Source: an uncultured bacterium (GTDB lineage: Bacteria; Bacteroidota; Ignavibacteria; UBA10030; BY39). Taken from it: a stretch of DNA of 64,000 bases. The translations under genes and the position numbers were made by a program. Shown one piece after another: positions 1 through 64,000 of this stretch. Where the stretch lies: the NCBI GenBank assembly GCA_937967455.1, contig CALCJK010000028.1, forward strand, positions 1-64,000, read 5' to 3'. Position 1 is the first letter of the stretch, and each line of letters begins with the position of its first letter. The notes under the pieces are model-generated. The model was not told where the DNA came from. It made no database searches and saw nothing but the letters and a program-made list of their open reading frames with translations.

Positions 1-788
1 AGCGATTCAGGAAAAATCGTGTAACGGTCCTTCTGACCTTTCGCATCTCGTATGTGTATTAAACCCCGCGATCCGTCAATATCCTCTATCCTTAAACGCA
101 CTAGTTCACTTACTCTTAAACCACTTGCGTATGCAAGCATCAGCATTGTTCTGTGTTTAAGATTATGAACGGACTCAAATATCCTCTTTACCTCTTCCTC
201 ATTTAATACATCAGGTAATCTCTTCTCCCTCTTTGGTCGTGGGAGTGAATCAATTATTATCCGTTTTTTGTATATCTCTTCATATAAAAATTTAACTGCG
301 TTAATTACCTGGTTAACAGTGCTTGCTGTTAATTGCTCATCTGTGATCAAATGAGATAGGTAATTTTTTATATCGTCATTTGTCAGATCCCGTGGTTGCC
401 GTGGTGAAAAATATTTTAGAAAATTTCTTAAATTACTTTTGTAAGCCTTAATTGTCCCGTGTCGGTAATTTCGTAATATTAATTCCTTTTTAACTTCTGA
501 TATAATTTGATCTATATACGTGGTTAATAAATATTTTTTATTTTCAATCTGCCTGCCTAAATATTTTGCTCTTAGTATTGAATCAATTTCAATTTTGTTA
601 TCCTTAAATATTTTTAGCAAATGAAAAATATTCTCTTTTCTGTATGGTAATGTCCATCTCTTTTCATTTGATTCCCATCTGTAACCGGATATCTTTTTGA
701 TTTCGTTAATTAATTCTTTGTTATACTGAAATTTTACCGCAATCCGATTATCTGCGGTTGTAAAAATTTTTACCGTTCTGTCTTCCAT
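1..788 (-). CDS. Tyrosine recombinase/integrase (3' part outside window)
   Basis: I translated this minus-strand frame directly; it is open from an ATG at 788 to the window edge, giving at least 262 residues, with the C-terminus missing. Residues 1-70 form a small domain with a 'YRWESNEKRWTLPY' stretch that resembles HARP-like or other N-terminal DNA-binding add-ons. Then come a SAM-like core-binding domain (about 90-180) and the start of the catalytic domain, with 'YASGLRVSEL' (catalytic Arg) and 'DAKGQKDRYT' (catalytic Lys on the beta-hairpin). The HxxR box and nucleophilic Tyr would lie beyond position 1. The family cuts and rejoins DNA at specific sites. The frame stays open upstream to the stop of the NusG-like gene, so an earlier GTG start near 824 is possible. 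Integrase identity is solid; the element it serves is unknown. Confidence 0.85.
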   Translation of the reverse strand, partial: MEDRTVKIFTTADNRIAVKFQYNKELINEIKKISGYRWESNEKRWTLPYRKENIFHLLKIFKDNKIEIDSILRAKYLGRQIENKKYLLTTYIDQIISEVKKELILRNYRHGTIKAYKSNLRNFLKYFSPRQPRDLTNDDIKNYLSHLITDEQLTASTVNQVINAVKFLYEEIYKKRIIIDSLPRPKREKRLPDVLNEEEVKRIFESVHNLKHRTMLMLAYASGLRVSELVRLRIEDIDGSRGLIHIRDAKGQKDRYTIFPES

Positions 789-893
789 CTTCCCATCCCG
801 GCAAAGCTCCGCCCCGTCAGTCACATTACCTGCACCGACAAGGCTAAATTTTGTATATCTCTTATAATCCCGCTTAACCCGTATATTTACAGA
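789..893. other. GC-rich leader between integrase and NusG-like gene
   Basis: This 105-base gap is visibly richer in G+C than its surroundings from about 795 to 845. On the minus strand it can fold as an imperfect hairpin (GTCGGTGCA pairing with TGTGACTGAC, one bulge) just ahead of the integrase start. It may be the integrase leader or a recombination site; the sequence does not decide. Confidence 0.3.
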
Positions 894-1400
894 TTAAACT
901 TCAATCAATTCCTGCTTTTGTACTTGCTTTATCTTTTCTTTATTTACAATTAATGTCATCCCAAGCTCTTCAACAATAATCCCAACTTCATTTCCATTAC
1001 GAATATTCAATACCCTACCTCTGTATCCAATAAATTTACCATCCACTATCTCAACTTCATTTCCATCTTCAAATTCTCTGGTAGATACCAATTTTACCTC
1101 GTTACATTTCTCCACTTTCTTTAACATATCAATCTCCTCATCACTTATTATGGCAATCCTTCCATTGAACATTACTATCCTCACAATCCCGTGTGCATCA
1201 TATGCTTTATAATAAAATTTCAATGGAATTTTTATGAACACATAAGATGGAATTAAAGGAACTTCGACATAACGCTTCCTATCGCTCCACTGATGAAGCT
1301 CTGTTTGCTTCGGTACATAAGTTTCATATCCCATTTTTTGAATCTGACGTGCAACTGAAAACTCATGCCGAGCGCGAGTATATAAGGCAATCCACTTCAA
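894..1400 (-). CDS. NusG-family specialised antiterminator (UpxY/LoaP-like)
   Basis: A NusG paralogue of about 169 residues. The N-terminal NGN domain begins 'KWIALYTRARHEFSVARQIQ' and contains the usual 'PLIPSYVFIKI' segment; a KOW domain follows at the C-terminus ('DGKFIGYRGRVLNI'). Proteins of this kind bind RNA polymerase and raise processivity through long surface-polysaccharide or secondary-metabolite operons, whereas housekeeping NusG sits next to secE and ribosomal genes, which are absent here. I chose a TTG start at 1400 because GGAG lies 8 bases upstream and the conserved NGN fold begins at once; the frame extends to an ATG at 1451, but those residues look like AT-rich leader. The target operon is probably downstream, outside the window. 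Confidence 0.8.
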   Translation of the reverse strand: MKWIALYTRARHEFSVARQIQKMGYETYVPKQTELHQWSDRKRYVEVPLIPSYVFIKIPLKFYYKAYDAHGIVRIVMFNGRIAIISDEEIDMLKKVEKCNEVKLVSTREFEDGNEVEIVDGKFIGYRGRVLNIRNGNEVGIIVEELGMTLIVNKEKIKQVQKQELIEV

Positions 1401-1597
1401 ATTCGTTTCTCCACTTAGGGCAAATATAAAAAATAATTTTTTATTTGTCAAGTCCCTTTTATCAAATTTTCAAATATTGCATAAATATTCAAATTTTTGT
1501 AAATTCTAAAGGATTTATTATATAAACTGAAATTCTAACTTTTAGGATTTTTTTTAAAAATCTTTTAAAATTAGCTAGAATTCAGAGTTTTTTTTAC

Positions 1598-1671
1598 GGG
1601 CCCGTAGCTCAATTGGACAGAGCATCAGCCTTCTAAGCTGAGGGTTACGCGTTCGATTCGCGTCGGGCCTG
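1598..1671 (+). tRNA. tRNA-Arg (anticodon TCT)
   Basis: A full cloverleaf can be drawn: acceptor GGGCCCG pairs with CGGGCCT (one G-U), D-arm GCTC/GAGC, anticodon stem TCAGC/GCTGA around loop CTTCTAA, and T-arm ACGCG/CGCGT with TTCGATT. The anticodon TCT (1632-1634) reads AGA. G1671 is the discriminator; CCA is not encoded. It is the only plus-strand gene in the first 10 kb and stands 9 bases from the stop of the converging radical SAM gene. Confidence 0.96.
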
Positions 1672-1679
1672 CAAAACCT

Positions 1680-2846
1680 TTACTCCCAAACACCATCTAT
1701 TTTCTCCTTACAATACTTACATCTCCCTGATTCAAGATTGTTTGCTAAAATTGCGAACCCTCGCCTTTCAATTAACAACTTTTTACATTTAGGACAATAT
1801 GTATTCTCAGCTTCGTTTGCCGGGACATTACCAATATATACATATTTCATTCCAACTTCCTTTGCAATTTTATGCGCCTGCTCAAGAACCGAAACAGGTG
1901 TGTAAGGTAAATGTGCAAGTTTGTAAAGTGGCGTAAAACGAGAAAAATGCAAAGGCACATTTTCCAGCCTATTTGATACGAACCACTCACACATTTTCCT
2001 GATAATCTTTAAATCATCTGTCCAACTTGGAATTACAAGATTTGTAACTTCAAGCCATACTCCCTCTTCACGAAAGATCTTCAAGTTCCTCAATACAGGT
2101 TCCAATCTTCCACTACTTATTTTCTTGTATATCTCATCATCAAATATTTTTAGATCGATATTAGCAGCATCAAGATATTTACATAGTTGCCGAAGCGGTT
2201 TTTCGTTGATGTAACCATTCGACTTTAATAAATTCTTTATACCTTTTTGCTTTGCAAGTTTTGCAGTATCATAAACATACTCGTAAAAAGTTGTTGGCTC
2301 CGAATATGTATATGCTATCGTCTCGCATTTGTAATTTAAACACTGTTTTACAGCTTCTTCGGGCATTAGATCATAGTTTGTAGTTTCTTTTGGACTAACT
2401 TGAGAGATTTGCCAATTCTGACAATTTAAACATCTGAAGTTGCAGCCTGCAATTGCAACAGAAAACGCTTTTGCTGAAGGTAAAAAATGGAAGAAGGGTT
2501 TCTTCTCAATTGGATCGATATGAACTGCACAAGGATTACCATAGGCAATTGTGTAAAGCTTATTTTTCACATTCACACGATTTCTGCAAAACCCTGTATC
2601 TCCATCAGTAAGTTTACATTCATGCGGACACTTCAAACATTGAATCAATCCATCTCCTGAATTTGTGTAAAACATTGCTTCTTTAGTCCATTTATTCAAA
2701 ACATCAGTTCTCGAACCGAGTAAATAATCATGCACATCAAAAAAATTGTTTAACGATTTCAGCTCATAAATTAATCCACAAAAACCTAAACCACACAATT
2801 CTAAGAATTCACGTTTTGTGTATCTATTTTTAATTGATTCACTCAT
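1680..2846 (-). CDS. amrS: AmmeMemoRadiSam system radical SAM enzyme
   Basis: Radical SAM protein of 388 residues. The SAM cluster motif is C135-x3-C139-x2-C142. It is preceded by a four-Cys group (C70, C73, C77, C87, including 'CPHEC') typical of AmrS and followed by a C-terminal zinc-ribbon-like pair, C351/C354 and C376/C379. The N-terminus 'NRYTKREFLELCGLGFCGL' resembles a Tat signal with Lys in place of the first Arg, which would be odd for a cytoplasmic radical enzyme; membrane tethering is an alternative. It is third in an operon with a spermidine-synthase-like membrane protein (3-base gap) and the Memo-AMMECR1 fusion. The family is recognised by co-occurrence with Memo and AMMECR1; its reaction is, to my knowledge, not settled. 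Confidence 0.9.
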   Translation of the reverse strand: MSESIKNRYTKREFLELCGLGFCGLIYELKSLNNFFDVHDYLLGSRTDVLNKWTKEAMFYTNSGDGLIQCLKCPHECKLTDGDTGFCRNRVNVKNKLYTIAYGNPCAVHIDPIEKKPFFHFLPSAKAFSVAIAGCNFRCLNCQNWQISQVSPKETTNYDLMPEEAVKQCLNYKCETIAYTYSEPTTFYEYVYDTAKLAKQKGIKNLLKSNGYINEKPLRQLCKYLDAANIDLKIFDDEIYKKISSGRLEPVLRNLKIFREEGVWLEVTNLVIPSWTDDLKIIRKMCEWFVSNRLENVPLHFSRFTPLYKLAHLPYTPVSVLEQAHKIAKEVGMKYVYIGNVPANEAENTYCPKCKKLLIERRGFAILANNLESGRCKYCKEKIDGVWE

Positions 2847-2849
2847 AAT

Positions 2850-4976
2850 TTAATCTCGCTTCATAAATGTTAACACACTTCCAATGAGATTCATTCCACC
2901 AATAAAAAAGCCAGAATAGATAAATCCGAGTAACGGTATTAAAAATACAGCAATTATAAATGAACCAATAGCTGAGCCAATCATATCCACACTATAGATT
3001 TCAGATGCAATATTTCCATATTTTCCTTTTTTAATATTCACAGCAACAGCGAATTCAAGTCCAACAAGGCAACCTGTTAAAAATGCAAAGGAAATTATTA
3101 TAATAAAAATTATTTCCGAACCTTGTAATGTGTTATTTAACATTATAATTGCGAAAGGAATTAATACCGAAATCAAGAAAACAGAAAATTGTATTTTTGC
3201 ATAATGAATCATTTTAACAGTCGACAAAAACTTACTTTGCAAAAAAGCACCAATTGCCAAACCAAACATAAATATGGCTATTATCACACCTATCATTTGA
3301 TACACATAGCCATACATAATTTGGAAAGCAATCAATAAAATCAATTCTATTCCTGAAGCAGCAAATCCACCTGCAAACATTCCATAACTTATTACATCCA
3401 TTCTTAAAATTAAAATAAGCAATACCAATCCCAAAAAGGAAAGAAAATACTTATAATCAAATTCGAATTGAGTTAACCATAAAATTATCTGATGATAATA
3501 TGTGATTGGACTAAAGTCGGTATTTAAAACATCGGATATTTCAAGATTTTTTAAAATGAATTCGCTTCTTTGTTTCATTATATCTGCATCAAGGTAATAT
3601 TTGTTAACATATAAATTTTCAATCCCACGCTGCTCTATTAAATCAGGGATGTTTATATTCAATATACTATCCGAACAAATAAAAAAATCTCTATAACCTG
3701 GAACGATTAATATGTTCTTAAAATTATTTTTCAGTGTCTGATAAAATACTGATTTAAATTTTCTTGCTTCAATGCTCATATAATCTACTGAAGAAACTAA
3801 GCCGTAGGATACCACTGCATTAGAATTCAGTTTGTTTTTCAATTCTTTAAGAAACTCATCTGTATAATACCTATTAATCTGAGCAGTTGAAGGCTCGGGT
3901 AAGTTTATTATAACCACATCATATTTTTCTTTTACATTTCTAATATAAATACGTGCATCCTTTGCAATAGCATTAACTTTTCTATCAAATTCTTTTTCTG
4001 AGAAATAAATCTTTAATTTTATTATAAAAGGATTTAATTCTACATAATCGATTTTTCGCACATTATACTTTAATATTTCATTAATAGTTCCAGAAATACC
4101 TCCTGATATTAAAAGAACAGTTTCCGGGTTTTGAGATTGTACCATTGCATAATGCACCGACTCTTCATTCGTAATTGGATCATTTGTTGAGAATAACAAT
4201 AATGAGTTTTCATAAATGTTTTTTTGTCCTTGAGTTTTGGTTATAACCAGGTTTCCGTATGGAGTGTTTTTATAATACTCAATTTCCTGACCTGGGAAAA
4301 GAAATTCTTTCAAGATTTTATCAAAAGAGAAAAAATAATTCCACATTACAATTGAAGTTGCTAAAATTAAAATGAAAACTTTATTGCATGTATAATTCCA
4401 TCTGAAAGATAATATTAAAGCTATTGTAAGATTGAAAATAAAAATAAGAATTATAATTTGAACATTTGAGAGATAGAATGAGAGTAACAAACTCATCAGG
4501 ATTCCCGCAGTAACACTTCCAACTGACTCAATAGCATAAACTTTAGCAATCAGGTTACTTGTATATTTTTCTGAAATTACGATTGATAAGAAAGTAAAGA
4601 AAAACCCTGATGTTACACAAAACGGAAGCATAATAAAAAGGGAGTAAAAAAATATTTCAGAAATGCTTAATTGCACTCCAACATAAAATAATATATTTCG
4701 GAGATAGTTTAATAAAATTATGCTTAATAAAGGAAGGGTAGCAATAACAATCAGCAGATTTATAATTGCTTTCTGATAATTTTTAAAAATAATAAATCTT
4801 CCTGAAAAAGCTCCAGCCCCAGTTAAAATCATCCAGTTAGTTAGGATTATGCCAATAACTAATTCATTACCATAAAAAATTGAGAGAAATTCTCTTAATA
4901 GAACAATCTGGATAGAAATTGAAGTGAAGCCAAGAGAGAAGATAGTCCAGGAAAAAGATTTTTCGGTTTCCGTCAT
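2850..4976 (-). CDS. Polytopic membrane protein with spermidine synthase-like domain
   Basis: 708 residues in three parts: about seven hydrophobic helices (1-215), a soluble aminopropyltransferase-like domain (about 230-470), then about seven more helices (485-705). The soluble part has the Rossmann-like segment 'VLLISGGISGTINEILKY' (288-304) and 'IDYVELNP'. In true spermidine synthases the glycine loop reads GGGDGG; here the Asp is missing (SGGISG, 291-296), so polyamine synthesis is doubtful. The start codon overlaps the stop of the Memo-AMMECR1 gene by one base (TAATG), indicating translational coupling. Proteins of this architecture are often labelled 'spermidine synthase' by homology alone. 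I infer a membrane partner of the AmmeMemoRadiSam pathway. Confidence 0.8.
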   Translation of the reverse strand: MTETEKSFSWTIFSLGFTSISIQIVLLREFLSIFYGNELVIGIILTNWMILTGAGAFSGRFIIFKNYQKAIINLLIVIATLPLLSIILLNYLRNILFYVGVQLSISEIFFYSLFIMLPFCVTSGFFFTFLSIVISEKYTSNLIAKVYAIESVGSVTAGILMSLLLSFYLSNVQIIILIFIFNLTIALILSFRWNYTCNKVFILILATSIVMWNYFFSFDKILKEFLFPGQEIEYYKNTPYGNLVITKTQGQKNIYENSLLLFSTNDPITNEESVHYAMVQSQNPETVLLISGGISGTINEILKYNVRKIDYVELNPFIIKLKIYFSEKEFDRKVNAIAKDARIYIRNVKEKYDVVIINLPEPSTAQINRYYTDEFLKELKNKLNSNAVVSYGLVSSVDYMSIEARKFKSVFYQTLKNNFKNILIVPGYRDFFICSDSILNINIPDLIEQRGIENLYVNKYYLDADIMKQRSEFILKNLEISDVLNTDFSPITYYHQIILWLTQFEFDYKYFLSFLGLVLLILILRMDVISYGMFAGGFAASGIELILLIAFQIMYGYVYQMIGVIIAIFMFGLAIGAFLQSKFLSTVKMIHYAKIQFSVFLISVLIPFAIIMLNNTLQGSEIIFIIIISFAFLTGCLVGLEFAVAVNIKKGKYGNIASEIYSVDMIGSAIGSFIIAVFLIPLLGFIYSGFFIGGMNLIGSVLTFMKRD

Positions 4977-6490
4977 TATTTCAGAAATTCTTTTTCACTG
5001 AATACAAGAGCTTCGTAAGTATAAAGCTCTGCATCCTTCCAGCCATCCCAACCAATTCCAGCTTTATCCTGGGCACAGTGACCTAAAAATTCTTCTTTTG
5101 TCCAACCAGTTTCAGTAGCAACTTTAGGCAAAAAAGTTCCAGACCGAAATCCTTTCTTTATATAGATCCCATTTTTACCCAGCTGAATTTCATCGATAGA
5201 ATTTATTTTCTTAAGTGGAGTAAGTACAGATATTTCAATATCAATATATTTTAACTCATCTTCAGCAACAGGATAGAATCTGTAATCTTCAGATGCAGAT
5301 GCAACCGTCATTTGTTGAACAACCTGATAAAGTGGTTCATTTGCTTCAAACCTGCCAATGCAACCACGCAATTGTTTATTAAGATAAAGCGTTACAAAAG
5401 CACCACAATTTTGCTTTAAGTTTTCAGTTAACTCATTTTCGTTTACATCAGGAATTTTGTTTTCTTTTACAAACATTTCGAGAGTTTCTCTGGAAATATT
5501 TAAAAGTTTCTTTTTCTCTTCATTATTCAAGTTAAAATCTTCTTTATTCATTTTTTCTCTCCTTGTAAATGTTATAGCAGAGTAACCAACTACTCTATTT
5601 TTATCCCCAAACTTTACATCACCTGAATTTTTGTATTGTACAAATTCACCGATTATATCTTTTTCATTTTCCAGCATATATAACAACACTAGAACTGATG
5701 ACCAGCCACACAAACTTGTTGATAAATTCTTTATTCCTTTTTCCTGATTATCGTCAAGTACTTTTAGCAACTTATCAGGACTTTTTGAGATTACTGCATC
5801 GATAGTTGCTTTATCTACTATTTTTGCATCTTCATAAGATGGATAGTGTGAGAAGTCGGTACTAATTACAAAAAGATTTTTTTCATTCAGGTAAGGTTTA
5901 AGTGCTTCTGCAATTTTTTTGCACATAGAAGGTGATTGAGTTCCGAGAACAATAGGAACAATTTTAAATTCTTTTGAAAGATGATACTGTAAAAATGGTA
6001 TTTGTACTTCGATGCTGTGTTCAAATCTATGTGCATCTTCCCTATCATAAAAGAAATCGTATTTTTTTATTAACTCATCTGCAATTAATTTATTAATTTT
6101 GACTTTTCCCAGTGGAGTTATAAAATCACCATTACGATAAATTGAGCCGCCTTCAAAATATACATGATGACTTGAACCAATCAGGAAAATGTTTTCATAA
6201 ACTACATTTTGTTTAAGTTGATTGAATGCAGATGCTGCAACCTCACCAGAATAAACATATCCAGCGTGTGGTGAAATAATTGCTGAAATATTTTTATGGG
6301 TTTTAGCTCTAACTGCATTTGAAAATAGTTGGTTTAACATTAATTTAAGTTCTTTTGCATCGGAAGGGTAAAACTGTCCAGCCACTGCCGGCTGCCTATC
6401 AACTTGTGAAACAACATTTATCGGTAAAATCAGAATTGGAATTATCAGGAATGTTAAAATTTTTATAATATTTTTAAACAAAGTCTCCAT
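4976..6490 (-). CDS. amrB/amrA: Exported Memo-AMMECR1 fusion (AmmeMemoRadiSam proteins B and A)
   Basis: 504 residues. A signal peptide or N-terminal anchor (about 5-28, ending VVSQV) leads into a Memo domain (31-310) and an AMMECR1 domain (325-500). Memo is related to extradiol dioxygenases and binds a metal; matching residues are visible: His75 in 'SPHAGY', His108/109 in 'SSHHVY', 'STDFSHYP' (210-217) and Cys261 in 'LCGWSS'. The AMMECR1 hallmark LRGCIG is at 374-379. The two proteins are usually separate genes, so the fusion argues that they act together, and the signal peptide places them outside the cytoplasm. First gene of the three-gene operon. Biochemical role unknown. Confidence 0.92.
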   Translation of the reverse strand: METLFKNIIKILTFLIIPILILPINVVSQVDRQPAVAGQFYPSDAKELKLMLNQLFSNAVRAKTHKNISAIISPHAGYVYSGEVAASAFNQLKQNVVYENIFLIGSSHHVYFEGGSIYRNGDFITPLGKVKINKLIADELIKKYDFFYDREDAHRFEHSIEVQIPFLQYHLSKEFKIVPIVLGTQSPSMCKKIAEALKPYLNEKNLFVISTDFSHYPSYEDAKIVDKATIDAVISKSPDKLLKVLDDNQEKGIKNLSTSLCGWSSVLVLLYMLENEKDIIGEFVQYKNSGDVKFGDKNRVVGYSAITFTRREKMNKEDFNLNNEEKKKLLNISRETLEMFVKENKIPDVNENELTENLKQNCGAFVTLYLNKQLRGCIGRFEANEPLYQVVQQMTVASASEDYRFYPVAEDELKYIDIEISVLTPLKKINSIDEIQLGKNGIYIKKGFRSGTFLPKVATETGWTKEEFLGHCAQDKAGIGWDGWKDAELYTYEALVFSEKEFLK

Positions 6491-6542
6491 AATCCTGATA
6501 AAATATATAAAATCTTTTTGAAAAAGTGAATTAGTTTTTATT

Positions 6543-6887
6543 TCAAGAATCTTTTAACTCATCCAGAAATGCAACTGCTCGCCTGAGGTGAGGTATTACT
6601 ATAGAACCTCCAACTGTTAGTGCAACACTGAAAATCTCAAACATTTCTTCTTCAGTTACACCTTCTTTCTTACATTGAATGATATGGTAAGCAACACAAT
6701 CATCGCATCTTAATACCATTGAAGCTACTAAACCTAACATTTCCTTTGTTTTTGAATCTAAATTTCCGGGCTGGTAAGTTAGCGTATCCAGACTAAAAAA
6801 TCTTTTTATTGGTTTGTTATCTACGCTTAAAATTCTATCGTTCATTTTTTTTCTAAAATCCTGAAACTCTTTAACTCGATTAGGCAT
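6543..6887 (-). CDS. AhpD-like carboxymuconolactone decarboxylase family protein
   Basis: 114 residues with the CMD fold signature: C61-x2-C64 followed by His68 ('RCDDCVAYHI'), then 'VTEEEMFEIFSVALTVGGSIVIPHLRRA'. The redox-active Cys pair fits AhpD-type alkylhydroperoxidases, which reduce peroxides or act as small thiol oxidoreductases, rather than the aromatic-ring decarboxylase that names the family. It sits 52 bases upstream of the Memo-AMMECR1 gene in the same direction and may be co-transcribed. Physiological substrate not inferable. Confidence 0.85.
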   Translation of the reverse strand: MPNRVKEFQDFRKKMNDRILSVDNKPIKRFFSLDTLTYQPGNLDSKTKEMLGLVASMVLRCDDCVAYHIIQCKKEGVTEEEMFEIFSVALTVGGSIVIPHLRRAVAFLDELKDS

Positions 6888-6982
6888 TTTTGAAACCTTT
6901 CTCTTTTATTTTAATATAGAATTTTTGCTTTAATGTGTGTAGGTGATTTTACAGTAGAATATTCTGCGTATTAAAATTACTT

Positions 6983-7894
6983 TCAGCCAATCTTTTGTCG
7001 TTTACTTAGATACTGAAAGAGAGCTACATCAAAAGGAACTGATGTGTCGAGCAAAACATAATCGATATTGTTTTCTCTGCATTCTTTTTTATAAAAATCC
7101 AGAAATTTTTTCATTTCTTCCTGATAAGCTTTTTGTAGATGATACGGTTGAGTAGTAATTTCCTCTTTTGTTTCCATATCACGGAAAATTGCATCACCTC
7201 CAAAGGCAAAGCTCCGTTCCATTGGATCAAGTATTTGCATTACTATCACTTCATTTTTTTTATGTCTGAAGTGTTTAAGTGCAGTAACAACATCCTTTGA
7301 TTTGTCGAACAAATCACTTAACACTATAACCAACCCTCGTCTTTTAATTCTTTCTGCAATTAGATGAAGAGTTGTAGCTGTACCGGTTTTTCCTTCGGCT
7401 TGTGTTTTTCCAAGATGATAAAGAATTTCTTTCAGATAAGATTTAGTTGCATGAGGTGGCATATATAAGCGAAGTTTTTCGTCATAAACTGTAAGACCAA
7501 CAGCATCCCTTTGTTGAACCATTAGATAAGCCAGAGCTGCGGCTACATATGCAGCATATTCAAGCTTTGAAATTCTATTGGAAGTTGAAAAAGCCATTGA
7601 GCGGCTTGCGTCAAGAATTAGATATGCTTTTAGATTAGTCTCTTCTTCAAATTGTTTAATGTAGAAGCGGTCGGTTTTCCCAAAAATTTTCCAATCAATA
7701 TGTTTTGGCTCATCACCAGGCATATATTGCCTGTGTTCTGCAAATTCAACACTAAAACCATGATAAGGACTTTTATGTAAACCAGTAATAAATCCCTCCA
7801 CTACAAGTCGGGCTATTAACTCTAAATTTCCAAGCTTGGCTACAAAATCTGGTTTTAAATATTGTTTGTAATCTTCTCTATTTAACTGTTGCAA
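6983..7894 (-). CDS. DUF58 protein with vWA-like fold
   Basis: 303 residues. The DUF58 core 'GFSVEFAEHRQYMPGDEPKHIDWKIFGKTDRFYIKQFEEE' appears at about 45-87, followed by a vWA-like domain with 'LDASRSMAF' (a MIDAS-like DxSxS) and 'VIVLSDLFD'. DUF58 proteins usually sit beside MoxR AAA ATPases and help assemble or activate protein complexes; no MoxR gene is adjacent. Translation appears to start at TTG (7894), 3 bases after the stop of the TPR lipoprotein, with only a weak purine stretch upstream. Likely cytoplasmic; no membrane segment seen. Confidence 0.85.
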   Translation of the reverse strand: MQQLNREDYKQYLKPDFVAKLGNLELIARLVVEGFITGLHKSPYHGFSVEFAEHRQYMPGDEPKHIDWKIFGKTDRFYIKQFEEETNLKAYLILDASRSMAFSTSNRISKLEYAAYVAAALAYLMVQQRDAVGLTVYDEKLRLYMPPHATKSYLKEILYHLGKTQAEGKTGTATTLHLIAERIKRRGLVIVLSDLFDKSKDVVTALKHFRHKKNEVIVMQILDPMERSFAFGGDAIFRDMETKEEITTQPYHLQKAYQEEMKKFLDFYKKECRENNIDYVLLDTSVPFDVALFQYLSKRQKIG

Positions 7895-7897
7895 ATG

Positions 7898-8410
7898 TTA
7901 TTTCTTTTTTGATTGTTTTTCTTCTTTAGCCACAATTTCAGGTGGTATTAACTCTTCTGGACTTTTGCCAAGTGTTTGAATTTCAATTTGTGCAGATTGT
8001 GCAAGTTCATGATTAGGGTATTTTTCTAAAAATTCTTCGTACGCAGCCTTAGCTTTCTCCAGCTGATTTAACTGATTGTTATAGATAAATCCAATTAAAA
8101 ATAGTGCCTTGGGCGCATTCAGATTTTCAGGAAACATATCAACAAGATTTCTGTATTCCTTAATGGCATTTTTATAATCATGTAAATCATTATTATAAAT
8201 TGATGCTATATAAAATTGTGCATCTGGTGCTTTTTCACTTTTGGGATAGTCTTTAATAAGTTGTTTCAATTTTTCGATTGCTTCTTTATGCTTACCTTCC
8301 TCAATGAATGTTTGAGATTGTTTCCAGAGCTCTTCTTCTGACACGCGGCTACAGGAAAAAAAGGACAATATTAAAATAATTAACGAGGAAAAGATAAAGT
8401 AATTTTTCAT
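7898..8410 (-). CDS. TPR lipoprotein, BamD/YbgF-like
   Basis: 170 residues. The N-terminus is a lipoprotein signal ending 'LSFFSC' with lipid-accepting Cys20. The rest is three tandem TPR-like helical hairpins (about 30-145: 'GKHKEAIEKLKQLIKDYPKS', 'HDYKNAIKEYRNLVDMFPEN', 'NQLEKAKAAYEEFLEKYPNH'), then a charged tail ending KKK. This matches the BamD/YbgF/CpoB group of envelope TPR proteins that help outer-membrane protein or cell-wall assembly, though it is shorter than BamD (about 240). Role in this operon unclear. Confidence 0.8.
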   Translation of the reverse strand: MKNYFIFSSLIILILSFFSCSRVSEEELWKQSQTFIEEGKHKEAIEKLKQLIKDYPKSEKAPDAQFYIASIYNNDLHDYKNAIKEYRNLVDMFPENLNAPKALFLIGFIYNNQLNQLEKAKAAYEEFLEKYPNHELAQSAQIEIQTLGKSPEELIPPEIVAKEEKQSKKK

Positions 8411-8429
8411 TTTTTGAACTCCTTTTTGT

Positions 8430-9335
8430 TTAGATAAAAACTTTTGGTGAATTTATTTCAGAATTTATATAAGCTCTTGCCATTTTGGGTGTATTATATG
8501 CTACACCAAATTCACCTTTATTATTTAATGCAATTACACCGCCATAACCATCTGCTTTTTCTTTTAAAATTTTAATTCCTTTCTCGGCTGCTTCTTGAGG
8601 GTTTCCGTTATTGAATTCCATCAAATCGATAATAGTTTTAGCCATAACAACTTTTATCATTGCTTCGCCCCAGCCAGTAGTTGAAACCCCACCAATTGAT
8701 TTATCAGCATATGTTCCACAACCAATAAGCGGTGAATCTCCAACTCTTCCTGGATGCTTGTTAAAAGTTCCACCTGTAGATGTTCCTGCACATATATTAC
8801 CTGAAGCATCCAGAGCAACTGCACCAACTGTACCTGCTGGTGAATGAAATTTGAAAGCATCTTTTGTAGAAAAGTTACCTTTACCCTGAATATCCTTCCA
8901 TTTCAAAATTTCTCTTTCTATGCACAATTCATCCTGTGAGCAAATTGGTATTCCATGTTCAAGTGCAAATTTCTCAGCACCACCACCAACTAGAAATATA
9001 TGCTCGCTTTCATCCATAATTTTTCTGCAAAGTGATATGGGATTTTTTATTCTCTTAACGGCTGCAACAGATCCGCATCTAAAAGTAGAACCATTCATTA
9101 TACTTGCATCCAGCTCAACCTCACCTTCAGCATTCAGGTGTGAACCACGACCAGCATCAAATGTAATGTCATCTTCAAGGTAATTAATTGCTTTTTCTAC
9201 TGCATCAACAGCAGTCCCGCCATTTAATAAGATCTCCCAACCAATATTTAGTGCTTTGGAAACCCCAAGTTTATGAGCTTCAATAAATTCATCAGGAATA
9301 TCCCATGCACCACCATGAACAATTAATGATATCAT
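8430..9335 (-). CDS. Isoaspartyl peptidase / plant-type L-asparaginase
   Basis: 301-residue Ntn-hydrolase. The autocleavage nucleophile is Thr169 in 'SPAGTVGAVALD', and 'GTSTGG' (184-189) and 'HPGRVGDSPLIGCG' form the substrate pocket of the type 2 asparaginase family. The precursor cleaves itself before Thr169 to give alpha and beta chains that hydrolyse isoaspartyl dipeptides and asparagine. There is no signal peptide; the protein starts directly at 'MISLIVHGGAWDIP', so it is cytoplasmic. It precedes the TPR lipoprotein by 19 bases. Confidence 0.92.
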   Translation of the reverse strand: MISLIVHGGAWDIPDEFIEAHKLGVSKALNIGWEILLNGGTAVDAVEKAINYLEDDITFDAGRGSHLNAEGEVELDASIMNGSTFRCGSVAAVKRIKNPISLCRKIMDESEHIFLVGGGAEKFALEHGIPICSQDELCIEREILKWKDIQGKGNFSTKDAFKFHSPAGTVGAVALDASGNICAGTSTGGTFNKHPGRVGDSPLIGCGTYADKSIGGVSTTGWGEAMIKVVMAKTIIDLMEFNNGNPQEAAEKGIKILKEKADGYGGVIALNNKGEFGVAYNTPKMARAYINSEINSPKVFI

Positions 9336-9393
9336 ATTCTTTTATTTTTTCAGAAATTTAAGAAAAATTGAAAAGATAAGCAATTAGTAAAAA

Positions 9394-9425
9394 AGTCCTG
9401 AACATCAATAAAATGTCAGGACTTT
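9394..9425 (-). terminator. Rho-independent terminator after class I aldolase
   Basis: Read on the minus strand, AAAGTCCTGACA pairs with TGTTCAGGACTTT (one bulged base) around a short AT loop, followed by a run of T. It lies 20 bases beyond the aldolase stop and separates it from the asparaginase gene. Confidence 0.9.
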
Positions 9426-9445
9426 CACATCTTTAAAAAAAATCA

Positions 9446-10501
9446 CTACGCAACAGTTACTTCTTTACAGAGATAAACATCCTGAATTGCATTTAAAATC
9501 TTTACACCTTCGCTCATAGGCCTCTGGAATGCTTTTCTGCCGGAAATCAAACCCATACCACCTGCACGTTTGTTAATCACAGCAGTACGAACTGCTTCTG
9601 CATAATCATTTTCACCCGATGGACCACCGGAGTTTATCAAACCAATTCTTCCCATATAACCATTAGCAACTTGATAACGGGTTAAATCGATTGGATGATC
9701 GCTACAAAGTTCAGAATACATTTTTTTATGTGTCTTACCAAACTTTAGTGCAGTAAATCCACCGTTATTCTCAGGAAGTTTTTGTTTGATTATATCTGCT
9801 TCTATTGTTGCACCAAGATGATCAGCTTGACCTGTTAAATCCGCGGCAAGATGATAATCCTTTTCTGGAGTTTGAAATGCTGGATTTCTCAGATAACACC
9901 ACAAAATTGTAACCATACCAAGTTGATGTGCTTCGTGAAACATTCTACTAACCTCTTGAATTTGTCGATTGGATTCAGGAGAACCAAAATAAATTGTTGC
10001 ACCCACAGCCACAGCACCCATTTCGTAAGCTTGTCTAACATTTGCAAATATTATCTGATCATGTTTGTTTGGGTAAGTTAATAACTCATTATGATTGAAC
10101 TTTAAGATGAAAGGAATTTTATGAGCATACTTCCGCGCAACTGAACCAAGCACACCCAGCGTAGAAGCAACAGCATTACATCCACCTTCGATTGCCAACT
10201 TAACAATATTTTCAGGATCGAAGTAAATTGGATTTGGAGCAAATGATGCCCCTGCAGAATGCTCAATTCCCTGATCAACTGGAAGAATAGATAAATACCC
10301 TGTGCCTTTCAATCTACCTGTATTAAAGAGGGATTGCAAACTACGCAAAACTGAAACAGGTCGATCTGAAACGGCAAACACTTTATCTACAAAATCAGGT
10401 GAGGGCAAATGAAGCATTTCTTTAGGAATTCCAGTGCATTTGTGATTTAACAAGCTATCAGCTTCGTTACCAAGTAATTTTTCAATCTCATTTATTGTCA
10501 T
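9446..10501 (-). CDS. fbaB: Fructose-bisphosphate aldolase class I (DhnA type)
   Basis: 351 residues of the DhnA/FbaB family, which splits fructose 1,6-bisphosphate through a Schiff-base lysine (likely in '[10 protein letters not shown]', about 253-260). Recognisable family segments are '[16 protein letters not shown]' (69-84), '[15 protein letters not shown]' (130-144) and the C-terminal phosphate-binding '[12 protein letters not shown]' and '[12 protein letters not shown]'. Single-gene unit with its own terminator. It starts divergently from smpB, with about 120 bases between the two starts. Common in archaea and in Chlorobi/Ignavibacteria-like bacteria. Confidence 0.93.
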
Positions 10502-10623
10502 TTTATCACCTCATAAAATTTATTTTTGGAATTTTTGATTTAATATACGAAATTGTTAGAGAAATAAAAAGATTGTTTTTAATTTACAATTTTAGTATAA
10601 TTGCATCGACAAAATATTTCACA

Positions 10624-11088
10624 ATGACTAAAATTGAAGCTAACGAAGAAAAAGTACTGATAACAAACAGGAAAGCTCAGCACGATTATTTTATAATCGA
10701 AACTTATGAAGCAGGCATTGTTCTTAAAGGTACTGAAGTTAAATCGCTTAGAGCGGGAAATGCAAACTTGCAGGATAGCTTTGCGGTGATCAAAAATGGT
10801 GAAGTTTGGCTTGAAAACATGCACATTAGCCAATATCCACAAGCAAGTTATAACAACCACGAACCCAAACGCGACAGAAAGCTATTATTACATAAAAAAG
10901 AAATTAGACGATTAAAAAATAAACTTGAAGAAAAAGGAAATACACTTGTGCCATTGCGAGTTTATCTGAAAAACAAGAAAATCAAGATAGAGCTTGCACT
11001 GGCAAAGGGCAAAAAGAGTTTTGATAAACGCGAAGCAATAGCAAAGCGTGAAACAGAAAGAGAAATTAAACGAAAATATGCATTATAA
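10624..11088 (+). CDS. smpB: SsrA-binding protein SmpB
   Basis: 154 residues starting 'MTKIEANEEKVLITNRKAQHDYFIIETYEAGIVLKGTEVKSLR', the classic SmpB beta-barrel, with the basic C-terminal tail 'KSFDKREAIAKRETEREIKRKYAL' that mimics mRNA in the decoding centre. It delivers tmRNA to stalled ribosomes. The frame is open back to 10495, but family alignment supports ATG at 10624; no strong Shine-Dalgarno is visible there. tyrS follows after 26 bases. No tmRNA gene was recognised in the window. Confidence 0.95.
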   Translation: MTKIEANEEKVLITNRKAQHDYFIIETYEAGIVLKGTEVKSLRAGNANLQDSFAVIKNGEVWLENMHISQYPQASYNNHEPKRDRKLLLHKKEIRRLKNKLEEKGNTLVPLRVYLKNKKIKIELALAKGKKSFDKREAIAKRETEREIKRKYAL

Positions 11089-11114
11089 ATTAAATAGGAG
11101 AATTAACAAAGAAA

Positions 11115-12332
11115 TTGTTTCCATCATTAAATGAGCAGATGGATTTAATCAAGCGGGGTGTGAGCGAGATTATTCCAGAAGACAGCCTGGTTGAAAAACT
11201 TGAAAAATCCATAAAACTTAACAAGCCACTCATAGTAAAATTAGGTTGCGATCCCAGTCGACCAGACCTCCATTTAGGCCATTCAGTAGTACTTCGCAAG
11301 CTCAGACATTTTCAGGATCTTGGACATGAAGCTGTTTTAATAATTGGTGATTTTACTGGTATGATAGGAGATCCATCAGGTAGAAGCAAAACCCGACCAG
11401 CTTTAACACTTGAAGAAACTCGCAAGAATGGGCAAACTTATTTTGAACAGGCAACGAAAATCCTTTCAACCCGACGCATAAAGATGTTATATAATTCCGA
11501 ATGGCTCAGTAAAATGACATTTGCTGAAGTTATCGTACTTGCAAGCAAATACACAGTTGCCCGTATGCTCGAAAGAGATGATTTTGAAAAACGATACCGA
11601 GAAGGCGAACCTATCAGTATACATGAATTTTTGTATCCTCTTGCACAGGCAATGGATTCAGTTGCAATAAAAGCAGATGTAGAACTAGGAGGAACTGATC
11701 AGAAATTCAATTTACTGGTTGGGAGAGATATTCAAAGAGAATTTGGACAGGAACCTCAGGTTGCAATCACTATGCCTATATTAACTGGAATAGACGGTGT
11801 AGAAAAAATGAGTAAATCACTGGACAATTACATCGGAATTTCCGATCCGCCAAATGAAATTTATGGTAAAACTTTATCCATCCCTGACGAATTAATTTAT
11901 GATTATTTCTTACTAACAACAGATGTTTCCGATAAACAACTTTCAAAACTCAAAGAAGAAATCAATACAAAACCAAGGGACGCAAAACGCTTGTTGGCAA
12001 GAACTCTCGTTAAAATGTATTGGTCAGAGGATGCAGCTTTACAGGCAGAATCTGAATTTGACCGTTTATTCGTAAGAAAAGAACTCCCTGAAATTATTGA
12101 TGAATATATTTTGAAAACATCTGAAAAAGAAATGAATATAATTAATCTTCTATACGAGACGAAACTTGTGAGCTCCAAAAGTGAAGCAAGAAGATTGATT
12201 GAACAGGGCGGCGTTAGTATCGATGGAAACAGAATAAGTGATATAAATGAAAACATACCATTAGAATCAAATTTTGTTCTTAAAGTTGGTAAGCGAAAAT
12301 TTCTAAAAATAACAATACAAAAAGATAATTAA
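11115..12332 (+). CDS. tyrS: Tyrosyl-tRNA synthetase
   Basis: 405 residues. Class I signature HLGH (53-56) and KMSKS (231-235), with a C-terminal S4 RNA-binding domain (about 340-400: '[18 protein letters not shown]'). This is the TyrRS form widespread in Gram-negatives. The start is TTG at 11115; GGAG lies about 14 bases upstream, longer than ideal, but no in-frame ATG precedes the conserved '[10 protein letters not shown]'. Between smpB and pdaD in one plus-strand operon. Confidence 0.95.
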
Positions 12333-12348
12333 TAATGGAGATGAGAAA

Positions 12349-12894
12349 TTGTATGTTCCCACAAAAATTTTCTTTACAAAAGGTGTAGGTCGACACAAAG
12401 ATTATCTTCAATCATTTGAGTTGGCATTAAGGGATGCTAAGATTGAAAAATGCAATCTTGTAACCGTCTCGAGTATATTCCCCCCAGGTTGTAAGCGCAT
12501 ATCAGCAGAGGAAGGAATAAAGTTACTTCAACCCGGTGAAATAACATTTTGTGTTATGGCGAGAAATTCAACTAACGAGCCAAACAGATTAATTGCAGCA
12601 TCAATAGGTGTAGCAACACCAGCTGATTCCAGTGCTTATGGATATTTATCAGAACATCATCCATTTGGTGAAACAGATGAAAAAGCAGGTGAATATGCTG
12701 AAGATTTAGCGGCAACTATGCTGGCAACAACTCTTGGGCTTGAATTTAATCCCGATGATGCCTGGGATGAGAGAGAAAAAATCTACAAAATGAGCGGTAA
12801 AATTGTTAAAACCTTTAATATCACACAATCAGCAGAAGGGGATAAAAACGGACTCTGGACGACTGTAATAGCTTGCGCTATACTCTTACCATAA
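12349..12894 (+). CDS. pdaD: Pyruvoyl-dependent arginine decarboxylase
   Basis: 181 residues. The proenzyme self-cleaves at a Ser-Ser pair, seen here as Ser41-Ser42 in '[11 protein letters not shown]', and the new N-terminal Ser becomes the pyruvoyl cofactor. Other family segments: '[14 protein letters not shown]', '[20 protein letters not shown]'. It converts arginine to agmatine, the first step of one polyamine route. Starts at TTG (12349) with GGAG 8 bases upstream, 16 bases after tyrS; ends just before a strong terminator. This type is typical of archaea, chlamydiae and the Chlorobi/Bacteroidetes side. Confidence 0.93.
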
Positions 12895-12901
12895 TACTTT
12901 T

Positions 12902-12931
12902 AGCCAGAGGATTATTTGTCCTCTGGCTTTC
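12902..12931 (+). terminator. Rho-independent terminator after pdaD
   Basis: Perfect 10-bp stem AGCCAGAGGA/TCCTCTGGCT with a 7-base loop followed by TTTCTT. Ends the smpB-tyrS-pdaD transcript and faces the converging LuxR-type gene 5 bases away. Confidence 0.92.
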
Positions 12932-12935
12932 TTAA

Positions 12936-13592
12936 TTAACTATTCTTATTTCTCTTGACTTTCAGCACCCTATGTTTACTCTTAACAGTTAATTGATCAG
13001 TATAATTATATTTAAATTTGTTATGAAAATTCTTAAGATGAGTCTTTACAGTCTGAGGACTGATACACAATTTTTTGGCAATTTCTTTATAGGAAAAACC
13101 TTCACAATAAAGTGTAGCAATTTGCTTTTCCCGTGGGGATAAATTCATTTCATAAATATTTAAGTATTTTTCAGAGAGAGTATTAAAAAATTTTCCCTTA
13201 ACATTTTCTGACAGATAAATTCCACCAAGTGAACACACCTGGATTGCTTGAACAATTGTTTCTAATTTATGTGGTGCTAACAAATATCCTTGTATTTCTT
13301 CCTTTAATATTTTATCGACTTCAATATTTGATTCATCCTCGATAATTCCAATCATTTTCAGCTTTTCATTTAAAGATTTTATCTGCATTAACAATTTACT
13401 TTCTCTCAAAATAGATACACCATCAATTAAAAGCACATCAATCGTATAATTTTGAATATTTGATAAAAGTTCTTTTCTATTTGTAAATTTTCCAATGTAA
13501 TTAAATTGTTTTGTTTGGGAAAGTAAATCATGAAAATTTGAAGAAATCTCACCTTCATTAATAAAAATTGCCACCCTTACCATCTGATTCAT
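12936..13592 (-). CDS. LuxR-type regulator with degenerate receiver domain
   Basis: 218 residues. The C-terminal third (about 148-205) is a clear LuxR/NarL HTH: 'LSPREKQIATLYCEGFSYKEIAKKLCISPQTVKTHLKNFHNKF'. The N-terminal 120 residues have receiver-like secondary structure, but the acidic pair after beta-1 reads 'INEGE', the beta-5 Lys is Ala ('LLAPHKLE') and the Thr/Ser switch is lost ('GIIEDES'); only an Asp at the end of beta-3 ('LLIDG') remains. It probably does not work as a normal phospho-receiver. No kinase gene adjoins. Targets unknown. Confidence 0.85.
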   Translation of the reverse strand: MNQMVRVAIFINEGEISSNFHDLLSQTKQFNYIGKFTNRKELLSNIQNYTIDVLLIDGVSILRESKLLMQIKSLNEKLKMIGIIEDESNIEVDKILKEEIQGYLLAPHKLETIVQAIQVCSLGGIYLSENVKGKFFNTLSEKYLNIYEMNLSPREKQIATLYCEGFSYKEIAKKLCISPQTVKTHLKNFHNKFKYNYTDQLTVKSKHRVLKVKRNKNS

Positions 13593-13649
13593 ATAGATTC
13601 AGTTCTTATTTATTCAATAAAAAACTAATGTTATTTTTTGCAGCTATAA

Positions 13650-14345
13650 CTAATTAAAGAGCTTCTGATATTTCAGAACATTTTCGACATAAGAAATAGT
13701 CTGCCGCCAGCCACCAAAGTAGCCATATCTGGGTTTCCCACCATCCCAGACTGACCTGTGCAGAGTGTAGTAGCGCTTTGATAGCAGCGGCAGTGCGTTT
13801 TGGATTGCCCGCCAAGATAACGGGTCATCTCCTAAATATGCAACCAGCTCCTGAGCGTCATAAATCCTACTTGGTCCTGCATTATATGCTGCTAGTGCCA
13901 GACATATTCTATCCGTTTTACTGGCTTTTTCAAATAACATATAAAGTTTTGAAAAATAACTAACGCCTACATCTATATTGCGCATTGGTTGAAAAACCTC
14001 CAAGGAATCCATCCCAAAATCTTGTTGCGTTAAAGGATGCAATTGCATCAACCCCTGCGCCCCTTTTGAACTAACAGCATAAGGATCAAATTTAGATTCC
14101 TGCTTGATTATTGCCCAAATTAAACGCCAATCAATATCCAATGATCTGGTTTTTTCTATTGTAAAATTCTTATATTCCCAGTTTGGAATATGAGAATACG
14201 AATTTTTATTCGCTATTTCAATTTCAGAGCTAATTCCCTCACCTGATAAGTACAAATTTTCACCAATACTGTAATTATATACAGTTCGATTAGGTATCAA
14301 TAATAAGGGTATCAGAATCAGAAATATTTTAGTAATTATGTTCAC
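13650..14345 (-). CDS. Lytic transglycosylase, SLT domain
   Basis: 231 residues with an N-terminal hydrophobic signal (about 5-18) and an SLT goose-lysozyme-like domain: catalytic Glu83 in 'AIIKQESKFDPYAVSSKGAQGLMQL', then 'RNIDVGVSYFSKL' and 'LALAAYNAGPSRI'. It cleaves peptidoglycan glycan strands to 1,6-anhydro ends in the periplasm. Divergent from hemL; the nearest same-strand gene is the LuxR-type regulator 57 bases downstream, which may be co-transcribed. Confidence 0.9.
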   Translation of the reverse strand: MNIITKIFLILIPLLLIPNRTVYNYSIGENLYLSGEGISSEIEIANKNSYSHIPNWEYKNFTIEKTRSLDIDWRLIWAIIKQESKFDPYAVSSKGAQGLMQLHPLTQQDFGMDSLEVFQPMRNIDVGVSYFSKLYMLFEKASKTDRICLALAAYNAGPSRIYDAQELVAYLGDDPLSWRAIQNALPLLSKRYYTLHRSVWDGGKPRYGYFGGWRQTISYVENVLKYQKLFN

Positions 14346-14508
14346 TCTTTATACAATTAGCTTTTTTATCCAAATTTTGAAGGTTTTATAAACAAGCATT
14401 ATTAATTTAACCTATTTGTAAATTAAAGTCAAATCAAACCTGTGATGGGAATCAAATCATTGTATAATTCACTAAAATTGATTAGATTTTGAAAAAAATT
14501 TTTATCTT

Positions 14509-15795
14509 ATGAAAACTGATAAATCTGATAATTTATTTAAAAAGGCAAAAAATTTTATTCCTGGCGGTGTAAATTCTCCTGTAAGAGCTTTCAAGTCTGT
14601 TGGAAGAAACCCTCTTTTCATCAGTAAAGCACACGGCTCGAAAATATATGATTCTGATGGGAATGAATTTATAGATTATGTTGGATCCTGGGGTCCGATG
14701 TTATTAGGGCATTCACATCCAAAGATTTTAGATGCAATTGAGAGAACATTAAAAAATGGTACTAGTTTTGGGGCACCAACTGAACTTGAAGTCAAAATTG
14801 CTGAATTAATAACTAAACTTGTCCCATCTATTCAAATGGTTAGGATGGTCAATTCAGGTACTGAAGCTACAATGAGTGCAATCAGACTCGCGAGAGCTTT
14901 TACAGGAAAAAACAAAATTATCAAATTTGAGGGATGCTACCATGGGCACGCCGACACATTTTTAATTAAAGCCGGCTCTGGTGCACTGACATTTGGAACA
15001 CCTGATAGCCCAGGTATTCCTGACACAGTTGCACAATATACTCTAAATGCACGATTTAATGATATTGAATCTATCTATAAAATAGTAGAAAAGAATAAAG
15101 GACAAATAGCAGCCATTATTGTAGAACCAGTAGTTGGTAATATGGGGTGTATTCCTCCTAAAAGCAACTTTTTAGCAGATCTTAGAAATGTTTGTGATCA
15201 AGAAAATATAATTCTAATATTTGATGAAGTTATGACAGGTTTTAGGTTAGCAGCAGGTGGTGCACAAGAACTTTACAAAATTAAACCGGACCTCACAACC
15301 CTGGGAAAAATAATCGGTGGTGGACTACCAGTCGGTGCATATGGTGGTAAAAAAGAAATAATGGAACTTTTAGCTCCAAGTGGTCCTGTGTATCAAGCAG
15401 GAACCCTTTCCGGTAATCCAATTGCAATGGCAGCGGGATACGAAATGTTATCTATAATTTCAAGTAGTAAAGAAATTTATCAAATACTTGAAGAAAGATC
15501 ATCTCAACTAGAAATAGGAATGAATAAAATAATGAGCAAATTGGGACTTGAATACAAAATTAACAGAGTTGGTTCAATGTTTACTTTATTCTTTACTAAT
15601 AAAGAAGTGTATGATTTTGAAACCGCTAAGAGCTCCGACACACAAAAATTTACAAAGTATTTTAATGGAATGCTTGAAAGAGGAATATATCTACCGCCTT
15701 CACAATTTGAAGCAGCATTTATTTCAATGGCTCATACAAGTGAAGATATTGAACAAACATTAGTAGCTTTTGAAGAAGCTATAAAAGAGATATAG
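14509..15795 (+). CDS. hemL: Glutamate-1-semialdehyde 2,1-aminomutase
   Basis: 428 residues, full length. PLP-dependent class III aminotransferase fold: '[20 protein letters not shown]' (115-134), 'EGCYHGHAD' (141-149), 'FDEVMTGFR' (238-246) and Schiff-base Lys267 in '[17 protein letters not shown]'. It moves the amino group of glutamate 1-semialdehyde to give 5-aminolevulinate in the C5 route to tetrapyrroles. It stands alone between a divergent transglycosylase and a bidirectional terminator; no other hem gene is nearby. Confidence 0.97.
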
Positions 15796-15797
15796 AC

Positions 15798-15828
15798 AAA
15801 AAAGCCATCCCTGAGGATGGCTTTTTTT
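15798..15828 (+). terminator. Bidirectional terminator between hemL and the pilus operon
   Basis: AAAAAAGCCATCC, loop CTGA, GGATGGCTTTTTT: a perfect stem with A-run on one side and T-run on the other, so it can stop hemL on the plus strand and the pilus operon on the minus strand (17 bases after the last stop). Confidence 0.95.
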
Positions 15829-15844
15829 AAATGAAGATTTATAA

Positions 15845-17314
15845 TTACGGATTTCCAACAGTTCCATAAAGGAAAGCTGTTACATTACCATTTGAACCTG
15901 TGACGGCAATTTTAACAACAACTGGCATACTATCTGGTGTACCACCTGGTGTAGCATCAACTACGGTCATTATAAAATCGGTTCTGCCAGGACCTCTAAA
16001 CAGATAATCTCCAAGTGGTTCATCTGGTAAACCACCAACCTTTGCAGCCCAATTTGTACCTTCGGGAGGTGAGAACTCAATTGTTGTAGCGATTCTTGTA
16101 CCAGGAGCTAATGGATTCCCATGCTGATCTGATATATTAACTGCAAATGTTTGTGAACCACCACGTGGAATGTTAATTGAAGTTGGGAACACTGATATTG
16201 TTGATAATCCAGAGAATAAAATTATGACGCTATCTTTTACTACCACACCATTCTCACCAATAGTTTGAGCATAAACCCAGGCATATCCAGGTCCATACCC
16301 CGGTGCATCATAATAAGGCAAAGGATTTCCACTATATAATGTTGCAGTTACCTGACCTTTTATATCAGTATAACGTGCAGCTGTAATTACACCGCCTGTA
16401 GTGTTGAAATACACCGCAGTTCCCTGGTGTACAGGATTACTATATTTATCGCCAACTTGAACAAGAATATTATTTGTTCTACCAACCCAATTATAAGCTG
16501 CAAAATTAAATTGTGTTGGACCTATTGAAAAATGATTTTGATCTGGTAATCCAGCATTAATTACAACACGTGTTGGAGTTGATGTTACAATCTTTCCATC
16601 GCTTTCCCGATGTAATAAAGCAACTATTTGTAAGACTCCGGCAATAGTACCACTATTCACTGTCGTTGCAACTCTACCAGAAGCATTAGTTATAGCCCAG
16701 GCTGGTGAGACATAGGCCCCACCTAGTACTGGTGGACCTTCAAGAGCAAAGTCGACTGTATCCCTTTGTGATATGCTGATTGGGAAACCAAGTGAATCTC
16801 TTACTTCATAAACAATAATTGCTGTTTCGGTTCCTCCTACACCATAAACTTTTAAATCAATTGTTTGTGGACCCATATAAGCGATTGTTTGTGGCATTCC
16901 AGATCCAGGAGGTGTTCCACCGCCACCTCCACCAATTGTAGTTGTAGTATCTAATTCAAGTATAAATGTGGGGACTGGATATGTATTTCCTGCCCTTACA
17001 CTAAAACTTAATGGAGATAAATCTTTATAACCTTCTTTTCTAACAGTTAGAGTAACGGATAATTCTTGAGTTGTATCAAGTTTAAATTCAAAATAATAAT
17101 TTCCTTCATTATCTGTAGAATCAATCATATTTATACTTGATGAGGATAGCCTAACCTGTGCATCCTGTACTGGGATATCCATATTCTGTTTTCTTTCTGC
17201 AACCTTACCCAGAATTTTTACAAGTAAATTTTCGGGTGGTTGAATAGTCTCCTCTTTACAACCAAAAAGGATTGTTAGAATAGCTATAAATAAATATGTA
17301 AAATACTTTTTCAT
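15845..17314 (-). CDS. Lipoprotein with carboxypeptidase-regulatory and Big-1 Ig-like repeats
   Basis: 489 residues. Lipoprotein signal with Cys19 ('ILFGC'), a carboxypeptidase-regulatory-like beta domain (about 30-120: 'VQDAQVRLSSS...DNEGNYYFEF'), a Gly/Thr/Pro linker (122-140), then three Ig-like modules of Big-1/invasin type (about 145-250, 258-370, 375-485), visible in repeats such as 'VVYEVRDSLGFPIS' and 'NPVHQGTAVYFNTTGG'. Last gene of the pilus-like operon, 30 bases after the secretin. I infer an outer-membrane, surface-facing adhesin or a structural partner of the secretin pore; a pilotin role cannot be excluded but the domains do not resemble known pilotins. Confidence 0.75.
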   Translation of the reverse strand: MKKYFTYLFIAILTILFGCKEETIQPPENLLVKILGKVAERKQNMDIPVQDAQVRLSSSSINMIDSTDNEGNYYFEFKLDTTQELSVTLTVRKEGYKDLSPLSFSVRAGNTYPVPTFILELDTTTTIGGGGGGTPPGSGMPQTIAYMGPQTIDLKVYGVGGTETAIIVYEVRDSLGFPISISQRDTVDFALEGPPVLGGAYVSPAWAITNASGRVATTVNSGTIAGVLQIVALLHRESDGKIVTSTPTRVVINAGLPDQNHFSIGPTQFNFAAYNWVGRTNNILVQVGDKYSNPVHQGTAVYFNTTGGVITAARYTDIKGQVTATLYSGNPLPYYDAPGYGPGYAWVYAQTIGENGVVVKDSVIILFSGLSTISVFPTSINIPRGGSQTFAVNISDQHGNPLAPGTRIATTIEFSPPEGTNWAAKVGGLPDEPLGDYLFRGPGRTDFIMTVVDATPGGTPDSMPVVVKIAVTGSNGNVTAFLYGTVGNP

Positions 17315-17344
17315 ATTCTTTTCCTAACTTTATTATAAATTCTA

Positions 17345-18577
17345 TTATTTGGTCCTATATCTCTCAAGATCTCTATCAAACTTTTCTCTTTGCTTTTCTA
17401 TTGGATTTTCTCTTATCTTTCTCGTTATCCTTTCAGGTAAGCTTGGCACCAATTCTACTTTAAGTAATATTGTTAATTCTTTTTTAGTGGTTTGAATTTT
17501 ATCATATCCAAAAATATATCTCAATCCGAATACCCACCAGGGCAAATCTTTCAATATTGGAATACCTGAACGAACTTTACTATCAAAATTTGAATAGAGA
17601 CCTCCAATTACAGCTTCCTCGCCATCGAGCATAAGTAATACAGTTTTTGCTTTCGTTCTGCTAATTGTTGGAGCTTCACCAAGTGCTGTAATCACACTTC
17701 TTTCAACATCAAGATCAAGATAAACAAACTCGTTATCACCTTCTCGAATTACATAAGGTGTTACCTCTATAATAGTACCTGTTGGTATTTGTTCTATTAC
17801 AGTATTTCCAGCAAAATCTTTTTTCTTAACAGAGATATCTTCGCCAACCTGAATTCTACCCTTCTCACTTGAACGAACCACAATCTGAGGATTTGAGATA
17901 ACTTCTCCTATATTGCTTTCTGAGAATAATCTAACAATTGCATCCAAGTTACCAAATGAAAGGTCTAATCCTTTTAATGTTGCATTAAATACAGTTGTAT
18001 CTGAAACTTTTCTGATGGTTTGTTGATCAATCACTAATGATTGAAATTTATCATCAGGTTTTGAGCGGAAAATGGACCAATTGACACCTGATTCGTGAAG
18101 TTTGTTAAGATCAACATTAAAGAAAACCGCTGAAATTTTAATCTCTCTACTATTCATTGTAACCGGTTCTTTTTCAAACTTCATTCCAATCACACCTTTT
18201 TCTGTAACCTGTTCACCTTTTGCTCCAGTTACCTCAATATAATCCTGATATTCCGTATACCACAAATTATTGACTTTTAGTATTAGTTCAAATGCATCCT
18301 GCCAGTGCATTCCTTTTATATCAATACCAATAGGATTTGTACGCTTTGCAGGATCGATAATCACTTTACCTAAAAATTTTCTACTAACATCACTAAGTAC
18401 AATAAGAGCTTTATCGAACGGTGTAGTCTGCGCAATTGAGACTATTTCATCTTTCGATACATACTCTCTTAAAATTCTTCTTTCCGTTTGCTGTGAGTAT
18501 GCATAGTTATTGCAAATAATTAAAAAGATAATTATTGTTATTAATGCAACAAATAAATTTTTTTTAGTTTTTTCCAT
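17345..18577 (-). CDS. Short secretin (PilQ/GspD family)
   Basis: About 410 residues from the ATG at 18577, chosen because GAGG sits 5 bases upstream and it opens straight into a signal peptide ('FVALITIIIFLIICNNYAYSQ'); the frame extends to 18604 inside the upstream gene. Residues 50-125 look like a single STN/N0-type domain ('VLSDVSRKFLGKVIIDPAKR...'). The rest is the secretin beta-barrel domain with 'VISNPQIVVRSSEKGRIQVGE', 'GTIIEVTPYVI' and 'GEEAVIGGLYSNFDSKVRSGIPILKDLP'. PilQ and GspD are usually 600-700 residues; this one lacks the extra N1-N3 or AMIN domains. It forms the outer-membrane gate of the machine. Confidence 0.88.
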   Translation of the reverse strand: MEKTKKNLFVALITIIIFLIICNNYAYSQQTERRILREYVSKDEIVSIAQTTPFDKALIVLSDVSRKFLGKVIIDPAKRTNPIGIDIKGMHWQDAFELILKVNNLWYTEYQDYIEVTGAKGEQVTEKGVIGMKFEKEPVTMNSREIKISAVFFNVDLNKLHESGVNWSIFRSKPDDKFQSLVIDQQTIRKVSDTTVFNATLKGLDLSFGNLDAIVRLFSESNIGEVISNPQIVVRSSEKGRIQVGEDISVKKKDFAGNTVIEQIPTGTIIEVTPYVIREGDNEFVYLDLDVERSVITALGEAPTISRTKAKTVLLMLDGEEAVIGGLYSNFDSKVRSGIPILKDLPWWVFGLRYIFGYDKIQTTKKELTILLKVELVPSLPERITRKIRENPIEKQREKFDRDLERYRTK

Positions 18578-18584
18578 TTTTTCC

Positions 18585-19469
18585 TCACTTCTGTTTTTGT
18601 CCATAACGAATATTCAATTCAAATTTTTCTATTATACCACCTTTATTAAGTGTGCATTCTATACGACCATTTATGTGATCAACTTTAGTAACATAACCAA
18701 GATATACTTCATCGCCTTCGCTAAGAGCTCTCATTTTATTGTTTTGATCAATTACAAATGCTCTACCAGGTACAATAGCTTTCAGATCAGATCTTTCAAT
18801 TTCAACCAAATCTTCAGTATTAGGAGGTAAATCTCTGAAGATTATTGGGGCAAATGGATCAGCAGTTAAAGATACTGGCATAATTTTTCTTTCACCGGAA
18901 GAAGAGTGTAATTCCTGGATATTTGAAAAATATGCATTCAGTATCATTTCGTAAGTAACAAGCAGTTGGGTTTTACCTGTGGTTTTATCTCTGCTTTCTA
19001 TACCTCTTAAATTTAGAGCTGAAATTTTGTAGAGCAATCGACTATTTTCTAAATACCAGATAAAACGAAATAAATTCTCGAAAGATGCTTCACCTTTTAA
19101 ATTATAGGTGTTAAATCCGTAATTATTGAAATTTTTTGTACCAACAAATAACATATCCAGTTTTAATTCACCACTTTGTCCTATTAATTGATTAATATAA
19201 TTATAGGTTTCACCTGTAATATTAACTGGTGGAATATCCTTGTTTCTTAAATCCCAGCGTTCTTTTATTGAGTTGAGTTGTTGACTTAACAAATTGTATT
19301 GATTTACTAGATCAGGTGTATTTTGCAATTCGGTTTCATACTTTTTAATTTCTTTTTCAACCTTCTCCATTTTCTTGGGTAGGTGAGCACCACTCATATA
19401 AAAACCAACTGCTAAAATAATTATCAGTAGAACGCCCAGAACGATTGTATTTCTCAGAATATAAGGCAT
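18585..19469 (-). CDS. PilO-like protein fused to a PilP-like C-terminal domain
   Basis: 294 residues. One transmembrane helix (about 7-26) is followed by a coiled coil (30-75) and a ferredoxin-like PilO domain (80-185: 'GETYNYINQLIGQSGELKLDMLFVG', 'FENLFRFIWYLENSRLLYKIS'). After a proline-rich linker, residues about 225-290 ('DLKAIVPGRAFVIDQNNKMRALSEGDEVYLGYVTKV') resemble the beta-sandwich HR domain of PilP/GspC, which contacts the secretin. PilO and PilP are normally separate proteins. It follows the PilMN fusion by 14 bases and the longest secretin frame overlaps its end. It would form the periplasmic alignment complex between inner membrane and secretin. Confidence 0.78.
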   Translation of the reverse strand: MPYILRNTIVLGVLLIIILAVGFYMSGAHLPKKMEKVEKEIKKYETELQNTPDLVNQYNLLSQQLNSIKERWDLRNKDIPPVNITGETYNYINQLIGQSGELKLDMLFVGTKNFNNYGFNTYNLKGEASFENLFRFIWYLENSRLLYKISALNLRGIESRDKTTGKTQLLVTYEMILNAYFSNIQELHSSSGERKIMPVSLTADPFAPIIFRDLPPNTEDLVEIERSDLKAIVPGRAFVIDQNNKMRALSEGDEVYLGYVTKVDHINGRIECTLNKGGIIEKFELNIRYGQKQK

Positions 19470-19483
19470 AGTAACCTCTTACA

Positions 19484-21100
19484 TTATTGTGGTTGTTCTT
19501 GTTGAGTTTGTTCTTCAATCTCTGGAGGTGGACTTTCAAAAAATATTTCTGAGTAAGGAACATCCTTCTCCTTAGGTATTTTCAACTCAAAATTGTAAAC
19601 AGTTTTTTCTCTTATTTCTCTCTGAAGCACTTTTCTTAACACAGTATTTTCATACAGGTTAGCAATTTTAGGAACACGAGAACGATATATCGAAAAACCT
19701 TCCAGGATAATTTCACCTTCACGCGACATTTTCAAATCAGTTAACCATAGTGAATTTATATTTTCAACGCCATTAGTAATTTTTTCAAGCATACGAGACC
19801 ATCTATCATAACCTGGTACTAGCGAATCGTAAACTGTAAGTGCAACTTTATATCTGCCAATTTGATTATTTATTTCATCGATCTTCTGTTGAATTCTACG
19901 ATTCTCTTCAACCTGTTCTTTTTTTCTCTCTAAGACCTCTTTTTTAGCTACCAGTTGTGCATTCAAATTTGAAATCTGATATGTAAAGTAAAATGTAGTT
20001 AAAAATATAAGTGCTAAAAGCAAATAACCATGCCAACCAAGCTTGAATGCTCTTTGCCCCTCTCTTATAAAGTCGGGTAATAAATTGAGAGGATAAAATG
20101 CAGGATTTGTTTCGTCAAGCATTTTCCAGGCTGTTGCAATTGCTACAGCATATTCAGGAATTTGTTCCTGTGTAGCAGCAGGTAAATCACTAGTATCTAA
20201 ATAAGGTGTTCGCAGATATTGTATATCAACTTCTGGAAGCTGATTCCTCAAAAACTCATCGAAAGCAATCCTTGTACTCTCTCCAGCAAGTAAAATCCTA
20301 TCAATCCTTGGTATTCCTAGGTTGTCCTGCTCAAGTAGTAGCCTACTATATACAGTATTTTGAATATTGAAGGAATCATATCCTTCGCCAAGTACAGGTG
20401 CAAAATGATAAAACTCTGCACCTTTCATAAAAATTAATCTTGTGAATTCTACACCAATATATATTATTACAGAAATCTCATCAGGAGCAAATCCATAATT
20501 ACCCCTTGCAAGATTCATAAGAGCAATATCTGAAGTTTCGATCAAGGGTATTTTAGGTATGCGATTATGGAGGAATGATTTAATTTCTTCAATTGTACGA
20601 TATAAACTAATACCATCTTCTCGAACAGCACACACCAGATTTCGATCAACTGAGTAAATTACATCAACTGCATCAGGATTTGGTTGAACAGATCTTACTT
20701 TTTTAAGTTCTTCAATAATTCGTTCTTTCAGTTTCATTCCCTTCAGACCAAAATCGCTTTCGACAACATGATAATATACACTTGGCTCTGAAATTGCGTA
20801 ACCAAGATAGTAAGTAGATGGTTTATAATTTGCAAGCAAACTTAATAAAATAGCATTATTATCTTCTCCTTCTTCTGCACGCTCACCGGAAGGTGGAAGT
20901 GTGAAAGTCTCCGTTGTAGTATCAAAACCTTCACTTAAATCTTTTAATTGTCTTTCTTCTAGTTTTGTTACAAGTGTAGCCGATTTAAGTTCGTCAATTT
21001 TAATAGTTTTCCCTTTACGGGATAATTTCGCAAATTTAATTTCGAGGCCATCAACAAATAGGCCTATAGCACTTTTTTTACTACCGCCGATGGTCGCCAT
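19484..21100 (-). CDS. PilM-PilN fusion protein
   Basis: 538 residues. Residues 1-335 are an actin-like PilM/GspL-type domain ('SAIGLFVDGLEIKFAKL', 'VIIYIGVEFTRLIFMKG', 'RILLAGESTR'). They run directly into 'FYPLNLLPDFIR' (335-346), the equivalent of the INLLP peptide with which PilN docks on PilM, then a transmembrane helix (357-377), a coiled coil (378-425) and a PilN periplasmic domain to about 510; the tail is Pro/Glu/Gln-rich. So two partners that normally meet through a peptide are one chain here. Starts at ATG with AGGAAAGGG upstream. Inner-membrane platform of the pilus. Confidence 0.85.
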   Translation of the reverse strand: MATIGGSKKSAIGLFVDGLEIKFAKLSRKGKTIKIDELKSATLVTKLEERQLKDLSEGFDTTTETFTLPPSGERAEEGEDNNAILLSLLANYKPSTYYLGYAISEPSVYYHVVESDFGLKGMKLKERIIEELKKVRSVQPNPDAVDVIYSVDRNLVCAVREDGISLYRTIEEIKSFLHNRIPKIPLIETSDIALMNLARGNYGFAPDEISVIIYIGVEFTRLIFMKGAEFYHFAPVLGEGYDSFNIQNTVYSRLLLEQDNLGIPRIDRILLAGESTRIAFDEFLRNQLPEVDIQYLRTPYLDTSDLPAATQEQIPEYAVAIATAWKMLDETNPAFYPLNLLPDFIREGQRAFKLGWHGYLLLALIFLTTFYFTYQISNLNAQLVAKKEVLERKKEQVEENRRIQQKIDEINNQIGRYKVALTVYDSLVPGYDRWSRMLEKITNGVENINSLWLTDLKMSREGEIILEGFSIYRSRVPKIANLYENTVLRKVLQREIREKTVYNFELKIPKEKDVPYSEIFFESPPPEIEEQTQQEQPQ

Positions 21101-21145
21101 AATTTTATAGACCCTTTCCTAATATTTGCAATATTATATGCATAT

Positions 21146-22375
21146 TTATATTTCAACAGTTGCAAGATTCATTATTTGTTGTAATCTTCGTTTATTGTTT
21201 GCAAAATTAATTGCAGTTTCGAGCGAGATTCTTTTTGCCATATACAGCCGCTTTAAATCCTGTTCCATAGTTATCATTCCCAGATCTCCAGATTCTTGCA
21301 TCATCTGGTAAATCTCACCTGTATTGTTGTTTTTTATTGCAGCTTTTACTGATGGCGTTGCAACCATAATTTCCTTCGCTAAAACACGTTTACCATCCAA
21401 ACTTGGAATAAGTTTTTGTGAAATTACACATTTTAAAACATCTGCAAGCCGGTTTCTAACCCTTTCCTGTTCTATTGGTGGTACTTCACCAATTATCCTA
21501 TCGATACTTTCTACAGCCGAAGATGTATGTAAAGTTGAAAACACTTTGTGTCCGCTATCTGTAACCTCAAGAGCTGTCATTATGGTATCTGGGTCTCGCA
21601 TCTCACCTATAACTATTATATCTGGGTCCTGTCTGAGTGCTTGTATTGTACCTTCTTTAAATGATAGCACATCCCTGCCTACTTCCCTATGCCTGATTAT
21701 GCACTTATCTGATTTATGAACATACTCAACGGGCGAAGCTATAATTACAACATGCCCATCAACAGTATGATTATTTGCATCTATAATTGTGTCAAGTGTA
21801 GAACTTTTACCTGAACCAGTTATACCGGTTACTAAAATCATACCTTCTTTTGTATGTGCAAGATTCAAAATCTTTGATACATTGGGATGAAATTCTAATG
21901 CTTTGTAAGGTCTTACAGATAGGTTGATCGCTCGCATATTTAACGCAAGCTGGTCCAGATCGAAATACGCATCAGCACGAAAACGATACATTGCATCATC
22001 TTTTATGATGCTGTACGAAAAATCTAAGTTTCTATTTTCATAAAGGAATTGCCTCTGGCGTTCAAGCAAAATGGAAAGTATTAAAACATTTATTTCATCA
22101 AATGTAAATGTGCCAAGACCAGGTTCTGGTTTTTTAACACCCCAAACGCGGTACCAGATCCTACCTTGAGAGCCAAAGCCACCGAGATCAATATCAGAAG
22201 CATTGATCTCAAACATTCTCAGCAAAAAGCTATCGAGTAATCTTTTTATGATTACCCGTTCTTCCTGGCTTTGCCGATTCAGCAAATCACCGATTAGCAT
22301 CATTCGTTCTACACCGTAAGCAGTTTCAGGAATGCTTTCGGCAATCTGCTTCAATATTATTTTCGCTTCTTCCAA
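21146..22375 (-). CDS. pilT: PilT-like retraction ATPase
   Basis: 409 residues of the secretion ATPase superfamily. Walker A GITGSGKSS (184-192), Asp-box region 'IIASPVEYVHKS', Walker B 'DIIVIGEMRDPDT' (252-264), His box 'STLHTSSAVESIDRI'. The C-terminal 'VKAAIKNNNTGEIYQMM...LGMITMEQDL' is the PilT pattern corresponding to the AIRNLIRE region, which distinguishes it from PilB. There is no CxxC zinc loop. TTG start at 22375 with AGGGA about 5 bases upstream. Its presence means the filament is probably retractable. Some N-terminal sequence (1-70) is longer than in classical PilT. Confidence 0.9.
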   Translation of the reverse strand: MEEAKIILKQIAESIPETAYGVERMMLIGDLLNRQSQEERVIIKRLLDSFLLRMFEINASDIDLGGFGSQGRIWYRVWGVKKPEPGLGTFTFDEINVLILSILLERQRQFLYENRNLDFSYSIIKDDAMYRFRADAYFDLDQLALNMRAINLSVRPYKALEFHPNVSKILNLAHTKEGMILVTGITGSGKSSTLDTIIDANNHTVDGHVVIIASPVEYVHKSDKCIIRHREVGRDVLSFKEGTIQALRQDPDIIVIGEMRDPDTIMTALEVTDSGHKVFSTLHTSSAVESIDRIIGEVPPIEQERVRNRLADVLKCVISQKLIPSLDGKRVLAKEIMVATPSVKAAIKNNNTGEIYQMMQESGDLGMITMEQDLKRLYMAKRISLETAINFANNKRRLQQIMNLATVEI

Positions 22376-22497
22376 TAAATCCCTACAGTTATTTATGTGC
22401 TAATATATATAAAATTTTTGGATTTGTCAATTTTTATATACTATAATTTACATTTTTTCGTAAAATCCTTTAATTAACTAAAACAAATCATTTTTAA

Positions 22498-23775
22498 TTA
22501 AAATTGTGGGATTCTAACATTTTCCCACCAATTTACAATTGCAAGTGTTTTTCTATAATAACCCGGGAAATAAGGCGGCCTGGTATTAACATCGGCAAGT
22601 CGTGGATCAAAATAATACCTTTTTGAAAAACCAGTTTTAAGAGTATTAGTACCAGTATTAAATGTACCAACAGCACCCCTTGTATCCTGAACAATACCAC
22701 CAATAATTTTAAGGTATCCACTAATCGGTCTGGTATTGTAATTTTCAGCTGTAAATGAACCAGAACGTGAAAATATTGCTGCATGAATCTCACAATTATT
22801 TCTATTAGCTGTATTATCTGTAACTACAACATTACCATTAGCAACCAAACCCAATAAATCATCGCTTGTGGGATTAATCAAAGGGTTTCTCTCATATATA
22901 ACATCATCATCAATATAAATATTTGTACCGGAAGCAATTGTAAGTTTACCATCAAGTTGACCACCTGAAACAGTTACTCTTTGTGTACTATATATTACAC
23001 CGTTAAATGATGGATCATTTAACGAAATTGAATCTATAATAGGACCAGTAGCAGAAGTTCTTATATATGCTTTACCGTCATTATTAGATGAACTACCAGG
23101 GTTGAGCGTAATCCAGATATTAGTAGTATACCTTTTCCCGCCGGAAGTAGAAGCGGCTATTAACTCACTCAAGTCAGTTGGAAATTGTATTGGTGCAATA
23201 CCAGTTTCATAACCTTTTTTATAGATAGCTTTACTTTGCCCATTACCGGGTTTAGGGTCTATATGCTTTGCAGTAGTTAATTTTTCCATAAAAACCGGAG
23301 AACCACTAATGTGTATATTACCATTTGAATGAACTCTACCCCATACTGTATCGCCTGTTATCCAGAAAACATTTCCTTCAAAATTTGTCATCCAGGCAAA
23401 CATAGAAAAGCTTTGGAATCTTTGTTTACTGAAAAAAACCTCAACAGTATCGCTATAATTTTTAAAAGTTGAAACAGAACGCAATCTAAGAGTACTTATA
23501 TTCAAGCTATCTACACGTACAGTAACTGCACCACCTTTAAAAAGACCACTTGAGAAAGTTTGGTTTGTAATCACACCTCTTAGACTTGGATCTTGATAAA
23601 CTTTACTTATTCCTACATTCGCTCCAGCAACTGCAAGATTATGAGATTGGTTTATATCAAAATAATAAGCCATATTTCCAATTGCCCTGTTTTCGAGAGA
23701 ATTAAGCCGAATCCCAATTAATCCAAAAATTATTCCGAAACCAATTACAAGTATTATTGCACCTTTTCCAAACAT
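22498..23775 (-). CDS. DUF4900/PilX-like pilus accessory protein
   Basis: 425 residues. The N-terminus 'MFGKGAIILVIGFGIIFGLI' is one hydrophobic helix directly after the start, confirmed by AGGAG 8 bases upstream. Then 'ENRAIGNMAYYFDINQSHNLAVAGANVGISK' resembles PilX/GspK-type minor pilins. From about residue 110 it is beta-rich, with 'WGRVHSNGNIHISGSPVFMEKLTTA' and 'DDDVIYERNPL...LLGLVANGNVVV', the DUF4900 pattern of surface proteins. Gly5 could be a short prepilin leader end, but there is no Glu at +5. Likely a large minor pilin at the tip or an initiation subunit. Confidence 0.75.
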   Translation of the reverse strand: MFGKGAIILVIGFGIIFGLIGIRLNSLENRAIGNMAYYFDINQSHNLAVAGANVGISKVYQDPSLRGVITNQTFSSGLFKGGAVTVRVDSLNISTLRLRSVSTFKNYSDTVEVFFSKQRFQSFSMFAWMTNFEGNVFWITGDTVWGRVHSNGNIHISGSPVFMEKLTTAKHIDPKPGNGQSKAIYKKGYETGIAPIQFPTDLSELIAASTSGGKRYTTNIWITLNPGSSSNNDGKAYIRTSATGPIIDSISLNDPSFNGVIYSTQRVTVSGGQLDGKLTIASGTNIYIDDDVIYERNPLINPTSDDLLGLVANGNVVVTDNTANRNNCEIHAAIFSRSGSFTAENYNTRPISGYLKIIGGIVQDTRGAVGTFNTGTNTLKTGFSKRYYFDPRLADVNTRPPYFPGYYRKTLAIVNWWENVRIPQF

Positions 23776-23795
23776 AAATAATTCTCCTATTTTAT

Positions 23796-24413
23796 TTAAC
23801 GATTAAAATTTTGTGAAGCTAAACGAGTTTGACGCCAGTAAGAACTTGAATAAAGAGCTTCTCTTTCTCCAAGTTTAATATCTCTTGGATCTCTATAGAG
23901 AGCATAAGGATTTTGAACTTCGAGTGTAATTTCAACAATTTTTATCATCTTCAGGTCAGAACCAGTTACAGGTGTAGTTAATGTATCGAGTTGATTTTGA
24001 CTAAAATATCGTAGTCTAAAATCTGTAACAATTCCAATACTTTGAACTGGATTATTATTAACCTTGCGGTGTAAAAATCGGTCCATAGTATTCTGTGTTT
24101 GACTAAGCTCGCTTGTTGAGCCTGCCCAATATTTAATTGTGTCTGGAGTGCCATTTCTGTCTAAATCAGATAAAAATGTTATAGCAGTATCCAATGCTTG
24201 TAAAACTGTTGCTTGATCTTCAGCCACGCCAACACCCATATTTCTAAATTCACCTTCTACTATTTGAGCGGTGGAAATCAATAGCTCCTGAACTAATACA
24301 TCACCGTTTAATACAGTAGAATGTTGATATATTAGGAAGTTTGCATTAAAGACACTGAGTAGCAAAACACTACCTATAAACATCGCCATAATTATATCTA
24401 ATAAAGTTGCCAT
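23796..24413 (-). CDS. Pilin-like minor subunit (PilW-like)
   Basis: 205 residues. N-terminal hydrophobic helix 'MATLLDIIMAMFIGSVLLLSVF' starts right at the Met; GAGG is 6 bases upstream, so there is no hidden leader. If Met is removed, Asp falls at position 5, where canonical pilins have Glu. Residues 25-75 ('YQHSTVLNGDVLVQELLISTAQIVEGEFRNMGVG') are the amphipathic half of a pilin helix, and the rest is a beta-rich globular domain ending 'REALYSSSYWRQTRLASQNFNR'. It fits the PilW/GspJ class of minor pilins. Gene is 18 bases from the previous one. Confidence 0.7.
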   Translation of the reverse strand: MATLLDIIMAMFIGSVLLLSVFNANFLIYQHSTVLNGDVLVQELLISTAQIVEGEFRNMGVGVAEDQATVLQALDTAITFLSDLDRNGTPDTIKYWAGSTSELSQTQNTMDRFLHRKVNNNPVQSIGIVTDFRLRYFSQNQLDTLTTPVTGSDLKMIKIVEITLEVQNPYALYRDPRDIKLGEREALYSSSYWRQTRLASQNFNR

Positions 24414-24430
24414 AAATTCCTCATTAATTG

Positions 24431-24967
24431 TTAATCAAAATGGAAATAACCCATAACAATGGAAGATTTAAGAGTATCATCGCTTGTTGGATCTTCTCGC
24501 CAAATTTTAATATCGCATCTTTTTACAAAAGTTCGTGTATTCATTTTTTGATCTATATTATTAGGGTTAACATAATAAACATAAAATTTGGTTTTATATC
24601 TACCTACAACTCCAGGAATATTTTCGTCCACAATTTCATAATTATTTAAATCATCGAAATCATCAAATGTCTTAAAATCCGCTTCATAGGGTTCACCGAC
24701 TGGAGGAGGGTTTTCCTTCCCCAGGTTTGAAGGATGAGTAAGCAAACCAATTTCTGACGGTGTTAAAAAAGAATCTATTGTTGCTTCATCAAAATGTAAT
24801 CCATATGCAAGTTCTGTATATGTAGTAAGAAGTGTGAGAGCAGTAATTCCCTGCTGTGCACTTTGAACTGTTTCCCCACTTTGTCCCAATAGCTGATAAA
24901 ATGTAACTAATAAAGTAGATAGTAGGACAAAAGCTCCTAATGTTATTAATGTTTGATATGTCGACAT
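24431..24967 (-). CDS. Pilin-like minor subunit
   Basis: 178 residues. The N-terminal helix 'MSTYQTLITLGAFVLLSTLLVTFYQLL' begins at the start codon (AGGAG 8 bases upstream). It is followed by a polar helix 'GQSGETVQSAQQGITALTLLTTYTELAYG' and a small globular domain. The lollipop outline is that of a type IV pilin, but there is no leader, no Gly at -1 and no Glu5. It sits between the PilB gene and the PilW-like gene. Not recognisable as a named family from sequence alone. Confidence 0.65.
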   Translation of the reverse strand: MSTYQTLITLGAFVLLSTLLVTFYQLLGQSGETVQSAQQGITALTLLTTYTELAYGLHFDEATIDSFLTPSEIGLLTHPSNLGKENPPPVGEPYEADFKTFDDFDDLNNYEIVDENIPGVVGRYKTKFYVYYVNPNNIDQKMNTRTFVKRCDIKIWREDPTSDDTLKSSIVMGYFHFD

Positions 24968-24986
24968 ATCTAAAACTCCTATTTAA

Positions 24987-26780
24987 TTAATCATCTGTTG
25001 TAGCTGCTGCTATTTCATCTAATGTTGTTACTCCTTCTAAAATTCTTTCTATACCTGAACGTCTTAGAGTCCACATTCCATCTTTGATTGCTTGATCTCT
25101 AATTGCAGCTTCGTCAACTTCAGCACCTGATTTAACAATAATGTTTCTTATTTCACGAGTAAAATACAATGCTTCATGAATTGCTGCTCTTCCTTTATAC
25201 CCTCCGTTACATTTTTCACAACCAACGGCTTCATAAATGGTGTGTGTATCAAGTTGTTCTTGAGTAAATCCGAATTTTGTATATACATCATAATCCAAAT
25301 CTTTTTTAGGGATTGGACGTTTGCAAAGCGGGCAGAGAGTTCTAATTAATCTCTGAGCTACAATAATATTGATAGCATAAGCAATCAAAAATGGTTCTAT
25401 ACCCATTTTATACAAACGTGAGATTGCACTTGGTGCATCATTTGTGTGCAATGTAGAAAAAGTCAAGTGACCTGTATTTGCAAGTTTTATAGCTATCTCA
25501 GCAGTCATTTTATCTCTCATCTCTCCTACAAGCACTATATCCGGGTCGTGACGCAGAATACCGCGCAATGCGCTTTCAAAATCCATCTTTGGACCAATTT
25601 TAAGCTGTCTGGCACCTTTGATTATATATTCAACTGGATCTTCTACAGTTAATACATTTACTGTAGGATCAATCACCTGATAAAGTGCTGCAATTAGAGT
25701 AGTACTTTTTCCACTTCCTGTGGGTCCAGTCAAAATTATTATTCCTTGTGGTTTAGAGATTGCTTTATAAAAGAATTCCTTTGCTGGTCCCTGTAATCCA
25801 AGCTTGTTTAAATCTGTTATAACTTTGCGATCATCCAGTACTCGAATTACAATGCTTTCATATTTGTGCTTAAATTCAGTACCCACGATTGGCATAATAG
25901 ATACGCGGAATCGAATTTGATGTCCATCTATTACCCGCTGAATAAATCCATCTTGAGATGATTCTCTTTCAAACCTATCCACATTTTTTGAACGGTCTTT
26001 AACAACTGCTGCGATTGCTTCTGGCATTGTATTTTCTTGTGTATGCCAGAGCTTTAAATTACCATCAATACGAAAGAGAAAATCTGTACGATTACCTTCT
26101 TTTGCTACAATGTGAACATCGCTTGCTCCCTGTCGAACTGCTTCTACAAGAGCACCTTCAACAAGATTGATCAAAGCACTTTTATTTATCTCGGCTTCGA
26201 GAGCTTCTTCATCAAGCCCTTCTTCTTCCCTAACTTCCAGGTTATCTAATTCAGTTTGCTCTAAAAGCTTTAAAAATTCATTTTCAGGAGGAATAACCTG
26301 TTCAATTAAATTTTGTAGATCTTTTAATCTGCAATAACAGACCTCATATTTTTTTACCTCAAAATTTCGAGCCACAATTGGAATCTTACGATCAGTTGGG
26401 TCCGCTGCAATGATAATCAATTTTTCAGGAACTTTTTCATCAAACTTTAAAGGCAACATTTTTACTTCAGAAAGCATAGAACGATAATTTTCAGGAAGGG
26501 AATCAACAAATTTTTTTATGAAATTAATTCGCTCCTGATCTATTTTCTCGTCAGCTAGATATACTTCTCTAAATGCATACAAGTTTGCAACTTCACGAAA
26601 CACTGCATCATGATCTATATTAAATTCTTTAACTATAATCTGACCGAGATTTCTACGATTTTTAAAATCTTCTTTCTCTTTTATGCGTAAAGATTTCTCA
26701 AGTATCTCATAATCAATGATACCTTTTTTAAGCAGTGTGTATCCTATTTTATCAGTAATGTCTATTTCGCGCATATGCAA
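24987..26780 (-). CDS. pilB: PilB/GspE-type assembly ATPase
   Basis: 597 residues. N-terminal MshEN/T2SSE-N domain (about 1-165), N2 domain with 'ASDVHIVAKEGNRTDFLFRIDGNL', then the RecA-like core: Walker A GPTGSGKSTT, 'VEDPVEYIIKGARQLKIGPKMDF', Walker B 'DIVLVGEMRD', 'STLHTNDAPSAISRL'. The zinc-binding CPLCK...GCEKC loop and 'YKGRAAIHE' mark extension ATPases (PilB) rather than PilT. It powers filament assembly through PilC. The gene starts 11 bases after pilC. Confidence 0.94.
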   Translation of the reverse strand: MHMREIDITDKIGYTLLKKGIIDYEILEKSLRIKEKEDFKNRRNLGQIIVKEFNIDHDAVFREVANLYAFREVYLADEKIDQERINFIKKFVDSLPENYRSMLSEVKMLPLKFDEKVPEKLIIIAADPTDRKIPIVARNFEVKKYEVCYCRLKDLQNLIEQVIPPENEFLKLLEQTELDNLEVREEEGLDEEALEAEINKSALINLVEGALVEAVRQGASDVHIVAKEGNRTDFLFRIDGNLKLWHTQENTMPEAIAAVVKDRSKNVDRFERESSQDGFIQRVIDGHQIRFRVSIMPIVGTEFKHKYESIVIRVLDDRKVITDLNKLGLQGPAKEFFYKAISKPQGIIILTGPTGSGKSTTLIAALYQVIDPTVNVLTVEDPVEYIIKGARQLKIGPKMDFESALRGILRHDPDIVLVGEMRDKMTAEIAIKLANTGHLTFSTLHTNDAPSAISRLYKMGIEPFLIAYAINIIVAQRLIRTLCPLCKRPIPKKDLDYDVYTKFGFTQEQLDTHTIYEAVGCEKCNGGYKGRAAIHEALYFTREIRNIIVKSGAEVDEAAIRDQAIKDGMWTLRRSGIERILEGVTTLDEIAAATTDD

Positions 26781-26790
26781 TCTTTTATAC

Positions 26791-28170
26791 TTAGAATAAA
26801 AACATACCTAATGAATTCAAGAAATTAATAAATGCTCCTGGTGGTTTAGGACGAATCATCGCAGTTTCAGATGATACTATTGTAAGAGCTGTTAAAATAA
26901 CCATAATCACCATGGCTAACCATATTTGGATATATTCAATTGTATTTTTCATTTTATAGGAAGTTTCTTTTTCATAATACTCAGCAAGTTGATGAGCAGT
27001 ATTTTTTACTGTACCAGTTTCAGCACCACTATGAAATCTGGATATTGCAGTTTTTGTAAAAACTCCGGACGCTTCAAAAGCTTCTGTAATGCCAGCCCCT
27101 TTTTCAACCATCAGTGGTATGGCGATAGTTTTAATCTGATTTTCCATATATCTGTTCCCGCAAGCTTCAGCTGCCATTCTAATAACATCAATATTTTCAC
27201 CAGAACCGCTATAAAGTGCATGAAAAACCCGGCAAAAGATTTCTATATTAGTTTTATGAAGTAATGTTCCAATTACAGGAATTTTCCAGATAAAGCGATC
27301 TAGAATTTGTTTACCTCTTGGAGTTGTAAAAAATCGCACAGCCAATATAATCGGGACTATAGTGATGATTGATATAATTACAATATGTTCTATGATAAAA
27401 TCACTCATTTTCAGGGTAGCAGCTGTCATTGGTGGCATTTCAATTTTGAACTTAGCAAAAATCTCAGCCATTGGTCTGAAAATCCAGCCAATGTAATATA
27501 TAACTGCACCAATAAGTGCTAACATTGTTACTGCAGGTGTAATGAGTGCACTTTTTAAATCTTTTCTGAACTGAGCTTGTCTTTCAAGAAATTTTGCTGT
27601 GCTTTCATAAATTTCTGCCATATTACCACTTTTTGATGCAAGTCCTAACATATGTGCTGTAAATTTTCCAAAAACTCCTTCCTGCTTCAGAAAAACCTTT
27701 TCACTATCTTTACCTTGCTTCAACTCATTGTTAATTTCCCTGACAGCATCACGCAGTGTTTTGTTTTCAATATCATTTGCTAAAAGTTGAAGTATTTCGT
27801 TATATGGCAATTTTTGTCGTATTAAATCTGCACTTACTCTAACGAAAGTAACAATTTCGCTCATTGGAGGTTTTGGTTTTAGATCAAAAAGCTTTTTACG
27901 AACATAAATAACTCTAAAGCCCATTTTGGATAGAGCTTCTTCTACCTCTTCTTTTGTAAATGCTTTTTGTTCACCTAAAATTGGTTTTTCAGTTCCGCGC
28001 TGAACTTTATATATAAATGTAGCTCTGGGCGTAACATTTACAACTTTAAACTTTCTTTGAGCAGCCATCTGTTGAGCTTTTTCCTTAGCAAGTCGAAAAC
28101 CATCTGCTTCTATTATACCAACGATGGCTTTACCACTTGTTGACAGTCCTTCTATTCTAAATTCTGGCAT
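26791..28170 (-). CDS. pilC: PilC/GspF-type platform protein with N-terminal extension
   Basis: 459 residues. Residues 1-95 form two small repeats ('EADGFRLAKEKAQQMAAQRKFKVVNV' and 'KEEVEEALSKMGFRVIYVRKK') that look like the N-terminal extension of GspF. Two GspF helical domains follow (about 105-225 and 310-430), with three transmembrane segments (about 210-230, 262-285, 430-450). Family marks include 'GLASKSGNMAEIYESTAKFLERQ' and 'RFHSGAETGTVKNTAHQLAEYYEKE'. Inner-membrane platform that couples ATPases to the growing filament. Confidence 0.92.
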   Translation of the reverse strand: MPEFRIEGLSTSGKAIVGIIEADGFRLAKEKAQQMAAQRKFKVVNVTPRATFIYKVQRGTEKPILGEQKAFTKEEVEEALSKMGFRVIYVRKKLFDLKPKPPMSEIVTFVRVSADLIRQKLPYNEILQLLANDIENKTLRDAVREINNELKQGKDSEKVFLKQEGVFGKFTAHMLGLASKSGNMAEIYESTAKFLERQAQFRKDLKSALITPAVTMLALIGAVIYYIGWIFRPMAEIFAKFKIEMPPMTAATLKMSDFIIEHIVIISIITIVPIILAVRFFTTPRGKQILDRFIWKIPVIGTLLHKTNIEIFCRVFHALYSGSGENIDVIRMAAEACGNRYMENQIKTIAIPLMVEKGAGITEAFEASGVFTKTAISRFHSGAETGTVKNTAHQLAEYYEKETSYKMKNTIEYIQIWLAMVIMVILTALTIVSSETAMIRPKPPGAFINFLNSLGMFLF

Positions 28171-28213
28171 TATTTTATCTCCAAATTATTTTCCTCATAA
28201 CATTTAAAAATTT

Positions 28214-28262
28214 AAATGCTTTGAAATTTTTAAGCTATTATGCTGATAATTTCAGAGCATTT
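28214..28262 (-). promoter_or_regulatory. Intercistronic stem-loop after second pilin gene
   Basis: AAATGCTTTGAAATT (28214-28228) pairs with AATTTCAGAGCATTT (28248-28262) with a single G-U-type mismatch around a 19-base loop. No strong T-run follows, so it fits a 3'-end stabiliser or partial attenuator between pilin and pilC rather than a full terminator. Confidence 0.6.
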
Positions 28263-28295
28263 ACTTTAAATTTATTTATTTCAAATATCTCATAT

Positions 28296-28679
28296 CTACT
28301 CAAAATCTCCTGTAAATGAAAAATTACCTAAATTTCCAGTACTATCAAGAGTCACTATAACACTTCCATATCCAAATTTTGATACAGCAGTAAATGTAAT
28401 TGCCTGAGGGGTAACAACATAATTAGTATAGTCTGCATTTTCATTGGATCTTAAATTCTGTGGTAAATTAAAGCCATTATATGTTCTTCCACCACCACCT
28501 AACGGCTCTGGTCTCAGTCGGTACCGGTTTGCATATTGTCCTATATTCATAAGATCGTTTATAATAGCATTCTTATTTGCATTAACAGAAGTACCTTGAA
28601 ACAAACCTATACCAACAGCTATCGCTATACCAACTATAATCACACCTAATATTATTAATACTAATTGCTGTTGACCCAT
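28296..28679 (-). CDS. Second pilin-like protein with MGQQQ N-terminus
   Basis: 127 residues. Starts 'MGQQQLVLIILGVIIVG', a hydrophobic helix of about 22 residues, then 'NANKNAIINDLMNIGQYANRYRLRP', a glycine turn GGGG followed by TYNG, and a small beta-rich domain. AAGGTG lies 6 bases before the ATG, so no leader was missed. Its first 25 residues are nearly the same as those of the upstream paralogue (28799-29203), while the C-terminal halves differ. Predicted filament subunit. Position between the stronger-looking first pilin and pilC, flanked by stem-loops, suggests tuned expression. Confidence 0.8.
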   Translation of the reverse strand: MGQQQLVLIILGVIIVGIAIAVGIGLFQGTSVNANKNAIINDLMNIGQYANRYRLRPEPLGGGGRTYNGFNLPQNLRSNENADYTNYVVTPQAITFTAVSKFGYGSVIVTLDSTGNLGNFSFTGDFE

Positions 28680-28705
28680 AATTCACCTTTTAGTTAATAA
28701 ACATA

Positions 28706-28752
28706 TACTGCCATTTACATCGGGTTTTTATCATATCTTGTAAATGGCAGTA
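28706..28752 (-). promoter_or_regulatory. Intercistronic stem-loop after first pilin gene
   Basis: TACTGCCATTTACA (28706-28719) and TGTAAATGGCAGTA (28739-28752) are a perfect 14-bp inverted repeat with a 19-base loop. It sits between the two pilin genes with no clear T-run, as expected for an element that protects the upstream pilin mRNA and reduces read-through. Confidence 0.7.
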
Positions 28753-28798
28753 CATCGGAATCGGTAGTTTAATTGTAAAAGAACTCAGATCGATTTAA

Positions 28799-29203
28799 TT
28801 ATTCAAACTGATCTGTGTAGGTCCACTGCGACAATCGACCAGTTGAATCAACCACTGCTGTAACGGTACCATAACCTTGTGAAGATGTAGCTGTAATTGT
28901 CACATCTGTAGCTGTAACTGTTGCTGCATATGTACCGTTTTCATTTTGAGCATATTTTGAAGGTATTGCATATGGTTGTGCTGGCGTACAACCAGAGCCA
29001 TCGTATGTACCGCCACCGCCACCCATGCTGCAAGGACGTATTTTGTGTTGATATGCGTTTGCTGCAATGTTGTTCATATCATTCACTATTGCATCACGAT
29101 TTGATTGCACGCTACCTGCAGTAAACATCGAGATACCAACTGCAATTGCGATACCAACAATGATAACGCCCAAGATGATTAATAAAAGTTGTTGCTGACC
29201 CAT
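28799..29203 (-). CDS. Major pilin-like protein with MGQQQ N-terminus
   Basis: 134 residues. The N-terminal helix 'MGQQQLLLIILGVIIVG' is preceded by a strong AAGGAG 7 bases before ATG, so the start is firm. It is followed by 'SNRDAIVNDMNNIAANAYQHKIRPCSMGGGGGTYDGSGC' and a beta-rich domain of Thr/Ala-rich strands ('TVTATDVTITATSSQGYGTV'). Cys in 'RPCSM' and in 'GSGC' could form a disulfide. Promoter-proximal gene of the operon, with a sigma-54-like promoter upstream and a stem-loop downstream, so probably the most abundant subunit. It lacks the canonical prepilin motif (Gly, aromatic, Glu+5). Confidence 0.85.
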   Translation of the reverse strand: MGQQQLLLIILGVIIVGIAIAVGISMFTAGSVQSNRDAIVNDMNNIAANAYQHKIRPCSMGGGGGTYDGSGCTPAQPYAIPSKYAQNENGTYAATVTATDVTITATSSQGYGTVTAVVDSTGRLSQWTYTDQFE

Positions 29204-29327
29204 ATTTTAACTCCTTTAATTATTTAATATTGTTTAATTTTGTTAATTAATTTTTGATACTTAATATTACTTATTTAAACGCTTAATGTTTTCCATAAAG
29301 AACAATTTTTAAGTCCTCTTCTTTTTT

Positions 29328-29343
29328 TACAATGCTCGTGCCA
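29328..29343 (-). promoter_or_regulatory. Sigma-54-like promoter of the pilus operon
   Basis: The minus strand reads TGGCACG-AGCA-TTGTA, against the sigma-54 consensus TGGCACG-N4-TTGC(A/T): the -24 box is perfect, spacing is exact, and the -12 box has one change (GT for GC). It lies about 125 bases before the pilin start. Sigma-54 control of pilin genes is established in Pseudomonas and Myxococcus; here it is a motif match only. Confidence 0.6.
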
Positions 29344-29373
29344 AGTTTGTCTATTTAATATCTTCATATTAAA

Positions 29374-29415
29374 AATGGTAAATTCAACACTTTTTTTTGA
29401 AGAAAATTTACCATT
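29374..29415. promoter_or_regulatory. Dyad upstream of the sigma-54-like promoter
   Basis: AATGGTAAATT (29374-29384) and AATTTACCATT (29405-29415) form a perfect 11-bp inverted repeat, half-sites 31 bp apart centre to centre, starting 31 bp upstream of the -24 box. That is a plausible place for activator binding. The rest of the 29204-29543 gap is AT-rich with nothing else I can name. Confidence 0.45.
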
Positions 29416-29543
29416 AAGTAAATTTTTCCAACTAATTTTGAAAATATTACAAATTCGGAAAATATTACTTATCCAAAGACCAACTTATTTTTGTTATTAA
29501 ATAATATTTTGCTAATATTACTTTAAATTAAAAAAGGAAAAAA

Positions 29544-31982
29544 ATGAAAATTAAAGAAAAAGTTATAATAATCAGCATTATTATTATATATTTAATATTC
29601 AGTTATTTATCTGTAAACAATTTAAATCTTTATACTCCCGATAGCACGCGATATTACATATGGGCTCAATCATTAAGTAATTTTGAGGGATTCAAAGATG
29701 AAACACTCCCTGAACCAAAAAGTTATGTAATCCATGCACCTCTTTATTCTCTGTTGGTTGCTCCAGTAGCTATCTTTTTCCCAAACAATATAATTGCCTT
29801 AAAATTCGCAACTATTATTATATCTTGTTTGGGACTTTTTTTATTCTTTATAATATTAAAGAATTATCTCAATACTGAAATTGCTTTTTATGGAACAATT
29901 ATATTACTCTTAAATCCTCTCTTCTTTTTACTCTCAGGTGAACTATTATCCGATGTACCGTTTTTAGTTTTACTAATCGGTATTTTTTTATATTTCGGCA
30001 AATTAAATAAAACCGAATATTCAAACTCTGAAAAAATAATTTTCTCTTTAATGATTACAATGGCTGTATTATTGCGGGAAGTAGGTATTTCAATTATGAT
30101 AGGCTCAATCATTTATTTCCTATATAGAAAAAAATATCAGCTATCTTTAACAATTTTGACCATTACACTTGTTTTTTACTTATTATGGCTATTTAGGAAT
30201 GAATATCTGGTAGCAAGTTTTGAATTGCCCGATTTAACTAATTCAAAATTATTTTCATACCACTTCTTTACATCACCTGATTCATCTCTACTTACTGAAT
30301 TCATTGCAAGAATTAAACATAACTCCACAGTTTACTTTTCGAAAATAATTGCATTAATTTTTTATCCAATTTACGAGACAACACAATTCGATGTTGTTTT
30401 AAGAAAAGAAGGAATGGTTGCTGAAATCGCAGATGTTTTAAAAATATTAAAAATACCATTTTCAATTATAGTTTGGGGCATAACTATATTTGGAATCTTA
30501 AGGAAAAATAAAAATTCAGAGCTCTACAATTTCATCAATTTATTTCTAATAATCTATCTACTTATTATTTTAATATATCCTATCAATGATATTAGATTTC
30601 TTTTACCTTTGCTGGTTGTGTTATTAATTCACCTTATGAATGGATTTTCAAATTTATTTGAATTAATTAAAACGAAAAGTTCATTAAAATTTTTAAACAT
30701 TGTAATCTTACTATTAGCAGCAATCTTTTTGATCCCAAATTTAGTCTGGACTGGTGAATTCATATACTTGAGCAACCGTTATATGAAAAGTCCGCTGGAA
30801 TTTCAAAAATATTCGGAAGGCAAAAAATTTCCGCCATCTCACTTTACAAAACCTTTAAATCTTGTCGGAAATTGGATTAAAGAAAATTCATCTGAAAATG
30901 CAATAGTAATCGGAATGTGGAAAGATTTAGCATGCTGGATTGAACCAAGGAAATTAATCATTGCAGATTTTTTAATTACACCGGCCGAATTTGATTATTA
31001 TATCAGAGATTATAAAGTGGAGTTCATAGTTTCACAAACAGATCGTTTAGGATTTAACGATTTCGAGGTTCAAATGTCTCAATCCAAAAGGTATAGTTTT
31101 TCGTTAGCAAAAAGAATAGGAAGATTAAATGTATACAAAATAAATTCGTTTCCCGAAAGAATAATAGCGCCTGATAAAACAAGATTTCAGCAGGCAATTT
31201 CTTTTTTATTCGACTGCAAATACCCAGAAGCTGAATTGATATTTGACTCGTTATACACTGAAAACAATTTAAACTCAAAAGTAATTTTTTATTGTGGTGT
31301 TACTAAATCCTTGATGGGCAAATTTACTGAAGCTGAAAAGTTTTTTAAAGAACTTGAAGAATTTCCTCAAGCAGGAATGTTTATAAACCAAATAAAGTTA
31401 CACAGGCAAATAATCCAATTAACAAAAGCAGCAAGTATGTATCAGCAACAATTTGCTGACTATACTACTCGTGCAGCAGGAAGTTACTGGTCGATGGGTT
31501 ATGAAAAACATGCATATAATCTTTTAGACTCGGTGCTTAATTTTGATTCAACATTTATTCCTGCTTATATTTTCAAATTGCACTTTGCTTTAAAACAAAA
31601 TAAAATTTCTGATGCAAGAAATTCTTTGAACAAAATTGCAATACTTGACACTTCAAATAATTTATTAGAAATTTATAATAATCTAATTTCCAGAAGTGAC
31701 TCTATAAAAAACAAGTACTCTGGTTTAAATTTAACTAATGCATACATCATGAATGCAAAAGATTACTACAAATTAGGTGTCTATGAAGATGCAATAGATA
31801 ACCTTTTGTTATGTTTACAAATTGATAAAAACAACATTGAAGCTATGAATTTGTTATCCGAAATTTACATTCTAAAAAGACGTTTCGCCCCAGCAAAAAC
31901 ATATTTAGAAAAAATTATGCAATTAAATCAAAACGATTACTCAATACAAGAAAAATATAAATCAGTATTAAAGTATTTTTGA
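29544..31982 (+). CDS. GT-C type glycosyltransferase-like membrane protein with C-terminal TPRs
   Basis: 812 residues. About ten hydrophobic helices up to residue 415. A first periplasmic loop contains 'YTPDSTRYYIWAQSL' (acidic residue in the position typical of GT-C enzymes such as ArnT/PMT), then 'HAPLYSLLVAPVAIFFPNN' and 'SGELLSDVPFLVLL'. Residues 430-540 are a soluble domain; from about 540 to the end there are TPR-like helical repeats ('AISFLFDCKYPEAELIFDSLY', 'GKFTEAEKFFKELEEFPQ', 'GVYEDAIDNLLLCLQIDKNN'). It may transfer a lipid-linked sugar to protein or glycan. Faces away from the pilus operon; AAAAGGAAAA precedes ATG. Substrate unknown. Confidence 0.7.
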   Translation: MKIKEKVIIISIIIIYLIFSYLSVNNLNLYTPDSTRYYIWAQSLSNFEGFKDETLPEPKSYVIHAPLYSLLVAPVAIFFPNNIIALKFATIIISCLGLFLFFIILKNYLNTEIAFYGTIILLLNPLFFLLSGELLSDVPFLVLLIGIFLYFGKLNKTEYSNSEKIIFSLMITMAVLLREVGISIMIGSIIYFLYRKKYQLSLTILTITLVFYLLWLFRNEYLVASFELPDLTNSKLFSYHFFTSPDSSLLTEFIARIKHNSTVYFSKIIALIFYPIYETTQFDVVLRKEGMVAEIADVLKILKIPFSIIVWGITIFGILRKNKNSELYNFINLFLIIYLLIILIYPINDIRFLLPLLVVLLIHLMNGFSNLFELIKTKSSLKFLNIVILLLAAIFLIPNLVWTGEFIYLSNRYMKSPLEFQKYSEGKKFPPSHFTKPLNLVGNWIKENSSENAIVIGMWKDLACWIEPRKLIIADFLITPAEFDYYIRDYKVEFIVSQTDRLGFNDFEVQMSQSKRYSFSLAKRIGRLNVYKINSFPERIIAPDKTRFQQAISFLFDCKYPEAELIFDSLYTENNLNSKVIFYCGVTKSLMGKFTEAEKFFKELEEFPQAGMFINQIKLHRQIIQLTKAASMYQQQFADYTTRAAGSYWSMGYEKHAYNLLDSVLNFDSTFIPAYIFKLHFALKQNKISDARNSLNKIAILDTSNNLLEIYNNLISRSDSIKNKYSGLNLTNAYIMNAKDYYKLGVYEDAIDNLLLCLQIDKNNIEAMNLLSEIYILKRRFAPAKTYLEKIMQLNQNDYSIQEKYKSVLKYF

Positions 31983-31996
31983 GGATATTATTTAGC

Positions 31997-33427
31997 TTAG
32001 ACTTTAAAAATTTTGATTGTATTCAATACATTTTTTTTAAAGAAAGGCAATCCAGCTAGAACAATGTATTTATTTCCCTTCTTTAAAATTTTTTTGAGTA
32101 CTATTTGCTCATGAACTTTTTTAAATGCTGAGTCAGTGGAAGCTTTTATTCGAGGTACAATAAAACTTTCAACCCCCCAATTAATACTCATCCGCCTGGC
32201 TATATCAGCGGATTCAGTAAAAGCAAAGATACGGGCATTTGGTCTATACTTAGAAACATATGTTGCAGTTCGACCAGAATAAGTGACTGCAATTATTGCA
32301 TTTGAATTAATTTCGTCTGAAAGCATCACAGCCGACTTTGCAAGCGCATCATAATCTTCCTGCTGTTCAAACTCATAAACTTTTCTAGTTAGATTTCCTT
32401 TTTCAACCGCATAAATTATCTTATTCATCATTTCTACAGTTTCAGCAGGATAATTACCAATTGAAGTTTCTCCACTTAACATTACAGCATCAGCACCATC
32501 TAAAACTGCATTAGCCACATCGCTTACTTCAGCACGGGTAGGTAGTGGATTTTTTATCATCGATTCAAGCATTTGCGTAGCTACAATTACTGTCTTTGCA
32601 TTTTCTCTGCATTTTTTTATGATCTCTTTTTGTAACATCGGAACATTTTCAATTGGAATTTCAATCCCAAGATCTCCACGCGCTATTATTATACCATCTG
32701 CTAGTCGGATTATTCTATCTATATCGTTTATTGCTTCTTGTTTTTCAATCTTTGCAATTATTGATGGGATTTTCTTTATTTGATTTTTGTTCTGTCTTAA
32801 AATAAAATCCCTCAACTCTTCGATATTTGTAGCTGATCTCACAAATGATAATGCAATGAAATCCACCCCATTTTGAAGTCCAAATAAAATATCATTTTTA
32901 TCTTTATTAGTAATCGAAGGAACACTGAGCTTAACATTAGGTAAATTAATTCCTTTATGAGAATTTATTTCACCACTATTCAAAATTTTACAAAATATTC
33001 TCCTCCCCTCAATTTTCAATACCTTTGCTTTAATTTTTCCATCATCAATGTATAATATATCATCTTTTTTAAGATCCTTATGAAGTCTATCATAACTAAC
33101 TGGTATGAAATCTGAATTATCTTTAGGATATGTAGTTAGTATAATTTGATCATTATGATTTACTTTTATAGGCGCTTTTTCTATCTTACCCAATCTAATC
33201 TTAGGACCCTGAAGATCCTGAATTATAGCAATATATTGGCGAGTAATAAATTCAGCACTTCTAGTATTTTTGATGTACCTAAGGTGTTCATCATAATCAC
33301 CATGAGAAAAATTTAACCTAACTGCATCCATTCCGTTTGAAATTAATTTTAAAACTGAAGATACATTTTTCACAGCTGGTCCTAATGTACATATTATTTT
33401 TGTTTTAGGTATGTATTTACTTTTCAT
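31997..33427 (-). CDS. pyk: Pyruvate kinase
   Basis: 476 residues. N-terminal barrel start 'KTKIICTLGPAVKNVSSVLKLISNGMDAVRLNFSHG', 'IIQDLQGPKIRLGKI' at the B-domain boundary, active-site segments 'SIIAKIEKQEAINDID', 'DGIIIARGDLGIEIP' and 'TVIVATQMLESMIKNPLPTRAEVSDVANAVLDGADAVMLSGETS', then a C-terminal regulatory domain. Length is standard, without the extra PEP-utiliser domain of some Firmicutes. Makes ATP from phosphoenolpyruvate. 10 bases downstream of the sirtuin gene in the same direction. Confidence 0.96.
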   Translation of the reverse strand: MKSKYIPKTKIICTLGPAVKNVSSVLKLISNGMDAVRLNFSHGDYDEHLRYIKNTRSAEFITRQYIAIIQDLQGPKIRLGKIEKAPIKVNHNDQIILTTYPKDNSDFIPVSYDRLHKDLKKDDILYIDDGKIKAKVLKIEGRRIFCKILNSGEINSHKGINLPNVKLSVPSITNKDKNDILFGLQNGVDFIALSFVRSATNIEELRDFILRQNKNQIKKIPSIIAKIEKQEAINDIDRIIRLADGIIIARGDLGIEIPIENVPMLQKEIIKKCRENAKTVIVATQMLESMIKNPLPTRAEVSDVANAVLDGADAVMLSGETSIGNYPAETVEMMNKIIYAVEKGNLTRKVYEFEQQEDYDALAKSAVMLSDEINSNAIIAVTYSGRTATYVSKYRPNARIFAFTESADIARRMSINWGVESFIVPRIKASTDSAFKKVHEQIVLKKILKKGNKYIVLAGLPFFKKNVLNTIKIFKV

Positions 33428-33437
33428 TTGTTTTAAT

Positions 33438-34172
33438 CTACTTTTTTATAATAACTTTAACCAATTCAGGTAAAATTTCTCCAGATTTACCCTGTAAAAA
33501 TTCATCTACAATAGATGTAACTGGCGTAGGCTCAGGATTTATTTCAATCAAGAAAGCCCCATGCTCTTTAGCTAAATAAGGCAAAGATGCAGCAGGATAT
33601 ACCACCGCTGACGTTCCAATTGTAAAAAAAATCTCACAATTACGCGTAGCTTTCTCTGCTTCATTCCATTGATCTTCAGGCAAGCACTCTCCAAACCATA
33701 CTACTCCTGGTCTGATAAGTTCACCACAATTATCACACCTGGGAATTTCTAATTTTGAAAATATAATTTCATCTGAAAATTCTTTTTTACATCCAATACA
33801 GTAATTTTTCTGTATATTGCCATGAAGTTCGAAGACCTTTTTGCTGCCGGCTCTTCTATGAAGATTATCCACATTTTGAGTTATCAAAGAAAAATTGGAA
33901 AATATGTTCTCCATCTCTACAAGTGCATAATGACCTGGATTAGGTTTTACATCAGCTATCAGTTTCTTTCTATATTTATACCATTCCCACACAAGCTCTG
34001 TGTTTTTTATAAATGCATCAAAGTTAGCGAGTTCCTCAGGTTTGAATTTTTTCCATAAGCCATCATCCCCTCTAAAAGTTGGGACACCGCTCTCAGCTGA
34101 TATACCAGCTCCTGTGAGAACAGTAACCGATTGTGCAGATTTTAGTACCTTGATAAATTTTTCTGAAAACAT
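33438..34172 (-). CDS. cobB: Sir2-family NAD-dependent protein deacylase
   Basis: 244 residues. NAD-binding 'TGAGISAESGVPTFRG' (20-35), 'TQNVDNLHRRAG' (98-109), catalytic His117 in 'FELHGN' and a structural zinc site C125/C128/C146/C149. Tyr65-x2-Arg68 ('WYKYRKK') matches the pair that in SIRT5/CobB-type (class III) sirtuins binds succinyl or other acidic acyl groups, so desuccinylase activity is plausible besides deacetylation. Cytoplasmic; 3 bases after the penicillin acylase family gene. Confidence 0.94.
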   Translation of the reverse strand: MFSEKFIKVLKSAQSVTVLTGAGISAESGVPTFRGDDGLWKKFKPEELANFDAFIKNTELVWEWYKYRKKLIADVKPNPGHYALVEMENIFSNFSLITQNVDNLHRRAGSKKVFELHGNIQKNYCIGCKKEFSDEIIFSKLEIPRCDNCGELIRPGVVWFGECLPEDQWNEAEKATRNCEIFFTIGTSAVVYPAASLPYLAKEHGAFLIEINPEPTPVTSIVDEFLQGKSGEILPELVKVIIKK

Positions 34173-34175
34173 TTA

Positions 34176-36602
34176 TTATCTACCCTCGGGAATTATAATT
34201 AATTTTTTCAATTTAGAATTTTCTTTAGTATCAGGGATAATATCTTTTTCCCTATATTGGCCATTCAACCAAAGAGATATTTGATCATCAAAATTACGAT
34301 GTAATGCATGTCCAGATTGTCCACCAGCTAAAATACAATATCTTCTCAATGGTAACGACATATCGACTATAAATCTCATTGAAGGACCTACAAGTGCTTC
34401 GAAGGGCTTTGTGAAATCAATTTCACTATTATTTATAGTGCTGCTTGAACCACCAATTTTATATGGACCTAAATTAAAAAGATAATTGAATGGTTGAACT
34501 TTACCAAGTGGATGTTTCAGTGTTAGCTGGTGCATATTTCCCCATTGCCAATTTTTTGTTTCTAAACCATATTTAGCCTTTAATTCTTCTACTGCATCTA
34601 AAAAACTTTTTTTCACAATAATTTTTTTTGATTCGATTGTATCTGTGTTTATATCATCGAACCAGACAGATTCGCCTTCTATCAATTTATCCATTGTATT
34701 TACTGGAAATGCAGAAAAATAAATATATTCATTATATAAATCATCTCCCAATTCATCATGAAAAGTATTATAAAGTAGCTTAACAAAAAACATATTGAAT
34801 ATTGATGTTGCTGCATCATATATAGTATTTTTATAATCCCAATTCTTAAGATACTCAAGTGCATTTGTAATGATAGGATCTGAGAACTTTTCCTGCGAAA
34901 AGATATCCAGAATTATTTTATTATATCTCTGACAATGCAGAGATAGTAAATCCAATTGAAATTGTTTGAAATCCTCAACTGAAAATTTTATTTCACTATT
35001 TAATAATTGCCGAATTCTTTCGATTCGATATCGAGGCATATAAAGATTCGTAATATAGAAATCTGAATGTGTGATAATTTTATTATTAGCAGTAGCAATA
35101 AAGTGTTCATCTGGATTCAATATTTCTGGCAAATCATTGAATGGGATAAAACCCGACCAATCACAATCCAGATTAGAAGCAAATGCTGGAAAAGTTGGAT
35201 TATAATTTTTTCTAACAGGAATTTTTGCAGCTAAATGATAACCGATATTTCCTTCACGATCAGCATATATAAAATTTTGACCTGGTACTCCATAAAATCT
35301 CAATGCATCAACAAAATTAACCCAAGATTTTGCTTTATTAAGCAAATAAAATGTATATGTTTCCAGAGTAGGCTCAAAGCCAACCCATTTCATTGAAATC
35401 AACAAAGAATCAAAAATTTTTGACTGTTTATCAATTGATTGATGAATATAGTTGACAACAGGTCCATAATGTGTTGCTTTCCTTAAAAAAATTACACTAT
35501 CAGTTTTTCCAACTTTAATAATTTCTTCTCTTGATTGAATAGGCAAAGATTTTTTATTACTTATATATCTTGTTGAATCATTTGAATCAACTACATTCAC
35601 AAAAAAATCTGCATCATCAATCATAGCATTTGTCAATCCCCAAGCAATCATATTATTGTGACCAATAATTATGAACGGTGTTCCTGGAAAACAAAAGCCT
35701 CCAACATTAAATTCACCTGCTGAAAAATTCATCTCGTACCAATGAGATGGTACCGGAAGTGTTAAATGAGGATCATTAGCCAAAATTGGTTTCCCAGATA
35801 AAGATTTATTCCCATCTACAACCCAGCAATTACTACCAATTCCAGCAACATTAAATCCAAAATTATCTCTAAAAGATTTAACAACTCTGATAAGAGATGA
35901 TATTGATTTAATCACTTTTGGTACAGGTAAATTTTTACTTACAATTACCGGTGCATCCTTTGGATACTCAGCAAAAATCTCCTGAGTTTTTTCATAACCA
36001 ATTTTTTCCTGAATTCTCCAGTGTAGTATTTCCGTCCACCAGGAAAAATTTAAATACCATGCCATCAATCGGGAGACGAGCAAAGAGTGTTTGGGTTCCC
36101 AGAATTCTGGCTCATAATTTAGTATATCAAACTCAATGGGATATTTACCTTTGTGATCTTTTATATAAGTATTTACACCATTTGCATAATTTGAGAGTGC
36201 ATCCCTAACCTTATCAGGAAGTTGCTTTTGAATTTCATCTGAAACACCTGATATATCTAAAGTGCGAAAAAGGCAATCGAATTCAAGAGCATCTTTCCCA
36301 AAAATTTCGGATAATCTTCCCTGTATTGTTCTTCTATACAGATCCATTTGCCATAACCTATCCTGCGCCTGAACATATCCAACCGCAAACCACAGGTCAT
36401 CTTCATTCTTTGCATAGATTGAAGGAATTCCAAAATTATCACGATAAATTTTTACTTCATCCTTAACTGAAATATTTTTTATTACCCCATTATAATCCGG
36501 AAAAGATTTAATTACTTGATATCTAAGAAAGAAAAATATTGCAATTAATATAACAAAAAGAGTAAAAGATATACCAATAGCTATTTTATATATTTTCGAC
36601 AT
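34176..36602 (-). CDS. Penicillin acylase family protein (Ntn hydrolase)
   Basis: 808 residues. One N-terminal hydrophobic segment (6-27) targets it to the periplasm. The alpha region (45-250) contains 'IYRDNFGIPSIYAKNEDDLWFAVGYVQAQDRLWQMDLYRR'. The autoprocessing site is Gly-Ser257 in 'GIGSNCWVVDG', followed by 'SGKPILANDPHLTLPVPSHWYEM', the standard beta-chain start. The family hydrolyses acyl-amide bonds in beta-lactams, acyl-homoserine lactones or other N-acyl compounds; the natural substrate here cannot be read from sequence. Full length for the family. Confidence 0.93.
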   Translation of the reverse strand: MSKIYKIAIGISFTLFVILIAIFFFLRYQVIKSFPDYNGVIKNISVKDEVKIYRDNFGIPSIYAKNEDDLWFAVGYVQAQDRLWQMDLYRRTIQGRLSEIFGKDALEFDCLFRTLDISGVSDEIQKQLPDKVRDALSNYANGVNTYIKDHKGKYPIEFDILNYEPEFWEPKHSLLVSRLMAWYLNFSWWTEILHWRIQEKIGYEKTQEIFAEYPKDAPVIVSKNLPVPKVIKSISSLIRVVKSFRDNFGFNVAGIGSNCWVVDGNKSLSGKPILANDPHLTLPVPSHWYEMNFSAGEFNVGGFCFPGTPFIIIGHNNMIAWGLTNAMIDDADFFVNVVDSNDSTRYISNKKSLPIQSREEIIKVGKTDSVIFLRKATHYGPVVNYIHQSIDKQSKIFDSLLISMKWVGFEPTLETYTFYLLNKAKSWVNFVDALRFYGVPGQNFIYADREGNIGYHLAAKIPVRKNYNPTFPAFASNLDCDWSGFIPFNDLPEILNPDEHFIATANNKIITHSDFYITNLYMPRYRIERIRQLLNSEIKFSVEDFKQFQLDLLSLHCQRYNKIILDIFSQEKFSDPIITNALEYLKNWDYKNTIYDAATSIFNMFFVKLLYNTFHDELGDDLYNEYIYFSAFPVNTMDKLIEGESVWFDDINTDTIESKKIIVKKSFLDAVEELKAKYGLETKNWQWGNMHQLTLKHPLGKVQPFNYLFNLGPYKIGGSSSTINNSEIDFTKPFEALVGPSMRFIVDMSLPLRRYCILAGGQSGHALHRNFDDQISLWLNGQYREKDIIPDTKENSKLKKLIIIPEGR

Positions 36603-36698
36603 TTAGGATAAGATTTTTTTTAAAAAGATAATTGTATTATATGAGCTTAACGACTATATATTTTATAAAAATGGATGAATTAAAAATTTAAAAAAGTA

Positions 36699-38585
36699 TT
36701 ATAGAAAAATTTCATCACTTTCAATATTTTTCAGTTCTTTGAGTATATTGGAATGAATTTCAAGATATTTATTTAAATTTTCGTTCCTTTTTTGCGCTTC
36801 TTTCATTAAAAACTGGTTTTGTTCCAGTTTCCTTTGTAATTCACTTTTAAATATTTTTTTTATACAATCCTTTGCAATCTTTATAGCATCCCCATAAGTT
36901 ATTTCCTGACCAATTTCTTCCCAGCGCTTACTAATTTCATATTTACTAAAAATTATATCAGTTAAAAATTTTTGTAATTCACTTTTATTAGGTATATCTT
37001 CATTGATTATAAAATCATAAATAGAAGAAGGTTCTATTTTAATACCATTATTTCTCATTATATTTAAAAATCCAGCAATTGTTGCAATATGCTTGTGTGA
37101 AAAACTCTCTGGAGATATAAATTTAAAAACAAAATCTACTACTTCATCACCACCTTCCAACATAGTAACTAATAAATCTTTCTCTACTACAGGCAAATCT
37201 TTAATCTCCTGAATTGTATTTCCAGGGATTATACCTTTTTGTTCAGAGTTAAATTGTTCATTTATTGTTATTATATTTTGCTGTCTATCTTTATTTATAA
37301 TTTTATCCATTTCTCCGAGTAAAACTGATTCATATATTCCATAGCGTTCTGCAATGTGTTTAATATAAAAGTTGCGTTTGATTGGATCTTTCATTTTAGC
37401 AAGTGTTTGAATAATTATCCGAACAACTTTTGTCTGACCTTCTGGAGTTTCCATCTTTCCATTAGTCATAAGCGCATCTATCATAAAATCTACAAAAAGT
37501 ATCGAGTTTCTCAACAGATTTTCAAATTTATCCTTACCAAATTTTTCTATAAAAGAATCAGGGTCTTCACCTGGAGGTAGTGGTACAATTCGAACATCCA
37601 GATCATTTTCAAGAATCAGATCAATCCCCCTTAGAGTTGCTTTCACTCCTGCTGAATCCGCATCGTAAAGTATTATTATATTTTTTGTGTATCGACTTAT
37701 TAATTTAATTTGTTCAATAGTAAGAGCAGTACCACTGGAAGCTACCACATTTTTAAAACCAGCTTGATATGTTTTCATCAAATCAGCATAACCTTCTACA
37801 AGTATAACTGCATCTTTTTCTCTAATTGCTTCTTTTGCAAAATACAATCCATATAAAATTTTACTCTTATTGTAAATTGGTGTTTCTGGTGAGTTTATAT
37901 ATTTCCCGAGCATGTCATCTTCAAATAATTTTCTAGCACCAAATCCCACCACCTTTCCAGATGCAGCTATAATTGGAAACATAATTCTTCCACGAAAAGT
38001 ATCATAATAAGTTCCATCATTGTTCTTTTTAATTAACCCTGCTTTTTCAAGCACTTCAGATGGAATTTTTTTATCGATTGCATATTTATAAAACGAATCC
38101 CATTTATTAATAGAGTAACCCAGTTTGAATAATTTAATTATATCTGATTTAAATCCTCTTTTTAAAAGGTAATCAAGAGCATATTTACCTTCAGCTGTCT
38201 CATATAAATTTTTGTAATAATAATTAGTCGCAAACTGAAGAGCTTGATAGAGTTCTTCTTGTTCCTTGGCTTTAAGGTCTAATTCATAAGAATATTCTGG
38301 AAGTTTTATGCCAACTCTTTCAGCGAGTAATTTAACTGCATCAATGAAAGATATTTTTTCTGTTTCCATTAAAAATGTAAATACATTACCGCTTGCACCA
38401 CAACCGAAGCAGTGATACATTTGTCTATCAGGTGAGACATAAAAAGAAGGTGTGCGCTCATTATGGAAAGGACATAGCGCTACATAATTTCTTCCTCTTT
38501 TCTTTAATTGAATAAATGAGGATATTAAATCAACAATATCAACAGTATTTCTTATTTCTTCTATTTTTTCTGGTGGTAAACGCAA
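36699..38585 (-). CDS. dnaG: DNA primase
   Basis: 628 residues. N-terminal zinc-binding domain with C38, H41, C59, C62 ('LCPFHNERTPSFYVSPDRQMYHCFGCGASGNV'), catalytic core about 115-430 including 'GRIMFPIIAASGKVVGFGAR' and the TOPRIM glutamate in 'VILVEGYADLMKTYQAG' with 'IIILYDADSAG', and a C-terminal helicase-interaction domain. It makes RNA primers at the fork. Not next to rpoD or rpsU as in many bacteria. About 95 bases separate it from the penicillin acylase gene downstream. Confidence 0.96.
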   Translation of the reverse strand: MRLPPEKIEEIRNTVDIVDLISSFIQLKKRGRNYVALCPFHNERTPSFYVSPDRQMYHCFGCGASGNVFTFLMETEKISFIDAVKLLAERVGIKLPEYSYELDLKAKEQEELYQALQFATNYYYKNLYETAEGKYALDYLLKRGFKSDIIKLFKLGYSINKWDSFYKYAIDKKIPSEVLEKAGLIKKNNDGTYYDTFRGRIMFPIIAASGKVVGFGARKLFEDDMLGKYINSPETPIYNKSKILYGLYFAKEAIREKDAVILVEGYADLMKTYQAGFKNVVASSGTALTIEQIKLISRYTKNIIILYDADSAGVKATLRGIDLILENDLDVRIVPLPPGEDPDSFIEKFGKDKFENLLRNSILFVDFMIDALMTNGKMETPEGQTKVVRIIIQTLAKMKDPIKRNFYIKHIAERYGIYESVLLGEMDKIINKDRQQNIITINEQFNSEQKGIIPGNTIQEIKDLPVVEKDLLVTMLEGGDEVVDFVFKFISPESFSHKHIATIAGFLNIMRNNGIKIEPSSIYDFIINEDIPNKSELQKFLTDIIFSKYEISKRWEEIGQEITYGDAIKIAKDCIKKIFKSELQRKLEQNQFLMKEAQKRNENLNKYLEIHSNILKELKNIESDEIFL

Positions 38586-40222
<1,637 letters not shown>

Positions 40223-40229
40223 AAAAATT

Positions 40230-40278
40230 AAGACGACTCCGATATTTCACTTACTACAAATCGGGGTCGTCTTTTAAT
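40230..40278 (+). terminator. Rho-independent terminator after gdhA
   Basis: AAGACGACTCCGAT (40230-40243) pairs with ATCGGGGTCGTCTT (one mismatch) across a 16-base loop, followed by TTTAATAT. The A-rich side may also serve the converging gene. Confidence 0.88.
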
Positions 40279-40328
40279 ATAAACCTCATTTTTAAATAAT
40301 TTTTTATACAAAATTCGATAATCAAAAT

Positions 40329-42281
40329 TTACTTTACAATTTTATACACTTTATTATATTTCAATAGCTGGACTGCAGTCTGAATATAAGCCATAACCTC
40401 TTTTCTCATAATACTACCAACATTTATATTGTCGTCAAGCCTGTTAACATATAGATCTTTATCATTAATAATATCATACAGACCAATATTTTTTTCATAA
40501 TCACCAACTAATAACCATTTATCTCTAACCCAACCGAATAAATTTCCTGTAGAAAAAAATGCAAATGTATTTTCATCTGATAACATTGACTTACCAAAAG
40601 AGGAATGCACTGCTTCTACTTGCAAGATATCCAAAACTGTCGGTAAAATATCTACCTGTGAATGTACCGAGCTATCAACTCCTTGAAAAATATGAGCAGG
40701 TGAATATATAAGACAAGGAATATGAAATAACTCGAAAATGTTTTTTTCTCTTGTACCCTCAGCATGATCTGCGGTAATTATAAAAATTGTGTTATTGAAA
40801 TAATCCATTTTCTCAGCCTGCTTGAAAAATTCTCCCAAGCTCCAGTCAGAATATCTTAAAGAATTTAAAAACTTGAAGTTTGCTACAGTTGAATCATAAT
40901 ACTCAAATTCCTTTGAGGGAAGGTTATAAGGTGCATGAGAAGATAAGGACATTATAAAACCCAAGAATGGTTTATTAATTTTTTCAAATTCTTGGTTTGC
41001 TCTTTCAAAAACATAGTGATCAAAAACTCCCCATGTTCCATCATCTTGAACTTTAGATAAATCAAAATCTTCTTTAGATATATATTTATCAAAACCAGCC
41101 AATTTTGAATATGCTTCAAAACCCATAGAACCTGCTCGTGCCCCATGAATAAATATCGTTTGGTAACCAACCTCTTTCAAGATGCTTCCAAGCTGTCTTA
41201 AAGAATGTTGTTCAATTGGACTTCCTAATATATCATCATAAACCACATTTGGTATTGAACCAATAATTGCCTGAATACCTTGAATGGTCCGCTGCCCTGA
41301 TGAAAAAAAAAGTTTATAATATTTACCTTTACTTACCAATTTATTAAAATTAATGGCTGCTGTACCATTCTCGAGTTCAAGAATATCACCTGGCCAGCTT
41401 TCCATTACAAAAATGACGACGTTCATTCTTTTCTTTTCACCAAGGCCATAATATTTAGCTCTCATCAGTGGATATTCATCATTTTTAAACTCTTCGTTTT
41501 TATCTTTAATGAGCTCTCTTACAGTTTTTTTACTCTCATTATCATTTAAAAATTTATAGTCTTGTATATCCCCCCTATTCAATGTTCGGATAACAGTAAA
41601 AACTGGATTTAGTGTTAAATGACCAAGCGCCAAATTATCACCTCTAAATGCATAACTCTCGCGTAGAGGTTTCAATTGAAATCCACCTCTTATTAGAATA
41701 AATATTAAACCAACTAGTATAATGAAATACAATATGTCGTTTAACACATTATATCTGTATTTAAATTTCGTTCTGGGCACATATTTATACCAGATGTATC
41801 CAAATAGTAAAATTAAAATTACGAATCCAATCAACGCAAAAAGATATGTTTTTATAATAATTGTAATTAATTCGGGTATTGTTTTAAACAAGTTAAAAAT
41901 TTCATATGATAATCTACGCTTAGCAAAATCATAATAATATATATCACCAGCAAAAATTAAAAGCCCAATTACAATAAAAATAAAATATAAAGATAAAACA
42001 AAAAGAATATAGTAATTTGAAAATTTAAATTTGCCTGGTAAATTTAATAATATTAAAAAAAGACCAGATAACATCATTATAGCAGAAAAATCAAACCTAA
42101 TTCCTATTAAAAACGATTTGAAAATTTCATTACCAGAAGCTGAATTAAACAAATTAAAGTGGTAAATAAAAAATAGGATTCTAAAAAAGTTGAAAATTAA
42201 AAACAAAATAATTATCGCTTTGAGTGATATAACAAAATTTTTATGGGGTCTAATGTAATCAATGAATTGGGATTTATTCAT
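40329..42281 (-). CDS. LtaS-like membrane sulfatase/phosphoglycerol transferase family protein
   Basis: 650 residues. Five hydrophobic helices in the first 215 residues, then an extracytoplasmic alkaline-phosphatase-superfamily domain: 'MNVVIFVMESWPGDI' (first metal Glu), 'SSGQRTIQGIQAIIGSIP' (candidate catalytic Thr), 'TIFIHGARAGSMGFEAYSKLAGFDKYIS', 'FIMSLSSHAPYNLP' and 'TIFIITADHAEG'. Family members move phosphoglycerol or phosphoethanolamine onto envelope glycans or lipid A. Its 3-base neighbour is a glycosyltransferase, so an envelope-glycan role fits. Donor and acceptor unknown. Confidence 0.88.
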   Translation of the reverse strand: MNKSQFIDYIRPHKNFVISLKAIIILFLIFNFFRILFFIYHFNLFNSASGNEIFKSFLIGIRFDFSAIMMLSGLFLILLNLPGKFKFSNYYILFVLSLYFIFIVIGLLIFAGDIYYYDFAKRRLSYEIFNLFKTIPELITIIIKTYLFALIGFVILILLFGYIWYKYVPRTKFKYRYNVLNDILYFIILVGLIFILIRGGFQLKPLRESYAFRGDNLALGHLTLNPVFTVIRTLNRGDIQDYKFLNDNESKKTVRELIKDKNEEFKNDEYPLMRAKYYGLGEKKRMNVVIFVMESWPGDILELENGTAAINFNKLVSKGKYYKLFFSSGQRTIQGIQAIIGSIPNVVYDDILGSPIEQHSLRQLGSILKEVGYQTIFIHGARAGSMGFEAYSKLAGFDKYISKEDFDLSKVQDDGTWGVFDHYVFERANQEFEKINKPFLGFIMSLSSHAPYNLPSKEFEYYDSTVANFKFLNSLRYSDWSLGEFFKQAEKMDYFNNTIFIITADHAEGTREKNIFELFHIPCLIYSPAHIFQGVDSSVHSQVDILPTVLDILQVEAVHSSFGKSMLSDENTFAFFSTGNLFGWVRDKWLLVGDYEKNIGLYDIINDKDLYVNRLDDNINVGSIMRKEVMAYIQTAVQLLKYNKVYKIVK

Positions 42282-42284
42282 GAT

Positions 42285-43175
42285 TTAAAACTTATCCTTG
42301 AACATATTATAAAATTGCAAGTAATTATTCGCCATAATAATATCAGTAAAATTTTGCAATACTCTACTTCGACAGGCAGCTGGTTTAATCGAATTTATAT
42401 TTTCAATTGCATCCATTAACTCAATTTCTGTTTTGCAAAGGAACCCGACATCGGGTGTGATAATTTCAGGAACAGCTCCAATTGGTGTTGCAATAACAGG
42501 AGTACCACTAACAAGTGCCTCAATTAATACAAGTCCAAATGGTTCTTCCCAACTTATTGGGAACAATAAAGCTTTTGCGCCTGCCAGCAGATCTGCTTTA
42601 ATCTTCCCTCCAACTTCACCATAATATTTTATGTTTTTTCGTAATGAGATTCCATAACCTCCAGCTATTTTTAAATTTATGTTCATTTTCTTAGCAATTC
42701 TAATGGCAGTGTCGAGCCCTTTTTCTTTTCTACTGGTTTTGGAAAGAAATAGAAAATAATTCTCTTTACTTTCATTATAAACATACTCTTCTGGATCCAA
42801 TCCATTATAAACATAATAACTTGAACCGTGTCGCATTGCGTGATTCTTACTTAAAAAAACAGTATTGTGTAAAAATTTTTCTCCTTCTTTTTTGTTTCCA
42901 TGAATTGTTACAAGGAATGGCTTAGGAATTTTAAAATCTGGAGTATAATGAATGTGAATAATATCTGCATCAGGTGGGATAAGATCCATCTGATTTTTCA
43001 ACTTACCTTTATATGAGATCACTTCCACACCATCAACGTTTGTGCCTTTCGGAGCGATTAAATATACGCCATGTCCTAATTTCATTAAAGCTCTTGATAA
43101 CCAGAAGATAATTCGTTCCGTTCCACCATACCTTTTAGCTGGAAGTCTGTAGTGAGACAATTGGACAATATTCAT
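42285..43175 (-). CDS. Glycosyltransferase family 4
   Basis: 296 residues, short for GT4 (often 350-400). N-terminal 'HYRLPAKRYGGTERIIFWLSRALMKLGHGVYLIAPKG' is the acceptor-side Rossmann fold. The C-terminal donor side has 'LLAGAKALLFPISWEEPFGLVLIEALVSGTPVIATPIGAVPEII', containing the E-x7-E motif. Retaining enzyme that transfers a sugar from a nucleotide donor. Operonic with the LtaS-like gene; starts 52 bases from the divergent GT2 gene. Confidence 0.9.
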   Translation of the reverse strand: MNIVQLSHYRLPAKRYGGTERIIFWLSRALMKLGHGVYLIAPKGTNVDGVEVISYKGKLKNQMDLIPPDADIIHIHYTPDFKIPKPFLVTIHGNKKEGEKFLHNTVFLSKNHAMRHGSSYYVYNGLDPEEYVYNESKENYFLFLSKTSRKEKGLDTAIRIAKKMNINLKIAGGYGISLRKNIKYYGEVGGKIKADLLAGAKALLFPISWEEPFGLVLIEALVSGTPVIATPIGAVPEIITPDVGFLCKTEIELMDAIENINSIKPAACRSRVLQNFTDIIMANNYLQFYNMFKDKF

Positions 43176-43227
43176 AGATATAAATATTTTTTGTATATTT
43201 AAATAAAAATTTGAATTACTTCCAAAT

Positions 43228-44088
43228 ATGAAAATTAGTGGATTTACTTTTGTTAGAAACGGTTTAAAATTTGATTATCCATTTATTGAATCCATCCAAT
43301 CAATGATTCCAATTTGTGATGAAGTTATAGTTGTAGTAGGTGACTCAGAAGATGAAACATTACAAAAAATTTTAGACCTTAATGAGAAAAAAATAAAGAT
43401 AATCCAAACTATATGGGACGAAAAATTAAGAGAAGGTGGAAAAATTTTAGCACAACAAACAAATATTGCGCTAACACATATAACAGGAGATTGGGGATTA
43501 TATCTACAAGCAGATGAGGTGATCCATGAAAAATATTTAGATAATATTTTAAATGCAATGCATACACATTTACACAATACAGAGGTTGAGGGGTTATTAT
43601 TTAATTATATACACTTTTACGGAAGTTATGATTATTATGCAGACTCAAGAAAATGGTATAGAAAAGAAATCAGAATAATAAGGAATAATATAGGCGTGAC
43701 ATCATGGAAAGACGCTCAGGGTTTTAGAATAAATAATAGAAAAATGAAAGTTAAAGAAATTGATGCATATATATATCATTATGGTTGGGTAAAACACCCA
43801 AAAGTGATGATGGAAAAAATTAAAATATTTAACAAGTTATGGCATGATGATGATTGGATAGCTAAAAATATTCAGATGAAGGATTATTTTGATTTTTCAA
43901 TTATTGAGAAATTAAGTAAATTTGAAGGTACACATCCCGCAGTTATGAAAAACAGGATTGATAATTATAATTGGAAATTTACTCCTCCAGAAAAAACAAA
44001 AATGGGACTTAAATTGAAAATATTAGATTACATTGAAAGAAGCACAGGACTAAGATTAGGTGAGTACAAAAATTATAAAATAATATAA
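43228..44088 (+). CDS. Glycosyltransferase family 2-like protein
   Basis: 286 residues. GT-A fold start 'GFTFVRNGLKFDYPFIESIQSMIPICDEVIVVVGDSEDET', a DxD-like acidic site region 'WGLYLQADEVIHE' (about 91-103), and 'GVTSWKDAQGFRINNRKMKVKEIDAYIYHYGWVKHPKVMMEK', typical of small GT2 proteins from polysaccharide loci. No membrane segment. Divergent from the GT4 gene and ends 6 bases from the converging ABC exporter gene, without a visible terminator between them. Confidence 0.82.
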   Translation: MKISGFTFVRNGLKFDYPFIESIQSMIPICDEVIVVVGDSEDETLQKILDLNEKKIKIIQTIWDEKLREGGKILAQQTNIALTHITGDWGLYLQADEVIHEKYLDNILNAMHTHLHNTEVEGLLFNYIHFYGSYDYYADSRKWYRKEIRIIRNNIGVTSWKDAQGFRINNRKMKVKEIDAYIYHYGWVKHPKVMMEKIKIFNKLWHDDDWIAKNIQMKDYFDFSIIEKLSKFEGTHPAVMKNRIDNYNWKFTPPEKTKMGLKLKILDYIERSTGLRLGEYKNYKII

Positions 44089-44094
44089 GGAAAA

Positions 44095-45921
44095 TCAGAG
44101 CATTCTGAATTGTAGTTCATACAACCTTTTAAATAAGCCTTCCTGATTTAACAATTCACTAAAGTTCCCTACCTGAACAATTTTCCCTTTTTCCATTACT
44201 ACGATCTTGTCAGCATTTTTTATAGTTGAAAAACGGTGTGCGATTACAATACTTGTACGATTTTGCATTAATCTTTCGAGTGCCTCCTGCACAAGCATTT
44301 CTGATTCCGGATCCAATGACGAAGTCGCTTCATCCAAAATTAATATTGGAGGATTCTTCAACACAGCCCTTGCAATAGCAATTCTTTGCCTTTCCCCACC
44401 TGATAATTTTACACCTCTATCTCCAATAATTGTAAAGTAGCCGTGCTCTAAGCATTCAATAAAATTATGTGCGTTTGCAATCTTTGCAGCCTCTATTATT
44501 TTTTGCATTTGAGCATCTACCATACCAAATCCTATATTAGCAGCAACTGTATCATTAAATAAAATAGTTTCCTGTGTGACAATTCCCATCAGATCACGTA
44601 GTGATTCTTGTTTTACTTTCCTCAAATCTATACCGTCAATTTTTATACTTCCCTCTGCTGGGTCGTAAAATCTTGGGACTAAATCTACAAGTGTGGATTT
44701 GCCAGATCCGCTCGGTCCAACTATTGCAACAATTTCCCCTTTAACAATTTTTAAGTTAATATCCTTAAGTACTAAATCTGTAGTATCATACTTAAAAGAC
44801 ACATTTTCAAAAACTATTGAATCATTAAATTCTTTAATCTCAATAGCATCTGGAGCATCCAGAATTCTGGGTTTAATATCGAGAATAGAAAATACTCTTT
44901 CACCAGCAGCAATACCCTCTTTTACAGTATTAAACACCTGAGTGATCATCTTTATAGGTTGAAGCATTGATACTAGTATAGTTAGATAGAAAATAAATTG
45001 CCCAGCCGACATTGGACTAGTTTTGTTGATTATGCCCATGCCTCCAAACCATAATACTACAACCGCAATTAGAATTCCAAAGTATTCACTTAAAGGACTT
45101 GAAATACTTCTAATCCTGAGCAATTTAACAAATATTTTATAGAGTTTGTTTGTATGATTCTCAAATTTCTCGATCTCATTCCTTTCCATTTTGAATGCTT
45201 TAATAACCCTCACACCACTTATACTTTCATCTACAAGAGATGTAATCTCAGACATTTTTTCCTGAAATTTTATGCTATACTTTTTCAATTTATCTGCAAT
45301 TTTCCCAATTATAAAACCCATTGCAGGAGTAATAAGCAAAATAGTAAGAGTTAACTTCCAATTAAAAATAAACAAAATAATTGTACTTACTATGACAGTG
45401 GGTGGATCTCGAAATAACATCCCTAATAATGCCATAACTGATTCTGTAATCAACCGCACATCGTTCATCATCAAACTTATTAAATGCCCTTTTTTGCGAG
45501 CCATAAAAAAATGCAATGACAATTGATGCAGATGCCTGTGAATCTGGTTGCGTAAATCCCTTAACATACCTTGCTCAAGTGCAGCATTCAAATACATCTG
45601 CCAATAACTTGTTAAATTTTTCAATAAGAATCCCACAGCAATAAAAATACAAACATATAAAAGTGCTTCCTGCTTAGAATACTTCGAAAGCGTAGAATAA
45701 AGCCAACCCATTAATTGATCTTTTATGTTGCCTTTTTTCAAATCAAATTCAACACTAGCTGGATTGGTAGATATATCTGTAAAAATAACATCAACTAGTG
45801 GGACAATAAGAGCAATAGAAAAAATATTTAGGACAACATATAATATCATCGAAAAGATTAAAACTAATACAATTCGACGATATGGAAAAAGATATTTTAA
45901 AATTCTAAGGTAAGTTTTCAT
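44095..45921 (-). CDS. MsbA-type ABC exporter
   Basis: 608 residues with fused membrane and ATPase domains. Six hydrophobic helices (about 15-340), then the nucleotide-binding domain: Walker A GPSGSGKST (about 397-405), Q-loop 'MGIVTQETILFND', signature 'LSGGERQRIAIARA', Walker B 'ILILDEATSSLD', H-loop 'IVIAHRFST'. Close in layout to MsbA lipid flippases and to LPS/peptide exporters. Its neighbours are envelope-glycan genes, which favours lipid or glycolipid flipping. ATG overlaps the aspartate kinase stop by one base. Confidence 0.93.
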   Translation of the reverse strand: MKTYLRILKYLFPYRRIVLVLIFSMILYVVLNIFSIALIVPLVDVIFTDISTNPASVEFDLKKGNIKDQLMGWLYSTLSKYSKQEALLYVCIFIAVGFLLKNLTSYWQMYLNAALEQGMLRDLRNQIHRHLHQLSLHFFMARKKGHLISLMMNDVRLITESVMALLGMLFRDPPTVIVSTIILFIFNWKLTLTILLITPAMGFIIGKIADKLKKYSIKFQEKMSEITSLVDESISGVRVIKAFKMERNEIEKFENHTNKLYKIFVKLLRIRSISSPLSEYFGILIAVVVLWFGGMGIINKTSPMSAGQFIFYLTILVSMLQPIKMITQVFNTVKEGIAAGERVFSILDIKPRILDAPDAIEIKEFNDSIVFENVSFKYDTTDLVLKDINLKIVKGEIVAIVGPSGSGKSTLVDLVPRFYDPAEGSIKIDGIDLRKVKQESLRDLMGIVTQETILFNDTVAANIGFGMVDAQMQKIIEAAKIANAHNFIECLEHGYFTIIGDRGVKLSGGERQRIAIARAVLKNPPILILDEATSSLDPESEMLVQEALERLMQNRTSIVIAHRFSTIKNADKIVVMEKGKIVQVGNFSELLNQEGLFKRLYELQFRML

Positions 45922-47315
45922 TACACGGTATCAAAATAATCTGAATCAATTTGTGAATCAAAAAATAAATTGTGTAGTCTACAAATAGTTTCATTCATAT
46001 CCGCTTCATTCACAATGATGCTGAAACAATAGTCAGATGAACCATAATTAGAATGCAGAATTTTAATATTCTCCAAACTTGAAACGACCATTTGTAGCAA
46101 TGTTTGAGCCTTATTAAGGTTCTGACCAATAATACTAATTAATGCTAACTGATTTTTTAATTCCAGTTTCCCAATAGTATCTAATTCATTTACCACCGAA
46201 TCACACAAATATTTCGACTCAAAAGCCACAGAAAACACATATTCCAGCGTTGAGCAGGTTAATGGAGTAATCTTGTATTTGTTTATAATACTAAATATCT
46301 GTTCCCAGAAAATATATGGACTGAATCTTGATTTGGGTTGGATTGTTAAAAGAGATATATTAGATTTGTAGGTGACAGATTTGATTACAATACTCTCTAC
46401 TAATTTTAAATTAGAAGAATCTGTGACAAGTGTACCTTCTGAGTTTGATCTTTTTGAATTAAATACATGTATTGGTATATTTTTCTCCTGTGCAGGTATC
46501 ATTGTATTGGGATGGAGGACTTTAGCGCCAAAAAAGGAAAGCTGATATGCTTCTTCAAATGAAAGTTGTCTAATTTTTTTAGGATTCTTTACAATATTTG
46601 GATCGCCGGTTAGAACTCCATCAACATCTGTCCAAATTTGGATATCCTGAACATTAAGTACAGCCCCTATCACAGATGCCGAATAATCAGAGCTTTCGCG
46701 TCCCATTGTAGTCCGTTCTCCGGTAATGGTTGCTCCAATAAATCCTTGTGTAACAGGTACTTTAGATTCACTCACCAACTTCGATACTATTGGAATCAAT
46801 TTTTCTTTAACAATATGCATAATAGGTTGAGCACGATTATAATTGCTGTCAGTAATCATAAAATCCTTAGTATCCAGCCATACAGCTTTTACATTATTTT
46901 CATTTAATATATAAGAAATAATCAAAGAAGATAGTAACTCTCCATAAGAATAAAATTTATCAAGAGACTTAGGAGTTAATTCTTTTAAAATAGCTACCCC
47001 ATTTATTAAATCTTCAATTTCAGATTTAAATTCGGTTATCTTTTGATCTAAAGTTAATAAAATATCCTTGGTATGTATTGCATCCTGGATTATTTTTTTA
47101 TGCTTAGCTATTAGATCTTCCAATATGACGGTTGCATTTTTTCGATTTCCTTCTTTAGAAAAGTTAGCAATAGCTTCAAGCATATTTGTAGCTTGAGCAA
47201 TTGCCGAAATAACAACTATTGGATTTTGATGAAGATGAGAAGTAATAATTTTCGTGACATTTAGCATTGCACTGGCATCTTTAGTAGAGGTGCCACCAAA
47301 TTTCATAACAATCAT
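45921..47315 (-). CDS. lysC: Aspartate kinase
   Basis: 464 residues. N-terminal 'MIVMKFGGTSTKDASAMLNV', 'PVTQGFIGATITGERTTMGRESSDYSASVIGAVL' and 'IWTDVDGVLTGDPNIV' are the amino-acid kinase core; two ACT domains follow (about 305-460) that usually give feedback control by lysine or threonine. Monofunctional, with no homoserine dehydrogenase fused. First step of the Lys/Met/Thr pathway. No lysine riboswitch can be drawn in the short leader. Translationally coupled to the ABC exporter, an unusual pairing. Confidence 0.95.
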   Translation of the reverse strand: MIVMKFGGTSTKDASAMLNVTKIITSHLHQNPIVVISAIAQATNMLEAIANFSKEGNRKNATVILEDLIAKHKKIIQDAIHTKDILLTLDQKITEFKSEIEDLINGVAILKELTPKSLDKFYSYGELLSSLIISYILNENNVKAVWLDTKDFMITDSNYNRAQPIMHIVKEKLIPIVSKLVSESKVPVTQGFIGATITGERTTMGRESSDYSASVIGAVLNVQDIQIWTDVDGVLTGDPNIVKNPKKIRQLSFEEAYQLSFFGAKVLHPNTMIPAQEKNIPIHVFNSKRSNSEGTLVTDSSNLKLVESIVIKSVTYKSNISLLTIQPKSRFSPYIFWEQIFSIINKYKITPLTCSTLEYVFSVAFESKYLCDSVVNELDTIGKLELKNQLALISIIGQNLNKAQTLLQMVVSSLENIKILHSNYGSSDYCFSIIVNEADMNETICRLHNLFFDSQIDSDYFDTV

Positions 47316-47383
47316 TTAAATATTAACTCCTTGTCGGTTAAAATGTAAAAAAATATAATAAAGATAGGTTTAACAAACAAAAA

Positions 47384-47551
47384 CTAATTAAGGGTGTTAT
47401 CCTTTTTTGAATGAGAAAATTTCTCCCTAAGATAATGCAAGAATTTTCCAATCTTACGGTTTTTTATTTGAAAAGCTATAACTATTAATAAAAATAATCC
47501 AATTAAACCAACGAACATTACATTTATATTTGTAAAAAAGTACGATTCCAT
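47384..47551 (-). CDS. Small membrane protein, 55 residues (predicted)
   Basis: Found by reading the 47316-47646 gap. The minus-strand frame from ATG at 47551 to TAG at 47384 encodes a protein with a single hydrophobic helix ('VMFVGLIGLFLLIVIAFQI', about 11-29) followed by a basic tail ('KNRKIGKFLHYLREKFSHSKK'). That layout is common for small inner-membrane proteins with the tail inside. There is no good Shine-Dalgarno, so it may be spurious. No recognised family. The rest of the gap is AT-rich without features I can name. Confidence 0.4.
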   Translation of the reverse strand: MESYFFTNINVMFVGLIGLFLLIVIAFQIKNRKIGKFLHYLREKFSHSKKDNTLN

Positions 47552-47646
47552 ATCAGTCAAAGTTTGTCAATAGTATATACAAAAATTCTAACAATTGAGC
47601 AACTAAATTTAACAATTTCAAAAAATTAGTTTATCAGAATTTTTTT

Positions 47647-48048
47647 TCATTTTATTACTTGCATAGAGAGAAGAGCAGACATAACAGGAGGAAGCTCGGT
47701 TGAGATGTTTTTTTTCAGAATGAATGCATCAGCCATAACTCTTTTTGCTTCAATCTGATATTCAATCTCCTCGTAATCAGTTATAATAATTACTGGAATA
47801 AATGGGAAGTCCTTTTTAATAAGATGTGCAATCTGAAAACCGGATAAAACGGGCATATTGATATCAAGAATAATTAAGTCCGGAATTCTATTAACTGCTA
47901 TTTCTGTTGCTTCCTTTCCATTTCTTGTATATAATATTTCTGAGTTTTTAAATTTACTTCGTATAAAGTGAATTAAGGTCTGACTGAAAGATTCATTATC
48001 ATCAGCTAATAAAATTAAATAATCTGATTGATTAGGAAATTTTTTCAT
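47647..48048 (-). CDS. CheY-like response regulator (receiver only)
   Basis: 133 residues, a stand-alone receiver domain. Acidic pair in 'LLADDNESF', phospho-Asp in 'LIILDINMPVLSGF', Thr in 'VIIITDYEE' and Lys in 'FILKKN' are all present, so phosphorylation should work. No output domain: it probably acts by protein contact or relays phosphate. Last gene of the signalling cluster, 3 bases after the next receiver gene. Confidence 0.88.
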   Translation of the reverse strand: MKKFPNQSDYLILLADDNESFSQTLIHFIRSKFKNSEILYTRNGKEATEIAVNRIPDLIILDINMPVLSGFQIAHLIKKDFPFIPVIIITDYEEIEYQIEAKRVMADAFILKKNISTELPPVMSALLSMQVIK

Positions 48049-48051
48049 TTA

Positions 48052-48528
48052 TTATAGATCACTTAAATTTTTTTTATTGGGATTATATTGAATTATTTGT
48101 TTCCTTAGAATAGCTAATTCGATTAGCAAAGCGTAATTTTCTCTTTTTAAATATTGCCTTTCAAGAGTTTTAACACTTACTATAGTTAATTGTTCTGGGT
48201 CAATTGGTTTTTGTACAAATGCACTTGCTCCACTCAACAATGCATGGTTTAATAAATCAGGATTTTTAAAATCTGTCATTATTATTATCTCTACCTCAGG
48301 TGATATAGCTTTTATATGGCTAATTAAAGAAATTTTTTCTGACGAATACGCCAATGGTAAATCAATCAAAACTATATCAACTTTTCTTTCAACTAAAGCT
48401 TCAAAAATTGACTCACAATCTTGAACCCAGCCTACATTAAACTTATTTTTTTGGAAAACTGAGATTATAAATTGTGCAGTGTTTGTATCTTCTTCTGCGA
48501 TAAGTATAGTTTTTATATTATTGTTCAT
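48052..48528 (-). CDS. Response regulator receiver protein
   Basis: 158 residues. Receiver with 'ILIAEEDTNT' (acidic pair as Glu-Asp), phospho-Asp in 'DIVLIDLPLAY', Thr in 'IIIMTDFKN', Lys-Pro in 'AFVQKPIDPEQ'. The last 35 residues ('ERQYLKRENYALLIELAILRKQIIQYN') form a helix or short coiled coil instead of a DNA-binding domain, perhaps for dimerisation. It follows the GC-rich structured region at 48641-48725, which would be its leader if transcribed from the upstream gene. Confidence 0.85.
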   Translation of the reverse strand: MNNNIKTILIAEEDTNTAQFIISVFQKNKFNVGWVQDCESIFEALVERKVDIVLIDLPLAYSSEKISLISHIKAISPEVEIIIMTDFKNPDLLNHALLSGASAFVQKPIDPEQLTIVSVKTLERQYLKRENYALLIELAILRKQIIQYNPNKKNLSDL

Positions 48529-48640
48529 TTGCTTAATATCCTTTATAAAATTTATTAAAAATAAAATTACTAAAAAATACGTAGATTTACTGAATTTTCT
48601 ACCTGATAAGATTACTAGGTGTGATTACATTATATAAAAG

Positions 48641-48725
48641 TCGGGCCGAAGCTCCGCTCTCACGTTAAGGGGGTAGGACCGTAAGAGCGGGCTTCATTTA
48701 AAGTATCACGGGAGGAATGATACTT
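48641..48725. ncRNA. GC-rich structured intergenic element, possible leader RNA or ncRNA
   Basis: Within the gap 48529-48924, 48641-48715 is about 57% G+C by my count against a background near 30%. Two stem-loops are visible. GAAGCTCCGCTCTCACG (48648-48664) pairs with CGTAAGAGCGGGCTTC (48680-48695) with one bulge and one mismatch around a 15-base loop; AAGTATCA (48701-48708) pairs perfectly with TGATACTT (48718-48725) around CGGGAGGAA. I could not match it to a known riboswitch, attC site or insertion-sequence end. It could be a cis-regulatory RNA for the 48052-48528 gene, an independent RNA, or a REP-like repeat. Rest of the gap: nothing seen. Confidence 0.45.
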
Positions 48726-48924
48726 ACCCTATGTAAATATTATATTATACCTGACAAAATTAAGTGATGATGACTTAAAATTTCCTGACCAATTTTCCTA
48801 ATAAACTCTAACCTTATAACAAATGACCTTTTATCTTAGTTCAATATAATTTAATATAATTATGATCAAAAAACAACTCGACAAAATACTGGTTTTATAC
48901 CTGGTAGCAATACTAGTTCATTAA

Positions 48925-49299
48925 TTAATTATTTCTCAATGATTTAAATATTGTAGGCATTAATTCCCTCATTATATCTAATTTGTTTATATATCCACTC
49001 AAATTAAGTTTCTTGACAAAATCATTTGCATCTGTTACCTCATTCCCCGAAAGTATAATAATAGGAATTAAAGGATGTTCTTTCCGAATAATCTCAGATG
49101 TCTCAAAACCATTCATACCCGGCATCACAACATCCATTAGAATAATATTTGGGACAAACTTTTTCAATATCTCAATTGCCTCGTTACCGGATTTAGCAGC
49201 AACAACTTTTCCAACTTCGTTTTGCTCTTTTAAATATTCTGTTATAATCTCTCTAAAACTTTGAGAATCATCAACTACCAGTATATTTAATTTTTCCAT
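48925..49299 (-). CDS. CheY-like response regulator (receiver only)
   Basis: 124 residues. Complete receiver: 'ILVVDDSQSFRE', phospho-Asp in 'IILMDVVMPGMNGFE', Ser in 'IIILSGNE', Lys in 'GYINKLDI'. No output domain. It is 3 bases after the small lipoprotein gene and most likely belongs to the same transcript as the hybrid sensor operon. Third of four response regulators within 2.7 kb. Confidence 0.88.
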   Translation of the reverse strand: MEKLNILVVDDSQSFREIITEYLKEQNEVGKVVAAKSGNEAIEILKKFVPNIILMDVVMPGMNGFETSEIIRKEHPLIPIIILSGNEVTDANDFVKKLNLSGYINKLDIMRELMPTIFKSLRNN

Positions 49300-49302
49300 T
49301 TC

Positions 49303-49632
49303 TTATTCTTTAATCCTAATTGCTGGAATTTGTTTATCTGTCATATATAATTCTATGGTATATTTCTTATTTTTATCAGCTTGAAATCCAACTTCATTTG
49401 AGACATCTGAAGAAGATACAATGTAATAACCACTTGGAATTTTTGTGTATTCTGTTATTTGGTGCGCATCAATATCTTCAAAAACTTTAGTATATCCATC
49501 AGTTCTTTTTAATTCTACATCTGAATAAAAATCAAAATTGTTTTCAACTCTTACTAACGGATCTTCCTTCTTTTCGCAACCAATCAACAAGATTAAAATA
49601 GCTACAATAGATACAAAAATAATATTTTTCAT
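49303..49632 (-). CDS. Small lipoprotein between two response regulators
   Basis: 109 residues. Lipoprotein signal 'IVAILILLIGC' with Cys19, then a small beta-rich domain of about 85 residues ('DFYSDVELKRTDGYTKVF...KIPSGYYIVSSSDVSNEVGFQADKNKKYTIELYMTDKQIPAIRI'). ATG overlaps the stop of the LuxR-type regulator (ATGA), so it is co-translated with a signalling protein. No family recognised. It could be an envelope sensor feeding the kinase, which is inference from position only. Confidence 0.8.
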   Translation of the reverse strand: MKNIIFVSIVAILILLIGCEKKEDPLVRVENNFDFYSDVELKRTDGYTKVFEDIDAHQITEYTKIPSGYYIVSSSDVSNEVGFQADKNKKYTIELYMTDKQIPAIRIKE

Positions 49633-50312
49633 ATATTTTCCTCGATATTTTCTATATTTATAATTCCTTTTTGAATCGCATATTTTACTAAACCTGCGAA
49701 ATCTTTTAATTTGAGTTTATGCATTATATTAGCACGATGGAACTCAACAGTACGTACGCTTATAAATAACTTTTCTGCAACTTCCTGATTTGTGTATCCC
49801 TCAGCTACTAATTTTAATACCTCGTATTCCCTTCCAGTCAATTCAGATATGGTTTTATCCTGTTTTAAACCTTGAGCTTTTTTGATAAAGTCATCTAAAA
49901 TTATTTTTGAGATTCTAGCACTAAAAAACCTTTCACCATTCATCACATCTTTAATACCTTTTATCAAATCTTCAGCAATAGATGTTTTGAGAATATAACC
50001 ACTTGCACCCGCTTTTAAAATTTGAATAATGTATTCCTCATCTTCATATTGTGTAAGAATTAGAACTTTAACATCAGGATATAGTTGCTTTAATTTGGTC
50101 GTGGATTGCAATCCATTAAGTACTGGCATACTCAAGTCCATTAAAACTACATCAGGAGATTTTTTCTTTGTAATTTCCAGTGCTTCTGCGCCATTTGGAA
50201 CTGACCCTACAACCTCAATATCAGGAGATTTTTCCAAGAGTGCTACTATGCCTTCTCTTACCAAGTTGTGATCATCACACACAACAACTTTTATTTTTTG
50301 CCTATTTTCCAC
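49629..50312 (-). CDS. NarL/FixJ-type response regulator
   Basis: 227 residues. Receiver domain (1-120) with 'VVVCDDHNLVREG', phospho-Asp in 'DVVLMDLSMPVLNGL', Thr in 'LILTQYED', Lys in 'GYILKTS', then a LuxR HTH (about 155-215: 'LTGREYEVLKLVAEGYTNQEVAEKLFISVRTVEFHRANIMHKL'). The obvious cognate regulator of the histidine kinase 6 bases upstream, whose HisKA_3 domain is the type that pairs with NarL-class regulators. Transcription factor; targets unknown. Confidence 0.94.
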   Translation of the reverse strand: MENRQKIKVVVCDDHNLVREGIVALLEKSPDIEVVGSVPNGAEALEITKKKSPDVVLMDLSMPVLNGLQSTTKLKQLYPDVKVLILTQYEDEEYIIQILKAGASGYILKTSIAEDLIKGIKDVMNGERFFSARISKIILDDFIKKAQGLKQDKTISELTGREYEVLKLVAEGYTNQEVAEKLFISVRTVEFHRANIMHKLKLKDFAGLVKYAIQKGIINIENIEENI

Positions 50313-50318
50313 AATAAA

Positions 50319-53300
50319 TTATGTTTTTAGTTCAATTTCAATAGAAATTTCTGTACCACGTCCAATACCAGATTCAATATATAATTTTCCACCTAAAAAT
50401 TCAACCCTTTCACGAACATTCTTCAATCCAAAATGTATTTCATCGTTATCAGCCATTGATGTTTTATCAATATCAAATCCAACGCCATTATCAGAAATAG
50501 TTAAGGCTAATATGTTATTTCGTTTAATAAATTGTATCGACGCCAGTGTAGCTTTTGAATGTTTGGAAATATTGGCAAGGCATTCCTGCGTTATACGATA
50601 TAATGCCGTTTCAATAATTTGGTCATATCTTTGCTCTCCATTTTCCAAATTCAGTTCCACAAAAATTCCTGTTCGCTTTTGAAATTGGTTTGCAAGTAAT
50701 CTTATTGCTGCGTTCAATCCAAAATCATCCAGTACTGACGGACGTAAATCATAGGATAGCTGCTTTACTTCCTGTATAGCCTCGTTAATCAAATCCTGGC
50801 TAATTTTTAAATATTTCTCGAACCCATTTTCTGCGGATTGCAGTGAAAAATTTGCAAGATCTAGATTAAGTTTTAGATTAGATAAAATTTGTCCCAGACT
50901 ATCATGAAGTTCACGAGAAAACCTCTTGCGTTCTTTTTCTTCAGTAAAAATTAAATCTTTAGACAATTTTTCAAGAGCATTTTTCTTTTCTGTGACTTCA
51001 CTCAATAATTTTGAAATTTCTTTTTGAGATATTTCAAGGTCTTGAACTTTTTGTTTGAGTGCTTTATTAATTTTCTTGACTTCATCTTCGTATAATTTCC
51101 TTTCAGTAACATCCCTACCACTGCCAACAATAGCAACAATTTCTCCTTTTTCATTTAACTCAGATTTTAAAGACCATCCAAGCCATTTCCAACCATACTT
51201 TGTTTTGTTTCTTATTTCAAAATACGTAGTATATGGAGGAACTAAAAGCTTTTTCAATTCATTGTTCACCATTTTTATGTCTTCTTCGTTTATGGGTGGC
51301 TGGAAAATTTGGCCGATAGCTTGTGCTTGCTCTATATCAAAAAGCTCACAGAAAGTATTACTTGCATATAGCAACCGTCCTTCAAGATTATATTTAACAA
51401 TATAATCAGTTTGATTTTCTAATAACAACCTATACAATTCCTCTCGATTTTTAAGTTCTTCCTGAGCCTTCTTAATATCAGTTATATCTCTTATTATGGT
51501 CGAATAATATTCAACTTCTCCGTTAGAATTTTTATGAGAAATAATAACCTGCGAGGTTGGGAGTACTTTACCATCAATTGTTTTAACAGCTGTTTCTCCT
51601 ATCCAAAAACCCTGCTCAATCGCTTTAGGTAAACCTTCTTCAAATATTTTCTTCGTAACCCATTCCGGATGGAAATCTGATATTTTCATTTTTCTAAAAT
51701 CAAATTTTTCATCTATTCCAGCAATTTCTCTTCCCCTTTTATTAACATACATTATATTATAATTGCAATCCGCTGTTGAAACAAAATCTGATGTAGCTTC
51801 TAATATGGCAGCTAAGCGCAACCGTATTTCCTCACTTTTTTTCCTTTCTGTTACATCACGCCCAATGCAAATGAAATGAGTAATATTTCCCATTTTGTCT
51901 CTCATTGGACTGATATTGCTTTCCTGAAAAAATATTTCTCCGTTTTTCTTTTTATTTACAAATTCAGCTTCAAATGACTTTCCATTATTGATTGTATCCC
52001 ATAATTTTTTGTAAAATTCAGTATTATGTTTGCCTGATTTTAAGATCTTAGGAGTTTGACCGATTGCTTCCGACATAGTATAACCAGTAAGTTTTTCAAA
52101 AGCAGGATTAATATACTCTATCACTCCATTTTTATCAGTAATCATCACACTTTCATGAATTTGCCATATCGCATTATAAAGCTTAGTCAGTTCACATTCA
52201 GCTTTTTTCCTTGCAATCGCATTAGATAATATTTCACTCAGCATTTTGAGTGCGGTTGCAGACCTATCATCCCAATCCCTTTTAACTAATACTGAATCAA
52301 ATCCAATAAAACCAATTAATTTTTTATTATAAAACATTGGTACAATAATCAATGATTTAATATCTTGTGCCAGAAGTATTTCTTTTTCATTAGCAGCTTC
52401 AGATGGTAATTCATTAACATCTGAAATTTTTAAAACATCATAACGATTAAGTTTTCCCATTGTCCAGGAATATTCATTGGTAGCTAAATTTTGCAGATTA
52501 TCTATCTGCGGTTCTATATTTTGGGCACACCATTCATGGGTATTACTCATAAATTTACCATCTTCAGAGAACTGAAAGATATAACTTCGATCAACATCCA
52601 TAAACTGACCAATATCCCGCAAAGCAAAATTTATCCCCTGATCAATTTCCTCAAATGTTAATTCGACAAAACGAGTAGATATTCTGGAAAGCAATTTTTC
52701 AAGTTCATAGTGGTAATACAATGTTTCTGTAGCTAAATTAAATTCAGTTACATCAAATACAGTTCCTATTAAGGCATTTTTTCCATTATACTCAGTAATT
52801 GAGGAGCTAACTTCTATATTTATTAAAGTTCCATCTTTTTTCACACCATTAAACTTATACTTTTTAACCTCAAAATTATTTGATAATCTCTCGAACAATT
52901 CACCATATTTTATCTGAAAACTTGATTTGTCAAGTAAATCATATAAACTTTTTTTACCGATAATTTCCTCTTTTGTATATCCAAAAATTTTAGCAAGTTC
53001 ATCATTAACATAAACAAATTTACTATCTTGAATTATATAAATCCCAAATAAAGATTTTTCGACAAGTGCATTAAATTTGTTCTGGCTTTCTTTAAGTTTT
53101 TTTTCTAAATATATTTTATCAGAAACCTCAAATGTAGTAATTATTCTACAATGCTTTTGGTTGATCACAATAGAGTGTAACCAGACATCAACATAAATAA
53201 TAGTACCATCTTTTTTCTTAAGACGCCATATTTCTTTTTCTTTAACAGGAAGGTTTTGCTGTTTGAGATTTTTTAATAATCGCGGTATATCTTCAGATGG

Positions 53301-53474
53301 TTGGATATCAAGAATGGTCATATTTAAAAACTCTTCGGTAGAGTAACCATAATTACGCACAGCAGCAGTATTAACTGCAACAAATTTTAAACTATCCTCC
53401 TCAAATATCAACATTGGAATTGGATGCTCAAGAAAAAAATCCTTATAAAAATTTATGTGATCTTTTATATACAT
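50319..53474 (-). CDS. Multi-PAS/GAF sensor histidine kinase (HisKA_3 type)
   Basis: 1051 residues with no membrane segment, so cytoplasmic. Domains: PAS at about 10-130, PAS 131-250, GAF 260-425 ('DIKSLIIVPMFYNKKLIGFIGFDSV'), then PAS at about 440-555, 560-690 and 690-815, a coiled coil (815-840), HisKA_3 with phospho-His at about 857 in 'SRELHDSLGQILSNL', and HATPase_c to the end ('LTISDNGVGFD', 'FGLKNVRERVEFLGGKLYIESGIGRGTEI'). PAS/GAF modules sense redox, light or small ligands. Followed by its NarL-type regulator, lipoprotein and receivers; preceded by a secreted protein gene with a 1-base gap. Confidence 0.94.
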   Translation of the reverse strand: MYIKDHINFYKDFFLEHPIPMLIFEEDSLKFVAVNTAAVRNYGYSTEEFLNMTILDIQPSEDIPRLLKNLKQQNLPVKEKEIWRLKKKDGTIIYVDVWLHSIVINQKHCRIITTFEVSDKIYLEKKLKESQNKFNALVEKSLFGIYIIQDSKFVYVNDELAKIFGYTKEEIIGKKSLYDLLDKSSFQIKYGELFERLSNNFEVKKYKFNGVKKDGTLINIEVSSSITEYNGKNALIGTVFDVTEFNLATETLYYHYELEKLLSRISTRFVELTFEEIDQGINFALRDIGQFMDVDRSYIFQFSEDGKFMSNTHEWCAQNIEPQIDNLQNLATNEYSWTMGKLNRYDVLKISDVNELPSEAANEKEILLAQDIKSLIIVPMFYNKKLIGFIGFDSVLVKRDWDDRSATALKMLSEILSNAIARKKAECELTKLYNAIWQIHESVMITDKNGVIEYINPAFEKLTGYTMSEAIGQTPKILKSGKHNTEFYKKLWDTINNGKSFEAEFVNKKKNGEIFFQESNISPMRDKMGNITHFICIGRDVTERKKSEEIRLRLAAILEATSDFVSTADCNYNIMYVNKRGREIAGIDEKFDFRKMKISDFHPEWVTKKIFEEGLPKAIEQGFWIGETAVKTIDGKVLPTSQVIISHKNSNGEVEYYSTIIRDITDIKKAQEELKNREELYRLLLENQTDYIVKYNLEGRLLYASNTFCELFDIEQAQAIGQIFQPPINEEDIKMVNNELKKLLVPPYTTYFEIRNKTKYGWKWLGWSLKSELNEKGEIVAIVGSGRDVTERKLYEDEVKKINKALKQKVQDLEISQKEISKLLSEVTEKKNALEKLSKDLIFTEEKERKRFSRELHDSLGQILSNLKLNLDLANFSLQSAENGFEKYLKISQDLINEAIQEVKQLSYDLRPSVLDDFGLNAAIRLLANQFQKRTGIFVELNLENGEQRYDQIIETALYRITQECLANISKHSKATLASIQFIKRNNILALTISDNGVGFDIDKTSMADNDEIHFGLKNVRERVEFLGGKLYIESGIGRGTEISIEIELKT

Positions 53475-53475
53475 T

Positions 53476-54132
53476 TTATTTTACAAATTCAATTTTTTTT
53501 ACTTGATCTATTGGTACCCGAAAGTAAATGAATTTATCTGTAACCCCAGTAATAACACCAGGTAAATCGCCATTTTGTATTCTTCGACGGATTACAAATT
53601 GATAATTTTGTATCTTGCCATCTACAAACACAACCGAAGCAACAGCAGTTTTACTATCCAGTTCTATTGACCGAAGATTGATAAATTTTAATTCGTTTCC
53701 ATCACGCAATAGAAGCGCAGGTTTATGCCATTGCAAATCGGGCCTATCTTTCAAACTGGAGGATAGGGGATATTTAATTGCAATACAATTTACCGTTTCT
53801 TCTTTACCATCATTTAAAGTAATTTTAGCATTTGAACCTTGTTTTTTCCACTTTTCGACGATTTTCCTTTTTTCCTCCTCAGATGATTTTTTTACAACTG
53901 CACATTGTTCATCACCACCTTCAGTCTTATTAGCAAGACGAGGTTCTGGAGATTTAAAATCATTATTAAAAATTAAATATCTCACACAGGTCTGAGTTTC
54001 TTCAACGACTATAACATCCTTAAGTGTAACTTTTTGATATTTTTTACCAATTTTTTTTTCAAGTGTTATTTCATCCGCTAAAGTTGTAAATACAATTACC
54101 GAGAAAAGTAAAATAAAAGCTGTTTTTCTCAT
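53476..54132 (-). CDS. Secreted protein of unknown function next to sensor kinase
   Basis: 218 residues. Clear signal peptide ('KTAFILLFSVIVFTTLADE', cleavage near 20), then a beta-rich protein with repeated short segments around Lys/Asp ('KITLNDGKEETVNCIAIKYP', 'ALLLRDGNELKFINLRSIELDSKTAVASVVFVDGKIQNY', 'KFIYFRVPIDQVKKIEFVK'). Two Cys in the middle region ('TCVRY', 'EQCAVV') might pair. A near-perfect AAAGGAGG stands before the start, suggesting strong translation. It ends 1 base before the PAS kinase. Family unknown; a periplasmic partner of the signalling system is possible. Confidence 0.75.
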   Translation of the reverse strand: MRKTAFILLFSVIVFTTLADEITLEKKIGKKYQKVTLKDVIVVEETQTCVRYLIFNNDFKSPEPRLANKTEGGDEQCAVVKKSSEEEKRKIVEKWKKQGSNAKITLNDGKEETVNCIAIKYPLSSSLKDRPDLQWHKPALLLRDGNELKFINLRSIELDSKTAVASVVFVDGKIQNYQFVIRRRIQNGDLPGVITGVTDKFIYFRVPIDQVKKIEFVK

Positions 54133-54155
54133 AATACTTTCCTCCTTTAATATAG

Positions 54156-55694
54156 TTATTTTTTGAGATCATAAGAAAACCTCTTTAACTGGAAACTTAT
54201 AATAACTGCCATTACTACAACTAATAAAGCTAACAGAAAAACATTTTGTAAGCTTTTAGTAAACACATTTAAAACAATATTTAATTCATCTGGTAGTAGT
54301 AGTGAGCGTATTTTAGAGCCAAGCAAAATTTGAGGATCATTAAAATTTTTTTTTAAAACATCAGATACAAAAATCTGATTCTTACTTTGAATTAACTCAT
54401 TAAAATATTTTTGCATTGAATTATTTAAAATACTACCCATAATACTTACACCGACTGTACCGCCTAAAGTTCTAGCCAGCATCTGTGATGAAGTTGCTAC
54501 TCCTAAATGCTTTTTTTCTACACTATTTTGAACAGTAACAAGAATTGCAGGAGTTACAAAACCCATTCCTGCACCAATTAAAATAATAAATAAAACTATG
54601 AAAATAAAGGTTGAATCATAATTCAAAAGCATAGAAAGCGAAAATCCTATTATCATAGAAAAAAAACCAACCCTAATTACATTTAAATTACCATAATGTG
54701 GCATAATTTGTCCACTTGAAAAACTGGATAACGACCAAGCAAGTGACATAGGCATTAGAGCTAGACCAGCCATAATTGGACTTTTACCCTGAACAGATTG
54801 GACAAATAAGGGTACAAATGAGATAACTCCATATATTGCAAATCCACTTAGAAATGCAAGTAAATTTCCTACTCCAAAATTTCTTATGCGATAGTTCTCA
54901 AGAATAATAATTGGATTTCCGAACTTCCCTTCAATTTTAATAAAAATTAAAAACAAAATGATTGATATAAAGAAAAATGAAAGTACTTCAAGTGAATAAA
55001 ATACAGCACCTTTACCAAATTGTAAAAAGGCTAAAAGAAAAGTTAAAATTGAAAGGGTAAAAACAAATGCACCTAGATAATCAATTTTTTGCTTATCTAC
55101 TTTTAATAATTCACTATAATAATTCCTAATTAGCAACATTGATAAAATCCCAACAGGCAAATTGATAAAGAAAGCCAATCTCCAGGAAAAATGTGTAACA
55201 ATTAAACTACCTGTAATTGGTCCAAGAATACTTGCAATAGCCCATGTTGCGCTTAATGCACCAACCCCCTTAGATCTTTTTTCAGGAGTAAAAATTGAAC
55301 CAATTATTGTAAAGGGAACTGCTGATAGACCACCAGCCCCAATTCCTTGAATCGCCCTAAAAATAATAAGTTGTATCATAGATTGAGAAAAACCAGATAA
55401 TACTGAACCAATTAAGAAAATTAAAATAGCAATGTAAAATATTTTTTTCTTGCTATAGATGTCTGAAAGTTTTCCCCAGACCGGCATTGAAACTGCTGTA
55501 GTCAACATATAAGCTGAAAAAACCCAGCTATAGAGCGTCATTCCTCCTAAATTTGAAATCACAGTAGGCATTACAGTCCCTATCACAGTTGCATCCAGAC
55601 CGGCGAGTAAAATTGCAAACATAACTCCTATTATAATCTTACCGCGTTTCCCTTCATTAAGGATTATTTCATCAATGTCCTGTAAGTTTTTCAA
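54156..55694 (-). CDS. MFS drug exporter, DHA2 (14-TM) family
   Basis: 512 residues with about 14 hydrophobic helices. Motif A-like 'GKLSDIYSKKKIFYIAI' after helix 2, motif C-like 'SILGPITGSLIVTHFSWRLAFFINLPVG' in helix 5, both characteristic of EmrB/QacA proton-coupled exporters. No EmrA-like adaptor is adjacent, and no TetR or MarR regulator. 23 bases upstream of the secreted-protein gene, so the start of the signalling transcript may run through from here. Substrate cannot be read. Confidence 0.92.
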   Translation of the reverse strand: MKNLQDIDEIILNEGKRGKIIIGVMFAILLAGLDATVIGTVMPTVISNLGGMTLYSWVFSAYMLTTAVSMPVWGKLSDIYSKKKIFYIAILIFLIGSVLSGFSQSMIQLIIFRAIQGIGAGGLSAVPFTIIGSIFTPEKRSKGVGALSATWAIASILGPITGSLIVTHFSWRLAFFINLPVGILSMLLIRNYYSELLKVDKQKIDYLGAFVFTLSILTFLLAFLQFGKGAVFYSLEVLSFFFISIILFLIFIKIEGKFGNPIIILENYRIRNFGVGNLLAFLSGFAIYGVISFVPLFVQSVQGKSPIMAGLALMPMSLAWSLSSFSSGQIMPHYGNLNVIRVGFFSMIIGFSLSMLLNYDSTFIFIVLFIILIGAGMGFVTPAILVTVQNSVEKKHLGVATSSQMLARTLGGTVGVSIMGSILNNSMQKYFNELIQSKNQIFVSDVLKKNFNDPQILLGSKIRSLLLPDELNIVLNVFTKSLQNVFLLALLVVVMAVIISFQLKRFSYDLKK

Positions 55695-55696
55695 AT

Positions 55697-56362
55697 TCAG
55701 GTAAAATTCTTAAATGATGGACAATAACTATTAATTGAACATTCCAGGCATTTCGGCTTTCTTGCTTGACATACTTTTCTACCATGCCAGATTAGCATAT
55801 CCGAAAAACTTATCCATTTATTTTTAGGTATTATTTTCATAAGTTCTTCTTCAATCTTATCAGGATTTGTATTATTTGATAAACCAAGTCTTTCGGAGAG
55901 ACGCTTAACATGCGTGTCCACAACTATCCCTGAAGCAATTCCGAAAGCACCTCCCAAAACTACATTAGCGGTTTTTCTACCAACACCTGGTAGTTTTACC
56001 AAATCTTCGATTTTATTTGGAACTTTCCCAGAATATTTTTCTACAAGTGCTTTACAACAACTTATTATATTTTTTGCTTTTGCACGATAAAAACCAGTTG
56101 ATTTTATTATAATTTCAAGTTCTGATACATTAGCTTCTGCAAAAGCTTTTGCATCTGGATATTGTTTAAAAAGTACAGGTGTGACCATATTAACCCGTTC
56201 GTCAGTACACTGAGCTGACAAAATTGTTGCAATCAACAATTGAAAAGGATTTTTATGAATAAGAGCTGTTTTTGCATCAGGATATTCACGCTCAAGAATT
56301 TCAATTATATTTTTAACTCTTTTTCTTAAATCATCAACATTTTGTTTTTTAACTTTGCTCAT
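55697..56362 (-). CDS. nth: Endonuclease III
   Basis: 221 residues. HhH-GPD fold with helix-hairpin-helix 'VKLPGVGRKTANVVLGGAFG', catalytic Lys in that segment (GRKTA) and Asp in 'GIVVDTHVKRLSERLGL', plus the C-terminal 4Fe-4S loop C-x6-C-x2-C-x5-C ('CQARKPKCLECSINSYC'). It removes oxidised pyrimidines and nicks the abasic site. Start overlaps the upstream stop by one base; 2 bases before the MFS gene. Confidence 0.96.
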   Translation of the reverse strand: MSKVKKQNVDDLRKRVKNIIEILEREYPDAKTALIHKNPFQLLIATILSAQCTDERVNMVTPVLFKQYPDAKAFAEANVSELEIIIKSTGFYRAKAKNIISCCKALVEKYSGKVPNKIEDLVKLPGVGRKTANVVLGGAFGIASGIVVDTHVKRLSERLGLSNNTNPDKIEEELMKIIPKNKWISFSDMLIWHGRKVCQARKPKCLECSINSYCPSFKNFT

Positions 56363-57321
56363 TATTTTATAACTTTTTTATTTATCAATTTACCATCATC
56401 TATTAGAGCTTGACGAACAAATCCTACTTCTTTGTACATAGATAGCCAGCGAAGTGTTTCAGTTAATTGCTCCTGTTCTTCCGAAAAGTAAATTCTCACC
56501 ATCATATCGTTGCCACGACTTAAACCTAACTTTTTTTTCATTAGTGTGATATAAGGAATTTTAAAACTAACCCAGAGTTTATCGAGTGCTTCAGTTACAG
56601 CTTCTATAAAATGTCCTTCTTCTATATCCGCGGGTTTGGAAAAAAGTAGTATTGTTTCAAATACCTCTTTTTCAAAAAGTTTCATCACGGCAGCACCAGA
56701 TGAATATAAAATGTTATAGAGACCGTTAAAAGCTTTATCTTCAGATGAATTAGCTAATCCAAGTATATGTAACTGTGAGTCAAATTTTTTCTTTCCAAGA
56801 ATATATTCAATTAAATCTAGATTTACACTACTCTCAAATATTAAAACAGACTCTAATATTTTTTGATTTTCTTTTCCAGCTTCAAAACCTAAAAACTTTA
56901 AATAATCCATACCCGCTTTTTCAAGTCGCTTTAACAAAGCATATTGAGTTGGTACAAAAACAACTTCAGAAATATAAGACATTTCTATTCCATATCTTAT
57001 GTTGAGTGAAAACTCCTGAATAAATTTTTCCAGGTTTTCTCTTAATACTTTTCGAATCTCTTCCTCATCTTTTCTAAGTGGTGTTTGAAGATATTCTCCC
57101 AAAATTGTTACCAGCATTTCTGTATTCTTATTCAAGAATTTTTCATTGAATTTTTGTATGTTTTTTTCTAACTTTTGCGTCTCTTTCTCAAAATACTGCA
57201 GCAAGCTGTTTAATGCTTTAATATACCCTTCATTTGACTCAAGTTCACCAACCTGATAAATACTGGAACAGCATAACATTTTAGGTTCGAGGGAAATTGC
57301 TTTATAAATATTCATAGACAT
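56362..57321 (-). CDS. Protein of unknown function, helical
   Basis: 319 residues, family not recognised. Mostly predicted helix: a charged coiled-coil stretch (about 35-75, 'LLQYFEKETQKLEKNIQKFNEKFL'), several Leu/Ile-rich amphipathic helices and no signal peptide or membrane segment. It contains 'VPTQYALLKRLEKAGMDYLKFLGFEAGKENQKIL' and ends 'FVRQALIDDGKLINKKVIK'. Two Met codons at the start (57321, 57315) are both possible. It is coupled to nth by a one-base overlap and lies 3 bases after a LiaF-like gene. Cytoplasmic structural or regulatory role possible; nothing firmer. Confidence 0.8.
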   Translation of the reverse strand: MSMNIYKAISLEPKMLCCSSIYQVGELESNEGYIKALNSLLQYFEKETQKLEKNIQKFNEKFLNKNTEMLVTILGEYLQTPLRKDEEEIRKVLRENLEKFIQEFSLNIRYGIEMSYISEVVFVPTQYALLKRLEKAGMDYLKFLGFEAGKENQKILESVLIFESSVNLDLIEYILGKKKFDSQLHILGLANSSEDKAFNGLYNILYSSGAAVMKLFEKEVFETILLFSKPADIEEGHFIEAVTEALDKLWVSFKIPYITLMKKKLGLSRGNDMMVRIYFSEEQEQLTETLRWLSMYKEVGFVRQALIDDGKLINKKVIK

Positions 57322-57324
57322 TTT

Positions 57325-57876
57325 TTAATTAATTTTCAAATCACCAATTAGTTGAGATGTAATTACATAAAATTTTTTATTTAAATTTGGAGATAAATTC
57401 TTTTCCAGATATAAACTTTTAAGTAATCCATTAGAGCTTTTATCAAAAATTTTTAAACTTCCAATTAATGTTGAGCTTTTAAAACCTATATTATAATTTT
57501 CCGGAACTTTAACAATTAAATCTCCAATAACTGAATTAAGTTTCAGGATGTGTTTACCATCAGCAAATTCAGCTTGAGAAATATCCAGTATAATATCCCC
57601 AAAAACTGTAGAAATTGTACCACCTTTAAAATTTTTAGAATTAATTTCTAATTTAAAATCATTAAATACTGAAGAATATTGAACCAAATCAGGTGATGTT
57701 TCTGTATGTTTTTCAGCAATTTTATAATTTTTTAACAAATAATATATTCCTATAACTATTAATAAAACTGGCCAGTATGTGAATATAACATTATAGAAAT
57801 CTAAAATATTTAGATTGTCTAAAAGTAAAAGAATACCCAGAAGAATTATTAAAAATCCAAAAATAATATTTTTCAT
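57325..57876 (-). CDS. LiaI/LiaF-like membrane protein
   Basis: 183 residues. Two N-terminal hydrophobic helices ('IIFGFLIILLGILLLLDNLNIL', 'IFTYWPVLLIVIGIYYLL') joined by a short turn form a DUF5668/LiaI-type unit. They are followed by a repetitive beta-strand domain ('TISTVFGDIILDISQAEF', 'LNSVIGDLIVKVPENYNIGFKSSTLIGSLKIF', 'VITSQLIGDLKIN') of LiaF C-terminal type. In Firmicutes LiaF senses cell-envelope stress with LiaRS; no adjoining kinase here. 4 bases from polX. Confidence 0.82.
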   Translation of the reverse strand: MKNIIFGFLIILLGILLLLDNLNILDFYNVIFTYWPVLLIVIGIYYLLKNYKIAEKHTETSPDLVQYSSVFNDFKLEINSKNFKGGTISTVFGDIILDISQAEFADGKHILKLNSVIGDLIVKVPENYNIGFKSSTLIGSLKIFDKSSNGLLKSLYLEKNLSPNLNKKFYVITSQLIGDLKIN

Positions 57877-57880
57877 AAAA

Positions 57881-59623
57881 TCAATTTTTTTTCAAGTAAT
57901 TTATAACATCCTTAAGATGTAATGTATTGATAACATCAGATTTCTCAAGCCAACCTTTTCTTGCAATACCAACACCATAGTAAACATCTGTCAAACTCTT
58001 AACATTATGTGCATCAGGATTTATCGAAATTTTAAGTCCTAACTCTTTCGCAAATTTACACCATCTCCAATCTAAATCCAGACGAAGTGGATGTGCATTA
58101 ATTTCGATTATCTTTCCCATATCTGCTGCTGCTTTTAAAATTTCTTTCATATTAACAGGATATGGTTCACGTTCTAACAATAGTCTGCCTGTTGGATGAG
58201 CAAGCATTGTAACATATTTATTTTTCATTCCGCTAATGATTCTTTTAGTCATATCTTTTTCGGACATGTTAAATTTACTATGAACAGCACATATTACAAA
58301 ATCAAACATACTCAAAATTTTATCAGAAAAATCCAACTTTCCATCCGGGAAGATATCCACCTCAATCCCTTTAAATATACGAAAATTCTTAAAACTTTTA
58401 TTTAAATTATCAATTTCAGCAATTTGTTGTTTTACTGTTTCATCATCCAGTCCACCTGCATACCCAGCCGATTTACTGTGTTCAGCAATACCGATATATT
58501 CCCAATTTAATTTTCTGGCAGCTTCTGCCATTTCCGCAATAGTATTTACTCCATCACTATAATTTGTATGGCAGTGGAAAGTACCTTTAATATCTTCTTC
58601 TTCAATCAAATTCGGAAGTTTTCCTGATGCTGCTGCCTCGATCTCACCCTGATTTTCTCTTAATTCAGGAGGAATATATTGTAATTTTAAGGCTTTATAG
58701 ATATCAGCTTCATCTAAAAATTTAATTTTACTTATTCTATTTTTTTTATTTCCATTATTTATTTCTGTAAAGCCATATTCATTCAAACTTAAACCAAACT
58801 TTTTTGCAAGAGAACGCATTTCAACATTATGTTCCTTGCTACCGGTAAAATAAGCAAGTGCAAAAGGAAATTCTTCTTCTTTAACGACACGAAGATCGCA
58901 ATTAATTCCATTTTTTAACACAACGCTCGATTTAGTATCACCATGAGCAACTATATTAAGAACATCGGGATGTTTTACAAAAGAATCCATAACACTTTCA
59001 GTCTTTTTCTTTTTTATACAAGCAAGGATATCAATATCGCCAATTACTTCTTTTTTCCTCCTTAAGCTTCCAGCGATTTCTATCTTCTTAATATCCGTGT
59101 TCTTCTTAAGGTATTCTACAATTCTTTCAGCTGATTCTTTCGCCACTGGATACAAAAATTTATCTGAATGTTTTTTTAGAATTTCTATTCCTTTCAAAAT
59201 ATTTTCTTCAATTTTTGCACCAAAGCCCTCCAAATTTTCAAGTTTTTTTGCTTCAGCAGCCTCTTTTAATTTTTCTACTGTATCAATTTTTAACCTGTCG
59301 TACAAAATTTTAACCCTTTTAGGTCCCAAGCCTGGTATTCTCAACATCTCTAACAAACCGGCAGGTAAAGAATTTTTTAAACTTTCATAATATTCAAGTT
59401 TACCTGTTTCAACAAGCTCCTTTAACTTTTCTGTTATTCCTTCTCCGATACCTTTGACTTTTTTAATTTCTCCTGATTTAATAAGCTCTTCAACTTCTGA
59501 TGTTAGACCAGCAACAATTCTTGAAGCGTTGTGATAAGCGCGACATTTAAATGGGTTTTCACCTATCAATTCTAAAAATGTTCCAATTTCATCCAATATT
59601 TCAGCAATTGTCTTATTATCCAT
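57881..59623 (-). CDS. polX: DNA polymerase/3'-5' exonuclease PolX
   Basis: 580 residues. Helix-hairpin-helix N-terminal domain (1-150), family X polymerase palm with 'IEIAGSLRRKKEVIGDIDILA' (two catalytic Asp), fingers/thumb to about 315, then a PHP nuclease domain starting 'HCHTNYSDGVNTIAEMAEAA' with later 'EHSKSAGYAGG' and 'INAHPLRLDLDWRW' metal-binding His residues. Fills gaps and processes ends in base-excision repair. It belongs to the run with nth, two repair genes with the same orientation within 3.5 kb. Confidence 0.96.
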   Translation of the reverse strand: MDNKTIAEILDEIGTFLELIGENPFKCRAYHNASRIVAGLTSEVEELIKSGEIKKVKGIGEGITEKLKELVETGKLEYYESLKNSLPAGLLEMLRIPGLGPKRVKILYDRLKIDTVEKLKEAAEAKKLENLEGFGAKIEENILKGIEILKKHSDKFLYPVAKESAERIVEYLKKNTDIKKIEIAGSLRRKKEVIGDIDILACIKKKKTESVMDSFVKHPDVLNIVAHGDTKSSVVLKNGINCDLRVVKEEEFPFALAYFTGSKEHNVEMRSLAKKFGLSLNEYGFTEINNGNKKNRISKIKFLDEADIYKALKLQYIPPELRENQGEIEAAASGKLPNLIEEEDIKGTFHCHTNYSDGVNTIAEMAEAARKLNWEYIGIAEHSKSAGYAGGLDDETVKQQIAEIDNLNKSFKNFRIFKGIEVDIFPDGKLDFSDKILSMFDFVICAVHSKFNMSEKDMTKRIISGMKNKYVTMLAHPTGRLLLEREPYPVNMKEILKAAADMGKIIEINAHPLRLDLDWRWCKFAKELGLKISINPDAHNVKSLTDVYYGVGIARKGWLEKSDVINTLHLKDVINYLKKN

Positions 59624-59686
59624 AAAATTCAGGGTAATTACTTGTGGGAATTTATTTTATAAAAATTTAATAATTATTCAAAGAAT

Positions 59687-60673
59687 TCACAACTCTGCAG
59701 AAATCTTCTCTTCATCCTTTTGGAGCAACTGCTCCAGTTCAATTAAAATTGGTTCTAGTTCAACAAATTTCATAAACCTGTTTCGTAATTTAGCTGCATT
59801 AGGAAAAGAATGTAAATAACCACTATAATATTTTCTAAACTCTATTACCCCTCTTTTTTCTCCCTTGTATTTAACTGAGAGTTCAAGATGTTTCTTCATA
59901 ATTTCTACTCTTTCGACCAGGGAAATTTTTTCAGGTAAATTTCCTGTTTGCATATAATACTTTATATCTTTAAATATCCATGGGTTGTTAATTGCCGCCT
60001 GTCCAATCATAACTCCATCACAGCCTGTTGTTTCAAATACATATTTTGCTTTTTCAGGAGAGTCAATTCCACCATTAACAATGATTGGGATTTTAACTGC
60101 TTCTTTAATTTTAGGGATCCACGAATAATCGACTTCTCCTTTGTGTGCTTGAACTCTTGTACGGCAATGTACAGTTAATGCAGAAACTCCAATGGATTCT
60201 AAGACTTTTGCTACTTCGACAATCTTTATATTATTTTCGTCCCAGCCCAAGCGGGTTTTAACAGTTACAGGTATCTGTACAGAAAGCACAACACTTGAAA
60301 TTAGTTTTTCCATAACTAATATATCTTTAAGTAAGGCAGCGCCTGCATTTTGATTTACTACATTTCTTACCCAGCAACCCGCATTAATATCAATGAAATC
60401 AGGTGCAAGTTCTTCAGCAATTTTTGCTGCTTTTATCATTGAATTTTCCACACCACCATATATCTGAATACCAATTGGGCGCTCATCTTCTAAAAACTGC
60501 ATTTTCTTACTTGCCTTCTGAAAATTTCTAACAAGCCCTTCAGAACTTACAAATTCAGAATAAACAATATCAGCACCTAATTGTTTGCAAATCAATCTAA
60601 AGGACAAGTCTGTAACGCTCTCCATCGGTGCAAGTGCAATAGGTCGATCGAGATTTAATTTACCAATTTTCAC
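59687..60673 (-). CDS. dus: tRNA-dihydrouridine synthase (DusB-like)
   Basis: 328 residues. FMN-binding TIM barrel: 'RPIALAPMESVTDLSFRLICKQLGADIVYSEFVSSEGL', 'RPIGIQIYGG', 'VTVKTRLGWDE', 'VHCRTRVQAHKGEVDYSWI', 'PIIVNGGIDSPEKA', 'GVMIGQAAINNPWIF'. The catalytic Cys is in 'NAGCWVRNVVNQNAGAALLKD'; the residue after Cys is Trp where most Dus proteins have Pro. It reduces uridines in tRNA D-loops. 12 bases downstream of the M1 peptidase gene. Confidence 0.94.
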   Translation of the reverse strand: MKIGKLNLDRPIALAPMESVTDLSFRLICKQLGADIVYSEFVSSEGLVRNFQKASKKMQFLEDERPIGIQIYGGVENSMIKAAKIAEELAPDFIDINAGCWVRNVVNQNAGAALLKDILVMEKLISSVVLSVQIPVTVKTRLGWDENNIKIVEVAKVLESIGVSALTVHCRTRVQAHKGEVDYSWIPKIKEAVKIPIIVNGGIDSPEKAKYVFETTGCDGVMIGQAAINNPWIFKDIKYYMQTGNLPEKISLVERVEIMKKHLELSVKYKGEKRGVIEFRKYYSGYLHSFPNAAKLRNRFMKFVELEPILIELEQLLQKDEEKISAEL

Positions 60674-60685
60674 AGTTATAGAATC

Positions 60686-62719
60686 TTATTTAATTAAAAT
60701 CATCTTTCGAATCTGAGCTGAATTATCCTTTGATTGAATCGGAAGTTTTTTTGTATCCTTAGGAAATGTAAGTAGTCGATAATAATAAACACCAGTTGAA
60801 AATTTTTCTGCATTAAACTTTATACTGTAAAAACCTGCAGGCTTATACTCATCTAAAAGTGTTTGAACTTCACTACCAAGCAAATTATAAACGATTAGTT
60901 TAACATAACTATTACTCAATAAATCAAATCTTATCTCAGTAGTAGAATTGAACGGATTGGGATAATTTTGATATAAATAGAAATTCTGAATATGGTTATT
61001 TTCAACAAGCACAGGTTGCGATATAATTTGTTTTAAAACTTTCTTATCAGGATCTATCTTTATGCTATCAGGACGATTTTGAAAATTAAATACAAAGTTC
61101 TGGACTCTCAAACTGTCCCAGATTGTAATAATAGTATCTTTATTTGTAAAATAAAATTTTATATCAATTGGCATCTTATAAGTTGGCCAGGAATTATCTT
61201 GAACTTGAGCTATTGATATAATGAAATCTTTCAAGTTTTCGTCATAACTTGTTTCATAAGCCAATTTCAACCAACCTCTTCCATAGATCCATTGATTAAA
61301 AAACCAATTATAGTCTTTTTGGGTAGTTGAATTAACCACATTTATAAAATCTTCTGTGGTAGCAGTTCCATAAGCATGTAAATTTCTGTAATTCATTAAA
61401 ATATCAAAGAACAATGAATCTCCAACAAGATTTCTTAACATATGCAAAACCCAACCTGCTTTTTGATAGACATTGCTGGTAAAAAGATACAATCCCTGGG
61501 ATTCTGGGTCATATATCGCATATTGCCATGATTGGTCGCTGAATCTGGTATAGCGGTTTAAAAGTTCATCGCGACTTTGAATTCCAAAAGCCATTTCTCG
61601 CCATAGAATTTCTGAATATGTTGCAAATCCTTCATTTAGCCAGATATCTTTGAAAGTACGACATGTTACAAGATTACCCCACCACTGATGAGCGAGTTCG
61701 TGAGCAATGTAATCATCATAAAAAGGATAAGCATTTACACTTATCCAGCCGCGGTGAATTGTTGTGAGAGTCTGGTGCTCCATACCACCATAATAAAAAG
61801 GATATGCAACTGCGTGACCATATTTTACAAATGGATATTCACCAAATATTGTAGAAAATATTTCCATCATATATGGAACTCTTGTAAATGCTTGTACTGC
61901 ATTCCAAGTCGAACCAGCAGAATCAACCTGCCACATATAATTTACAATTTCAATACTATCAGAAGGATTGCTAACTCTTTTATAGTATTGTTTATAAATT
62001 GAATACCTGGATGCTGAGATTACCATTAAATATGTTGCAATTGGTAAATCCTCTCGCCATTTGTAAGTTAAGGTATTATTCGGATTTTGAATTACATCAA
62101 TTAATAAACCGTTTGAACCTGCCTGATAACCATCTGGAACGGTAACATTAATTTCACAGGTTGCTTTATCGGAAGGATCATCAAAACAAGGCATCCATAA
62201 TCTGGCATCATATGGTTCACTCATTGTATACCCTATATTTTCCTCGATTTTGGAATCAAGATTTTTTCTAAACCAATAATAACCTTTTTTATTATATGGA
62301 AGATTCAGTGTAGTTAAATCCCTATAGTATGATATTTTTACATCTAGAGTTTCTGATGCATTATAAGTTCTTGGCAAAAATACTGTAAACTTTTCCTGAG
62401 AAGAATACATATTATAATTTGCATCTATGTCATTCACTTTTAAAGATGTAAAAACCAAACCAAGAGCATTCAGCGTGATAGAGTCGGATTGTTGAGTTAT
62501 TAGTACTTTAATATTCATATCGCCTGAAAAACTGCTATCTTCCATTGCAAGAAAAGCATCTAATTTATAATGTAATACATCAAAATTTTTATCGACAAGA
62601 TAATTTTTGTCAAGAAAATTTGGTTGGATATATTGTCCTTTTTCAAAAAAATCTTGAGACATTACATTGGTTGATAGCACAATTATTATAACTATCGAAA
62701 GTAAATTTTTATTTATCAT
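60686..62719 (-). CDS. M1 family aminopeptidase with type IX secretion sorting domain
   Basis: 677 residues. Signal peptide (1-21), N-terminal beta domain (45-240), thermolysin-like catalytic domain with zinc motif H340-E341-x2-H344 ('YIAHELAHQWWGNL') and third ligand Glu363 in 'NEGFATYSE'. The GxMEN exopeptidase motif reads GGMEH (311-315), so N-terminal amine recognition may be altered. Residues about 590-677 are a T9SS type A sorting domain ('YQNYPNPFNSTTEIRF', 'YNLLGSEVQTLLDE', 'STGVYYYRL'). Predicted cell-surface or secreted metallopeptidase. Starts 11 bases inside the end of the EamA gene. Confidence 0.94.
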   Translation of the reverse strand: MINKNLLSIVIIIVLSTNVMSQDFFEKGQYIQPNFLDKNYLVDKNFDVLHYKLDAFLAMEDSSFSGDMNIKVLITQQSDSITLNALGLVFTSLKVNDIDANYNMYSSQEKFTVFLPRTYNASETLDVKISYYRDLTTLNLPYNKKGYYWFRKNLDSKIEENIGYTMSEPYDARLWMPCFDDPSDKATCEINVTVPDGYQAGSNGLLIDVIQNPNNTLTYKWREDLPIATYLMVISASRYSIYKQYYKRVSNPSDSIEIVNYMWQVDSAGSTWNAVQAFTRVPYMMEIFSTIFGEYPFVKYGHAVAYPFYYGGMEHQTLTTIHRGWISVNAYPFYDDYIAHELAHQWWGNLVTCRTFKDIWLNEGFATYSEILWREMAFGIQSRDELLNRYTRFSDQSWQYAIYDPESQGLYLFTSNVYQKAGWVLHMLRNLVGDSLFFDILMNYRNLHAYGTATTEDFINVVNSTTQKDYNWFFNQWIYGRGWLKLAYETSYDENLKDFIISIAQVQDNSWPTYKMPIDIKFYFTNKDTIITIWDSLRVQNFVFNFQNRPDSIKIDPDKKVLKQIISQPVLVENNHIQNFYLYQNYPNPFNSTTEIRFDLLSNSYVKLIVYNLLGSEVQTLLDEYKPAGFYSIKFNAEKFSTGVYYYRLLTFPKDTKKLPIQSKDNSAQIRKMILIK

Positions 62720-63626
62720 AACCTAACTTTCTATAAATTTTTTTAACAATATGTTTTCCATTTGAAAAAAGAATTCCTGATAGGACCAAAGCACCACCCT
62801 GGATTACATGAGTGCCAAGTTTCTCATTCAGAAGAATACCACCCAATATCACGGCAAGTATTGGAGTAATAAAAGCCAATAGAGATAAATAAACTGCTTC
62901 TACTCGCTTAAGCATCCAGAAATAAGTTGAGAATGCGACAACCGATCCAAGAATACCGAGGTATAAAACTGAGCCCACACCTGCAAGATCAAAATGAATA
63001 TTTTTAAAATCTTCAAATAATACAGCGAACAGAAAAAGGACTATCACACCTAATCCCATACCACCGGTATTAAGATGAAAAGCATTTATATTTTCACCAT
63101 ATTTTTTTATCAACACGAGTGATAGAGCTTGAATTACACAACTTGTTATAACTGCAATCATACCATAGAGGGAAAACTTTCCGCTCCAGGAGATGTCCTG
63201 TGAAAATATTAAAAAAATTCCCATAAAACCCAAAAATATTCCAACCATTTTGAATACATTCAATCTTTCACCGGGAAGTAAAAAATGTGAGAATATTCCG
63301 ACTAAAAAAGGATACAAAGCAAAAAGTACGGAAGAGAGTCCTGAAGGTATGTATTGTTGACCCCAGTATACCATTGCGAAAGGTATGCTAAACGACATTA
63401 AACCTGCTACAATATAAATTTTAAGAGAATGGTTATCAATTGGAAGAGGCATTTTACGCAAGGTAATGATAAGATATAAAATCAGAACTGCTACAGTAAA
63501 TCTGAAGGCAGCGCCATAGAAAGGTGGTATACTATTCAAACCCACTTTTATAACTAACCAAGTAGAACCCCATATTAAAGATGCAATAATAAACCCAAGG
63601 CTAATTTTAAATTTTTCACTCAACAT
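62709..63626 (-). CDS. EamA-family (DMT) transporter
   Basis: 305 residues with about ten hydrophobic helices in two EamA repeats (about 10-140 and 155-290). The typical opening is 'GFIIASLIWGSTWLVIKVGLNSIPPFYGAAFRFTVAVLIL', and the second repeat ends 'AFITPILAVILGGILLNEKLGTHVIQGGALVLSGI'. The family exports amino acids or metabolites; substrate unknown. ATG is 2 bases after the era stop and the gene overlaps the M1 peptidase start. Confidence 0.92.
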   Translation of the reverse strand: MLSEKFKISLGFIIASLIWGSTWLVIKVGLNSIPPFYGAAFRFTVAVLILYLIITLRKMPLPIDNHSLKIYIVAGLMSFSIPFAMVYWGQQYIPSGLSSVLFALYPFLVGIFSHFLLPGERLNVFKMVGIFLGFMGIFLIFSQDISWSGKFSLYGMIAVITSCVIQALSLVLIKKYGENINAFHLNTGGMGLGVIVLFLFAVLFEDFKNIHFDLAGVGSVLYLGILGSVVAFSTYFWMLKRVEAVYLSLLAFITPILAVILGGILLNEKLGTHVIQGGALVLSGILFSNGKHIVKKIYRKLGYDK

Positions 63627-63628
63627 AT

Positions 63629-64000
63629 TTAATTAATTTTATAACCTAATCTTTTGAGCCAGGCTTCGCTATCCCTCCACTTTTCTCTGACCTTAACATG
63701 TAATTCTAAAAAGACCGATCTTCCAAGAAATTTTTCAATGTCTTTTCTGGCTTCTTCACCAATTTTTTTAAGTGCAGCACCACTTTTCCCAATTAATATT
63801 GCTTTTTGAGTGGATTTTTCTACATAAATCTCAGCACTTATGAAATCTTTTTTTCCACCACCCTCTCTAAATTCAACAATTTCTACGGTAGTTGAGTATG
63901 GAATTTCCTGTTTATAATTCTGGAAAATTTTTTCTCTTATAATTTCACTAACAAAAAATCTTTCACTTGCATCACTAACTGCATCCAGAGGATAAAATGG
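63629..64000 (-). CDS. era: GTPase Era, C-terminal part (5' end outside window)
   Basis: The minus-strand frame is open from the window edge to TAA at 63629 (124 codons). It gives the end of the GTPase domain linker 'DAVSDASERFFVSEIIREKIF' and the type II KH domain with 'AILIGKSGAALKKIGEEARKDIEKFLGRSVFLELHVKVREKWR' (the GxxG loop is IGKSG). Era binds the 3' end of 16S rRNA during 30S assembly. The GTP-binding motifs lie beyond 64000. Followed by EamA after 2 bases. Confidence 0.93.
   Translation of the reverse strand, partial: PFYPLDAVSDASERFFVSEIIREKIFQNYKQEIPYSTTVEIVEFREGGGKKDFISAEIYVEKSTQKAILIGKSGAALKKIGEEARKDIEKFLGRSVFLELHVKVREKWRDSEAWLKRLGYKIN

What the first reader, a model, noticed from the sequence alone, without database searches (positions are those of the whole stretch)
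28296..29203. Pilins that begin Met-Gly-Gln-Gln-Gln with no prepilin leader
Both paralogues start 'MGQQQL' straight into a hydrophobic helix, with Shine-Dalgarno sequences directly before the Met, so no longer leader was overlooked. There is no Glu at +5. Their first 25 residues are nearly identical while the rest differs, so selection acts on the unusual N-terminus. Either cleavage occurs after Gly2 (a two-residue leader) or only Met is removed and the pilin inserts without PilD.
Basis: partly seen in the sequence, partly recalled or inferred. Interest (0 to 1): 0.82.

Follow-up and report, generated by a model that had tools for sequence, protein, structure and literature searches.

The report
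Type IV pili without prepilin peptidase
A large group of bacteria related to Ignavibacteria appears to build type IV pili from subunits that are made without the usual leader peptide, so the enzyme thought to be needed everywhere to cut that leader off (prepilin peptidase) is missing from most of their genomes.

Summary
Both paralogues (28299-28679 and 28802-29203, minus strand) start MGQQQ. An in-frame stop lies two codons upstream of each start (TAA-AAT-ATG, TGA-ATT-ATG), so no leader can be encoded. They open a complete type IVa-like pilus operon (pilA1-A2-C-B, three pilin-like genes, pilT, a PilM/N-like, a PilO/P-like and a secretin gene). All five subunit genes lack a leader. The 99%-complete genome has no Peptidase_A24 prepilin peptidase, even at E<=10.

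The family is not local: 53 of 60 order-level relatives (prepilin peptidase in 5) and 101 of 296 genomes across the phylum (peptidase in 11). In 13 of the 14 genomes with both whose pilD locus I read, pilD lies near a separate, leader-bearing prepilin. PilB genes beside pilD form a different clade from those beside MGQQQ. In a minor pilin, a conserved Asp sits at residue 6 in 16 of 21 orthologues: position 5 once Met is removed.

Best reading: a PilD-independent type IVa-like pilus whose subunits lose at most Met. [quoted passage not shown] this explains why. Filaments, N-termini and function are untested.

The parts
28799..29203 (-). pilA1: leaderless major-pilin-like protein, 134 aa, MGQQQLLLIILGVIIVGIAIAVGI...
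   Evidence: ORF; in-frame stop 2 codons upstream; AlphaFold2 pLDDT 92.6: one helix 2-55 plus 4-stranded antiparallel sheet; family in 53/60 relatives
28296..28679 (-). pilA2: paralogue, 127 aa, same N-terminus
   Evidence: ORF; TGA two codons upstream; 52% identical to pilA1
26791..28170 (-). PilC/GspF-type platform protein, the only one in the genome
   Evidence: T2SSF 1.8e-27; single T2SSF protein in the genome
24987..26780 (-). PilB extension ATPase
   Evidence: T2SSE 3.8e-101; closest solved structures are type IVa PilB, 1e-88
24431..24967 (-). minor pilin-like 1, leaderless (MSTYQTLITLGAF...)
   Evidence: orthologues start without leader, most as M[NSTG][TSL]GQ or similar
23796..24413 (-). 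minor pilin-like 2 (PilW/PpdB-like), leaderless (MATLLDIIMAMF...), Asp at residue 6
   Evidence: orthologues with Asp6 16/21; helix 2-57 plus sheet; Foldseek top hit type IV-like pilin TTHA1219 5g23, prob 1.00, E 1.2e-3; weak PRK10557 hit
22498..23775 (-). minor pilin-like 3 (PilX-like position), leaderless (MFGKGAIILVIGFG...), DUF4900-like
   Evidence: orthologues start MFGK/MFGR or MG[RK]; DUF4900 E 0.001 below cut-off
21146..22375 (-). PilT retraction ATPase
   Evidence: TIGR01420 322.7 bits, above cut-off 319.1; PilT structures 5e-69
19484..21100 (-). PilM-like domain followed by TM and PilN-like coiled region (apparent PilM-N fusion)
   Evidence: weak Amuc_1101 PilM-like family hit to its C-terminal part 6e-7; conserved gene order; the fusion reading is inference
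18585..19469 (-). PilO-like, possibly with a PilP-like C-terminal part
   Evidence: position and architecture; conserved gene order; no significant Pfam hit, inference
17345..18604 (-). secretin (PilQ)
   Evidence: PF00263 2.6e-28; PilQ TIGR02515 1e-23, below cut-off
15845..17314 (-). lipoprotein with Big_1/invasin-type Ig domain at the operon end; relatives lie near pilA in other genomes
   Evidence: PF02369 5e-13; neighbour in L053, L079, L156, L160, L166, L174

Best explanation
This is a complete type IVa-like pilus (extension and retraction) operon whose major and minor pilins have lost the class III leader, so that translation starts at, or one residue before, the mature N-terminus. The subunits insert as N-in/C-out signal-anchored proteins. 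At most the initiator Met is removed (methionine aminopeptidase; Gly2 is a good P1' residue). The subunits are then polymerised by PilB/PilC through their N-terminal helices without cleavage or N-methylation by PilD, and PilT can withdraw them. The invariant G-Q-Q-Q cap presumably replaces the Phe1/Glu5 contacts in the filament core. Shown here: leaderless genes, their wide conservation, absence of PilD, the operon, predicted pilin architecture. Inferred: Met removal, assembly, retraction, role of the Gln cap.
For: In-frame stops exclude a leader in the window and in most relatives. All five subunit genes and their orthologues lack leaders. No A24 peptidase in the genome at E<=10 (12 of 14 control genomes ring), nor with a divergent-A24 profile. 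Prepilin peptidase in 5/60 order-level relatives versus pilin family in 53/60, in 11 of the 101 family-bearing genomes of a 296-genome phylum draw, and in 0/12 further Ignavibacteria-type genomes. PilD tracks canonical N_methyl prepilins (4/5 versus 3/55, Fisher p=3e-4). In 13/14 genomes with both that I read, a canonical G|F[ST][LM]TE prepilin lies near pilD. MGQQQ-linked PilB (49) and PilD-linked PilB (19) are separate clades. Synteny pilA-C-B-T-MN-OP-Q is conserved to KSB1, and most of it to Kryptonia and Calditrichota. AlphaFold2 gives a 54-residue helix plus antiparallel sheet; the profile's best PDB matches are three Geobacter PilA sequences (weak). Minor2 matches a Thermus type IV-like pilin and has Asp at mature position 5 in 16/21 orthologues if only Met is removed. 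Single PilC in the genome.
Against: No filament, N-terminal sequence or phenotype is known. Foldseek gives no significant PDB match for pilA, and the sequence link to known pilins is weak (E 0.04). A non-homologous peptidase that removes M-G cannot be excluded. KSB1/Calditrichota genomes with the same pilins do carry an A24 peptidase. Position 2 of minor3 (often Phe) and minor1 (often Asn) is poor for methionine aminopeptidase. Genomes are mostly MAGs, so absence in any one could be an assembly gap, though not in most of them. G014 has a leader-bearing prepilin without a detected pilD.
Confidence: 0.75

Rival explanations
1. MG is a minimal two-residue leader: an unrecognised, non-A24 peptidase cuts after Gly2 to give mature QQQLLL..., perhaps with N-terminal pyroglutamate.
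For: Gly2 is invariant in the 106 ORFs tallied and Gly is the usual -1 residue; some minor pilins also start MG.
Against: No A24 peptidase in this genome. In minor2 most orthologues have Ala/Thr/Ser at position 2, and the acidic residue falls at position 5 only if Met alone is removed. Minor1 and minor3 have no common Gly2. A second unknown peptidase must be assumed.
Confidence: 0.12
2. The machine is a type II-secretion-like or short-pseudopilus system rather than an extended, retractile pilus; the MGQQQ proteins form a pseudopilus.
For: Two or more similar subunits per genome, and a small secretin; a Bacteroidetes 'T2SS' that branches with T4aP is known (PMC6668835, PMC5553014).
Against: A PilT retraction ATPase above its curated cut-off is in the operon, and PilB and PilT are closest to type IVa proteins. 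The Bacteroidia T2SS-like loci read here have leader-bearing pilins and an A24 gene and a different PilB clade.
Confidence: 0.2
3. The MGQQQ proteins are membrane-anchored proteins and not filament subunits.
For: No curated family names them as pilins, and Foldseek on pilA is not significant.
Against: Conserved first position in a pilC-pilB-pilT operon over several phyla, pilin-type architecture at high confidence, pilin hits as best PDB sequence matches, near-invariant N-terminal helix with variable head, and no other candidate major pilin near the only PilC of the genome.
Confidence: 0.06
4. A prepilin peptidase exists but lies in unassembled sequence.
For: The genome is a 39-contig assembly, and A24 genes can be encoded apart from pilus loci.
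Against: Absent from 55/60 relatives and from 90/101 family-bearing genomes at high completeness, and the genes encode no leader for it to remove.
Confidence: 0.02

Closest known systems
Type IVa pilus (PilA/B/C/D/M/N/O/P/Q/T)
   Same: Homologous PilB, PilC, PilT and secretin; PilM/N/O/P-like genes; pilin-type architecture of subunits; minor pilins in the operon
   Different: No class III leader in any subunit, no Glu5 in the major pilins, no Pro22, no prepilin peptidase in the genome
MSHA (MSH) pilus loci, which lack a local prepilin peptidase (PMC6668835)
   Same: No pilD in the locus
   Different: MSH loci are found in genomes that encode a peptidase elsewhere; here subunits have no leader and the genome has no such enzyme
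Bacteroidetes 'T2SS' of Cytophaga type (PMC5553014)
   Same: Same phylum, T4aP-derived components
   Different: Has an A24 gene (CHU_3197); the similar Bacteroidia loci read here (L209, L210) have leader-bearing pilins and a different PilB clade
Melioribacter roseus pil genes (PMC3534657)
   Same: pilT, pilQ, pilB, pilC present; pilD not found
   Different: Authors reported pilA missing and the set as incomplete; MGQQQ genes in Melioribacteraceae loci L070 and L079 supply the missing pilin

Membership tests
Type IV filament superfamily / type IVa pilus | Extension ATPase PilB and platform PilC | tested here: met
Type IV filament superfamily / type IVa pilus | Retraction ATPase PilT | tested here: met
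   TIGR01420 above cut-off
Type IV filament superfamily / type IVa pilus | Secretin and alignment complex PilM-N-O-P | tested here: inconclusive
   Secretin met; PilM/N weak, PilO/P by position only
Type IV filament superfamily / type IVa pilus | Subunits with class III signal peptide (leader ending in Gly, Glu5) | tested here: not met
   In-frame stops directly upstream; no Glu5 in pilA; minor2 alone has Asp in the Glu5 register
Type IV filament superfamily / type IVa pilus | Prepilin peptidase (PF01478) in the genome | tested here: not met
Type IV filament superfamily / type IVa pilus | Pilin fold: about 50-residue N-terminal helix plus antiparallel sheet | tested here: met
   Predicted models only; near-significant fold match to a known pilin only for minor2
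Type IV filament superfamily / type IVa pilus | Surface filaments, twitching or DNA uptake | not testable with these tools
   needs experiment
Canonical type IV pilin (N_methyl, PF07963) | Match to N_methyl motif | tested here: not met
   No match in own genome or in the proteins
Type II secretion system | GspC/L/M and leader-bearing pseudopilins GspG-K with GspO | tested here: not met
   No N_methyl or A24 in the genome; PilT present; GspC/L/M not searched separately

The most novel reading that the evidence does not exclude
An entire lineage of type IVa-like pili, spread over much of the non-Bacteroidia part of its phylum and into KSB1 and Calditrichota, has discarded proteolytic pilin maturation: all subunits are translated in assembly-ready form and the filament core is held by a Gly-Gln-Gln-Gln cap instead of the N-methyl-Phe1/Glu5 contact, so the 'universal' prepilin peptidase step is dispensable.
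Probability: 0.72. Interest if true: 0.87.

Novelty: new variant of a known kind. Interest (0 to 1): 0.78.

Why it matters
Reviews list a class III signal peptide and a dedicated prepilin peptidase among the conserved core of type IV filaments (PMC4471445), and detection models make the peptidase mandatory (PMC6668835), so such systems are scored as incomplete, as happened for Melioribacter roseus (PMC3534657). If these pili assemble, leader cleavage and N-methylation are not inherent requirements of the mechanism. That makes testable what the leader, Phe1 and Glu5 actually do. It would also add a large group of unannotated pilins.

Tried and rejected
Upstream start or overlooked leader: excluded by in-frame stops. 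Diverged prepilin peptidase in the genome: PF01478 at E<=10 and a profile of divergent Bacteroidia A24 proteins gave nothing credible. The idea that the peptidase, where present, serves the MGQQQ pilins: it sits near canonical prepilins and a different PilB clade. Recent duplication as the cause of the N-terminal identity: synonymous divergence is high. Foldseek of pilA against PDB and viral models gave no significant match. Pfam and NCBIfam do not name the pilin. Literature searches for leaderless or peptidase-independent pili found none; the held library is open-access papers only.

Full report
Observation. The two genes at 28299-28679 and 28802-29203 (minus strand) encode 127 and 134 residues that start MGQQQL(V/L)LIILGVIIVGIAIAVGI. 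The reading frame is closed two codons before each start: TAA-AAT-ATG and TGA-ATT-ATG. A longer leader is therefore impossible, independent of where the ribosome-binding site lies. Between the paralogues, codons 1-27 show 9 identical, 15 synonymous and 3 changed codons; codons 28-55 show 3, 7 and 18. The N-terminus is held by selection while the DNA has diverged.

Extent. The family occurs in 53 of 60 relatives, mostly same-order, and in 101 of 296 genomes drawn across the phylum. Named contigs include Ignavibacteria, Melioribacteraceae, Kryptonia, KSB1 and Calditrichota. Of 174 distinct family ORFs, 156 start MGQQQ, 7 start L/VGQQQ and 6 start MG[TSN]QQ. The median distance from the upstream stop is four codons, and 95% have no alternative start codon in between. 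Distant members from other families and classes keep the motif.

Surroundings. The genes head an operon: pilA1, pilA2, pilC, pilB, three pilin-like genes, pilT, a PilM/N-like gene, a PilO/P-like gene, a secretin gene and an Ig-domain lipoprotein gene. PilB and PilT are closest to type IVa proteins of known structure, and PilT passes its NCBIfam cut-off. This PilC is the only one in the genome. The order pilA-C-B-T-MN-OP-Q recurs across the loci.

All subunits are leaderless. The three pilin-like genes of the operon and their orthologues also begin directly with the hydrophobic helix. Minor2 carries an Asp at residue 6 in 16 of 21 orthologues. If the start Met takes the place of the leader, M|ATLLD lines up with G|FTLIE, and Asp stands at the position of Glu5. 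This points to Met removal, rather than cleavage further in, as the register of the mature end (inference).

Are they pilins? AlphaFold2 gives one helix from residue 2 to 55 and a four-stranded antiparallel sheet, pLDDT 92.6. Foldseek finds no significant PDB match for it. A profile search of PDB sequences lists three Geobacter PilA sequences first, but weakly (E 0.04-0.12). For minor2 the model (pLDDT 80.5) has as its best PDB match the type IV-like pilin TTHA1219 (probability 1.00, E 1.2e-3). With the operon context, filament subunits are by far the likeliest identity, though unproven.

The peptidase. The window's genome (99% complete) has no Peptidase_A24 at E<=0.001 or at E<=10, while 12 of 14 control genomes ring. 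A profile of divergent Bacteroidia-type A24 proteins finds only a frame with four stops. Among relatives, 5 of 60 have the peptidase. Across the phylum draw, 11 of 101 family-bearing genomes do. Twelve further Ignavibacteria-type genomes reached through named contigs have none. The peptidase tracks canonical N_methyl prepilins (Fisher p=3e-4). In 13 of 14 genomes with both whose pilD locus was read, a leader-bearing prepilin lies near pilD; G040 is the exception. PilB genes beside pilD (19) and PilB genes beside MGQQQ (49) fall in separate clades. In KSB1 and Calditrichota genomes the peptidase coexists with MGQQQ, so a role there is not excluded. One relative, G014, has a leader-bearing prepilin but no detected pilD.

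Mechanism. Most likely the subunits are inserted N-in, lose at most the initiator Met, and are polymerised without PilD cleavage or methylation. The invariant Gly-Gln-Gln-Gln cap presumably replaces contacts otherwise made by N-methyl-Phe1 and Glu5. Steps shown: leaderless genes, absence of the enzyme, machine genes, predicted architecture. Steps inferred: N-terminal end, assembly, retraction, role of the cap.

Known work. Reviews and detection models treat the class III leader and the peptidase as core (PMC4471445; PMC6668835). MSH loci lack a local peptidase, but their genomes encode one elsewhere. The Bacteroidetes T2SS of Cytophaga type has an A24 gene (PMC5553014). [quoted passage not shown] The present family fills the pilA gap and removes the need for pilD. 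No paper in the held library describes leaderless type IV pilins; subscription literature and preprints could not be checked.

Verdict. It works like a type IVa pilus, but two defining features of that family (class III leader, prepilin peptidase) were tested and not met. It is therefore a new variant of a known kind.

Noticed in passing
window 15845-17314: Lipoprotein with Big_1/invasin Ig domain at the operon end; relatives of it lie near pilA in several other genomes (L053, L079, L156, L160, L166, L174), so it may be a pilus-associated surface protein or adhesin.
   Followed up: partly
L170:8921-9382 (+) and a family ORF of L013: Family members whose conserved start position reads as an isoleucine codon (L170: ATA, IGTQK...; L013: IGQQQ) instead of ATG, possibly non-standard starts or sequence errors.
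   Followed up: no
L169:7242-7988 (+): A pilin-like head and helix fused behind a cytoplasmic zinc-ribbon-like N-terminus (MNCPSCGSQNESSAKFCGICGK...) instead of MGQQQ, in a genome that also has leaderless pilins.
   Followed up: no
L119:1186-1623 (-) (genome G014): A canonical leader-bearing prepilin (RKGFSLTELMVVLVIIGVL) in a 99%-complete genome with no detected prepilin peptidase.
   Followed up: partly
loci L031-L110, L155-L174: MGQQQ pilins are often present as several paralogues per genome, up to ten (G319 with 10 matches), suggesting interchangeable major pilins.
   Followed up: no
L209 and L210: Bacteroidia T2SS-like loci with a small divergent A24 gene next to a leader-bearing pilin whose -1 residue appears to be Ala (VKA|YSLTEIL...), a different departure from the usual Gly.
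   Followed up: partly
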